Assembly (NCBI GenBank): GCA_024699855.1
Contig: JAMPIQ010000003.1
Span: 3,782,001-3,846,000 of the forward strand
Reading direction: 5' to 3'
Source: Aphelenchoides besseyi
Taxonomy: Eukaryota > Nematoda > Chromadorea > Rhabditida > Aphelenchoididae
DNA: 64,000 nucleotides
Shown piece after piece: positions 1 to 64,000 of this stretch; within the stretch, counting starts at the first letter, position 1, and every line of letters starts with the position of its first letter. The notes below the pieces were generated by a model. That model did not search any database and was not told the DNA's origin. It saw only the letters and a program-made list of their open reading frames with translations. The translations under genes and the position numbers were made by a program.

Positions 1-106
1 ACAAAAATGGAATCTCCGACCGAAAAGAAGTCCAATCAATCGGTTTATTTCACGCTTCCAAAATGATTCCACTCGTGAAATAAACTCTACAATGATATGC
101 GTTTGC

Positions 107-529
107 CTAACGGTCGAAAACAAGCGAATCGAAGTTCTCCCACGCGAATTCACGTCGACGTTTGGACGGAATCTGAACGTTCTCTTCAAGTGGACACACT
201 CAATTTGCTACTCGAGCCACCAACTCACGATCTCCGTTGGTTGGAAGGCGAGTTGACTGACGAATAAGCTTCTGAAACAGCGGGAATAAGAAACCAGTCG
301 TTGATCTTACCGCCATTGCTTCTGCATCGGGAATGCGAATCGAACTGCGCAGTTGGTCCAACTCATCGGTTGGTATCTTCTGACTGAGACACCATTGAAG
401 ACGATTCAAATGGCCCTTGGAGTTGAGTTGAATCGATGGAGCCGAGAGTGGAAGACGATCACTCTGAAGAGTCGATAGAAGAGCGATGGAATACAAACTC
501 ACGTTGTGGTTATTCGTATTTCCATCCAT
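107..529 (-). CDS. Small unknown protein, three exons, intact copy
   Basis: No family was recognised. The ATG is at 529, with exons at about 529-311, 271-229 and 183-107, joined by 39- and 45-nt introns with GTAAGA and GTGAGT donors. The product is about 112 residues. It starts MDGNTNNHN and ends in a basic stretch (SKRRREFAWENF), so a nuclear role is possible but only inferred. A TGA in the raw reading frame near base 205 falls inside the second intron and is not a lesion. A polyadenylation signal on - lies at 44-49. The gene is head-to-head with the secreted-peptide gene, with only about 240 bases between the start codons. A second, frameshifted copy lies at 12,604-13,025. Confidence 0.55.
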
Positions 530-771
530 GATGTTGACTGATTACCCTCGGTCAACTGTTTCGAAATGGAAAGAGCGAATTTGTATAAGCAAATTGTCGA
601 CAAAATTAGTGATTTCGTGGAATCGACGAGTATAAAAGTAGCGTTTGAACGCCGAGATACGCGTTTGCTCGTTGTCGCTGTCCAATTGCTTCTCGTCAGT
701 CAACTGGTCAGTTTCCATTTTGCCCGTTCTTCTTCACGTTCTTTCTTCAGTGTTCATCGCTCAAGTTCGAC
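530..771. promoter_or_regulatory. Shared divergent promoter with TATA box at 631-638
   Basis: This 242-base gap separates the start codons of two divergently oriented genes. A strong TATA element (TATAAAAG, 631-638) faces the secreted-peptide gene and lies about 135 bases upstream of its ATG. Transcription would start near 660 and leave a leader of about 110 bases. The whole gap is repeated almost unchanged at 13,026-13,267, with its TATA box at 13,127-13,134. No TATA was seen for the minus-strand gene. Shared control of the pair is an inference from the spacing. Confidence 0.5.
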
Positions 772-1024
772 ATGAACAAACAACTCTTCTTCATCGTTGC
801 CGTGGCCTTCGTGTTGGTCGCTTTGATGCAAGTCCAAGTGGTGGGTTTTGGATTCATTCTGTCTCCTGATTCACTTGTTTCAGATTGAAGCTGGTAAAAA
901 AACGGCCGCGAAGGAAGCTGCTGCTACAGTCGCTCCCAATTCAACTGCGAGTTCGATGTTCAGTTCAATCGGTTTGGTCGTTGTTCCATTGATTCAATTT
1001 ACTGTCGGTGCCGCTAATTTCTGA
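772..1024 (+). CDS. Tiny secreted hydrophobic peptide, paralogue 1
   Basis: Exon 1 (772-840) and exon 2 (884-1024) are joined by a 43-nt intron with GTGGGT and TTTCAG borders. The 69-residue precursor starts MNKQLFFIVAVAFVLVALM, a clear signal peptide. A short Lys/Ala-rich stretch follows, then a hydrophobic C-terminus ending GAANF. There are no cysteines, so this is not a disulphide-type antimicrobial. Small secreted peptides of this size in nematodes are often neuropeptide-like or defence peptides, but no family was recognised. An AATAAA signal lies just after the stop near 1,062. A paralogue lies at 13,268-13,520; it has the same start, but the last 12 codons differ in DNA and keep a similar residue pattern. 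Confidence 0.7.
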
Positions 1025-1740
1025 ATCACGACGTTTTTTCTTGTCGCTTTTCGAGACTGAAATAAAGATGCTGTGAAGATTTTGATCCACAAGCGGATCG
1101 TGTTGTCTGATTGGCGTGTGATGTTCAACTGCCATATTTCATTAATCGGAGCGTTAGCAATAGAACCAATCCATGGCGTCTTCGGAAAGCAGCGAAAATC
1201 CATCATTCGATCAGTATTGGCCACCGTTTCACTCGTACCCAACGAGTAGACCATCGGAAGACAACGATAAAAAAAACGTCGTCGTCCATTTTAGCCAAAG
1301 TTCTCCAAGTCGTGGAATGGAACACTGAAATAACGATTGCGATTGACGAGCATCGCTGATTACGTGTTCGTAGAAATCGCCGGATAAAATCGTTGTGAGA
1401 ATCTGAGCTTCTAAGTTGAATGCGATTGGAGCTGGTTGAGAGCGTTGAAGCAACTAAAATGTTGATATAGAGTCAACTTTGGCGTTGACGAGTGCATTGT
1501 TATAAGAGGTCAATGCTTGCAACTGATTGATTCATGTTCATTGTGTTTTGAAGAGAGAACAAAAGTGCATAAAAGACAAATTAAAGAGTTGCGAACGTTT
1601 CTTAACAGAAGATGCTATGAGTCGAAATAAGATTCCAGTCCTCGCCGATTTCATCCCGTCAACAAGATTGGAGTATCTATTTGTCAAGTTTATTGAGATC
1701 CTAAAGGATTTGAAGGTATTTGAAAGTCCAATTTCACTTT
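1025..1740. other. Gene-poor stretch with a duplicated inverted fragment
   Basis: No convincing exon was found here. About 1,196-1,345 is repeated in inverted orientation at about 13,835-13,985, downstream of the second peptide gene. The shared piece shows no conserved reading frame between copies: a short ORF in one copy gains a T-run and a different end in the other. The plus-strand frame from 1,527 is open for 95 codons but overlaps the last exon of the minus-strand gene and lacks splice support. Confidence 0.5.
1196..1345 (-). repeat. Short inverted duplicate of 13,835-13,985
   Basis: The reverse complement of this stretch matches the region about 300 bases beyond the second peptide gene, including the run TTCCATTCCACGACTTGG. 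It sits beyond the point where the direct repeat stops and in the opposite orientation. The locus was therefore rearranged as well as duplicated. Confidence 0.75.
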
Positions 1741-2942
1741 TTACTTTATTGTGTTTTGCTCTGCCACCGCCATCTGTTCGTAGCAGATTTTCGTCTGTAA
1801 CAACCACAGGCTAAACGAGCAGTTATTGGGACGATCGAAAAGTTTTGCTTACTCCAACACACGAGCCCTGAGATTTTGAAGACTCGCGAGATTTAACCAT
1901 CGGAACTTGAGAAACTTCCTCTCCGTTTGTTTCATCATGTTCTTCTGCTTGGTGCTAAATCAAAAGATGAAGTGTTACATAGTTAAGTGAACTTGCAGTC
2001 CCTTTCGATGATTGTCGAGTTCGACGAGTTCCCGTACGCAGCGGCGGCTTGGGTGCTTCCGGCGATCCGAACGGAAGAGCGGTTGATGGTTTAGAAGCTG
2101 TGGATCGCATTGGACGAGTACGTTTGGGCGGTGGTTGGTCTTGTTCATCGTCGTCAAGTTCGATCACATCGATTTTCTTTTTCTGTGTTGAAGCACGGCG
2201 ATTGAAAGCCATTTAGTTGGCAAAACTGAATCAATTCAAACATCAGTGAAACACAAATCGAACTCGTAGTCCAACCACGTAAACACACCAAATACTAAAT
2301 GCCTCACGTATTTTCGCGTTATCATTGAACTCACTTGTTTGCTTTCGTCTAATCTTGCCACTAACTGATCGATTTGCTTGACCTGCTCTTCATACGTACT
2401 CTTCGGGGTGCGAATAATTCTTTTATACTGAAAACAATTGTCATTTGTAGTTTTTTTCTAGTGTTTACTTCTTCGACAGCGTCTTCGGGAGCACCTTGTA
2501 AGAACAGAGGCAATGACGATTGACTGGAGCTACTCGCTGATTGCTGTGTTGAACCAACAGTCGGTTCTTCAGGTTGAATTTCCATTGGTCCTGGTTTGCC
2601 ATAAATGACTTGAAGTGGAGGCATCGATGCTCGACGTTGAGCATTAATAGGCATCATAGAGTCGGGCATCATTCGATTAGAGAGTGGATTGATTGATGAA
2701 ATCAATGGATCCATACCGTGTGGTTGTTGGTGTTGAAGTAGAGCGGCGTTTTGTCGATAAGCAGCAAAATCGGAAGATCCGAAACTCTCAACATCCATCG
2801 GTCTGGAATTCCACATTCTCGAGTTAAGAGGAGAGATCGCGAAGTTTGACTGCTGATTTTGAGGAGCATCAAAATAACCACCGGCCGAATAGGGGGATAT
2901 TGAGGATGGCGAATAGGGACTACCGAAGTAGTTGCGATTCAT
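1741..2942 (-). CDS. Disordered Ser/Pro-rich protein with SUMO-interacting motif
   Basis: Exons were read at 2942-2469, 2427-2335, then about 2186-1997 (or 2212-1997), 1954-1853 and 1794-1741. The N-terminal part from MNRNYFGSPYS is rich in Ser, Pro, Gln and Met. A short predicted coil follows (YEEQVKQIDQLVARLDESK). The C-terminal part carries IDVIELDDDE, a hydrophobic-acidic motif typical of SUMO-interacting motifs, then a PPPKRTRP-type basic patch. Intron 3 is GC-AG with a GCAAGT donor. The stop codon overlaps an AATAAA signal. Exons 1-2 join the rest in phase through the acceptor at about 2,187. Alternatively, the ATG at 2212 starts a separate small gene. No enzyme domain was seen; a chromatin or transcription role is inferred only. 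Confidence 0.45.
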
Positions 2943-3280
2943 TGGCACAATGGGGCCGATGAACTGGGAAGATACCAAAGGGAGAAAAAAGCGGCAAAAG
3001 TTTGCAGCAACCTCATTTTCCAAATGACCAATCGAATGCAAAAAAGAACTCAATGTCAACAGAGGGATGAGCGGGAACCAGAATAGAAAGCGAGAGTGGC
3101 GGAACGCCCATTTTTGTGGACCGTCCGAATTATCCGGTACTCACTTCCGATCGAACAAAACTCACTAGTTGACTCGTTTTCTGACCCAATTCGAAAAATT
3201 ATTCACACATCACATAAAAAAGCGAATTAGAAGAGATTTATCCTTTTCAAGACAATCGACAACTACCATCTCGATTAAAT
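2943..3280. other. Intergenic, no feature seen
   Basis: This stretch has a possible trans-splice acceptor (ttcccag) at about 2,960 just upstream of the minus-strand start codon, and otherwise shows no exon, repeat or RNA gene. Confidence 0.4.
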
Positions 3281-3447
3281 TTTCGGAGCGCCCGTGCGAG
3301 TTGAGACTGGAGTCGTGAATCAAAGAATGAGATCGTGAAAGAGTTGTGGTCCTTAATGCTGTTACAACTATGTTTCGAGAATGTCTGTCAGTGGATCGTA
3401 AATGGAACTCGTCAATAAAGGACTTAGCGAGTACAAGTAGGAGCAAG

Positions 3448-4926
3448 CTAATTGTCGCGATGTTCAGCCGATTCATCATCCGCTTCATCATCCGATTCAT
3501 CGTCATCAACATCATTCAGTGTAAGTGGATCCAAGTCGACTTTAAATTGTAAAGCGGCAACACCATTTGGTTGCTCTCGCCATAGTTCCACTTCACAATA
3601 TTGCGGAATAAACACGTCATATTCATCGTTCTCGGTTCCTGGCATGACGAGGTTAGCAAAACGCAGCACCTTGAACTTTGTCGTATTGAGTATCTCTTCC
3701 ACTCCTTGCTTTACGACCTGAAAATGATCTTAATCGGACCTTAAATAGCTTTTACTTTTTTTGACTCCGCTTTGCGTATTTTGAAGTTGTAAACAAGTAC
3801 CACATCAGTGAGGGATAGACTCGCTTTTTGCAGCTCCTCAATTTTTCTGCATTCGTCTCGTATCCAAACAACCAGCTTTTGTAAACTTAACTGAAATTTC
3901 GGACATTTATGTTTGCGCTTAAAAAGATGATCTACTTCTTCGTGTGGATAATAATAAGCTTCAAAACGACAGTACAGCTGGCGCAAATTAGGGAAAAACG
4001 GCATCATCTTAGTAACTTTCGGGACTATATTATGCATTTCGTCCAAATATGCCCAACTAAACTTCAGTTTCTTAACAGAAGGACATGTAGGAAAATCATC
4101 AAAGAAGTTGTCGTCAATAGTCGCTAAAAGCTTTAGTCAATGTTTTAGTGTCAAGAATCTTACGGTCAAAAATTTCAGGGCTTATGCAAAAGTTTTTCAC
4201 TTTCAGTTCTTTGATTCGATGTCTGGTCAGCACTTGCTTGAATTGATCTAAGCAAAATTCGATTTGAACTATCCGGATACTTACAAAGGTTTGTGATGCC
4301 CAAATAAGAACTCATTAAATTTAGACGAGGCATTTCCGACAGACCAATCATTGATTTTGCATGACCATCAAGAGAATATAGCTGCTTTTGTACTTGCCTG
4401 ATTATAGCACTATGGTTTTCAGCCTCAAATATATCGCTATAAAGATCCAGTGCAATGTGCCCTAAAATACCAGTGCCTTTAGATATAACGACAAAAGCAG
4501 ACCCCTGAAGAGCTTGCTAACAGCTGAGAACTCATCCGCATTTTCGTATCGGTAATTATTAAGACGTACATACTGTACATCCAGGAGTTGATTCCAAGTT
4601 CGAATCTCTTCCAACGTTAACTTAAATCCTGTTGCCCAGACTTTATCAAATTTTCCTTTCGTTAAACTGACAACGAATTTCTTGTCGTCGCTAATGTATT
4701 CGAAGATTGCAAACTCATATACTTGGTGCAACTGAGATGCTTGAAGGAATTGTCGTGATATCAACTAAAGAGTATTATTATAAACACACGTCATAGCAAT
4801 ACTAACCAAGTATTTGAAAAACTCAAGAGCTGACAACTTATTATCTCGTGGACGATAACACACATATTCGTTTCGATGCATAAGCAAAATTGCTTTCGAG
4901 TAGGTAGTTAATTGTGGTTTAGACAT
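3448..4926 (-). CDS. F-box/LRR-like nematode protein, copy 1 (open)
   Basis: The start ATG is at 4926 (MSKPQLTTYSKAIL) and the stop at 3448-3450, with several 40-50 nt introns between. The N-terminal half has the helical, Leu-rich look of divergent nematode F-box or BTB-associated proteins. The middle has leucine-rich-like segments (MPFFPNLRQLYC). The C-terminus is very acidic (DDESDDEADDESAEHRDN). No canonical F-box signature was seen, so the assignment is a resemblance only. This copy stays in frame through VDHLFKRKHKCPKF, where the copy at 37,455-38,926 loses one T and shifts frame. If it is an F-box protein, it would act as an SCF ubiquitin-ligase substrate receptor. Confidence 0.4.
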
Positions 4927-5294
4927 TTTGGTTCAAATGACCAAGCTGACCAGCGCGGATATTGGTCACAAGGTTTTCAGGATGCCTTTGTGGATAAGTG
5001 CCAAAAGTTACGGACAACACTTGACATTACATTGATTACGCAAATAGGATTTGTTCTGCAGGCAAGACTTGCATTAGAAGTTGCAGTTTGCAACATGCAG
5101 AAGCGAATAGGCAACTCATAGGAATTCTTTGTTTATATAAGAAACTCACTTGTGAAACCAAACGCAAAGCATCTTGACTACACTTCTCGACGACAAACGG
5201 TCGGCAATAACGAAGACAACCGTCCATTAAGCGACAAAGTTGAAGCCCATGTCAAGCCAAATATAGTCTTCGAAAACCGAACAGCAGGAGATGT

Positions 5295-5382
5295 GCAGTG
5301 ATAGCCGAGTGTGAAAGCGGTCCGCTTGCAGAAGGTCTCTTCTTTTGCCGATCGCAGGTTCGATTCTTCCGATTGTCGAGTT
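5295..5382 (+). other. tRNA-like element B (degenerate)
   Basis: The element has an A-box-like run (TAGCCGAGTG near 5,302) and a B-box-like GGTTCGATTC (5,357-5,366). Spacing suits a tRNA with a long variable arm, Leu/Ser type. The acceptor ends do not pair and the T-stem does not close, so it is unlikely to be a working tRNA. It resembles the element at 5,500-5,583 on the other strand. Both are preserved in the inverted copy. A tRNA-derived SINE or pseudogene is the likeliest reading. Confidence 0.4.
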
Positions 5383-5499
5383 TCTGCTTCGTATTCAGAA
5401 GGGAAAAGAGTGGACGGTAGATGACTGCAAGGGTTCAAGTCGACTTTTTTCGAACTTTTTGGAGTCCTTTTGGTAGATCCAATGCAAGAACTTGAAATC

Positions 5500-5583
5500 A
5501 CGACAGAAGGATCCGAACTCGCAATCCGCCAACGAAGAGCTTCTGCAGGTAGAGCGCTTGACCGCTCGGCCACCACAGCACAC
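5500..5583 (-). other. tRNA-like element A (degenerate)
   Basis: On the minus strand it has TGGCCGAGCGG (near 5,562-5,574), a good match to a pol III A box, and GAGTTCGGATCC (5,509-5,520), a near B box. Stem pairing fails as in element B. The two elements face each other about 120 bases apart. Internal similarity (CTGCAGAAG then a TCTTC run) suggests a common origin. Confidence 0.4.
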
Positions 5584-5889
5584 TTCCTACCACTCAATTT
5601 CTGAAAGTGAATTGTAATGAAATTAGCTCGAATTTTAAAGCGTTCCAGCGTGCTTGAACGTGCTATTTAGCAGGAGCAGAAATCACGCGGCATCGAATGA
5701 GCTATAACACGTCCCGGAACTCGCTCCACAATTCACGCACTTCCCTTGTAATGACTAAACGGTTTAGTACTTGCTAAGAACAAATGGAATGTGAATGCAA
5801 ATTTCCGTTCTTGTACAAGTCATCCTAGGCTTTCATTCCGTTCATTTAGATCAAACGACTTCAGATAGCAGCCTTAACGACCACTTGTC
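5584..5889. other. Intergenic
   Basis: No coding or RNA feature could be supported. Long frames across 5,178-5,597 come from the tRNA-like elements and show no splice pattern. Confidence 0.4.
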
Positions 5890-6264
5890 TTCATTGCATC
5901 AATGGCCCGAGAATCGTATGATGGAACTTGCGAATTGCGCTACTCGGAAGCTCTGTAACTTGCTCACTGTACCTAATGATTAGCAAAAAGTATTGATGCA
6001 GCTTTTGTTACCGTTTTAACCGCTAACTACTGCAGCCTCACTTGAATAGGGCGTTGTCTCAAATTTAAATTTATCGTCGGGTTTCAAGTAGCAAACAAAA
6101 CACAAATCACAAGTGTCTTTATGAAACGGAGTTGTTTTTGAATGTCGAAACATAAGAACTTCATCGAAGATCATTTCTATGCCCATTTCTTCAAGGACTC
6201 GCGAACAACAACTAAGAACTCTTTGTATTCGATCATTATGTTGGAATAGATGAACTGTCAGCAA
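5890..6264 (-). pseudogene. Nudix hydrolase remnant (NUDT6-like)
   Basis: The minus-strand frame contains LEEMGIEMIFDEVLMFRHS and then KDTCDLCFVCYLKP. These match the end of a Nudix box and the downstream strand of NUDT6-type hydrolases (EExGI, then F/D-rich CxCxLKP). The Arg-Glu of the Nudix box lies in another frame and would join it only if one G were added to a GAG/TCC junction. The glycine-rich first half of the box is absent. The same break is present in the inverted copy at 36,119-36,490, so it predates the duplication. A following piece near 5,890-5,985 resembles a C-terminal exon. The gene is almost certainly non-functional. Confidence 0.4.
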
Positions 6265-6334
6265 TCGTGTCGTTTGGATCAGAGTTCACTCCCCCGGAAA
6301 GTTGCAATCGAGATAGAGATCACTGCGTTCTTTC

Positions 6335-6550
6335 ATGAGCAAAATTCGAAGATTTGCGTCCTCAACAAGCCCGCCAACTCCAATACTTGCGAACGACTAC
6401 TTAGGCAATGACAATAGACGGCCTTCCGGCAACTGCACAATCGAACTCATCGGACAAAACGGCAAAGCCAGCAAGGTTGCTGCTGCTGTAGATGGTCGTT
6501 CTAATTGTTCAATGCCACGGCCGAAACAGTCAACTCGTCGGCTACTGTAA
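6335..6550 (+). CDS. Small ORF conserved in both block copies
   Basis: This is a 71-codon ATG frame (MSKIRRFASSTSPPTP...). The inverted copy at 35,833-36,048 keeps the frame with a few changes, including Pro to Arg and Thr to Ala. No domain, signal peptide or splice context was found. Conservation between two recent copies is weak evidence, so this may be chance. Confidence 0.2.
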   Translation: MSKIRRFASSTSPPTPILANDYLGNDNRRPSGNCTIELIGQNGKASKVAAAVDGRSNCSMPRPKQSTRRLL

Positions 6551-7124
6551 CTCCTTGACGTCAACCACATATTTCAACGATATCAATTGAATTTGACGAC
6601 TATCGCAAACGTCGTCAATCAGCTCAAGAGCTGTCTTCCAATTCTTCATAGAAGTCGCTTCAAACCACAAGCAACTCAATTTAACAAGCCACTGAGAAAC
6701 TGATCATTGACACCAACGATTATCAGTCTTCCACAATACCGTGGGGTTGGGCAGTTCTAAGTCACCGGATCCCATTATCTGGTTCATTTAAACTCAAGTT
6801 CTCAATCCCGATTTAACTTCCTCGCGGAGCAAATCGCCGGAGCCCAAATGATACTTGGCAACAATCTTATCATACTGTGTTTTTCCCGTTCAAATTCTGT
6901 ACTTCAAACTCTTCTTATGCAACAGCTTCGAATGTTGTAGTTGTTTTTGTGTGCGACCTGAAAACTCCTTTGCGTCTTAATCGACGCGAATGCAGCGGTC
7001 GAGTTTACATCATCTGCCGAACGATCGGCATGTTTTTTCCCTATTTGAGGGTAAAAGATACGCGTCGCGTTTTTTTCGTGCAATTCTTTTTATCGTGCAA
7101 TACCTTTTTTTATGGTATTTTTAG
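6551..7124. other. Presumed enolase upstream region
   Basis: No exon was recognised. The stretch ends in a pyrimidine-rich acceptor (ggtatttttag) directly before the enolase ATG at 7,125, which could be a trans-splice acceptor. It is repeated in the inverted copy. Confidence 0.35.
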
Positions 7125-9578
7125 ATGCCCAACGCAAAAAAGCCGTTGGACTTGCTCACAAAGCACTTGGCTTCGGAGCAACAGGACCTTCAAACGGTAA
7201 GTCAAATAGTTAAGACTGGTTTGAAGGGTTTGTTTTTAGGAGTCATCGAGACGTAATGAACAACGATTGCAGCCTAGCTCTTCTAGGCAAGAAGATCAAA
7301 CTTGTAAGTGAGACCCAATTTCAAGGCGTTTGGTTTAAGTGTTTCACATCAATTTCTGCAGTTAGAGGGCTTTTTATTATGATATAAGGGTATGTATTGT
7401 CGTGGAACAGTATCTATGCCACAACCTTTTCTCGAAAGTCAGTCCACTTCTTTTTGTTATCACCGAGGCAAATTGAGATCCATGAACGGGACGATATTTC
7501 TTTCTTGTCGATTACAACGCCATCAAAACGAAATGTACAAAGTTTTCTGTTTACCATGAGGTCTCCGAAACAACTCGGTTTGAGGGCAAATCGTTTGGGC
7601 GTTTTTCTTTTGCCATTTAATTTGATCGGCAGTTTTCTCTTTCGATTTCTGGTGCTCGTTTCGAGCAATCGGACTGTTTGGCTGAACGAGTTGCTGTTGC
7701 TTCTTTTGCATTTAAAAACAACGATGTTGATGGACCTGCAGCTAAAGGTCGTTTTCCCGATCCAGGGCAAACTTTTTTACTGTTCGAATGGTGGAAATTT
7801 TGTTGAGGCAAAACCTTCCGACCACGTACTTTTTCTTTCATATTTGTGCCCTCGGACAAAACGTTTTGATTTGAGAGCGGCGTCCGTTTCTTCTCTTCGA
7901 GCGCGAATTGCATCGGACGTCGATGACTTTGTTTTTTTGCTGCGCGTTTCATTTGTGAGTAAACTTCAATCTTTTTCAGCTTCCGAAGAAATTCCACCTG
8001 GGAGAATCATTGGTGTTGTCGCTCGTGTAATCTACAATCGGCGCCACTGGCCGGCCGTTGTAGTTGAAGTGAGCACGAAGAAATGTAAGTTCGGTTTCTT
8101 TTCCCCATTAATCCTCAAGTTTATAGACGTCCATCAAGCTATCGTCCCAAGTGGTCTAGCAACTGGACTCAACGTGCCGTTGAAAAGACGCCAGAAAGAA
8201 GTATCAAGGATTCTGTCGAAGATCAACGAGGATATTGGGCCTAAACTTGTGGCCAGTGAATTGCAAGTAACCGAACAAGCGGCGATTGACAAGCTCATGA
8301 TCGAATTGGACGGCACTGAAAACAAAGGTTGTTTCACTGTTTATTCGATTGACATTTGGTTTTTTCAGCAAATTTGGGTGCGAATGTAATTTTGGGTGTT
8401 TCGATGGCTGTTTGCAAGGCTGCTGCAGAGCACAGCAACATCCGATTGTATAAATACATTGCACAGTTGGCCGGAACACCAAAGGTTGTTCTTCCGGTTC
8501 CAGCATTCAATGTCATCAATGGTGGAGCTCACGCCGAAAACAAACTCGCCATGCAAGAGTTCATGATTCTTCCAGTTGGCGCGAAAAATTTCCGCGAAGC
8601 CATGGATATGGGTAAGAAGATCAGCAATAAACTTCAGGTTTGATTTCACATTGTTGTAATGAATTTGAAGCAACTGTATAGAAGGAGATCAGAGATGAGT
8701 ACGGAATGGATGCCACCGCAGTTGGTGAGGAAAACGCTTTCGCTCCACAGTTTCAAGATTTCAAAAAAGCTTTGGATCTGTTGAACACCTCCATTTCTAA
8801 GGCCCATTGCACTGGTAAAGTGAAAATCGGAATAGACGTTGCTGCTTCCGAATTCTACAAGGACGGCAAATACGATTTGGACTTCAAAAACGAAAAGTCG
8901 GGCCCATCGAAATGGATTGATGGCGATCAACTCGGAGAGCTTTACAAGAGTTTCATCAAAGATTATCCGATTGTTTCAATTGAAGACGCATTTCATCAGG
9001 ATGACTGCGACAGGTTAGTCATTTCGAGAAAACAACCATTTTGGTTTTCAGTTGGTCCAAACTTTTGGCTTCGACTTCAATCCAATTAGTTGGTAACGAT
9101 CTCGCCGTCACAAACCCGAAAAGTATTCGTCAAGCAATTGAGAAGAAATCGGGCAATTGTCTTTTGTTGAAGGTTTTTCAAAGTACTCGGGTATCGTTCA
9201 TATCTTTTGTCTTTTAGGTCAACCAAATTGGCACGGTTACGGAATCAATTGAAGCGGCCAAATTGGCGCGTGAAAACGGCTGGGGTGTAATGGTTTGGCA
9301 TCGTTCTCTCGAGACTGAAGACACTTTCTATGCTGATCTTGTTGTTGGATTGTCGGCCGGACAAGTACGTTTGTTGGAACAGCAATTAACTTTTCCTGTC
9401 TTTTAGATGAAAACTGGTGCTCCAGATCAACGTGAACAGTAAGCTGTGCAAATTGAGCAGTGATATAATAGTTGAACAATTCAGGATTCCGAAATACAAG
9501 CGAATTCTTCGTATTGAAGAGGAGCTCAAAAATGAAGCGCTTTACGCTGGAGAGAAGTTCCGCGATCCATTGGCCTAA
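7125..9578 (+). CDS. Divergent enolase paralogue, copy 1
   Basis: Enolase converts 2-phosphoglycerate to phosphoenolpyruvate. Ten exons read in frame from the ATG at 7,125 to the TAA at 9,578. The first two exons encode an extra N-terminal segment of about 50 residues, rich in Lys, Gln and Ser. They join the enolase core at 7,978 through a roughly 680-nt intron that hosts an antisense ORF. Retained residues (human ENO1 numbering) are Glu210 in VGEENAFAP, Asp245, Glu293, Lys343 and the HRS loop. Changed residues are Ser40 to Ala (VPSGLATG), Asp318 to Asn (VGNDLAV), and the DSRGNP motif, which is replaced by YNRRHWP. Two metal ligands are thus missing and activity is doubtful. Both block copies keep the frame open, which suggests a retained function. 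Confidence 0.8.
7414..7952 (-). pseudogene. Basic nested ORF inside enolase intron, frameshifted copy
   Basis: The minus strand of the long enolase intron carries a Lys/Arg-rich frame starting [14 protein letters not shown]. It is interrupted here by one missing A in the run before CAGTCCGATTG. The partner copy at 34,431-34,970 has the extra A and is open to its stop. No domain was recognised. The composition ([17 protein letters not shown]) suggests a nucleic-acid-binding or nuclear protein, if it is expressed at all. Confidence 0.35.
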
Positions 9579-10039
9579 ACAGCTATGTAGTTCAATACAA
9601 TCATAGGTATATTCTCGTACTCTAATGTTCGACCGAAATCGTAGAATCCTGTTTGACTTAAAGTTCTGCTCTAATTGTCTAAGTTGTTCCTCCGTTCTTA
9701 GGTCATATCAATTGTGTTGAGATAATAAAACAGTTTGCTTGAACACGCTACCACAGATAGCTATCGAATAAAGTGTTACAAAGAAAGACAAAAGAGCATT
9801 TTAATGGTTTGTTTTCTTAAATCTCGCACCAAACAAGTCGATGAAAGATTGCACCGCGAAGACGCAAGACCAAGTGCCATTAGATGCAATGAAGACAAGT
9901 GGGCGTGGCTCGGAAACGTTGAAGTCAATTTATGCTACTCATATGGTTACTATATTCTTGCATCATGAACTTTATTCTTAGTTCGTTTACGCCATGAAAA
10001 GTCTTGTAAAACAACAATATGATCATTTAAACAGACGAT
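9579..10039. other. Enolase 3' region and gap to NUP85
   Basis: It holds an AATAAA signal at about 9,724. A 77-codon frame at 9,735-9,968 is present in all three copies but has no domain or splice support. The third partial copy (39,097 onward) begins inside this 3' region at CCTCCGTTCTTAGG. Confidence 0.4.
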
Positions 10040-12386
10040 TCACGACAACGATCTTAGCGCCGAACCACTACAAAGAGCTGGACGAAGAAACTTAATTTCG
10101 GTTGGCAACTCTACGGTGTGTGGACTGTCAGCTGCTTTGGACGGACGAATGATCGCGTTTTGAAGTTCGAAGTTGTTGACCGCTTTCATTAGATCGTAGA
10201 TTGAGTCTCGATCTAATTCGGGAACCTGAATAATCAAAGTGTTACAATCAGAAATCCTAAGTACGTACCTGAATGCAATCCGTGGTGGATGGATCCAACA
10301 ACTTGGTCATTTGATCGAACTACAACTTGTAAGGCAATTGGTGCCATTTCGGAAGTCACCAACTCGTAAAGTTTCCTGGCCCCTTCGCTTGCTTGTCCTC
10401 GAACGAGAAAACGACGAAACTGATAGAACCGTTGGAGAAGAAGCAGATTTGGATAGTTGAGGAACATGGTCGAAGTTGCGTCGAAGATTCGCAATTGACT
10501 GATGGTCTGGCATCGAATGTTGAGAGCATTTGTTTGAGACCAAGTTAATCAGATCGGAAAGTTCAGAGCGAAGAGCCCAGGAAAGTGCTTCGTTGTAATG
10601 ACCATCTTTCGCATATCTGAATGGAAAGCTCAGACTTCGAAACCCAGGATTCTTACCTTTCAACCAACGATCGAGCAACTACCGCTTTTGTTCGTGTTTA
10701 AGAGACAAGACGTACAATCGCTCGGCCTTCTTCACTGAGTCCAAACTCAAACGAACTAAACAAGAATCGAGTTCGTAGGTTGCATTTTCGGCACCACAAC
10801 TCAAAACGTAAGAGTAGGAATGCTCCAAAAATCGTACGACTCCAGCAGTGCTGTGCCGTAATCGATGATCATTGAGGTTCGAACATCTTCATCCGCATTC
10901 AAACGCTGTCGCTGTGGTTGAAGACCCTCGTTTCTTGCAGCTCCAAAGTTTGCTGTCTCTCTTCCCGATGACTGTTGTATCTGCTCGCCCAACATCGTGA
11001 TAACGGAAGGATCGAGTTTTTGAAACAGATCGCAAAGATGAACTGGAAACCACCAAGAAACCGAGTTCTCACAAATTTGCTTCAACATTTCGGGTAGTTT
11101 CTTGCACAAGATCGAGAAAATTGGCCGATCGATCTCCGTGTTCATCGTTTCGACCGTGCTGACATGTGTATCAGTTGGACAGAGTGTTTGATAACGAGTC
11201 TGAATATACGAACGGAAATTGAATTACAAGATCTTCACTCACTTGAGCTATTTTTCCAATGTTGTCGAGATCTGCTCCTGGACATGTAAAGAGCACATAA
11301 GCGGGCAGCAACTCGTACCAGAAATCGTACAAACTGCGACCACACTTCTCAAAAGACTCCATTTTGCCGATCAATATCCGGACGATCATCTCCAGTTCTT
11401 CACTTGAGCGTTTGAATGTTCCGTTGCGTAATGAGTCTCGAACTTTCTAAACAACGGAATTCTTATTGCCGGACATCACCACTGCACCTTTTGGGTTTCG
11501 ATGAATGAGCTCGTATTTTCGATTCCGGAATCAACGGCAAACTGGAAGCTCTGAAGAAAAGTGCCCAGTTGCTGAAGTGAGTTGTCTCGTTCAAAATTGC
11601 TGTGTTTTCGTAGAACTCGCATAGCCGAAGTGAAATCCGCGTGTACGATTGACAGTACGAGCTAAACAGAAGAGGTTTGTACGAACGAATTCCGTTGTTT
11701 ACCGCATTCCAATAGTACTGATGTGTTTCTGGAGCATCCGCTTTTTCGACCACTTGATCGCAAATCGTTTTTGCCGCATTTCCGAAGCAATGCAAACCCC
11801 AGTTGATCAGATCAATAACTAGAGGGTTGTCTGAAAACTCGTGAGAAAAATGTCCGAATGGAAGAACCTGTAGATTGAATGTAAACCGCTTCAGTCAACG
11901 ACCACAAAAACATCGGCGTTGTAGAGTTCCCGATGCAGCACAAGCTCCTTCTTTTCTCGATCGTTATCTTGCACATTTTGTAGGGCCGTTCGAATGGCCA
12001 TTCGATAGTGTTGACTGATGAGAATAGCACTAAAAGAAGAAACTGCTCACGAATTCTGAGCTAATCAACAAACTTTTCCGGTCGAAGAATCTCGTTGTTC
12101 GTACGAGCGAGCTCTTGAACCGCACAAAAAGTTTCTAAAGTCGTTTCAGTAGACAAATCGAAAAGCAAAACTGACCGTGCAAATCGTATATCAACGTTTT
12201 CGTAACCTGTGAACCGAAGAACGTTGTGTTCTTGCTCGGAGAGTCGCGAAAGAAACGATTCGCTTTTGTCTCCGCTACTCCCGATCCAACTTCCATTTTC
12301 GTGTAGTCTGAAGTGTCCAATTGGACGCTAACTCCAGCGATTTTGGCGGTTGAATGAAATGCCAAAATTTCATCATTGATTTTTAC
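10040..12386 (-). pseudogene. NUP85: NUP85 nucleoporin pseudogene, copy 1
   Basis: NUP85 is a helical scaffold subunit of the Y-complex of the nuclear pore. Matching segments run in order along the minus strand: QHYRMAIRTALQ, SWWFPVHLCDLFQKL, then YNEALSWALRSELSDL and YQFRRFLVRGQASEGARKLY, and finally SIYDLMKAVNNFEL. At least four one-base frame breaks lie in A/T runs, near 11,900, 12,065, 10,810 and 10,530. The last of these needs two more A to restore phase. No in-frame ATG was found near 12,386. Neighbouring single-copy genes read cleanly, so decay is more likely than poor sequence. Partial copies at 31,108 and 39,448 share the 10,810 break. Confidence 0.65.
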
Positions 12387-12603
12387 TGAGCAGTTGAAGT
12401 TTTTAGGGAACTCAAAAGCACAGAAGAAGCGGTTAAAGTGAGTGCTTGATTATGAATCGGTTTCCTGTTTGTTTCAGGAAGCAGAAGAACAGCAGACGAC
12501 GAAATTGGATCTCCGACCGAAAAGAAGTCCAATCAATCGGTTTATTTCACGCTTCCAAAATGATTCCACTCGTGAAATAAACTCTACAATGATATGCGTT
12601 TGC

Positions 12604-13025
12604 CTAACGGTCGAAAACAAGCGAATCGAAGTTCTCCCACGCGAATTCACGTCGACGTTTGGATGGAATCTGAACGTTCTCTTCAAGTGGGCACACTCGA
12701 TTCGCTACTCGAGCCACCAACTCACGATCTCCGTTGGTTGGAAGGCGAGTTGACTGACGAATAAGCTTCTGAAACAGCGGGAATAAGAAACCAGTCGTTG
12801 ATCTTACCGCCATTGCTTCTGCATCGGGAATGCGAATCGAACTGCGCAGTGGTCCAACTCATCGGTTGGTATCTTCTGACTGAGACAACATTGAAGACGA
12901 TTCAAATGGCTCTTGGAGTTGAGTTGAATCGATGGAGCTGAGAGTGGAAGACGATCACTCTGAACAGTCGATAGAAGAGCGATTGAATATAAACTCACAT
13001 TGTGGTTATTCGTATTTCCATCCAT
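12604..13025 (-). pseudogene. Small unknown protein, frameshifted copy
   Basis: Same three-exon layout as 107-529, with splice sites and the AATAAA signal (12,541-12,546) conserved. One T is missing near 12,850 in exon 1, so the frame after TDELD runs into unrelated residues. Either this copy is dead or it makes a truncated protein of about 75 residues. The other copy is open, so the gene family as a whole may still work. Confidence 0.5.
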
Positions 13026-13267
13026 GATGTTGACTGATTACCCTCGGTCAACTGTTTCGAAATGGAAAGAGCGAATTTGTATAAGCAAATTGTCGACAAA
13101 ATTAGTGATTCCGTGGAATCGACGAGTATAAAAGTAGCGTTTGAACGCCGAGATACGCGTTTGCTCGTTGTCGCTGTCCAATTGCTTCTCGTCAGTCAAC
13201 TGGTCAGTTTCCATTTTGCCCGTTCTTCTTCACGTTCTTTCTTCAGTGTTCATCGCTCAAGTTCGAC
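13026..13267. promoter_or_regulatory. Shared divergent promoter, copy 2, TATA at 13,127-13,134
   Basis: Near-identical to 530-771, including TATAAAAG and its distance from the peptide start codon. Confidence 0.5.
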
Positions 13268-13520
13268 ATGAACAAACAACTTTTCTTCATCGTTGCCGTG
13301 GCCTTCGTGTTGGTCGCTTTGATGCAAGTCCAAGTGGTGGGTTTTGGATTCATTCTGTCTCCTGATTCACTTGTTTCAGATTGAAGCTGGTAAAAAAACG
13401 GCCGCGAAGGAAGCTGCTGCTACAGTCGCTCCCAATTCAACTGCGAGTTCGATGTTCAGTTCAATCGGTTTGGTCGTTGTCCCGATGGTGCAACTCGCTC
13501 TTGGAGGAGCAAACTTTTAA
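13268..13520 (+). CDS. Tiny secreted hydrophobic peptide, paralogue 2
   Basis: Exons 13,268-13,336 and 13,380-13,520. Signal peptide and Lys/Ala-rich middle are as in paralogue 1. The last 12 residues (PMVQLALGGANF) align without gaps to PLIQFTVGAANF of paralogue 1, although the DNA under them is strongly diverged. The product is 69 residues. AATAAA follows at about 13,548. The function is unknown. Confidence 0.7.
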
Positions 13521-14376
13521 GCCACGTGTTGTTCTTACTTCGGATCTGAAATAAACGTTCTTTGAAATTTGTTATCTTGCAGTTTTTTGAGGATACAAGC
13601 TGTTTGAGACTACGGCTTGTTGATTGAGATCTCGAAAGATCGGAGTTACAGATGCATGAGTCAATGATGAATATTATTGAGCACTTGGTGTTTTTGTTGA
13701 TGGACAGTTGGGTTAGAGTGTCTTAAAGCAGTAGTGTCAGTTAACTCGTTGTCTTCGGCCGTAACTTGAATTACATCGCGAACAATCAAGTCCAACAACA
13801 CAACAATCATGCCCGTTGATGGAAATCCACGCTCAAGATGTTACAATCGTTATTTCAGTGTTCCATTCCACGACTTGGAGAACTTTGGCTAAAATGGACG
13901 ACGACGTTTCTATCGTTGTCTTCCGGTGGTCTACTCATTGAAAACGAATGAAACGGTGGTCAATGCTGATCGAATGATGACTCGTCTTTTTGCTACCCCC
14001 GAAAATGCAGAGTTCAATTTGGCAAAGTGGAATTCGAGATAGCGTTGGATTTAGAACGTTGCCAACACCCTGTCAGTTAATCTTCGTGCTTGATCATAAC
14101 TTTAAATTAATTGCTTTTTACCTTTGTTGGTCATTGGGTCGTTGGAAGAACGAATGTATCACAGGCTCAACAATTCGGTTTCGTGTTGTAATGAGTAAAT
14201 CAATAAAACTAACTCTTCTTGATTCAAAGTTAGAAGATTTTCGAATTTATTTCCTAAAAATTTAACAAAACATCCCAGGACATTCACTGTTAATTTAATT
14301 CGAGCTAATGGAGGAATAAAAGTTGGATACCTACGACCGATCAATTGACCTAAACGAGAAGATGCGTTCGGAATTT
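13521..14376. other. Intergenic with inverted fragment 13,835-13,985
   Basis: No gene is supported. The inverted relative of 1,196-1,345 lies here. The rest is AT-rich, with the 3' end of the dihydrolipoamide dehydrogenase gene converging from the right. Confidence 0.5.
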
Positions 14377-16594
<2,218 letters not shown>

Positions 16595-17567
16595 TTAGTT
16601 GATGCTAAGCGCAGATTTTGGACTTCGACCAAGACCGCCAAGCATAGTGCAGTATCTGAAAGGAACCGATGAGCTCAGTTGTAGAATTCAAGCTTACTGT
16701 TGAAGAGCTCCGACTCCAGCGTTCACGGCACAACTGCACGTTTCGCCGGCAGTTTGTTTCCATTTGATTGTTGCAGCACATTTTTTCAACGATTTCACAG
16801 CAGTTTCGATTTCAATTTTTGGTTGGCAGCTGAAAGAACTCAATTACGAACCACCTGCACAGATATTAGATACCTTTTGCGATCAAAACAGAAGCCGTTG
16901 GAGTTTTTCTTTAAGTAGCATTCTTTTCCACATTTGCCCAATTCCAGAACGACGTTAACCAGTTTGCCAACGTTTGTTCCAACACTCTTGGTCAATTTGA
17001 CGGTCTGTTTTCGAATTCGATCTTCAGCGCTGGCAATCACTTTGTTGTAGTCGATGTACGGAACCTGAGGACCTTTCTCACTCGCATGGCATCTAAATGA
17101 AATTGCCTTAAATATGGTTGTCCATCACATATTTACGTTTGCATGTTCATTTCCATGCATTGTACGAAGTTGTCGAGCATTGGAACCTTCTCCGTGACAC
17201 ATTTCTTCAGTCCCTCGGTATCGTTGGTTATCGCTTTGACGACATGCCAACAATCATGAAAGCAATCTAACAACTGAGCTTTCGCTGAAATCAAATGCTC
17301 GTCTTTAAATTGAATTGCATTCTGCAAACCTTCTGTAATACAATCATGTTGCTCTGTGCACGAACATTGACGAACTGTTTTGTTGGTTAGTCCCTCGTTA
17401 AGTATATCTCCCGCTTCTTTTGACAACTAAAAAATGATTGTATATAACTACAGTATCGATCATTCTGCACTTATGCACCTACTAAATGACGAGTATCTTA
17501 CCTTATCAGTTAGTCGTAATCCGAGACAGACGGGAAGAAGAAGCGCGAGAAGTACGACGGTTCGCAT
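16595..17567 (-). CDS. Cys-rich secreted nematode-type protein
   Basis: The start ATG at 17,567 gives a signal peptide (MRTVVLLALLLPVCLG). Five exons join in phase to the TAA at 16,595. The mature protein has many paired cysteines: CSCTEQHDC, CFHDCWHVV, QTCHAS, GKCGKECY, ETCSCAV and QYC. Helical stretches lie between them. This resembles nematode-specific secreted families of unknown function. It is not a DB module or ShKT domain by cysteine spacing. An extracellular or pseudocoelomic location is inferred from the signal peptide and the lack of a membrane segment. Confidence 0.75.
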
Positions 17568-18112
17568 GTTTTTGGTGAATGAAGAAAACAAGTCGAGAAC
17601 CCAACTTTTGAATTCGATTGAACTGCGACGACAACAAACGACGGCGAGAGCAAAACAATAAGGGCGCCGTAAAAATCGAGCAGTCAATTGACAATCGATG
17701 ACGGAGCAGTTTCTTCTGACCGAACGCCTGCACAAGTTAAAACGCCCAGTCAACGGGAACCCTGCGCGTTAGTGTTCGAGTAATCATCGAACGCAATCAC
17801 ACCATTGTGCTGTGTAGTTTGTGTGTTCATGGCATTGTCCCGACGGTTAGCGTCGTGTGGAAACAAAACTAAACGATTACTTACGGCGCTAGAGCAATTA
17901 CGTAACCCACGAATCAATCTGTGGGTCCATTGTTTTGAGTGCACAAGGTAGCGCTCAAACGATTCAAAAAAAGTTTTATTTGAAATAACCGGAAATAAAC
18001 GTAAACAAGTTGCGAGTTCTCGACACAACGGTCGATGAACCCGAACGACTACCGGCGGTTAATGTGAATCTTCTACGACAAAAACAAACTTCTTGTGTTA
18101 GTAAACAAAAAG
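17568..18112. other. Intergenic
   Basis: Promoter side of the Cys-rich gene and 3' side of the S28 gene. No exon, repeat or RNA gene was seen. Confidence 0.4.
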
Positions 18113-20516
18113 TTAAAGGTGCATAAAGTGCGCCAAAGAAATAAAAACAAAACTAATGATGACGGAAATCGCGGGAACAATTGCAGCCATTCCTTTCTTG
18201 GTGGTTGGTTGCGGACTAACTGATGGAGAAGTCCAGCTTGTCGGAGACGAACCGGTAGCCGGTGAACTAGACGAACTACTTTGATCAACTGTTTGACCCC
18301 ACGGATATTGGCCGTAAATATACTGACAATCACTTTTAGGCTCTGTAGGCAAAGTCCAACTGGGCAAAGGCCATTGCAGGGCACCGCGAGAGCAATCGAT
18401 ATTGCCAACGTTTTGTCCGGTCCAACATTTCAAAATATTGACAATCTAAAATCTCATGAACTAAAATTACCCCACAAATTTACTTGGAATCGAGCGTTCG
18501 TTACAGTCGGTGGATCGCAAGTGTTTGGAGCTCGAAGATCCAAATGATGAGCGCCGTATTCAATATTGTAAACGTAAATGTTATCTTGGAGACGAGAATA
18601 CGGAGCGAACACACTGTGGCGACCAGAATTTACATCAATGTTAGGGGCACCTTAAATGCGATAGTTGTGACTCAAATGAAACTAAATAATCTTGCTAATC
18701 ATTTTAAGTGAAAACAATTTGATTTCATTTAAACCGCAAGTGTTTGATGTGTCTTACCCGCGCTCCAAGGATCGAGATTGCCATTCCTGCAAGAATCTAT
18801 ATGAGTTTGTAATTTGATTCGAATTACGTCAAAATAATGTTTGTAGCGCCTTTCAAGTCGAAACCAAAGTATGTTGCTACAGCATCAAAATCGATCATAC
18901 GATTTTGGTAGCCACTAACATCTTGGTTAAGTGCGTCGCATTGTTGTTGCAAGTAGGACGTAAAGCTTGGTACATTTCCTTGTGTAGTATTGTAACAATC
19001 CGGCCAAAAGACCTAAACATACAGTAAGCCGATAAAGCTCATGATTCTCTTACATCATTTGGTGGCCCTTGAGCACAAATCGATATTGCAAGTTCGGTAC
19101 ACGATTGCCTGAACAAAACAATTTACTCAAACAGTTGAATGTGCATACCAATTCCATCCTCGCAAATCACCAAGGTTTTGGTCGATTGAGTCGGGGCATC
19201 CATCTTTGAAGCAAGTTGGATAGTTGGTGCCAAAGTAAGCGTCAAGAGCTTTCTTCAATCCGCGCACAGAAGCCGATGGATCATCTTGAATGGTCGCCAA
19301 ATTCTTACAAGCTTTTCGGAACGGCCATGCTCCAACATTGTCACGCAAAAACGATGCCCGATACGGATAGTTGGCCTTGAAAATGAGTAATCAATTTCAA
19401 CATCATCTTTAAATTTAATCTGAACAAGAAATCTTACCATTGCCATTGATTCGAAAGTCGATCGAATGAAGTATTTGAGTGATTGAATGTCGTCTTTATT
19501 CTTAACCTTTGATTTTGGATCAGTCATAAAGATTTTATTCAAGTTTTGAAGCTCCTTAGTTGTTGTTCCTGCAAACGTTATTGCAAATTTGAAAGGTTCA
19601 CAATTACCCCAATTGTCCAAGTCTGCAAACGCTTTGATTACTGCGTCCGTACTACAACCGAATGTGACAAGTGCATTCGTGAGAACTTTATGAAATGCGC
19701 CGAATTCAACGCCGCTATTACGGAAGTACGCAAGAGGTGCTGAAGCAGCCCAGGCCCTGTAATATCACTCATAAAATGACTCAACCTTACAACTTACGCA
19801 TCAAAAACGTGTGAGTGTAGAAGTCTCGCCCAGGCTGCCAACATTCCACCGTAAGATCCTAGATTGATTGAAATGATTAACAACTTAACTCTGCGAATCG
19901 AATTACCACCAACTGCAACTACTTTTCCTAATTTTGGATAATTCGTACGAAGATCTTTGACTACTTGAATATAATCTCGTAACGCTTGTTCAACAGACAA
20001 ATACGCGACTTTGGTTGTATCCTAAATTCTATTCTATTACACACTCTTTGGTTAGTTGCAATCACTTTGAAACTGTCTGCGCCAAATGGAAGTGTGGATC
20101 CTAAAAGTTTTCATTTATCCTTTCAACTAATTCTCCGTTACCGTAATATCGATGTTCTGCAAAAACTACCAGTGCATTCAACTGTGGAGCGATGTCGAGT
20201 AAAATTTGAGTGTTATCCACGAATCCTTCAATTGGCCCTTCATTACCTGTAAAGTAATTTTTACACCTAAGAGAAGCATCTTTCGATTACCGGTGTAAAA
20301 CAACACAGGACCACCATCCTTATAGTACGTATCGTTAATGTAATATGTCAACGAAAAATGTTGTGTATAGGATGAATCGTATTCGTCAATGTATACTGGA
20401 GAGTATTTTTTTACGTAAGGTAACGAAGTAGCTGAAGCTAAACGTGGTACTGGAGGTCGAACAGCACAAGCCGTCGACAAGAAGACAAACAAGATCAACC
20501 CAATAAGGTACCGCAT
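18113..20516 (-). CDS. S28 serine carboxypeptidase (prolyl-carboxypeptidase-like), GPI-type tail
   Basis: Family S28 enzymes cleave next to proline (PRCP, DPP7, nematode pcp genes). The start ATG at 20,516 gives a signal peptide (MRYLIGLILFVFLSTACA). The oxyanion and substrate region HRYYG, the catalytic Ser in VGGSYGGMLAAW, Asp in NGNLDPWSAG and His in AHHLDLR are all present and in order. Eleven or more exons join in phase. The C-terminus is a Ser/Thr/Pro-rich stalk followed by a hydrophobic end (FVFISLAHFMHL). That is the layout of a GPI signal or a membrane anchor and is unusual for soluble S28 enzymes. The likely site is the outer cell or gut surface. Confidence 0.9.
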
Positions 20517-21011
20517 TTTGAACCGTAGCCTAAAAGAAATACTTGAAAAAGCACAACTTGAAACGATTAACAATACAAAAACGGTTGAGTGCCGTTTACT
20601 TGTGATAAAATGAGTTTGAAGCGTCTAATAGAATTTGAATGCTTGATAGGAGAAAAGCGACCAACTTTACGCTATTCTCTTAATGTTGACGCTTATCAAA
20701 CAATCCTTAATTACCGCCTACTTATCATCTTAACTTAATTAAGTTGGTTGTTTCTGCATACTTCCAATTTCTTTTTCGAAGTGTTTGTTTTACCAAAAAC
20801 AAAACGATGATCTAATAGAAGTGCAATAGAACACTAAATCATATAATCGTTTAGGAACGTGCCCTCTGGAACGTCATTCAAACATTTTCATAACAAAATT
20901 TTTATCGACTTCTCGTTTCAAGTCAAAGAATTTGGTAAGAGTCCAGTTATAATGAAATTATGTTTTATTATCGGCTCTTATTATCATCGACACACCCAAT
21001 TGACAGCGCTT
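20517..21011. other. Intergenic
   Basis: AT-rich gap between two minus-strand genes. No feature could be supported. Confidence 0.4.
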
Positions 21012-22481
21012 TTACGACGTTTGTTGTGCATTCAGTTTTGCAATTTCGATGTAACTTTCGGGCACTTTCGGTTTTTCCAACCAATCGGTGTTACGCAGCT
21101 CGGGAAGCATGATTCCAATTATCGAGTAGGTGTCTTCGTAGTTCTCACCCACTTCATGTCCAGCGTACAAACAATTCATCAGACGTGGTAATCGTGCGTA
21201 GGCATCCAGTTCAGAACCGGATTGTTCACGAATGTGTTGACCAAGTTCACGACAAAGTTGTTCTTGAAATGTCGTAGCTTCAAGTTCGGCAATTTGCAGA
21301 CGTTCAACTGAAAATTGAGTTGAATAACTCGACAATACCCTCACGTTTATCGTAAATTGACAAAAGAAACAGGGCCGCACATTCTACAGAAGTCGGTCGA
21401 GTTCGTCGACATCTTTCAGCGCATCGAAAAATTCGTTGATAGAACGGTTCAATACACTTTTGCAGGTTTTCGTATTGTTCCTAAAAGTACAAAATGCTAA
21501 GGTTATATAATTGAAATCACGTCATTAAGTGCTCGAAAGTAGGGTCGAAAATTCGAAAGATCTATATAGTAAGCTGGAAACAACGCCAAACGCGGATCTC
21601 CAACCGTTGGAAAGTCTTGAAGTACAAAATAGAGTTTCGACGACAACGATGCTTGAAGTGCAATGCCCAAGAGAGCTTTTTTCTAAATACAAACAACATG
21701 ATTTCAACTTGTTGATAGTCACCTTATCCTCGGTTGTGATGTTTTGGAAATCGGACAAAATTTCGGCAATCGTTTCACACGCGAACATCAACACACGACT
21801 CTCAATCAGCGCATACTCGTCAAAGTACAATAGTCGTGGCGTATTGACCGAGCAAGGCAACAACTCTGCATTCTAAAACTGCTTGTTTTAATCAGAGCCA
21901 TGCGCGAATATTCAGTTAACCTGATGAACGGACGAAAAAAAAAGTTGTTTTTCGATGAAACGTTTGAAGAATTCGACTGATCGAGTCAACAACTTCAATG
22001 AGTTGTTCACACGCCATCCATCATTGGCAATTGAAATGTGAATTGTTGAAACGGTTGGAAGCACTGGACGTTCTTTCGACGTTCCCTTTTCGTTCTTGTG
22101 TTGGACAATCAAACTTCCATCGACCATTTTCAATCCTAATTCGACACTTTTTTTCATCCTGCACGAAGGACACAGCCGCCGTTGTTGAGATTTGCTGAGC
22201 GGGTCGTTGATTTGAAGATTACAACTTTCGTTCGATTTGCATTCGAGAAGGTCCGCTTTCTCAAAGTTTCTAAAGTCTTCAACATTATTCCGACTAAAAT
22301 GAGAGTTTACCGTCGAATAAACATTGAGCATGCTAAGCGTTGTAAAAGAAAGCTTAGTAAAAGTATACGAGATCAAAGGGTTCGTGGTTGCATAAAAGAC
22401 TCAATTACCTGAACAAATGGGCAGCGTATTGTCGATTATCGATCGAGCCGTTTGACCACAAATTTGACACGTTTTATTCAT
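21012..22481 (-). CDS. Divergent nuclear hormone receptor
   Basis: The start ATG at 22,481 leads into zinc finger 1 (CQICGQTAR...ICSAC), then SMFIRR in place of the usual FFRR box. Zinc finger 2 follows (LECKSNESC...LCPSCRMKKSVELGL). The ligand-binding half has helices typical of nematode receptors (KALLGIALQAS, DFPTVGDPRLALFPAYY, ECAALFLLSIYDK). All later exons join in phase to the TAA at 21,012. The DNA-binding part reads in frame only if a 17-nt segment (22,294-22,310, starting GTAAAC and ending TTTTAG) is removed as an intron. Zinc finger 2 has a longer middle loop than classical receptors. It is a nuclear transcription factor; ligand and targets are unknown. Confidence 0.8.
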
Positions 22482-23653
22482 TAGCTTAAATAGCGACCAA
22501 GCAATCAAACTGCTTTCAAGGTTATTCTAAGAAAAAAGTGAAGGACGGGAACTGAACGCGCTTGCAATCCGCTCGTGTCTTTCGCTGATCGGCAACGATT
22601 GCAATCAAACTCACATGTTGAATTTGGTGCTAATCACAAACAGCACACAAGTCGACGGTATGCTTCGAAAATGTCATTTGAGTTTGTAGTCCGATTGAAC
22701 CTAAGAATCTTCTTTTTCAAAATTGCTTTTTGAATGTTCGTCAGTTCCCGTTTCGATTGTTGTGATTTGCATTCGATAGTCGTGTAGGAAAACAACACGA
22801 GCAGCCGTCCGACTTCTTTCGCCGCACAAGCAAATTAGCTCTCAGTATCCTTTCGGGTTTCATTATCAGGAATCTTTTGCCGTCTTGGTTTTCGTCCAAA
22901 AGATTCATCTGAGTGCACTTTCATCGGTATAAAGTGCACAACGAGTGGTGTGATTCGAATGTTTTGAGTGAAAAGACGCGCGCATCAACAGAACGATTGT
23001 CTTTTCCGCCGTTCACGTGTCTCCGAAGTGTTCAAAGATCGCGTATGCGATGTTTCAATACGTGTATTAAAACTCTCAACTTCATTTCCTACTCCGCTTG
23101 TAGTCTGAAATGGCGGTTATGATTGTATGAATGACTTCACTAATCGTTCGAAGCTAATGAGCTTCTTTGCTTTCTGTTTTCTGTTTTTGTTTACGAACCG
23201 TCGCTCATGTTTACGTGTCTCCGGAAAGCGGCGATGTTTTGCTCTCTGTTGTGAAGGGCTTTAAGTTCTTTTTGCTCAGCGGCCGTTGTTTTCGGTGATT
23301 GTCGTTGACTTCGATTCGCGTTTCAAATTTTCCTCTTATCGAACTCATGTTGTTTATCGTTGAGAAGATCGGTCACCATGGAATTTGCTTTCATGAATAT
23401 GATATTTCAATGTTTTTTTAAAAAAAAGAACGATTACTTTTTGTTTAAGAACTAAAATGCACGAAGGTTGTCCTCTCATTGGCAGACGAATTGTTCGCAA
23501 AGAACTTTGATCCAAAGAACGAGTATAAAGTTCACGATCGGTTAGCGGGCAATTTCTTGTTTGTCTCATATGCTTCAGCGGTTGTTGGCGTGTGTATTTT
23601 CGAAAAACAATGTGATCATTTTTCAGTTCCCAACAACAATCAGCGCGCACACA
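22482..23653. other. Divergent promoter region, receptor (-) and acyl-CoA synthetase (+)
   Basis: About 1.2 kb with no convincing exon. Runs of short frames occur on both strands without splice support. It separates two head-to-head genes linked by lipid biology; co-regulation is only a suggestion. Confidence 0.4.
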
Positions 23654-26622
<2,969 letters not shown>

Positions 26623-27189
26623 ATTCACGGTTCCTAACAATATGCTCAGCTTTGTTCGAATCATGATCTGTGCCTTTCGACTCGGGAATTTTGTTAATTT
26701 CACGTGTTTGTATTATCTTCAAACGCTAATTCGACGTTTTTAGCCTAATTATCTAGTAAACACTTCCACTTTTTATGCTCTCGAACTTTCTCAGCGGTGC
26801 ACAAACTCACAAACTGCATGTTCGATTTAGAAACATGCTCCCGATTGCACCAGGGAAGTTCGACGTGGATTTTGCGTACATTTTCTCGAATCCCATGCTC
26901 TCAAATTACAAACGTTGTCAATATCGGGCCACTGTGCTGTTCAGTTTGTACGAATAAATTTGAAAACACAAAATCCGATCCTAACAAAATCAGGTTACGT
27001 GCTCACTTTCATTCACTTCCTCCTGTTCGTTCGTTTGCATTCTTCTCTCTAAAAACTTTTGATCGGGAGCTCGCACGAATCTCTCTGCAATATGTTGACT
27101 TGCAATGGTAAGCAGAAGAGGATTTCAACGTGAAGTCTTACACTTTTTAAGGCTACGGTAGAACTCGGTTGTTGGAAGAACGGCTGTCG
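26623..27189. other. Intergenic
   Basis: Gap between the synthetase and the first HAD paralogue. No exon, repeat or RNA gene was recognised. Confidence 0.4.
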
Positions 27190-27877
27190 ATGGCACGCCG
27201 TGGACTGAAGAACTTGTACAAAGCCACGATCTTCGAATTTTGTGGTACGGTTATGTCGTCGTTAAAACAAAGTCACAACTCCACCAATATCGACGATTCC
27301 GAATGCATCGATCTACTTCAAATTGGATCTCCGAATGTACAGAAAATGAAAATCTGTAAATTTGAGTCAATGTTTAGGAAAAATCCTTTGCTTTCTATGG
27401 TCTGTCAATTAGATTTACACATAAATTCCTCGAATTTACAGAATCAAGACATCTGGACGGCAATTCGAAAGCTCAAGAGTCACGGCTTTAGAGTCGTGTT
27501 TCTGATTCGTAGTGGATACTATCTCCCGACAATCATAAAAGAAACTCAAAACCTTGAATCAGTGGATTCAACTGAAAAGTGTCAAATCGTTCCACGTAAA
27601 TTGCAGAACGAGATTTATGAGGTGGGAATGAGTATCGAATCAAGTTAATGGTGATTTTAGGAGATTTTGAGTAAACTTGGACTTTTGGCTGCCCAATGCA
27701 TTTATGTTGGAGATATAATTAGTCAGGTTCGTGGTGTAGAGCGTTTTGGAATAACCGGAGTACAGGTTCGTTCTAAGAAGATCAAATCTAAGGTGATCAC
27801 GTTTGTAGATTATGAATCAGGACAGTGCGTCCGCAATTCAGACGTTGGAACATCTCTTGAAAGTGGATTTACATTAA
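27190..27877 (+). CDS. HAD-family pseudoenzyme with all catalytic motifs lost
   Basis: Exons 27,190-27,621, 27,661-27,765 and 27,809-27,877 sum to 201 residues in frame. Length and end (LEHLLKVDLH) match the intact neighbour at 28,357 (LEELLDLDLH). The HAD motifs are recognisable by position but altered. Motif I is IFEFCG instead of IFDMGG. Motif II is FLIRSGYYL instead of LLTNNGYW. The motif III Lys is absent before NEIYE. Motif IV is YVGDIIS instead of FVDDLKQ. Phosphatase-type chemistry is therefore not expected, yet the frame is fully open. It has also lost the introns that split the first half of its paralogues. Possible roles are binding or regulation, or it may be a very young pseudogene. 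Confidence 0.7.
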
Positions 27878-28356
27878 ACATACTTCTAATCATTTCTTTT
27901 CATAATCGTCTTCGTGTTAATGATTGTCAAAAGTTTTTTTCTACAAATCCAATAAACACTGTGCTGTATACTTATGTTTGAGTTGATAAAAACTTGAACT
28001 GCACAAACAGAATGTTGAACCGTCTGGCGATAAAATCAGCAATCAATTTGAACCACGATCAACTTGTTCGGAGAACCTTTACAAGCAACATCTTTTCACA
28101 CACACAAACTATTCATGCAAGTGACTCATAAAACACACAATTTGCATAGTACAAGGTCTTGGAGTTTGTAGTTTCAAAAAGTCACAGCTGCTGATGAACG
28201 CTTTGCGAAACTCTGAAACACACACCACTCGCTCGGTTTGCTCCATAAAAGCGTTTGGTTGCAGTGACGATAAGAACAGAGAAAAAAGAGTTGGCGTGAA
28301 GTCAAGGATACGTTTGAAAGAGCGTGTTATTGTATTTGTTGAGATTCAACTATAAA
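27878..28356. other. Intergenic between two HAD paralogues
   Basis: No feature was found beyond AT-rich sequence. Confidence 0.4.
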
Positions 28357-29182
28357 ATGAAGCCATCCTGTGTTATATTCGACATGGGCGGTGAGCATAG
28401 GTCATTGGAAGCTGAAGATATTTGCAATTTAGGAGTTGTCGTTCGGTTCAAGAATTACGGCCGGTTTGTTGAGTTGCTCAATGAAGGTTGGCTGAATTTT
28501 TATTCACTTTTTAATTCTTGTTTTCAGCACGAAAGGATCCGAAGATCGGAGAAAAGTTTGTTGGTTTCGAGTTAGGAACCGTTTCTGCGGAAGAGATTCG
28601 CGATACATTTCATCGAATATTCCCATTACCGTTAGATGTTAATGTCGATGATTTCGAGAACTCTAAGCTCGACGATTACATGGGCGAACACGTAAAGAAC
28701 TGCAATCAAAACCTAATGGACTGGTTGTTTTCAGGATCCGCACATTGAAAAAGCGATCGAGAAATTGAAAGCCAATGGAATCAAATTGGGTTTGCTGACG
28801 AACAACGGCTATTGGAGTCCAAAAAGAGAACGCACAACGATTCTCGATCACGCCGATGAAATTTTCGATGTGGTTGTTGAGTCGGCTAGGGAGGGAGTTC
28901 GAAAACCGGACCCGAAAATCTACGAGGTGAGACTTAAACGTGGTTTCCTCACTGACTAGCCTATAGATTATGCTCGAACGTATTGGCAAAAAGGCAGAGG
29001 AGTGTGTTTTCGTCGACGATTTGAAGCAAAACGTTGATGCAGCTGCAAGCCTCGGTTTCATCGCAATACACGTAAGCAAAATTGAAAAAGAAATTGTAAC
29101 AAAAAGATTTCAGTTGGCCAATGAAGACAGTGAAGCGGCAGTAAAGAAATTGGAAGAACTACTCGATCTTGATCTGCACTAA
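28357..29182 (+). CDS. HAD-like hydrolase (ACAD10/EPHX2-N type), intact
   Basis: Exons 28,357-28,390, 28,433-28,486, 28,528-28,691, 28,735-28,926, 28,967-29,071 and 29,114-29,182 give 205 residues. Motif I is VIFDMGGVVV, motif II LGLLTNNGYW, motif III RKPDPKIYE and motif IV CVFVDDLKQNVDAAASLG. This is the HAD subfamily found in the N-terminal phosphatase domain of soluble epoxide hydrolase and in ACAD10. It likely acts on a small phosphate ester in the cytosol; the substrate is unknown. AATAAA lies at 29,253. Its 3' end converges on the ShKT-GST gene with a 76-base gap. Four paralogues lie at 27,190, 51,750, 52,944 and 53,916. Confidence 0.85.
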
Positions 29183-29258
29183 TTTTCTATTACTCATTAA
29201 GTTATTGCACAATTTTAATCAAAACAACTTGTATCTTATGCACAATCTTTGGAATAAA

Positions 29259-30482
29259 TTAAATTGGACTATCGGGCGGATCTTTTTTCAAGTACGCTTG
29301 TAATTGAGGCAATGCGTAGACGCTTTCATAGTGTGCTGAAAGAGTCGGATAGGCCGCTAAACTTGCAGCGTCGATTATATCAAAAGTTCGAACCGTTCCA
29401 GCTACATAGAAATCGACCTGAAAATCATGATCGAAAGTAAACTGATAATCTCTTCTTCCTAGTAAATTTACACCCTATACCCCAACACAAACTAAACTGT
29501 TTGAGTCTGCTCAATCAATCCTTTAAAATATTGCTAACACTTCAAGTTCATGAAAGCATCGTCTTTCAACTAACCCAAGAAACAGTTCGGCCGAAGAAAC
29601 CACTTTGTTGTTTTCGCAAGAAATTCTCCATTTTTGGTGCGTATTTTTTTAGAGCCGGCAAGAATTCGGCGTCGTGAATTGCCAGCTAAATAAAAATGTG
29701 AAGAGAATAGGAAACAGGTTTGTTACTTCATCTCCAGGTTCATCACCGTTAGCTACTCGCTTATAATGCAATGTGGCGTCAACGAACTCTCGCCAAAGTT
29801 CAGCGACGTAGTCCAAATATGTAATCTCCATTTCGTTCAAGCCCGAAAGGCCTTAACATTTAATCACCTTTATTAGAAGATTGTCTCAACGAACCCAAAC
29901 GTCGACCTACAAATCGACAAATTGTCATCGATTGCGATATCTTCGTTCCGTCGACTTCCAACAGCGGCAACTGATTGTCGGGATACGCTAAAAAACTGCT
30001 TACAATCCTTAGTTTCCATTTCTTACATGCTTTTTGCGCTGCCCACTGAGCAGCCGTGAGGCGAATGTCTTCGAACGGAACATTTCGATAATGAAACGCC
30101 AAACGTATGGGTTCAGCGCGAAAGCGAATGTCAAAGTACGTCAACTTATAACGCGGATATTGGCTAAAGAATAATCAGATAGGAACATGACGATGACTCA
30201 CAAGATTGGAGCGCCCTGCTTTTTCGTAGCCGATGGTTTCGTAGGTGGTCGTCTCTTTTTCTTCTTAGCTGGTTTTCTTCTACCATTTCCATTAGAAGGA
30301 CCAAAGCAGAATCGACAAGTTCTAGGACAATTGATCTGTAGAGTGCGGGTTAGTGATGGTAGACGACAATAAGAAATAGCACGACTGCACGTTGAAACGA
30401 GGTCCGTGCATGCCGTTTCGACCAATTGCACGAAACTAAGGCTTAGAAGTGAAAAGACTAAAACTGTTGAAAGAAAGTGCAT
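29259..30482 (-). CDS. Secreted ShKT domain fused to sigma-type glutathione S-transferase
   Basis: Six exons (30,482-30,202; 30,163-30,027; 29,987-29,895; 29,851-29,727; 29,685-29,575; 29,417-29,259) sum to 301 residues with all phases matching. Residues 1-23 are a signal peptide. An ShKT domain with six cysteines spaced as the family requires follows (ACTDLVSTC ... INCPRTCRFC). Then comes a very basic linker (RRKPAKKKKRRPPTKPS), a possible proprotein-convertase target. The rest is a complete sigma-type GST: YKLTYFDIR with the catalytic Tyr, NQLPLLEVDG, SQSMTICRFVGR for glutathione binding, and a full helical C-domain. The GST exon has no ATG of its own near its start, and the 38-nt intron before it has a strong GTGAGT donor. 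A separately translated GST would need an unseen start. An extracellular detoxifying or host-interaction role is inferred. Confidence 0.8.
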
Positions 30483-30692
30483 TTGTAACGAGAATCAAAG
30501 TCGAAGTGATAAATAGAGTTTATATAAAAGACGGTCTGCAGTAGTTCACACTTTTGCAGCTATGCAAACAAAATTAATTGAAACGACCTCAAAAAAAACG
30601 ATTGATCAAGAAAACAAACCGTGACGTAGAAGAGGTGTTGCAGAGTTGGAGTTTGTTCGATTTTCATGAAACCATTTACCAATACCAACTAC

Positions 30693-32694
30693 TACAGCGT
30701 GTCCCAGCACAACCGGAAGGTTTTGTACGCTTATACCTCGCTTACTTGCAGAACGTTTTTAATGCGGTTTTTTGGATTCGGTAAAAAGACTTGAAGTGTT
30801 TGTTTGGCATCGAGAAAGTCTCCAAACTTGAACGGCTAATGCCAGAAATTTGCATTTTGGCCAAATAACGCAGAATTTGACGTGATTTTCCGATGGTTGA
30901 GGTTCAAATCATTCTCTTTGCACAAAAATGAGTTGGACAAATGAAGAGAAGGCGTTTTGTGCGATCGAATACGCAAAGCCAATGGGTTCGGTCACGGTAC
31001 AGCGAGCTTTCCGACGCCATTTTAACCGCAATGCACGTGCTCCCGTTCCCGCTGCTGCAAGGTTTCCGATTTGGCTTTAGAAGTTCTTGGAGGAAGGAAA
31101 CATCGACAGCAGATCTCGACAGCATTGGAGAAATAGCGCAAGTGAGTGAAGATCTTGTAATTCGATTTCCGTTCGTATATTCAGACTCCTTATCAAACAC
31201 TCTGTCCAACTGATACACATGTCAGCACGGTCGAAACGATGAACACGGAGATCGATCGGCCAATTTTCTCGATCTTGTGCAAGAAACTACCCGAAATGTT
31301 GAAGCAAATTTGTGAGAACTCGGTTTCTTGGTGGTTTCCAGTTCATCTTTGCGATCTGTTTCAAAAACTCGATCCTTCCGTTATCACGATGTTGGGCGAG
31401 CAGATACAACAGTCATCGGGAAGAGAGACAGCAAACTTTGGAGCTGCAGAAACGAGGGTCTTCAACCACAGCGACAGCGTTTGAATGCGGATGAAGATGT
31501 TCGAACCTCAATGATCATCGATTACGGCACAGCACTGCTGGAGTCGTACGATTTTTGGAGCATTCCTACTCTTACGTTTTGAGTTGTGGTGCCGAAAATG
31601 CAACCTACGAACTCGATTCTTGTTTAGTTCGTTTGAGTTTGGACTCAGTGAAGAAGGCCGAGCGATTGTACGTCTTGTCTCTTAAACACGAACAAAAGCG
31701 GTAGTTGCTCGATCGTTGGTTGAAAGGTAAGAATCCTGGGTTTCGAAGTCTGAGCTTTCCATTCAGATATGCGAAAGATGGTCATTACAACGAAGCACTT
31801 TCCTGGGCTCTTCGCTCTGAACTTTCCGATCTGATTAACTTGGTCTCAAACAAAATGCTCTCAACATTCGATGCCAGACCATCAGTCAATTGCGAATCTT
31901 CGACGCAACTTCGACCATGTTCCTCAACTATCCAAATCTGCTTCTTCTCCAACGGTTCTATCAGTTTCGTCGTTTTCTCGTTCGAGGACAAGCAAGCGAA
32001 GGGGCCAGGAAACTTTACGAGTTGGTGACTTCCGAAATGGCACCAAGTGCTTTACAAGTTGTAGTTCGATCAAATGACCAAGTTGTTAGATCCATCCACC
32101 ACGGGTTTCATTCAGGTACGTACTTAGGATTTTGGATTGTAACACTTTGATTATTCAGGTTCCGAATTAGATCGAGACTCAATCTACGATCTAATGAAAG
32201 CGGCCAACAACTTCGAACTTCGAAACGCGATCATTCGTCCGTCCAAAGCAGCTGACAGTCCACACACCGTAGAGTTGCCAACCGGAATTAAGTTTCTTCG
32301 TCCAGCTCTTTGTAGTGGTTCGGCGCTAAGATCGTTGTCGTGAATCGTCTGTTTAAATGATCATATTGTTGTTTTACAAGACTTTTCATGGCGTAAACGA
32401 ACTAAGAATAAAGTTCATGATGCAAGAATATAGTAACCATATGAGTAGCATAAATTGACTTCAACGTTTCCGAGCCACGCCCACTTGTCTTTATTGCATC
32501 TAATGGCACTTGGTCTTGCGTCTTCGCGGTGCAATCTTTCATCGACTTGTTTGGTGCGAGATTTAAGAAAACAAACCATTAAAATGCTCTTTTGTCTTTC
32601 TTTGTAGCACTTTATTCGATAGCTATCTGAGGTAGCGTGTTCAAGCAAACTGTTTTATTATCTCAACACAATTGATATGACCTAAGAACGGAGG
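30693..32694 (+). repeat. Left arm of 2,002-bp inverted repeat
   Basis: This is the reverse complement of 39,097-41,098. Both arms have the same length and no mismatch was found at the positions compared. The arm holds about 415 bases of unplaced sequence, the 3' part of the NUP85 pseudogene and the gap up to the enolase 3' region. Confidence 0.9.
31108..32343 (+). pseudogene. NUP85: NUP85 3' fragment, copy 2
   Basis: It begins abruptly inside an exon at ADLDSIGEIAQ and ends at the TGA at 32,341-32,343. It shares the break after DFWSI with copy 1. It also has its own one-base loss (GTTCCG for GTTCCCG near 32,160) and an A4 run where copy 1 has A3. The 5' half of the gene is missing, so it cannot encode a complete nucleoporin. 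Confidence 0.65.
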
Positions 32695-32804
32695 AACAAC
32701 TTAGACAATTAGAGCAGAACTTTAAGTCAAACAGGATTCTACGATTTCGGTCGAACATTAGAGTACGAGAATATACCTGTGATTGTATTGAACTACATAG
32801 CTGT

Positions 32805-35259
32805 TTAGGCCAATGGATCGCGGAACTTCTCTCCAGCGTAAACCGCTTCATTTTTGAGCTCCTCTTCAATACGAAGAATTCGCTTGTATTTCGGAATCCT
32901 GAATTGTTCAACTATTATATCACTGCTCAATTTGCACAGCTTACTGTTCACGTTGATCTGGAGCACCAGTTTTCATCTAAAAGACAGGAAAAGTTAATTG
33001 CTGTTCCAACAAACGTACTTGTCCGGCCGACAATCCAACAACAAGATCAGCATAGAAAGTGTCTTCAGTCTCGAGAGAACGATGCCAAACCATTACACCC
33101 CAGCCGTTTTCACGCGCCAATTTGGCCGCTTCAATTGATTCCGTAACCGTGCCAATTTGGTTGACCTAAAAGACAAAAGATATGAACGATACCCGAGTAC
33201 TTTGAAAAACCTTCAACAAAAGACAATTGCCCGATTTCTTCTCAATTGCTTGACGAATACTTTTCGGGTTTGTGACGGCGAGATCGTTACCAACTAATTG
33301 GATTGAAGTCGAAGCCAAAAGTTTGGACCAACTGAAAACCAAAATGGTTGTTTTCTCGAAATGACTAACCTGTCGCAGTCATCCTGATGAAATGCGTCTT
33401 CAATTGAAACAATCGGATAATCTCTGATGAAATGCTTGTAAAGATCTCCGAGTTGATCGCCATCAATCCATTTCGATGGGCCCGACTTTTCGTTTTTGAA
33501 GTCCAAATCGTATTTGCCGTCCTTGTAGAATTCGGAAGCAGCAACGTCTATTCCGATTTTCACTTTACCAGTGCAATGGGCCTTAGAAATGGAGGTGTTC
33601 AACAGATCCAAAGCTTTTTTGAAATCTTGAAACTGTGGAGCGAAAGCGTTTTCCTCACCAACTGCGGTGGCATCCATTCCGTACTCATCTCTGATCTCCT
33701 TCTATACAGTTGCTTCAAATTCATTACAACAATGTGAAATCAAACCTGAAGTTTATTGCTGATCTTCTTACCCATATCCATGGCTTCGCGGAAATTTTTC
33801 GCGCCAACTGGAAGAATCATGAACTCTTGCATGGCGAGTTTGTTTTCGGCGTGAGCTCCACCATTGATGACATTGAATGCTGGAACCGGAAGAACAACCT
33901 TTGGTGTTCCGGACAACTCTGCAATGTATTCATACAATCGAATGTTGTTGTGCTCTGCAGCAGCCTTGCAAACAGCCATCGAAACACCCAAAATTACATT
34001 CGCACCCAAATTTGCTGAAAAAACCAAATGTTAATCGAATAAACAGTGAAACAACCTTTGTTTTCAGTGCCGTCCAATTCGATCAGAAACTTGTCAATCG
34101 CCGCTTGTTTGGTTACTTGCAATTTCTTGGCCACAAGTTTAGGCCCAATATCCTCGTTGATCTTCGACAGAATCCTTGATACTTCTTTCTGGCGTCTTTC
34201 CAACGGCATGTTGAGTCCAGTTGCTAGACCACTTGGGACGATAGCTTGATGGACGTCTATAAACTTGAGGATTAATGGGGAAAAGAAACCGAACTTACAT
34301 TTCTTCGTGCTCACTTCAACTACAACGGCCGGCCAGTGGCGCCGATTGTAGATTACACGAGCGACAACACCAGTGATTCTCCCAGGTGGAATTTCTTCGG
34401 AAGCTGAAAAAGATTGAAGTTTACTCACAAATGAAACGCGCAGCAAAAAAACAAAGTCATCGACGTCCGATGCAATTCGCGCTCGAAGAGAAGAAACGGA
34501 CGCCGCTCTCAAATCAAAACGTTTTGTCCGAGGGCACAAATATGAAAGAAAAAGTACGTGGTCGGAAGGTTTTGCCTCAACAAAATTTCCACCATTCGAA
34601 CAGTAAAAAAGTTTGCCCTGGATCGGGAAAACGACCTTTAGCTGCAGGTCCATCAACATCGTTGTTTTTAAATGCAAAAAAAGCAACAGCAACTCGTTCA
34701 GCCAAAACAGTCCGATTGCTCGAAACGAGCACCAGAAATCGAAAGAGAAAACTGCCGATCAAATTAAATGGCAAAAGAAAAACGCCCAAACGATTTGCCC
34801 TTAAACCGAGTTGTTTCGGAGACCTCATGGTAAACAGAAAACTTTGTACATTTCGTTTTGATGGCGTTGTAATCGACAAGAAAGAAATATCGTCCCGTTC
34901 ATGGATCTCAATTTGCCTCGGTGATAACAAAAAGAAGTGGACTGACTTTCGAGAAAAGGTTGTGGCATAGATACTGTTCCACGACAATACATACCCTTAT
35001 ATCATAATAAAAAGCCCTCTAACTGCAGAAATTGATGTGAAACACTTAAACCAAAAGCCTTGAAATTGGGTCTCACTTACAAGTCTGATCTTCTTGCCTA
35101 GAAGAGCTAGGCTGCAATCGTTGTTCATTACGTCTCGATGACTCCTAAAGACAAACCCTTCAAATCAGTCTTAACTACTTGACTTACCGTTTGAAGGTCC
35201 TGTTGCTCCGAAGCCAAGTGCTTTGTGAGCAAGTCCAACAGCTTTTTTGCGTTGGGCAT
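32805..35259 (-). CDS. Divergent enolase paralogue, copy 2
   Basis: Same exon plan as 7,125-9,578, with the start ATG at 35,259 and stop at 32,805. All frames are open. Amino acid differences from copy 1 include Leu for Pro in the N-terminal extension, [15 protein letters not shown] for [15 protein letters not shown], and YEYIAELSG for YKYIAQLAG. The losses of Ser40 and Asp318 (human ENO1 numbering) are shared, so they predate the duplication. Several differences restore residues closer to ordinary enolases, for example [10 protein letters not shown]. The gene fills most of the loop between the perfect arms. Confidence 0.8.
34431..34970 (+). CDS. Lys/Arg-rich ORF nested antisense in enolase intron, open copy
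   Basis: A single open frame of about 180 codons starts [14 protein letters not shown] and ends at the stop at 34,970. It lies almost wholly within the long second intron of the enolase gene on the opposite strand. The composition is highly basic ([17 protein letters not shown]). No domain was recognised. The block copy at 7,414-7,952 is broken by one base. The length is unusual for a chance frame in AT-rich intron sequence, but no expression evidence is visible. Confidence 0.35.
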   Translation: MKRAAKKQSHRRPMQFALEEKKRTPLSNQNVLSEGTNMKEKVRGRKVLPQQNFHHSNSKKVCPGSGKRPLAAGPSTSLFLNAKKATATRSAKTVRLLETSTRNRKRKLPIKLNGKRKTPKRFALKPSCFGDLMVNRKLCTFRFDGVVIDKKEISSRSWISICLGDNKKKWTDFREKVVA

Positions 35260-35832
35260 CTAAAAATACCATTAAAAACGGTATTGCACGATAAAAAGAA
35301 TTGCACGAAAAAAACGCGACGCGAATCTTTTACCCTCAAATAGGGAAAAAACATGCCGATCGTTCGGCAGATGATGTAAACTCGACCGCTGCATTCGCGT
35401 CGATTAAGACTAAAGGAGTTTTCAGGTCGCACACAAAAACAACTACAACATTCGAAGCTGTTGCATAAGAAGAGTTTGAAGTACAGAATTTGAACGGGAA
35501 AAACACAGTATGATAAGATTGTTGCCAAATATCATTTGGGCTCCGGCGATTTGCTCCGCGAGGTAGTTAAATCGGGATTGAGAACTTGAGTTTAAATGAA
35601 CCAGATAATGGGATCCGGTGACTTAGAACTGCCCAACCCCACGGTATTGTGGAAGACTGATAATCGTTGGTGTCAATGATCAGTTTCTCAGTGGCTTGTT
35701 AAAGTGAGTTGCTTGTGGTTTGAAGCGACTTCTATGAAGAATTGGAAGACAGCTCTTGAGCTGATTGACGACGTTTGCGATAGTCGTCAAATTCAATTGA
35801 TATCGTTGAAATATGTGGTTGACGTCAAGGAG

Positions 35833-36048
35833 TTACAGTAGCCGACGAGTTGACTGTTTCGGCCGTGGCATTGAACAATTAGAACGACCATCTACAGCAG
35901 CAGCAACCTTGCTGGCTTTGCCGTTTTGTCCAATGAGTTCGATTGCGCAGTTGCCGGAGCGCCGTCTATTGTCATTGCCTAAGTAGTCGTTCGCAAGTAT
36001 TGGAGTTGGCGGGCTTGTTGAGGACGCAAATCTTCGAATTTTGCTCAT
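35833..36048 (-). CDS. Small conserved ORF, copy 2
   Basis: The 71-codon partner of 6,335-6,550 with a few substitutions. The same doubts apply. Confidence 0.2.
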   Translation of the reverse strand: MSKIRRFASSTSPPTPILANDYLGNDNRRRSGNCAIELIGQNGKASKVAAAVDGRSNCSMPRPKQSTRRLL

Positions 36049-36118
36049 GAAAGAACGCAGTGATCTCTATCTCGATTGCAACTTTCCGGGGGAGTGAACT
36101 CTGATCCAAACGACACGA

Positions 36119-36490
36119 TTGCTGACAGTTCATCTATTCCAACATAATGATCGAATACAAAGAGTTCTTAGTTGTTGTTCGCGAGTCCTTGAAGAAATGG
36201 GCATAGAAATGATCTTCGATGGAGTTCTTATGTTTCGACATTCAAAAACAACTCCGTTTCATAAAGACACTTGTGATTTGTGTTTTGTTTGCTACTTGAA
36301 ACCCGACGATAAATTTAAATTTGAGACAACACCCTATTCAAGTGAGGCTGCAGTAGTTAGCGGTTAAAACGATAACAAAAGCTGCATCAATACTTTTTGC
36401 TAATCATTAGGTACAGTGAACAAATGAAAGAGCTTCCGAGTAGCGAAATTCGCAAGTTCCATCATACGATTCTCGAGCCATTGATGCAAC
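36119..36490 (+). pseudogene. Nudix hydrolase remnant, copy 2
   Basis: Contains LEEMGIEMIFDGVLMFRHS and the CDLCFVCYLKP strand as in copy 1, with the same break between Arg-Glu and Glu-Glu of the Nudix box. A second piece after an acceptor at about 36,410 reads MKELPSSEIRKFHHTILEPL. There is no start codon or complete Nudix box. Confidence 0.4.
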
Positions 36491-36803
36491 GAAGACAAGT
36501 GGTCGTTAAGGCTGCTATCTGAAGTCGTTTGATCTAAATGAACGGAATGAAAGCCTAGGATGACTTGTACAAGAACGGAAATTTGCATTCACATTCCATT
36601 TGTTCTTAGCAAGTACTAAACCGTTTAGTCATTACAAGGGAAGTGCGTGAATTGTGGAGCGAGTTCCGGGACGTGTTATAGCTCATTCGATGCCGCGTGA
36701 TTTCTGCTCCTGCTAAATAGCACGTTCAAGCACGCTGGAACGCTTTAAAGTTCGAGCTAATTTCATTACAATTCACTTTCAGAAATTGAGTGGTAGGAAG
36801 TGT

Positions 36804-36890
36804 GCTGTGGTGGCCGAGCGGTCAAGCGCTCTACCTGCAGAAGCCCTTCGTTGGCGGATTGCGAGTTCGGATCCTTCTGTCGTGATTTCA
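36804..36890 (+). other. tRNA-like element A, copy 2
   Basis: Same A-box (TGGCCGAGCGG) and B-box-like run (GAGTTCGGATCC) as 5,500-5,583. Stems do not close. Confidence 0.4.
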
Positions 36891-36997
36891 AGTTCTTGCA
36901 TTGGATCTACCAAAAGGACTCCAAAAAGTTCGAAAAAAGTCGACTTGAACCCTTGCAGTCATCTACCGTCCACTCTTTTCCCTTCTGAATACGAAGC

Positions 36998-37088
36998 AGA
37001 AACTCGACAATCGGAAGAATCGAACCTGCGACCGGCAAAAGAAGAGACTTCTGCAAGCGGACCGCTTTCACACTCGGCTATCACTGCA
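36998..37088 (-). other. tRNA-like element B, copy 2
   Basis: Partner of 5,295-5,382. On the minus strand it has TAGCCGAGTG and GGTTCGATTC. Degenerate. Confidence 0.4.
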
Positions 37089-37454
37089 CATCTCCTGCTG
37101 TTCGGTTTTCGAAGACTATATTTGGCTTGACATGGGCTTCAACTTTGTCGCTTAATGGACGGTTGTCTTCGTTATTGCCGACCGTTTGTCGTCGAGAAGT
37201 GTAGTCAAGATGCTTTGCGTTTGGTTTCACAAGTGAGTTTCTTATATAAACAAGAATTCCTATGAGTTTCCTATTCGCTTCTGCATGTTGCAAACTGCAA
37301 CTTCTAATGCAAGTCTTGCCTGCAGAACAAATCCTATTTGCGTAATCAATGTAATGTCAAGTGTTGTCCGTAACTTTTGGCACTTATCCACAAAGGCATC
37401 CTGAAAACCTTGTGACCAATATCCGCGCTGGTCAGCTTGGTCATTTGAACCAAA

Positions 37455-38926
37455 ATGTCTAAACCACAATTAACTACCTACTCGAAAGCAATTTTGCTTA
37501 TGCATCGAAACGAATATGTGTGTAATCGTCCACCAGATAATGAGTTGTCAGCTCTTGAGTTTTTCAAATACTTGGTTAGTATTGCTATGACGTGTGTTTA
37601 TAATAATACTCTTTAGTTGATATCACGACAATTCCTTCAAGCATCTCAGTTGCACCAAGTATATGAGTTTGCAATCTTCGAATACAGTAGCGACGACAAG
37701 AAATTCTATGTCTCATCAATGAAAGGAAAATTTGATGAAGTCTGGGCAACAGGATTTAAGTTAACGTTGGAAGAGATTCGAACTTGGAATCAACTCCTGG
37801 ATGTACAGTATGTACGTCTTTATAGATACCATTACAAATATGCGGATGAGTTCTCAGCTGTTAGCAAGCTCTTCAGGGGTCTGTTTTTGTCGTTATATCT
37901 AAAGTCACTGATATTTTAGGGTACATTACACTGGATCTTTATAGCGATATATTTGAGGCTGAAAACCATAGTGCTATAATCAGGCAAGTACAAAAGCAGC
38001 TATATTCTCTTGATGGTCATGCAAAATCAATGATTGGTCTGTCGGAAATGCCTCGTCTAAATTTAATGAGTTCTTTTTTGAGCATCGGAAACCTTTGTAA
38101 GTATCCGAATAGTTCAAATCGAATTTTGCTTAGATCAATTCAAGCAAGTGCTGACCAAACATCAAATCAAAGAACTAGTAGTGCAAAGCTTTTTCATAGA
38201 CCCTACAAGTTTTGACCGTAAGATTCTTGGCACTAAAACATTGACTAAAGCTTTTAGCGACTATTGACGACAACTTCTTTGATGATTTTCCTACATGTCC
38301 TTCTGTTAAGAAACTGAAGTTTACTTGGAGGAATTTGGACGAAATGCATAATATAGTCCCGAAAGTTACTAAGATGATGCCGTTTTTCCCTAATTTGTGC
38401 CAACTGTACTGTTATACATCTAAGTATCATGCACCCGGAGAAGTAGATCATCTTTTAAGAGCAAACGTAAATGTCCGACATTTTAGTTCAGTTTACAAAA
38501 GCTGGTTGTTTGGATACGAGACGAATGCAGAAAAATTGAGGAGCTGCAAAAAGCGAGTCTATCCCTCACTGATGTGGTACTTGTTTACAACTTCAAAATA
38601 CGCAAAGCGGAGTCAAAAAAAGTAAAAGCTATTTAAGGTCCGATTAAGATCATTTTCAGGTCGTAAAGCAACTAGTGAAAGAGATACTCAATACTACAGA
38701 GTTCAAGGTGCTGCGTTTTGCTAAGCTCGTCATGCCAGGAACCGAGGAGCATAAATATAACGGTTTTATTCGGCCATATTGTAAAGTGGAACTATGGCGA
38801 GAGCAACCAAATGGTGTTGCCGCTTTACAATTTAAAGTCGACTTGGATCCACTTACACTTGATGATGATGATGAATCGGAAGATGAGTTAAGTGAAGATG
38901 AATCGGCCGAACATCGCGACAATTAG
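37455..38926 (+). pseudogene. F-box/LRR-like protein, copy 2 (frameshifted)
   Basis: The start (MSKPQLTTYSKAIL) and acidic end (DDESEDELSEDESAEHRDN) match copy 1. After GEVDHLL the run of five T in copy 1 is four T here, and the frame moves out of phase until a later exon. Introns and splice sites otherwise agree. The substitution load seems higher here than in the enolase exons of the same block, which suggests weaker constraint on this gene. Confidence 0.45.
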
Positions 38927-39096
38927 CTTGCTCCTACTTGTACTCGCTAAGTCCTTTATTGACGAGTTCCATTTACGATCCACTGACAGACATTCTCGAA
39001 ACATAGTTGTAACAGCATTAAGGACCACAACTCTTTCACGATCTCATTCTTTGATTCACGACTCCAGTCTCAACTCGCACGGTCGCTCCGAAAGAG

Positions 39097-41098
39097 CCTC
39101 CGTTCTTAGGTCATATCAATTGTGTTGAGATAATAAAACAGTTTGCTTGAACACGCTACCTCAGATAGCTATCGAATAAAGTGCTACAAAGAAAGACAAA
39201 AGAGCATTTTAATGGTTTGTTTTCTTAAATCTCGCACCAAACAAGTCGATGAAAGATTGCACCGCGAAGACGCAAGACCAAGTGCCATTAGATGCAATAA
39301 AGACAAGTGGGCGTGGCTCGGAAACGTTGAAGTCAATTTATGCTACTCATATGGTTACTATATTCTTGCATCATGAACTTTATTCTTAGTTCGTTTACGC
39401 CATGAAAAGTCTTGTAAAACAACAATATGATCATTTAAACAGACGATTCACGACAACGATCTTAGCGCCGAACCACTACAAAGAGCTGGACGAAGAAACT
39501 TAATTCCGGTTGGCAACTCTACGGTGTGTGGACTGTCAGCTGCTTTGGACGGACGAATGATCGCGTTTCGAAGTTCGAAGTTGTTGGCCGCTTTCATTAG
39601 ATCGTAGATTGAGTCTCGATCTAATTCGGAACCTGAATAATCAAAGTGTTACAATCCAAAATCCTAAGTACGTACCTGAATGAAACCCGTGGTGGATGGA
39701 TCTAACAACTTGGTCATTTGATCGAACTACAACTTGTAAAGCACTTGGTGCCATTTCGGAAGTCACCAACTCGTAAAGTTTCCTGGCCCCTTCGCTTGCT
39801 TGTCCTCGAACGAGAAAACGACGAAACTGATAGAACCGTTGGAGAAGAAGCAGATTTGGATAGTTGAGGAACATGGTCGAAGTTGCGTCGAAGATTCGCA
39901 ATTGACTGATGGTCTGGCATCGAATGTTGAGAGCATTTTGTTTGAGACCAAGTTAATCAGATCGGAAAGTTCAGAGCGAAGAGCCCAGGAAAGTGCTTCG
40001 TTGTAATGACCATCTTTCGCATATCTGAATGGAAAGCTCAGACTTCGAAACCCAGGATTCTTACCTTTCAACCAACGATCGAGCAACTACCGCTTTTGTT
40101 CGTGTTTAAGAGACAAGACGTACAATCGCTCGGCCTTCTTCACTGAGTCCAAACTCAAACGAACTAAACAAGAATCGAGTTCGTAGGTTGCATTTTCGGC
40201 ACCACAACTCAAAACGTAAGAGTAGGAATGCTCCAAAAATCGTACGACTCCAGCAGTGCTGTGCCGTAATCGATGATCATTGAGGTTCGAACATCTTCAT
40301 CCGCATTCAAACGCTGTCGCTGTGGTTGAAGACCCTCGTTTCTGCAGCTCCAAAGTTTGCTGTCTCTCTTCCCGATGACTGTTGTATCTGCTCGCCCAAC
40401 ATCGTGATAACGGAAGGATCGAGTTTTTGAAACAGATCGCAAAGATGAACTGGAAACCACCAAGAAACCGAGTTCTCACAAATTTGCTTCAACATTTCGG
40501 GTAGTTTCTTGCACAAGATCGAGAAAATTGGCCGATCGATCTCCGTGTTCATCGTTTCGACCGTGCTGACATGTGTATCAGTTGGACAGAGTGTTTGATA
40601 AGGAGTCTGAATATACGAACGGAAATCGAATTACAAGATCTTCACTCACTTGCGCTATTTCTCCAATGCTGTCGAGATCTGCTGTCGATGTTTCCTTCCT
40701 CCAAGAACTTCTAAAGCCAAATCGGAAACCTTGCAGCAGCGGGAACGGGAGCACGTGCATTGCGGTTAAAATGGCGTCGGAAAGCTCGCTGTACCGTGAC
40801 CGAACCCATTGGCTTTGCGTATTCGATCGCACAAAACGCCTTCTCTTCATTTGTCCAACTCATTTTTGTGCAAAGAGAATGATTTGAACCTCAACCATCG
40901 GAAAATCACGTCAAATTCTGCGTTATTTGGCCAAAATGCAAATTTCTGGCATTAGCCGTTCAAGTTTGGAGACTTTCTCGATGCCAAATAAACACTTCAA
41001 GTCTTTTTACCGAATCCAAAAAACCGCATTAAAAACGTTCTGCAAGTAAGCGAGGTATAAGCGTACAAAACCTTCCGGTTGTGCTGGGACACGCTGTA
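39097..41098 (-). repeat. Right arm of 2,002-bp inverted repeat
   Basis: This is the reverse complement of 30,693-32,694. The arm begins directly after the end of the 8-kb block at CCTCCGTTCTTAGG and ends about 110 bases before the MSP-domain gene. The loop between the arms is 6,402 bases. Confidence 0.9.
39448..40683 (-). pseudogene. NUP85: NUP85 3' fragment, copy 3
   Basis: Appears identical to the fragment at 31,108-32,343, lesions included, in opposite orientation. Truncated at its 5' end at the same base as copy 2. Confidence 0.65.
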
Positions 41099-41206
41099 CT
41101 ATTGGACGTTTAAAAACAATGGAAAATTTGCATAGTTGACTTCTGCAGTTTGAGAGAAATTGGACTAATCATTTTTGCTTTATTGTCGATTGGGCGCAGT
41201 TCGATC

Positions 41207-42079
41207 ATGACAGCTCCGGCAAATGTCCAACGTCCGGGCACTCCGACTGCACATGCGAGTATCTCAACTTCTGTTCAAGTCCCATCGGCTTCTGGAAAAG
41301 ACGGAAACGAGAAGCAAGAAGTCTTAATTGTCGGCTCCGCGCCAGATGTAAGTAAATTATGATTGTCTGAAGAAATGCGTTACGACCTTAAACATGAGCG
41401 AAAGTTAGCGATTCGAAAGGCGAAATGTCAAACTGCGTTACGATTTTCAGCAAATTCGCTCATTTTTTGGTGTCGTGAAGCACTTAAACAGACAATCATT
41501 ATTTCGATATTTTTAGGTCGAACTTTTGCTTCGTCCACGGTATGTTTAGAAACACGAAATCTGTAAAATGCTTTCAGTTGGATTGTGTTCTCGGCTGAAG
41601 ATGGTTATCGTCGCACTCAATACGCAACTTTTATGATCACAAACACCGAAGAGTGTGTTGTTGCTTTTCGTATTCGTACTCGTGTGAGTTCTGATCTGAT
41701 ATAGCAACTAATCTTGTGTTCACAGGATCGTTCGTTTCCGATGTTCAGTCACTGTCACGGTTTTTTGGAGCCACTTCAAACCCAAGAAGTGCATTGTATT
41801 CTGCCATCGGTCGATCAGTGGCCTCGTGATCCAGCCGAATATGCAGGTCGTCGTCACAAAGTTGTGGTCGAGAGTTTGATTTTGCCCGATGAGACCGAAA
41901 AGCCATTAGATGCGCCGACTCGCGAGGTTTTTTGTCGCAAAATCTTCCACAATACCGCTTCCAAATTGCCACTTACTCGTGTCTATTTGAAGCTCAATCT
42001 TTTGTTGCCACGCATTCCCGACGATGTGCCCATGTTCGAAATCAAACAAACACAACCACCGATCTTTCCACAACTTTAA
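41207..42079 (+). CDS. MSP-domain protein
   Basis: Exons 41,207-41,347, 41,517-41,539, 41,578-41,683 and 41,726-42,079 join in phase. A Ser/Pro/Thr-rich N-terminus of about 50 residues precedes an Ig-like MSP fold: VELLLRPRWIVFSAEDG, TQYATFMITNTEECVVAFRIRT, then SHCHGFLEPLQTQEVHCIL, matching the GfLePgesv turn of the family. It could be a sperm-specific MSP-domain protein or a VAP-like adaptor. No C-terminal membrane anchor is present, which speaks against VAP. An upstream acceptor (ctgcag) sits shortly before the ATG. AATAAA follows the stop near 42,100. Confidence 0.8.
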
Positions 42080-45000
42080 ATTATGATTTTGTGGGCAAAT
42101 AAACTCGATGATCACTTGTTATCTCGACCTTTCAGACTTCCCTTCGAATTCAGACGCTTTTGACCAAAAATCTAGAATGTCGATTGGGTTTGTGATTGCA
42201 TTATAGCAACTGACAGCTTGCGGATTGATAATCGAATTGACGTTTATCAAATTAACATGAACGTAAGTCGAACAGACACGCATTCTTTTATGTCATTTTT
42301 GTTTGCTAATAAAATCCAATGGTTCCAGTCTTGTGGCCGTTTAGGTTTCTGTTCTTCATACTGTTCAGCGGACTGCTCATCATCTTTTCAAGTTCCGGTA
42401 ATTCGATTTGACTGAAAAACAAAAACGAGGAAGCGATTGTCAACTTCCTGAGTTTGTTAAAACAATTCGAAGGTTTTGAAATATGAAATCTGTTGGTTGA
42501 AGTAACACACGTTTTCGTTTGTAACAGTTTTCTATCCTCTCATATTTTATCGCTCAAATCGTGCCTATTGACCTTTACAGCAAACGGCCTCTCTGTTTTA
42601 GTCCAATACATCAAATTGGATCTTTCACTTCTGCCGACCGTTCCAATTTGAGAGATGTGCCGAAATGTCAATAAATGAATTCATTTCGGTCTTTGATTTT
42701 ATCGGAACAAGTAATTCGTTTTGGAACAGAAATCGCAACTATTCGTAGCATCGAAAAGGTCGACACTAAATCTTTTGCTTCAATCGCTATCGACAGTTCC
42801 AATCACTTGTCCTGTTCGAAAGAACGGAGGTCCTCAAATAACTGTAAGCGTAGGCATATCGTAGTTGAGATCCGATTAGCATTTATTCTAGCTGATAATC
42901 TTCCATTTGTTTTGGAGTTCATTGATCACATTTGGGCGTTCAGTTACGTAAGCGGATTCATTATCAACGCAATTCGCTAGCTTCAAGCGAGGATTAACAA
43001 GAACTTCAATCATACGCGTGTCGATTAGAGAGCAATCTTACTGTTTGCTGGGTATCACCAAAAATCAAATCACGAATTTTTTCCCATTTTCAACGGCAAC
43101 CAACGTCATTAATTGAAAGAGCAGGTGAATTGAGAGCAACGGTTTTAACAGAATGTTCCCAGAAACTTGTTATTGACAACATTTGAATTGTCATTATGTG
43201 AGCACATTGGAGAGTTTGCTCGCTTATTTCTTGCTAAGAGTTTTGCTCAAAAACTTTGATCGTTTCGTGTTGTTTAACATCCTCATTTGTCGTCTATTCA
43301 TTCAACGGCAAAAAATAGTTTAATTCGTAAATATAAGCACTGAATTTGGACCAAAAATTAAAAGCTGCTTGACGTCACGTTCTTTAAACTTCCAGATCTT
43401 CATCATTGCTCGTTGGATCTCTGAAAATTGCTCAAACTTTAAATTAAAAGAAATTTGAGCTTAAACTTCAGATTGAACAATGGGAACGCTGCGGACTTTG
43501 GGAAGAAAAAGTTTGTTAAAAGATGACTGACTGGTAGATCGGGGATTAAATTTCTGAATTGCGCAAGAATGACTGTTATATAGGACTTATGATTAAAAAC
43601 AACAAGAAGTGGAAGTCTGCTTATGACCACGCAGTGTTTCTCTACTTTTGCGAAGTTCTATAGATTTCATTTCAGTTTTTGTCATGTACTAACAAACTTT
43701 CAGTCACGAAAATTCCCTCGAGTAATTGCTTTCCGAGACACGTGAAGACTTCAATTTGAGTGTATAAAACTGAATAAGAACCTCGAAAACCATTGGTTTA
43801 AGTTCATGGACTAGGATGACGCAAAATTTCTGTTGACGACAATAAGCGATGGATAATCATATTCGGTTGCTCCAAAAGAGCTTCTTTTGCACTCAACTTC
43901 TACTACAAACACATTTGGTTTGCAATGAACAAAAAGTTAATCGCTATTTTCATCTCTTAATCTATCCTATAAGATAACAAACGGATTGTCTTTTTATTGC
44001 CTTTTTTATCGGGTTCATATACGAAGGATATGCTCGTGGTCGTTTTCAACTTCTTGAGTCCATAAAACATTTTTTATTTAAACTTTCGTTCTCCTGCAAA
44101 TTCGGGAAACAGGTGATTGCAGTTTGCTTTGTCGCGCCATCTGTCGGCATGCGATCAAATGGCAGTTTGGCGGGTCAGAAAAAAGTGCGAAGGAGTGTGA
44201 GGGTGGAGATCGAAAAGATCGACGATCCTGCAGCATGTCGTTTGAACCGTCCAGTGGCCATTTAATGAAATCAACCAACATGTGGAATGACCAGCGGTTG
44301 GCATTTCGCTTCGAATTACCCATCAATCAGCAGTATGTTTTTTGTGGAGTTTACTAGCCGTTTTCTGTCGCGTTTCATTTTGCGATCGGTGTCCATTTCA
44401 TTTGTTTGCCCGCTTGTAAAAACATATCCAACTGCATTGTCATAAGACTTTCGCTTTGATCGATAGTCCAAAATTGCAAATCTTATACGAAATGACCACC
44501 CATTCAACAGCTGCATCAAACACGAAATGAGGGTGGACACAAAGTTTAAAGTTTGACGTCATTTCTCGGTTTCAATTCAACCTCGATTGCACTTAATTTC
44601 CGCTGCTCGTTCATCACGTTTCGATCATACATGTAAACGTCAAGATAAAAATTGAAAGGCGTAACTTTGAACTAAACGACCTATTAGCTCAGACAGCCTT
44701 TCTAGAAGGTTCGTTTTAATGTTTTCTGTGAATACGTTCGAGATCGGGTAACAATTAGAAACACTAGAACTTGCCCGTACGACAATAGTTTTGATGAGTT
44801 AAACGCGTAATATTGGAAGGTTCGAGAGTACAAAAGTCCTCTGTTCTAACCGAACTTTCAATCGAAGCAGCAGATTGAGTTTCTGTGTTCAACGTGAAAA
44901 CAAAAGTGTTCGTTCGTTTGTAAAAGCTTATTCCGCGTTCGATGCACCGTATATTGTTCCTCAAACAAAAAAGCGATTTGCACTTTGCTCCGTTTTCATT

Positions 45001-46242
45001 TCCAACAGTTTTCTTGTCGTTTGCACCCTCCTTGCAGTTTATCTTCAGTTCATTTCAGATCTTATTCGCCTACTGTAGAAGTTCATGGGTTCAGATAGAA
45101 GTGCATTTGCATCTTTAAAAGCACCTCAGATTTTGATTATGCGATTGGCAAACGTTTCTCTTTGTACTTAGAATAACTCGAAACGCATTGATCCGTTAGT
45201 CTTTTGGCAGTTTTGCGCACAAAACGGATTAACTGTTTAATCTCCTCCGCATTTAGCTTTTATTTCTGTTGTGGGCGTAATGCCAAATTGTCCGATTTAT
45301 CTCTCGAATCCTCGTGTCGTATTGTATTAATCGAATAAGAGTATTCGTACTTTAAGCTCAGGAATTCTATTCTCCACTCTTCAATTGATGCCGTTTCAGC
45401 TGACTACTCGTCCGATTCTAAACTTTCGACTTCGATGCAATTCTTTCGCATTAACGTTTAGTGTTTTTGAATTCAACAAAACTTAGTCAGCTGTAAAGTC
45501 GAATAATTTATCAATTGAATTACGGTACGCAAATTGTGAATGACAATCGTGTCTCGATTTCACAAGCTTTTACTTACGAGAATGATGTTATCCGTCGCTC
45601 GTACATCATTTGGAGTTGCCATCCAAGTAGCTTATATTTTCCTACTCTTCTTTGCTCGAAATTATAATCCAGAAGCTGATATCTGCATCAGCAACTCCCT
45701 CGTATTTTCGAATTCGCAACGTCGTGAATAATCAGTGTCTTCGTCGTAACTGTAAGCTTAAAATCAAATGCACAGGTTTTTGTCTGAAATGTTGTCTTTG
45801 TGTACCGATCTTATTTGCCTCGCCGACGTCCAAATTCCATTCGGTTTTATTTGAAAATTCAAACGTGCAACGTGTTTTTTCGTGTTCAGTTTGTAGACTG
45901 GAGGTCTCTTGTTTTTCAGTTATCTGCAACAAAACTTGTAATCGATCTCGTTTGTGAGGTCATTTGATTTGGCGGATTTACCAAAACAACGACTGTGGAA
46001 TGTTCACTTCGCACTCTCAATAAACAACGACGGTTGAACTCCTTGGTCGAACTGCGCCATTCAAATTGCGAAGCCGCACAGAATCCCGAAAACATCAATC
46101 TCATTGTTCTTCGTCGTCTCAAATTCGTGGGATCTCGTTGTGCTTTGACACGAAAAGGCGGAGCGTTTAGTCCAAGTGGACCGAAACCCTACGAACAGCC
46201 AACCAACACGCCCCGAAAACTGAGGGCCAAAGAACCGAAGAG
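42080..46242. other. 4.1-kb gene-poor region
   Basis: Only short frames without splice logic or recognisable domains occur. The 42,675-42,980 and 44,078-44,357 frames were examined and not accepted. An 84-codon upstream frame at 45,995-46,246 ends on a TGA that overlaps the cal-1-like ATG (ATGA). The region may hold regulatory sequence for the calmodulin-like gene. No tRNA or snRNA gene was recognised. Confidence 0.4.
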
Positions 46243-48456
46243 ATGAGATTGAAGCGGCAAATAGAGAAGCGAGGTTTCCTTATTTCTGATCTTAGTGTTC
46301 AACAAAGATTGTATTATGTCTTTCAGATAGTCCCAGTATGTCAACACGAAAGTTATCTTTGTTCAACCGATGGAAGAATCAAAATCAAAACGCGGAAATT
46401 GCTCTTGAGGGAATCAGCGAAGAGGAGCTAATTGAATACAAGGAAGCATTTCGAATGTTCGATAAGGTTAGTTGACTTCATTATTTTGATTGTCTAGAAG
46501 ATGTACGATACGATTGCGTGCTCTCAAAGCTTATTTGTACTTCCGGCGTCAAATGGACGTATAACGTCAATCTAATACGTGTTCTATAATTCTTCTGTCA
46601 ATATCCGCCTTCTGCCTTTTAAACTATTGAAACAAATGGTCAACTGAAAATGTTGTTTCTTCGTACGCATTCGCGGTAATCTAACTGCGCGTTGTAGTTC
46701 CGCATGTCGAGAAAGAAGCAGTCAGTCAAACTTTTCATATCGTGTGTACATGACGGAAGAGTTAAGAATAACTTTGAGAAGATAAACGCGTAGTTTTCCT
46801 TTGGGTAAAATTCCAACGTTTTTTGTTCGACCATCAATCGTTCGTCGAGAATGAACATGGACTTCGAGTGGTTGTGATGCATATCAATAACTACCGTAAA
46901 CTCAAAATAAAGTTGCTCGATTGCACGCATAGTTTCTCTGACTTTAAAAAATTACTGACATGCACGAGACTTTTCATTCTTGACTTTGATCTGTTCAGTT
47001 GATTTTTGACATTCCGAGCACGTTCCCCGTTGGGTCAATCAATTTCGAACACCTGACTTTCGCATGTGAAAGTGTCAACGGCCAATCGAGTATTTTGGTC
47101 CCCTTCACGGCCCATTGCGGATGTTTTTGGAGGGTCGAAAACCAACGACTAATTTCGTTTGCATTCCAATCAATCAGAACATCAATCCGATTCGAACTTT
47201 CGGTCCAAAAACAACCTAAAGCGTGTGAATTTCAATTCTCAACGAAATCTCCGAAAACGGATGTTGCGTCTATTTGTCATGGTCAAAACGACCGTTTTTA
47301 TGATCGTCAAACACCACCAAACAGTTTTTCATCAATAGCCGGTTGTTCGTTGTATTGTCCGATTTGACGGTCCGGAAACTTGTCCCATGGTTTGTAATCC
47401 ATCTTATTCATGAGCCTCTTTTACAAACTTCGCTAAACGACCGTGCGTTTTCAAATTGCCAACATAAACTTTGCGCTTCGTTTCCAACTCACTCGAACTT
47501 CAAAATTCATGTCAAAACATCCGAAAGCCATTTGCATGGTATGTCGATGCTGAATGAGAGTAATTCGGCGGTTTTGAGCGGATTCCGCATCGGACATCCG
47601 AACTGAATGCAGAGGATAAGAAGCTACTCAACTGCACGACTAAATTTTGAATTTTCTATCTAAATAAACTGCGTACATGAATACAGTAAATGCACAAATA
47701 AGTTCAAAAATTTTGACATTAAAACCCAAATCGATGTTTTTGAGAAACACTCGGTTCAGATCTTAATAATCGTTTACATTCTGAAGTAAGAGATTTTGTA
47801 ATCCATGAGATTTTTTAGGATGGAAACGGCAGCATATCTTCGAAGGAACTTGGTGTGGCTATGAGAGCACTAGGACAGAACCCAACGGAACAAGAGCTTC
47901 TAGACATGGTCAACGAAGTCGATGTTGACGGTTCGGGCACAATCGATTTCTCTGAGTTTTGTCAGATGATGAAAAGAATGAACAAAGGTAACGAGATAAA
48001 TGCTGATTAGAGAAAACAAGAAATTGTTTCAGAAAATGACAGTGAAATGATTCGAGAAGCTTTTCGAGTGTTCGATCGTGATGGAAACGGTTGGTAGTGG
48101 ATTCGGTTAGCGGAGAACTAATCGAGCTCGATTACAGGTTACATTACTGCAGACGAATTTAGATATTTCATGACACATGTAAGATTGATTGTAGTTTGAA
48201 CGTTAAATAAATGCGATTTTGTGTTTTAGATGGGCGAGCAATTTAGCGACAAAGAGGTTAGTTGTTTGGCTTAATATAATCTTATAATCGATGTTTAGGT
48301 CGATGAAATCATCGAAGAAGTGGATATTGATGGTGATGGTCAAATCGATTACGAAGAAGTACGTTGAGAGTCATTACGAACAATTGCATTTCAACAACCA
48401 CACGATAGTGACTAATTTCCGTTTTATAGTTCGTGAAAATGATGGCCAGTAACTAA
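46243..48456 (+). CDS. cal-1: Calmodulin-like protein, cal-1 type, four EF-hands
   Basis: Eight exons (46,243-46,273; 46,327-46,466; 47,819-47,987; 48,033-48,089; 48,138-48,178; 48,230-48,256; 48,299-48,358; 48,430-48,456) sum to 183 residues. A basic N-terminal extension ([19 protein letters not shown]) precedes four EF-hands with loops [36 protein letters not shown] and [12 protein letters not shown]. All calcium ligands are present. Residues around [17 protein letters not shown] and [14 protein letters not shown] are typical of nematode CAL-1 rather than canonical calmodulin. The second start (MSTRK, 46,338) may be used instead. Intron 2 is 1,352 nt, far longer than any other here. The protein is a calcium sensor; its partner is unknown. 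Confidence 0.9.
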
Positions 48457-49852
48457 CACTTCGTTGCAAGACGAGAAACACACGATGTACAAATCTGTGA
48501 ATAATCAAACCGAAAGCATTCAATTACAACGGGTATCGACTTTGGAGCCAATTGTTACTTACAGTTTTTGCTATTAATTTTATTGAGCTTATTTTTCACG
48601 AATAAATCATAATGGTACTTGAGCGGTCGGAGCTATCGAATCAATGATGTGTATTCTGCAGCTATTTGAACACCGTTCGTGTGCACAATTAATGTAACTA
48701 TAGGCTTTTGCTCAGGAACTTATCGTTGAAATCATGTTTTTCATTCGATGTTTCCATTCGCTCCACTTTGCAGCAGACAAAAGAACAACGAGCAGAATTC
48801 AATTTTGAATCCCGATAATAAATTCGATTTTGTAGCTCGTGGATTTGTATCTCCACGAACAAACGCAGACATTCCAAACTGCAATGGGGCGAAGTGGCTC
48901 ATCGGTCGACTAACCGCCACCACATATCACGTCATCTCACTGTTTTCGGGGTTCAAACGCTCAGCAATTCGCAGAAAACGAGATTTCATGTCGATACGAA
49001 AAGGAGCTCAATAACGTTGAGAGGTTTGCTTTCTTGCCAACGGTCTTTGCATTAAGCAGATTGACACTAATCGGTGGATTCAATTAAACAAGCAACTCGG
49101 AACGCATCTCGTGGTTGAGTTTGGCAACTGCAACAGGAGCTCATCAGCCGTGAATCTTTTCAGAAGTTGGAGAGAATTTTGTTCGAATTTGCACGCACTC
49201 CTTGCAAAAGCCAAACATCTCTTTCGGGAATTGGACATCACTTTCAACAACAACAGAGCGTAACGGAACTTCTCCCCGACAGCCAATTTGTTTTCGAAAT
49301 TTTTGAGTTACGAACAAATGTGAACAAACAAAATGAACGCAAAATTCGAACAAAGATCTTGATTTCACAAACACCACCGATCACTAGTAAAGTGACTCAT
49401 AAGACCGACAAGTTATAGCTTTCATCCTTTGTAAATAACACTAACCAGAGCTCTCTAGTGATCTTCTGAGTCAGTAGTCGTCTTCATTCAGTGTATTCTC
49501 TTCATCTCTGGCCACAGAGACACGATCAAAAGAGTTTATTTCACAAACTCGAAATCCGTACGAAGTATCGATATGAAAGTATTGAACTATATCGACAAAA
49601 TAAACTGCGTATTTACATTCAATATGAAGCAGATTTGTTAGTTCTGAATAAATTATGATAAAAACAGAATTTGGATTATGAGAAGCCGAGAGACATCACC
49701 GTATACGAGCGGAAGTTTTAGCAACAATCAACAAATGAAAAGATGGGACCCGTTCGAACACAAAATTTCAATTGTTAGAAACGAAATGTGACCATCGTAT
49801 TATAATGGTTATTTAGTCAACTGCGTAGAAATGAACAATGGAAATGTTCGAA
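48457..49852. other. Intergenic, 1.4 kb
   Basis: AATAAA for the calmodulin-like gene lies near 48,600. No gene was recognised. A weak tRNA-like run at 48,890-48,970 was examined and rejected. Confidence 0.4.
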
Positions 49853-50711
49853 TCAAATTGGCAATACGGTTTGTGCTTGCTTTCGAACTTGTCCTGTGCA
49901 CAGCGATGTCATGAATCTTAATCCACGTTCACCGCCTGGAATGTAGGACATAACGTAAAATACGAGAGCAATCGCTTGGAAAGTTGCACACACGACGGTA
50001 AGCAGAGTGTTTTGAAGCTAAATAATGGGGTCCCATTATCGTCGGTAATTACAACTTGCCCAAAGACTTGTGTAGAGTGTAGCAATAACACTGAGCAAAT
50101 AAGCAATGGTGACGTATCTTCTTTGCGCAGAAAACAAAAACTGAACGTACGCAATCGGGCCCCAAAGAAAACCGAAGCTGAAACACAACACAAAATGCAA
50201 AAAAACTCATTGAATTTTTACCTCATAATGAAAAACGTCGAACCGAGTGTGTTCAGGGACGCAAACTTTCGAGCGTTTAACACCAACATCGGCAAAACCA
50301 AAATCGCCTTGAATAGCTGAGATATACGAGAACCGAAGCAACTTCACTCACCGTCCCGAAACAGAACGCAGCGCCAATCAAACACATAAAGAAAGCGACG
50401 ATTCGTTGTAGTCGAGACAAACCACAGAAGTTTTCGTCCGAACTCGCGAATCCAAACCACGTGAAATTGGTGCGACGATTTCGACCGGCCGGCAACGTTC
50501 CACTGGTCGTTGGAGTGTCGGTCAGGGCTTCGGTGTCGTCGATGTTGGCATCAGTCCGCAGATATCCTTTGAAAGCGCTACTCACATTGGAACCAATTTG
50601 CGAGACACTGAAACACAAAATTCAACGAAATAAACTCGGACGAAACCTGAACGTTCTCGTTCCGGACACTTTCGATCGATAGTCATTCACGAAATCAGAG
50701 AGTGCGGACAT
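49853..50711 (-). CDS. SFT2-family vesicle transport membrane protein (SFT2D3-like)
   Basis: SFT2 proteins are small four-TM proteins of the Golgi that assist fusion of endosome-derived vesicles. Exons 50,711-50,647, 50,607-50,352, 50,316-50,222, 50,177-50,060 and 50,017-49,853 give 232 residues in phase. The cytosolic N-terminus is polar. Membrane segments follow: QRIVAFFMCLIGAAFCFG, AILVLPMLVL, YLLSVIATLYTSLW and LLTVVCATFQAIALVFYVM. The family-typical ARKFASLNTLGS loop and the YIPGGERGLR end are present. The last intron is GC-AG (GCAAGT donor). Removing it restores TM4 and the C-terminus expected of the family. Confidence 0.85.
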
Positions 50712-51199
50712 CGTCTGTGAACAAACTCTGAAAAACAGTCAAAAATTTTAAAGAAAATCACACTTACATTCACGTGCCTTTGGTCTCCTTCAGAAAAACT
50801 CGACGACACGCGTGAATAAAAACAGAAGTTGACTTTGAATTTGAACCAAAACTAGTTCTTTAGTTCATGTGGAATGTCAAGAAAAGTCCGCAGAATTTTT
50901 CAGTTTATCTTCAAAGCCTCCAATTGACTCCAGCTATAATGCAAAACAAGTGAGTAAAATCGTTTATGATCGCTCAATACTTCTGTCCATCGATTTTCCT
51001 AATGAAAAACTAAGTTGTTGTGTAATGGTTGTCTTCTTGAGAGAAGACAAGATATGCACAGTAAAAACATTCCCGCTACTTCAAGCCCAACAAAAGACTG
51101 GGAAGGCTCGTGTGATGGTTCGGAATCGAATGGTGCAAAAATGTCGACGATGCTCGACCATTAAAGATCAGCGTACGACAGTTTTCTCGTGTCCACTTA
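50712..51199. other. Intergenic
   Basis: A 116-codon plus-strand frame at 50,869-51,219 shows no domain, signal peptide or splice context. No gene is called. Confidence 0.35.
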
Positions 51200-51626
51200 T
51201 CATAACGTATCATGTTTGAAGTGAACGCACAACAATTGGAACATCTAAAATGAGAGCTCGAGTATTGAACAAATGAAAGCAACTTACGTCCGGCAGATTT
51301 TGGAGTTGCCAATGGGACAATACGTTCAGAAACGTAAACAATGATGCTTTTAAGACGATTGCGTTCAACTGCTCTTTAGTCACTTGATTATAAGAGCTCT
51401 GATCCCCTTCGGTATCAAGTATCGTGAGTTGCATTGGTAGCGTTCTCTAAAATTAAAGACACATTCTACGTTTACTCACTATTACCTATCAGAAATAGCG
51501 AAGGGCGTTGTGAGTTTAAGATTATTTTGAAACATCGCAGATATTCAACAACGGGATTTCAGCTTTATTCTTGTTGATTGTTTCCAAATCGTCATTGGTT
51601 TGTTCATTTTGGTTGCTTGCTGGCAT
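51200..51626 (-). pseudogene. Atlastin-like GTPase fragment
   Basis: The minus strand reads LTILDTEGDQSS and then LNVLSHWQLQNLPD, continuing across an intron to MFQLLCVHFK. These match the G3 motif (LMDTQG) and following helix of atlastins (Q.D.L..LQLF). The P-loop exon and everything after this segment are missing, and a stop follows at 51,200. A start codon at 51,626 (MPASNQNEQTNDDL) may belong to the same relic. It cannot bind GTP as it stands. Confidence 0.3.
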
Positions 51627-51749
51627 CTTCGTTTCAATAATCGAAAGTTTGATCAGTTGTCCGATCAACGTTCACCTTCAAACACAAGAAGACTATTCAA
51701 CCAAATGAAATGTTTATTCTCATCAACACGTGGATGTGCAATCAAAAGT

Positions 51750-52579
51750 TTATAAGATCTTCACGTCGAACAGTTCTTCTAACCGTCGAACTGCTTGTTC
51801 CGAGTCGTTGTTGGCCAACTAACAAATCGGAATGAAAAAGATCGCAATTTTCACGACTTACGTGAATTCCAATCCAACCGTGACGTTCGGCTGCTTCGAC
51901 ATTAATCAACAAATCGTCAATAAAAGCAATTTCTTCGGGTTTACAACCTAACTGTTTGGTTGTGAGCTGTAAAGTTTTATTGATTCGAAAACTCTCGTGT
52001 TAAAGTACCTCATAGATTTCGGCATCCGGTTTGCGGTGTCCAACTCTGCATGATTCCACGACCAAATCGTAAGCAGAAAGATCGCTGAGAATTAAAGAAC
52101 GTTTTCGTTGAGCAGATAAGAAGCCGTTATTCGTCAACAGCACTACTTTAATGCCTTCGTTTTTGAGCACTTTGATTGCTTTTGCAATCTTCTCATCCTG
52201 CAAAAGGTGCTTAGTAATTGGTATCCTTTGGAACATACCAACGGGCCCATTATATCTTCTAACACAACGTTCTCTGGTCCACCAACTTTTTCCTTTGAAT
52301 TAACAGAATTGAAATTCTACCCGTCGTTCAACTCACAAAGATCGGTTTGAATCGCACGGCAAATTGAGGAAATTCCTCTACACTCGACTCTCCACGTTCG
52401 TATTTGTGAAGAGCGTTCTTGTAATCCTCGTCATGTTCAACTGAATTTCATTTAGCAAATCTTTTTCGAACAAACCAACTTTTTTTGACAGCAGCAACAA
52501 ATCGAGCGTGATCCAGATACTTAATCACACATCCGCCCATGTCGAAAACAACACATTTCGGTGTTCGTATATTGGTCAT
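51750..52579 (-). CDS. HAD-like hydrolase, paralogue a, intact
   Basis: The ATG is at 52,579 and the TAA at 51,750. Six exons join in phase. Motifs are VVFDMGGCVIKY, VVLLTNNGFL, RKPDAEIYE and IAFIDDLLINVEAAERHG, and the end is LEELFDVKIL. Exon 1 reads through motif I without the intron seen at this place in the 28,357 copy. It is a full-length member of the same small-molecule phosphatase-like family and the first of three tandem minus-strand copies. Confidence 0.85.
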
Positions 52580-52943
52580 CGCTAAAACATTGCTCGGTAA
52601 TCTCACAACCCATAAGACAACAGTTAAGAGCTACGCGTAGTTATGACAACTCGACGAGTTTATTTTTTATTCTCAATTCAAAACCGCATATGCTGAGCAT
52701 CGATTGTTGATCAAAAAGTTGAACCAAAGAGCAAAAAGGAAAATCTAGAGCATCGAACGTTGTCAACTCGCATTACATAAATGGCATAAGGTGTGTTGCT
52801 GATCTTGTGCGTGATCGAAACTACAAACTCGACTTCTTGTGCTCTTACTCGTCTGAAGATTACAAACAGTTTTTGTATAAACTACAAGTCTGTTAAATCA
52901 AGATCTTTTATTGCCGAATAAGAGATTTCGAACATGAGATTTC
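52580..52943. other. Intergenic
   Basis: Gap between tandem HAD paralogues a and b. No feature was seen. Confidence 0.4.
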
Positions 52944-53721
52944 CTAATTGACATATAATTTCACATTTAAAAGATCTTCGAGTTGTTGAATCGCCAAGAT
53001 CGTATTGTCATTCGGAAGCTAAAAAAAGTTTTCACAAAGTTTTCAATAACTTACGAAAACACCTGCTAAGCCTGCAGCTTCTGCTCCGTCCACGTTCTTT
53101 TTCCAATCGTCTACGAAAATACACTCATCTAATCGAACCCCCAAACGATCGGCCATAATCTCAAAGATTTCACGTTCTGGTTTCCTGCAGCCCACACGAC
53201 AAGATTCGACAACATCATCGAATTCTGCGGCCTCACTTATAATTGCGGATCGTTTGCGTTTGTTTGACCAAAAGAAGTTGTTCGTTAGAAGCCCGACTTT
53301 GATTCCAAGTTTCTTTAATTGGCGAATAACTTGCAGCACGTCCTCGTTCTAAACTACTGCAACTCAACAGTTCGCTCAATCAATTACGTACTTTGCTTCC
53401 AGAGTAATCTTCCAATTCCGCGTTTTCGAAGTCTTTAACATCTTTCTAAACAAGCGACCTGATGTTTTTCGATGTCAAACTTACGAAGCCGGGATAAACA
53501 ATCTGGTAGATGTCTAGAGCGTCGGTTAGACAAAGTTTGCCTCTTTCAACGTCCATAAAACGCTCGCATTTTTCTTTATCGTTTTCGACTACGTTCAAGA
53601 AGCTTTGAAACAACGTCGGATCCGCGAAACGAAGAACCACACCGCCCATGTTTGTAAACAAATCGCTTAGTTTGGAATCATATCGAAACTCACCGAAAAT
53701 CACAGCTTTGAATTTCGACAT
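52944..53721 (-). CDS. HAD-like hydrolase, paralogue b, motif I splice site damaged
   Basis: The ATG at 53,721 starts MSKFKAVIF; the end is LEDLLNVKLYVN. Motif II (VGLLTNNFFW), motif III (RKPEREIFE) and motif IV (CIFVDDWKKNVDGAEAAG) are intact. Motif I Asp should be formed by splicing G to AC ATG GGC. The 42-nt intron (53,652-53,693, donor GTGAGT) ends ACAA instead of a CAG acceptor. If the intron is retained, the frame stays open because 42 is a multiple of three. The protein then gains 14 residues and loses the nucleophile. All other exons join in phase. Confidence 0.7.
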
Positions 53722-53915
53722 TTCGCAAAAGTTCACGGCCAACAAAAGTGAGAAACAGACGACTTTAGCGAGTCGTTTGCTCTTCGAATTGACAACCACA
53801 AAACCCTTTGGGTTGATTGCTCTTTGCTTTTGAAACTGAGTCTTCAGACTAGACGAGTTTATTCACTAGTTTTCACGATAAGCACCGGTTAAACTTTTTT
53901 CATCAGAAGACTTGT

Positions 53916-54750
53916 TCACATTAACTGGACATCAAGAAGTGTTTCCAGTTGCTGAATCGCCCCACGTGTATTATTGTCTTCCAACTGAAACATTTTCGTT
54001 GCATTTCCCATTCGATTTTACTCACTTGAATTGCAGTGAAACCGAGAGCTGCGGCGGCCTCAACGTTACTAAGAAAATCGTCAACGAAAATGCATTCGTT
54101 CGCTTTCAAATCGATTTTGTCCAACATGATCTAAAAAGCCGTTACTCTTTAATGCAAATTGATAAACGACCTCGAAGATTTTCGGATCAGGCTTTCGACA
54201 GCCAACTAAACACGACTCAACAACCGCATCGGATATTTCGTAGATTTCGGGAACTGAAATACAAACATTACAAGCTGCTCGGAATGTTCGTTCTGACTTG
54301 ACGTTGTTCTGTTGCCTTCACTCGACCAGAAGTAGTTGTTTGTGATGACTCCGATGGTAAATCCCAAAAGTCGCAGTTTCTTAGCTGCTTGAATCACATC
54401 GTAGTTCTAAACGATATTGACTGTGAATAAATGTGTTCTACTAACGTACAACAGGACCTAAGTAATCTTTTGGATCAGCTTTTTCAAAATCTTTAATAGA
54501 TGACTGAAATCGTTTTTGTTAATTTTGCTTTCGGTTATCGAACTTACAACTCCCGGAAACACAGGTTCCAACAGATCAACGATGTCTTCCACTGGAATTT
54601 GACCCAACTCACAAGCGCTATAAGCAGCATAAACGTCGGGTTCAGAACGAAGACGAGCAACAAATTCATGCAACTCATGTTGTTTGGGAAACTGGAAAAG
54701 CACACCTCCCATCTGCAATCATAGATTACCATTGAAGTTAACAATTTCAT
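53916..54750 (-). CDS. HAD-like hydrolase, paralogue c, motif I interrupted
   Basis: The ATG at 54,750 starts MKLLTSMVIYD, the expected motif I start. Five extra bases (TGCAG, 54,713-54,717) then separate Asp from ATG GGA GGT, breaking the frame. The rest reads well: MGGVLFQFPKQHEL, TIGVITNNYFW, CRKPDPKIFE, CIFVDDFLSNVEAAAALG, and the end LETLLDVQLM. An ATG at 54,712 could start a protein without the nucleophile. The five bases look like the last bases of an intron whose body is gone. Confidence 0.6.
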
Positions 54751-55441
54751 ACTGCGAACAATAAAATAGCCTCTATTGATTAATCCCAAAACGTACATCA
54801 AACAAAATGGCTTTATATGAACGGCTTGAAGAGTCCATTTAGAGCAGGGAACAGAACTTAAGACTAAATTGTTGCTGAGAACATCCTCAAGACTACACGC
54901 CAAATAACTCTTCAGAAGGCCAAATTCGCGTGGGATAAAATGGCAACCTTTCGATGCGATCACTTCATTTTGACTCCTCATTTTGCTCCATTTTTCCCAG
55001 CAAAAGAAAACCAAAATAAGAAGGTTGGAAGCTATAAACGGGAAGTTGAGTACACGACGGCGTTCCGCTAAAAAGTGGACGACTTTCGAACGTGAAATGA
55101 TACCCTCGCCTTTTATTCCATTTGACAATCACAACAAATTGGGCGTTCTCCATGGGTGGTCCTTAAAATCAGAAAGGTTATCGCCAGACTATCAATGATA
55201 GTCGACAGCCGCTGACTGATTGTTCATTTAAAGTCATGGGTTTTTGGATTGAACGTTTATTAAAGCAGAAAAAACCAGGAAATGATCGTTACTTGTACAA
55301 TAATACGGTTGCTTCAAACAAACATTACTCAATAAGACCAAAAAAAAAGTAAAAAATTACAAAAAAAATTAATCAATGAATAACAATTAGACCACAGCGA
55401 AGGTGGTCCAAAAGTTAATTGCTGTAATTAAGATTACGAAT
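54751..55441. other. Intergenic
   Basis: A long minus-strand frame at 54,544-55,128 overlaps the HAD copy c in another phase and is not accepted. No other feature was seen. Confidence 0.35.
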
Positions 55442-57272
55442 TCAGTTGAATGGAACCGGAGGTTGAACTTTAAGCGTATAATGTGAACGGAAAAGTGACG
55501 GCTCAAGAGTAACGCGAGAACGACGACTCGTCTTTTGAATTCGTTTGATTGTGCGGCTTCGAGTTGGCTTTTTGGATAGAGACTTCCGATTCGGACTAAC
55601 CGTTTTGTTGTTATTGTTTGTATTTGAAGTTCCAGTTGCAACGATATGTGCCGTTTGAACTTCTTCCTGTTCCTCTACGACTTCAGCAGTCGAATCGGGT
55701 TCTTCAATAACCGGAGCTTTCGGTAGGTAACCACGATCAATCCAAAAGCTGTATGGTGCACTGAATGGACGTTTCGTGTAATGAATAACAGATTGAACGC
55801 CAAGACCCCCGTTCAATGCTGCTAATTCAGTTTCGCAGTCTCGATTCGTGGGAATGAGCGAACGAGTATTGAACGTGTGGTTGACGACTTCGTTGCGAAG
55901 AGCAATAACATCGACGTTATCGGACAATTCGTTTACTTGTTGGACCATAGGTCCGTTATTCTTATTCTAAAATTGATCAATACGTATTAGCTCGAATATT
56001 GCTAATTACCGAGTCATTCAAGCCGGACAAGCGAGGATACAAAGACGGATACATAAGTTGACAGTTTCCTTCTTCTGCCAATTGCTGTTTCGATCTGAAA
56101 TTGAAGCCATATCAGTAGATACGAGAATGAACAAACCCATATTCGAGCGTTACGTTGAATGAAGAAGACGAATTAGATAACGACGAAATGGTTGAGCCCG
56201 GTGGAGCAGTCGGCAAGCCAAATCGATCCTCTGAATTGATCGTTTGTGTGTCCAAAATCGACAACTTTTTTCCTTCGCGAATTGCATGCTCATAGGATGG
56301 CGGATAAGTTTGTACAATTGGAATGGCTCGACGTTGATTTATATGTCGAATGTCATTTTTCCATGTCGAATGATTGTTCTTCTTCTTGTTCGAATCTCGT
56401 TTCCGCTTTTTCCCGTTCTTCCGAGTTGATGCTCGCCAAGTGTCGGTCGAGCCTGAAAAGTGATTGTGAACAAATGTTTTGCAGTCAATCGTTCACCACG
56501 TGGACGATGTTTGTTGAGTAAAAGTGCTTCAACATCTGAAATAACTGTAGATTTGAAGTTGCTATTCCTTTCAGTTTTACCGTGATTCTCCATTGCTTTC
56601 GAATGTTCCAAGTCGTCGTTCTTTTCCATTTTGTCGTTCTTAATTGCTGAGCCAACGGATTTGGATTTCAGAACGTTAAGTTCAATCATCTCTTTTTTGC
56701 TCTTCGAACTAATCCGTGATCCTTCCGTTTTATGACTGCGATCTAAATTCAAAGCTTAATATCGTTCAGTTTCTTGTTTTGAGTTACTGCGATTGTTCGG
56801 GTTTTTGCCGCATCGAGCAGAAAGTGCGACATTTAAAGCTCCGATTGCGGTCAAAGTGATGACAATAAAAACTGAAAGCAATCATTGATATTAGACTGTC
56901 TATGTGATTATTGCACTTACGATAGATGACTCCAATTGCTGAGCCTGTGGCCAATTTACGCGTTTGCCAAATACACCAACCCAACGCCAACGGAGCGACC
57001 AGCGAGATGGAACTCAAGATGCAACGAGCTCGATCGGTCTTTTGAAACATTCCAAATACACCACATAACGTCGACAGGATCAATGCTGAAAATCGAACTG
57101 AAGATTAGTGTTTGGGATTCGATGTTTTACGCAACACCACAAGTCCACTGTAGATTCCCTTTTTCGGTGAGTTTTCCTGATGGTAGTTAGCCAACAGAAG
57201 AACAACTCCGATCATTGAAATTAAGGCAATTAGGCCCAAGAGACCGCGCGAACAGCGCTGTCGAAGAACCAT
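55442..57272 (-). CDS. Four-TM protein with long PPxY-containing tail
   Basis: The ATG at 57,272 starts MVLRQRCSRG. Four hydrophobic segments follow: LLGLIALISMIGVVLLLANY, LILSTLCGVFGMF, CILSSISLVAPLALGWCIW and FIVITLTAIGALNVAL. A 46-nt intron (GTAACT donor) after NPNN joins them to a long polar tail; if it is retained, a 138-residue short form ends at ERY. The tail has Lys-rich runs, TYPPSYEHA (a PPxY motif for WW domains such as Nedd4 ligases), a Ser-rich stretch and a basic C-terminus (TRSRTIKRIQKTSRRSR). The family was not recognised; TMEM255-like proteins share the four-TM plus PPxY plan. Two isoforms through intron retention are plausible. Confidence 0.6.
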
Positions 57273-59685
57273 GTCCTGAAACAAGCAAACTGATTTCAAC
57301 CGACATCTCATCAATCACGCAAATAACAAACGCTTGAAGTGAAATCAACAGTTAAAAGAGGAAATACGTGGAACTGAGAACAAACAGTCCATTTCTGTTG
57401 TTTTCGATCTTCACAGTTTTCGGCTTCTTATTTCGCTAACTGCACTACGAAGACGATCGAATAAACGCCCGCCAACCTCTAAGACCAACTATGAACAAGA
57501 AAAACAGAAATTTCGCTCTTACGAATTGCGATCCTTTTCTATCACATCACTGCTGCTAACACATGATCTCCAACCGAATGAACACCCGATTGAAAGTAAA
57601 CGTTATTGGAAACAAGTTGATTGAGCAAACAAATGCCTTGGACAAGATCAACCAAAAGAAGTTGAATTGCTGTTGCAACGATGAGTGTGGAGAACTAAGA
57701 TAGTCTATGCTTACGTCCAACGTTAATGAGCTCAGGTTCGAAAACAATCAAAGATCATCCAAACACCCCAACTGGTAGACACCCTCTTATTGCCGATTTG
57801 TTTGTGATTTGAGACAAATTCTTACGTCAATTTTAATAGAAGATTCCAGAACGGAACAAAAGCGTGCAAATTTTTGTTTCAGCATTCGGAAGGCGGAGTT
57901 CTCAATGGACTTTCCCTGTTGTTCCGTGCATCCAAACACCATTTGCGTAAACTTTGCCGTGCAAATGAACTTCGCTTTTCACTCGACGATTTGTTTTTGC
58001 GGCAATTGAGTATCCTTGCGTTTACAGTGGTTGTCGAGAACGCAGATTACGAGACAAGAATCTTCAGTTGTAAACATTCGTTCGACTTGTCGGTTTTCTC
58101 AGCCCATTTATGTCGGCGATTGTTTTTGACATTTGATCCATTACCGTTGCGGCGACAATTCTTAATGTGAAAACGCTAGTCCCCATTTGAATGCCAACAA
58201 TAAGATTCTAGCGAAGTGAAAGGGCTTCCGAGTTCTTTTAGTGCCATTTACAGCAGCTGTCGTTTCCGATCATTTGAAATTTCTGCGCACCAATATCAAT
58301 GCTAAAGTTCAACAATCAAAAGGGGCGTTTAAAACGTTGAAAAGAATCTGTCGTTCGGGCTTAACGCTTCCAATTGTCGTTCTTGACGTTACACAAGCTC
58401 GCCATTTCGAATTGGTCCATTTAAGTTCTGACTTCTTTGTTTATCGATTCGTTTGCGATCGAGAGCCAACGATGAAGACATTCTCGGGTGTGCAATGAAA
58501 ACAATCCCTTCTCTGGATTCGCGCCTGATGGATTTTCTGATGTAAAAGCGTTTTTACAGCATCTTCGAAAACAATTGCTATCTTGCTCTTTCCTCCCAAC
58601 TCTTCTATTCTCATCAAACATGACTCCTTCACCGCCTTCTCGTCAATATAAAAGCAAACGCAATCAATGGTGCCATCACTCGGTTGTTCTGCTCATTTTC
58701 TTTTCTGATTCGTCGTACTCTGCAATGGAACTTTTTGTCTAGTTGCTCGTTCTTAAACTCTTTTGGTTGTTTCTTGTGGAGATTAAACAAAACGATCCCA
58801 AAATTTGTGTCAATATCCGAAGTCATGATTGTGAACCGTTTTATCCTATGATCCTCTGCGACCATCAATTTTGTAACAAGAACGAACAGATGTTTTTGCA
58901 GACCGCTTTCTTTCGAAATCGTTTGCTATTCGTCTGGTGAGAACTCTCTCCGATAAACACTATAAACAACCGTTGTAATTCTTATGTTTTCATGGTTTGT
59001 CTTTGTAAGAACAAAACGTTTTTCGCTAAGTTGGCTTGTTGGTAATTTAAAGATCAGCACGTGAACTCAGTCTCTTGTTCATTACTTGAATCACGTCTGA
59101 TAGTCAATCGAGTATCACTCCCGACAAATCCAATTCTTTTTTGCAATCCCACTGAAACGTGATTCCACTAACTCATCTTCTCAATTTGCTTGCCAATCAT
59201 CACTTTCAAACTCAACGAATTTTAACCAAAGCTTGAAGTAAGCTTATCGCCCTAATTCGTCTTCAACTTCCTAATCCAATTAGCTTCATGATATTCAATC
59301 TACGTTCAGAAATGAACCTCGCATCAAGAATCAATCCGATTTTGAAGATCAACATTGCGGCATTTACAGAATTACCATAACCGAAATGCCCGCTACCATC
59401 CATTAAGTTGAATGCAGTTTCTAGTTTTCTGGCAATACAATGCAGTAGGACATTTGTTTAGTTCGTTTTGTTGGCTTCTGTCTCTCAACTTTTTAAAGTC
59501 TTTTCTGACGACTATGGAATGTAATGGTTAATAATAGCTGTGAGTTCTAGTCATTGCATTTGGATTGGAGAATACTCATGATAATTCAGTTTTGATTTCC
59601 GTATTTCCAAGCCATTTCAAGTCTTAGATCTGTTTCTACACGTGCATTACGCGTTGATCCTTGTTCAAAGAGTTCAAACTTTCAA
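57273..59685. other. Gene-poor region, 2.4 kb
   Basis: Several frames of 60-100 codons occur on both strands (for example 57,874-58,170 and 58,241-58,498). They have no domain, signal peptide or consistent splice sites. A pyrimidine-tract acceptor precedes the 57,874 frame, but no donor or partner exon was found. Confidence 0.35.
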
Positions 59686-61501
59686 ATGGCTTTTAGAATG
59701 AAGTTTCTCATCGCGACTTTGCTGTTCTTTTCCGCGCGAACCACGAGCCAATGGACCAACGAAAGGCCGACGGTACACTTTGAGACTATGGGTTCTTTTG
59801 TGTAAGCTCAAAAACACTTGCATTTGATTGAAGTGTGTGCCCGATTTCAGTTTTGACGACGACACTCACTACCAAGCATTGCCGGTGGTTTGGGAGTTTC
59901 CAGAGATTAACTGTTCGTCGATCGACCTACCGAAGGAACTGGAGAACAATCATAAAGTTCATCTAGCGATTCAGAAATTCCTTCATAAAGCAAATCAACG
60001 CATCACAAGTACTCTCGAAGCTTATCTTCCGCCAACCATTTCGAATGTTGAACGTAAGTTACAATTAAGAGATCTTTTATTGGTTTCTTTAGATCGTCAC
60101 AAACGAGCTCTTCCGTTGTTGGTGGTTGTTGTCTCAGGTGCTGTTGGTTTTGGCGGCGGTTTGGCTGGTGCTGCCGTTGGCCACATTCTGACTCAACAAA
60201 GTTTGGATGAATTTCGTAAAGAATATGGCGAGTTATCGATGTTGTAAGTTTAAGCATCAAATTCAATGATAAAATTATGCATTAAAGAACTTGGCTTGAA
60301 GTCAATCTTCATCTTTACACGGATGCACTAATCGCCAACTACACTCAACAGTTGAATGTCCTCTTTGATCGTACTCGTCAGCCATACGTTCTTAACGAAA
60401 ATCGCATTGCTGAGGTTTGTTTCAAATTCAAGAAAACGAATCAAAAGTTTTCAGTACTTGAAAACACACGCTGGAAGCGGACGAGTCATCGATGTTGAAA
60501 TCATGAATATCATTAGAAAGCCCGCTGGACCCGGTAATCTCCTTGAGATTCAAGGCGTTGTGCATTTTCGAAGTACTGCAACCGAGTATCCACTTTACAG
60601 TGTAAGTTTTTTGATAGCCGAAACGATATTCATATTCACGTTCTTGTTTGTAGGTTCATCCGGGCGGTCAGTTCTCACCAACACAAACGTACTTCTTTGA
60701 ATTCAGCATGAAACCGTTTTGGGTTCGCACTCACAAGGGATGGTTGGAAGTGGATCGCGATCGCTGCATGAAAATGGTAATCTAAAACAAACTGAAGAAC
60801 AAAGTAATGAGACAAGTATAGGACATTCTCAACGCAACAATCTGTGGACAGAATCAAGTTCATTCAACATTTTTGTGCAATCCGACAAATTTTGCAGGAT
60901 GTTCAGTTACGGTCAAAAATGTCAAACCATCATTTGTCTTAACTAAGCCATTAATCAACAGCGTCTACATTGCTACGAATGTTAAGGTAAGTTACCAAAC
61001 AGAAAACAAAACCCTTTTATTTGCAGACCTATCAAATCTGCAATGAGTTCGGAAACACGTACTACAATGTTCCGAAAGGCGGAGTCTTCTACCTCTCAAC
61101 ACCTCCACATTCGAAGATTGCCATTGGCACTAAAGAGATTCCAGGATCAGGAGTTGTCCATCAAGTCTTTCAAACAACGGTCAGTTTAGATTTTCATTAG
61201 TGATCCAACATATTTATTGCAGGAAAAAGTACATTTGACGGCCATTGAAGAAGAAGCTATCGATGCCGAGACCAACTACATAGCAGCGGGACAAGCCGGT
61301 CACCTTAAACTTCAGGAGTTTACGTTCTTCAATCGAATTGGAGATTGGTTTGCGGACAATACGATTGTGACCTGTTTGATTCTTTTTGGATTCATGGGTC
61401 TTGCCGCATTTGTTGCCTTTTACATTTGTCGTCGTTACCACGAAATCATGTGCAAGAAGACCGTGGTTGTGGTTCAAGATCAAAAACAGATTTTTGAATA
61501 A
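59686..61501 (+). CDS. Furin-site type I membrane glycoprotein, envelope-like
   Basis: The start ATG is at 59,686 or, in frame, 59,698. A signal peptide (MKFLIATLLFFSA) is followed by about 110 residues. A dibasic RHKR cleavage site near 60,100 is followed directly by a long Gly/Ala/Val hydrophobic segment that looks like a fusion peptide. The rest is a large ectodomain with a few cysteines, one transmembrane segment (TIVTCLILFGFMGLAAF) and a short tail ending at 61,501. The exons appear to be open. This order is that of class I viral fusion glycoproteins (insect F-type or errantivirus Env). No gag, pol or terminal repeats lie nearby, so a captured, intron-bearing host gene is the better reading. 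An unrelated convertase-processed receptor is the alternative. Confidence 0.55.
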
Positions 61502-64000
61502 TCAATCCCTCCTAATTACTAACTTTAGTTTATTCGATTATTTTGGATATTTCCGACTTTTATGTTGTTAACTGTTTCTCCATACTGTATGTTGTTTAAG
61601 TGTGGAATAAATTTTGTTGTTAGTTGAAACCTTATTTGTACAAAAATAGTTGGAGATCACAAAGAAGATGCCGCGTATCGATAAGTCTCGTTTCATTCGT
61701 CTGTTTGACCGAGAGCATCGATTTGAAAGCTTTCGACTTGCTGATTTCCAATGAGTTCATTCAATCATTTGTTGCTGACGATGTGTGGAATTAGCGTGAT
61801 TCATTAGCACCTAATCAATCATAACGGCAGTTTGGTTCGGGTCAATTGGACACACTTCTCGGATAATCGAGAGTCGGTCACTTGACTTTCACTCGAGATG
61901 GTGTTGACCACTTGACTAACGGCTTTGTGTTGGCCTACAAAAAGCTCACCGCCAAACGTTTTCGACCGGAAATTGGTTTTTTGCCGTTGGTTTTGGCCAG
62001 GAAATGTCACACAGTCCATTGGGAGTGGACATCAAATCAAAGGATTTTCGTAATAGTCAGTCACGCAACTTCTCCCATTTTTCTGTCCACAGACTCCTTT
62101 TAATTGCTTTCCGTTTTTCATTGGGATCGTCAAAACGCCGCAATTTGACGAACTTGCGCGGTCCACAAAATGCCACAGAATCAAGAGAATTAAAAATCCC
62201 GTCGGTCGCGGGGACGTCGACGCGTTGTGTCCATTCGTTTCAATTTGTTCGTCCGGAAATTCATCTCGTTGAGTGGACCAAAATTTGCAAATGGACCGAC
62301 GCGGCTCACAAACTTCGAAGGCGATTTCCAGGTGAATGGGAGGGAAATGAGTGGGAAGGTTCGTGTATCATCGAACAAATTGCACCATTTGAGATTTCTC
62401 GCGCACTCCGATTCCCAACGGACAATCGCTGAAGAATAAGCGAAACAACTCATTCCCGTTGACATTCTGCATTCATCAGCTTTCGAAGACCGAGGGGTTG
62501 CAAGTCGCGAGTTAGCTAAAAATGTTCCCTGTATGCCCGATTTAACTTCTGGAGTTTATGGTTGATTGCATTGACATGTGCGTTAAAGATTTTAATCCGC
62601 TTGTCCATTCGCCTTCGAAATACCAGTGCGTTTTGTTTCCCAATCTTCGAATCGTTGGCGTCGTTTGATGTTTTGGCGCGTGAATTTGTGTTTGGAACGC
62701 GTGCAGCTTCTAATTTTTGACATAAACTTCGATTCCTGTTTCTTATCTTTTGTCGCAAAGGTGTGAGTTTAATGGACATGAGGAGATTCCGTTTCATCTT
62801 TTCGATACTTTCAATACGTCCACTTGTTTTCTTTTCACGGTTTCCAATTTCTTGTTTGGCCGCAACGAGTGGGTAGGAAAACTCTCGCGCACCTTGACTT
62901 CTTTTCGAACAAAAGATGTCGAGAAGCGTTCGTTCGAACCCCCCAGATTCTCACCCGTTTGCAAAACAAAACGGTCAGCGGCATTGACCCTCGAAATGGC
63001 GCGGTGAGTCGACGTCGAAAAGTTTGCGCACATCGTTTTCCATTTACCGGCGTTTTGTCCATTTGGTTGTTTTCTTATGGTTATCGTATTACATTGTTTG
63101 AGTACCACAAATTTCTCTACTTGTCAAAAAGAAGTGACTTTTTTAGCGCGAATCTTGTGATTGACGTGCAGTTAAATCGAAGAGCTCGTCGAATTTTAAT
63201 CTGCGCAGTCAACAGGATCGACGGAAAGTTCAAACGGACAGACCGAAGGCTGTCAACTTCTTTTTACCTCAAACGTGTCGGGGAGGTTCTCGGATCAATG
63301 ATGCAGAGGGCATGTGGTCTTGTTCTTGATGATTAATTTCATGTCAGTTCTCAAGTTCCACTCAATCCGTTGGACTTGTTGTTCGATCAAAATTTGCGGC
63401 CATCGTCTTGATTGCTCGTCCTCTTTATGATGCTACATATTTTTGTGTTTAATCGTTCGTTTAATGACAAATTGATTTCTGATGTTTCGATCAAATTGCG
63501 AACATGAAAGCGTAGTCAGAACGAAATTACTCTGATGCAGGTGTTCGGTATTGTGCCAATTACGAGAACGGAAATCTCTTTTTCAGTTGGCGGTCGTTGG
63601 CTTCCGTTGTGGTCGTAAACGTGTGACCGGTTGACCTTTTTATTGGACCCACTTTAAAACATGAACCAACGGAAATGCGGCATTGCGGTTAATATTTGAA
63701 ATATGAACGGCAGGTGGGGAGTTTTCGGTCACTTTCCCTCAAACCTCGAGGCCAAATGTCTCTTGCGGTCATAATCGACATTACCCGCTGGATTTCCCAT
63801 CCATTCGAGCCGAGGAAGTGGTTGTTTTTTGACCAACTTGTTTGCATTTTGTGTCTGTTCAACATCTCGGTTTACATCGAATATGAAACGGATGATAACC
63901 GCAACAAGTGGAAAGTAAGCAGCGTGGGAATTCGAGACCCTCGAATTGGATGGTCACTCTCGCGTCGGCATTTTTCCACTCGTCTTTCGATTAATCAGTT
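61502..64000. other. Right-end gene-poor region, 2.5 kb
   Basis: AATAAA near 61,605 belongs to the upstream gene. A 170-codon frame (62,824-63,336) and a 142-codon frame (62,004-62,432) overlap other frames on both strands. They lack domains and splice sites and are not called. No repeat shared with the rest of the window was seen. Confidence 0.35.

Follow-up and report, generated by a model that had tools for sequence, protein, structure and literature searches.

The minus-strand gene F1 in the analyzed window (64,000 nucleotides of Aphelenchoides besseyi DNA, contig JAMPIQ010000003.1, positions 3,782,001 to 3,846,000) was found to encode a ShKT domain joined through a linker to a glutathione S-transferase (GST), and to belong to a family of four such genes. 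That two known domains have been fused, that the fusion is conserved in one genus and that it joins the theme of ShKT-bearing secreted enzymes is well supported by sequence comparison. By sequence F1 reads as one ShKT-linker-GST gene of this four-gene family, and we consider it reasonably probable that its product is a secreted GST anchored through the ShKT domain in the surface coat or in secretions.

Read on the minus strand, F1 (30482-29259) consists of six exons with GT..AG introns, which splice into a single frame of 301 residues followed by a stop codon (Table 1). The exons measure 281, 137, 93, 125, 111, and 159 nt and the introns 38, 39, 43, 41, and 157 nt, in order. The original prediction had described this ShKT-linker-GST frame, which was reproduced by splicing and Pfam. 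Its coordinates, the 38-nt joining intron with a GTGAGT donor and a CTTTAG acceptor, and the phase that splits a codon into TT and C were all correct on re-splicing. The Pfam matches exceeded their cut-offs for ShK (residues 25-59; 23.3 bits against a curated cut-off of 20.9), GST_N (residues 100-167; 34.6 against 20.9), and GST_C_3 (residues 208-295; 44.6 against 21.6). If the junction intron is retained the frame stops immediately (TTG TGA). Traced backwards, the frame of the GST exon meets a stop within the junction intron without passing an ATG, and the first Met past the ShKT domain is residue 160, downstream of Tyr103, which we take to be the catalytic-type Tyr near the GST N-terminus. 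The GST exon therefore lacks a start codon of its own, as had been proposed. The linker, from Cys6 to residue 98, contains 13 K/R and 7 P among 39 residues. The protein without its signal has a computed mass of approximately 31.6 kDa, and in the predicted structure the ShKT part has low confidence (about 50-67).

Table 1. Features of F1 and their positions in the window.
Feature	Position	Strand	Basis or remark
Signal-peptide-like start, residues 1-24	30411..30482	-	Hydrophobic 12-mer from residue 7, mean Kyte-Doolittle 2.58
ShKT domain, residues 25-59, Cys spacing 6-6-12-3-2	30306..30410	-	Pfam ShK; genome C3:3812306-3812410
Exon 1 portion of linker (residues 60 to 94 in part)	30202..30305	-	Splicing
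Exon 1	30482-30202	-	GT..AG splicing
Junction intron, 38 nt, phase 2	30164..30201	-	Splicing
Exon 2, GST start, holds Tyr103 and loop Phe108	30027..30163	-	Splicing, Pfam
Exon 3, GST N-terminal domain	29895..29987	-	Splicing, Pfam
Exon 4, GST	29727..29851	-	Splicing, Pfam
Exon 5, GST C-terminal domain	29575..29685	-	Splicing, Pfam
Exon 6, GST C-terminal domain end and stop codon	29259..29417	-	Splicing, Pfam

A neighbouring gene on the plus strand (28515-29182) is convergent with F1, with 76 bases separating the end of its last open frame from the stop codon of the GST. It matches a haloacid dehalogenase-like hydrolase at 28717-28956 (37.2 bits, cut-off 26.4). Another plus-strand open frame (31161-31484) has a weak match to the nucleoporin Nup85 (18.3 bits, below the cut-off of 22.1).

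Across the whole genome, 79 matches to ShKT were listed, together with 35 to the GST part. The two occurred together at four loci, F1, F2 (C3:230k), F3 (C3:8823k), and F4 (C2:435k), spread over two chromosome-size contigs and giving spliced proteins of 301, 291, 291, and 277 residues, respectively. All four copies have a hydrophobic N-terminal start (best 12-mer 1.62-3.24 by hydropathy), six cysteines spaced 6-6-12-3-2 and ending in C-x3-C-x2-C, a basic linker, and a phase-2 junction intron 38-41 nt long. In none of them does a Met occur after the ShKT domain and ahead of the catalytic-type Tyr. The N-terminal region was examined in 20 GST genes (4 fused and 16 others), four of which had a same-strand ShKT match 90-144 bases upstream. 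Among 17 GST regions the six-Cys pattern was present in the four fused and absent from the remaining 13. An in-frame ATG was found at the GST start or directly ahead of it in 12 of the 16 unfused N-termini (13 regions), with none visible for the other 4. No listed ShKT match was found within 3 kb of seven further loci with weaker or other-class GST matches. Random placement of the 79 ShKT matches would give about 0.005 ShKT-GST pairs within 300 bases compared to the 4 observed, and chance adjacency was rejected. When the start of F4 was used as a query for a ShKT donor, 12 matches were obtained; four were the fused family itself, and no clear donor was found among the 12.

The protein searches were word-limited (2008, 7997, and 7998 candidates scored) and listed 25, 80, and the best 120 of 179 proteins, together 192 different proteins. 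The initial search with F1 identified the fused proteins P0001 (A. besseyi), P0002 (A. fujianensis), and P0003 (A. bicaudatus). A profile made from these and the paralogues brought in P0026-P0032 and P0035, and the third search added another fused relative, P0087. ShKT and GST were sought in one protein among the 192 listed, as had been suggested when the gene was first described, and all or part of a ShKT domain was found in 12, every one from Aphelenchoides. The full six-Cys pattern was present in 10 and a partial one in 2 (P0002 and P0035), while none of the remaining 180 listed proteins, including entries from Bursaphelenchus, Ditylenchus, Meloidogyne, and Heterodera, matched the pattern. 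The fusion is present in public gene models of at least three species, A. besseyi, A. fujianensis, and A. bicaudatus. P0001, P0002, P0026-P0032, and P0087 scored above the Pfam ShK cut-off, although P0002 is incomplete by the Cys pattern. P0003 scored below it (14.4 bits) yet has all six cysteines, and P0035, which retains the beginning of the domain but not the rest, gave no Pfam ShK match.

P0001 (302 aa) is 89% identical to F1 over 100% of its length. The tag prefixes M3Y94, M3Y96, and M3Y98 are all carried under the name A. besseyi. As F1 and P0001 differ at about one in ten residues, and there are three prefixes, this name spans more than one lineage. The F3 and F4 models are fully identical to P0026 and P0028, respectively, and the F2 model equals P0030 (tag M3Y96) apart from ten residues at a GC-AG intron. 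P0030 lacks these ten residues of the GST core, which the intron in the F2 model restores, and looks like a gene-model slip. P0035 (A. bicaudatus) contains a truncated ShKT, a GST, and a C-terminal DUF2650 domain within one model and is probably two genes merged by annotation. The fused models are named only GST, prostaglandin D synthase or hypothetical protein, and for P0032 precomputed Pfam tags for ShK and GST are both present. The ShKT-GST architecture is present in sequence databases but not named as such.

The 45 rows (206 columns) of a maximum-likelihood tree built from the GST parts comprised 13 fused rows and 32 chosen from the 180 unfused proteins; the duplicates P0030, F3, and F4 were omitted. 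The fused rows formed one clade (support 98/90), and its sister (100/96) consisted of the unfused Aphelenchoides GSTs P0033 and P0034. All three species were found inside both the F1 group (100/99) and the F2/F4 group (94/91, below the starred level), while the F3 group (100/99) contained A. besseyi and A. fujianensis. A single fused clade next to unfused Aphelenchoides GSTs suggests one fusion that predates the duplication and the species split. The simplest history is a single fusion, followed by duplication and then by speciation.

The catalytic-type Tyr was kept in 12 of the 13 fused proteins, including F1, in which the enzyme site looks intact. A Phe at loop position 108, beside the active site, was found in 12 of 13 fused proteins but in none of 149 unfused ones; for this count 158 of the 180 unfused proteins (no longer than 260 aa) were taken, and 149 of these have a residue at position 108. 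Nearly all unfused proteins compared carry a Gly or Ala there. The Phe suggests a shifted substrate range. The fused A. besseyi protein P0031 has the catalytic-type Tyr, the loop Phe, and the next Arg all altered. Since P0031 is without the catalytic-type Tyr, the family may include one or more members that are no longer ordinary GSTs. When structures were compared for the GST part only, the closest solved ones were nematode GSTs of the Nu/sigma-like kind, and the structures listed included none of a ShKT domain. The original assignment to sigma-type GSTs was close to this.

P0103 (B. xylophilus) and P0114 (Heterodera schachtii) belong to another nematode GST class and have long N-terminal extensions, in which no Pfam ShK match was found. 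One GST of the present genome (C3:7374k), among the four unfused ones for which no ATG was visible, has a start resembling that of these two.

The linkers of A. besseyi and A. fujianensis are basic. The furin motif RX[KR]R was absent from all four linkers of this genome and occurred once in the P0087 linker. The F4 linker contains no arginine, and that of P0003 (A. bicaudatus) has 87 residues with 31 P and no K/R. The composition of the P0003 linker and the absence of the furin motif from the A. besseyi linkers favour a spacer over a conserved cleavage site, and the proposed cleavage at the basic linker found no support.

GSTs with this fold are, to our knowledge, almost without exception intracellular. 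From the hydropathy of their N-termini we infer that the fused GSTs are secreted. The signal peptide, ShKT domain, and linker would have arrived as one exon ahead of an Aphelenchoides GST that lost its own start codon, and the enzyme would have moved from the cytosol to the secretory pathway. By analogy with what is supposed for ShKT domains beside other secreted nematode enzymes, the domain would most likely be a disulphide-stabilised docking module that holds the GST in the cuticle, the surface coat or secretions. The linker would serve as a spacer, and its positive charge in two species may add affinity for acidic polymers. The docked GST could then conjugate or reduce electrophiles and lipid peroxides encountered in feeding. 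Fungal feeding is common in Aphelenchoides, and the presence of the fusion in A. bicaudatus and A. fujianensis makes a role tied only to rice parasitism less likely. Glutathione is scarce outside cells, which counts against an extracellular GST.

A ShKT domain followed by a K/R/P-rich stretch was also found near M13 (neprilysin-like) peptidase matches. In the C2:1203067 region (L065) a single open frame contains a ShK match of 29.9 bits, a K/R/P-rich linker, and the start of an M13 peptidase (32.0 bits, at the cut-off). In the C2:354753 region (L059) a ShK match of 20.0 bits (below the cut-off), a K/R/P-rich stretch, and an M13 match of 50.5 bits were found, with the unspliced ShK and M13 pieces in different frames. 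A basic linker is therefore not peculiar to the ShKT-GST protein, and from these two loci the arrangement of ShKT, basic linker, and enzyme seems to recur in this genome, M13 seemingly being the second enzyme with the module. A ShKT exon in the C1:16802248 region (L062) is followed by a long Glu/Lys/Ser-rich open frame. In a bolder reading, which we hold to be doubtful, signal peptide, ShKT, and basic linker would form a reusable cassette joined to GST and separately to M13, and the GST, changed in its loop, multiplied, and bound to surface or secretions against plant or fungal chemicals, would represent a new extracellular class.

The fused protein might instead be a pharyngeal-gland effector injected into plant cells, the lysine cluster being a nuclear address and the GST acting in the host. 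A. besseyi is a plant parasite, the signal-peptide-like start and the lysine clusters would fit, and F1 has a one-mismatch match at -45 to a B. xylophilus gland motif (STATAWAARS). However, this motif, which is not established for Aphelenchoides, had no exact match within 500 bases upstream of any of the four genes. The test is weak, because the whole window has no exact match and the motif may not hold in the genus. The lack of a basic linker in P0003 speaks against an effector, as does the disulphide-rich ShKT domain, which points to an oxidising, extracellular site, and we regard this reading as unlikely.

Alternatively, a precursor could be cut in the linker to give a channel-acting ShKT peptide and a free extracellular GST, as the original prediction of a toxin-like peptide implied. 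In ShK-type channel blockers the Lys-Tyr dyad lies in the loop preceding Cys4. No Lys-Tyr pair was seen between Cys3 and Cys4 in any of the four copies of this genome, which speaks against the toxin reading. The dyad is described as essential for Kv1.3 block, and ShKT peptides of other nematodes can block this channel, according to the available part of the source (PMC4974336). The K/R-rich linkers of A. besseyi and A. fujianensis and the one motif in P0087 would suit a precursor, whereas the four A. besseyi linkers without that motif, the Arg-free F4, and the K/R-free P0003 would not. Retention of the junction intron would yield a ShKT-only product in all four genes, but this follows from phase 2 and the GTRA donors, and such a product need not be used. 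Altogether we find the precursor unlikely.

That a gene-model error joined two adjacent genes, one for a secreted ShKT peptide and one for a trans-spliced GST, is highly improbable and was rejected because of the missing start codons and the conserved junction: nematodes do use trans-splicing and the ShKT frame stops at once if the junction intron stays, but in all four genes no start codon precedes the catalytic-type Tyr in the GST exon, against an ATG in 12 of the 16 remaining GSTs of this genome, the four loci on two chromosome-size contigs share junction phase and order, and the fusion is found in public models of three species.

A secreted, docked GST thus remains our preferred reading. 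A fusion of single origin that apparently exports a GST, maintained while the gene duplicated and shared by three species, would cleanly illustrate the relocation of a detoxification enzyme. The fused GSTs are concrete candidates for coping with host or fungal chemicals, and the ShKT-GST architecture lets annotators separate them from ordinary GSTs.

No published description of a ShKT-GST fusion was found in the literature covered, which left subscription journals and preprints outside its scope and in which sources were available in part. The fusion is unmentioned in the available parts of PMC10857297, PMC13273113, PMC6939172, PMC5763927, PMC6062891, PMC4974336, PMC12193031, PMC7349835, and PMC5401880, and the accessible portions of two meeting volumes (PMC11406932, PMC10578804) gave none under the relevant terms. 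The earlier statement that no ShKT-GST protein is known therefore stands for the publications found but not for the databases, where models of three species have the fusion.

Nematode enzymes reported to be secreted with a ShKT domain include astacins, tyrosinases, peroxidases, and M14 peptidases (PMC10857297; PMC5763927). The proteins described here resemble these in having a secreted-looking ShKT joined to an enzyme, but the available text does not name GST as a partner (PMC10857297; PMC5763927), and, set against these enzymes, the ShKT of the ShKT-GST proteins is N-terminal to the enzyme. The C. elegans MUL-1 ShKT proteins are tied to redox defence and their loss induces GST-4; as far as the accessible text goes, MUL-1 has ShKT alone and its link to GST is regulatory (PMC13273113), whereas the Aphelenchoides ShKT is physically fused to GST. 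The Nu/sigma-like Na-GST-1, H. polygyrus GST2, and Ascaris GST1 begin at the GST and are without ShKT. Onchocerca GST1 (OvGST1a/b, OoGST1; PDB 2hnl) is a secreted sigma-class GST with prostaglandin D synthase activity, for which the part of the source available describes a 25-residue extension and no ShKT (PMC6939172), whereas the fused GSTs carry ShKT. It is also glycosylated (PMC6939172), while F1 has no sequon, F2 one, and F4 two, and judged by the best structural matches of the fused clade, Onchocerca GST1 does not appear close to it.
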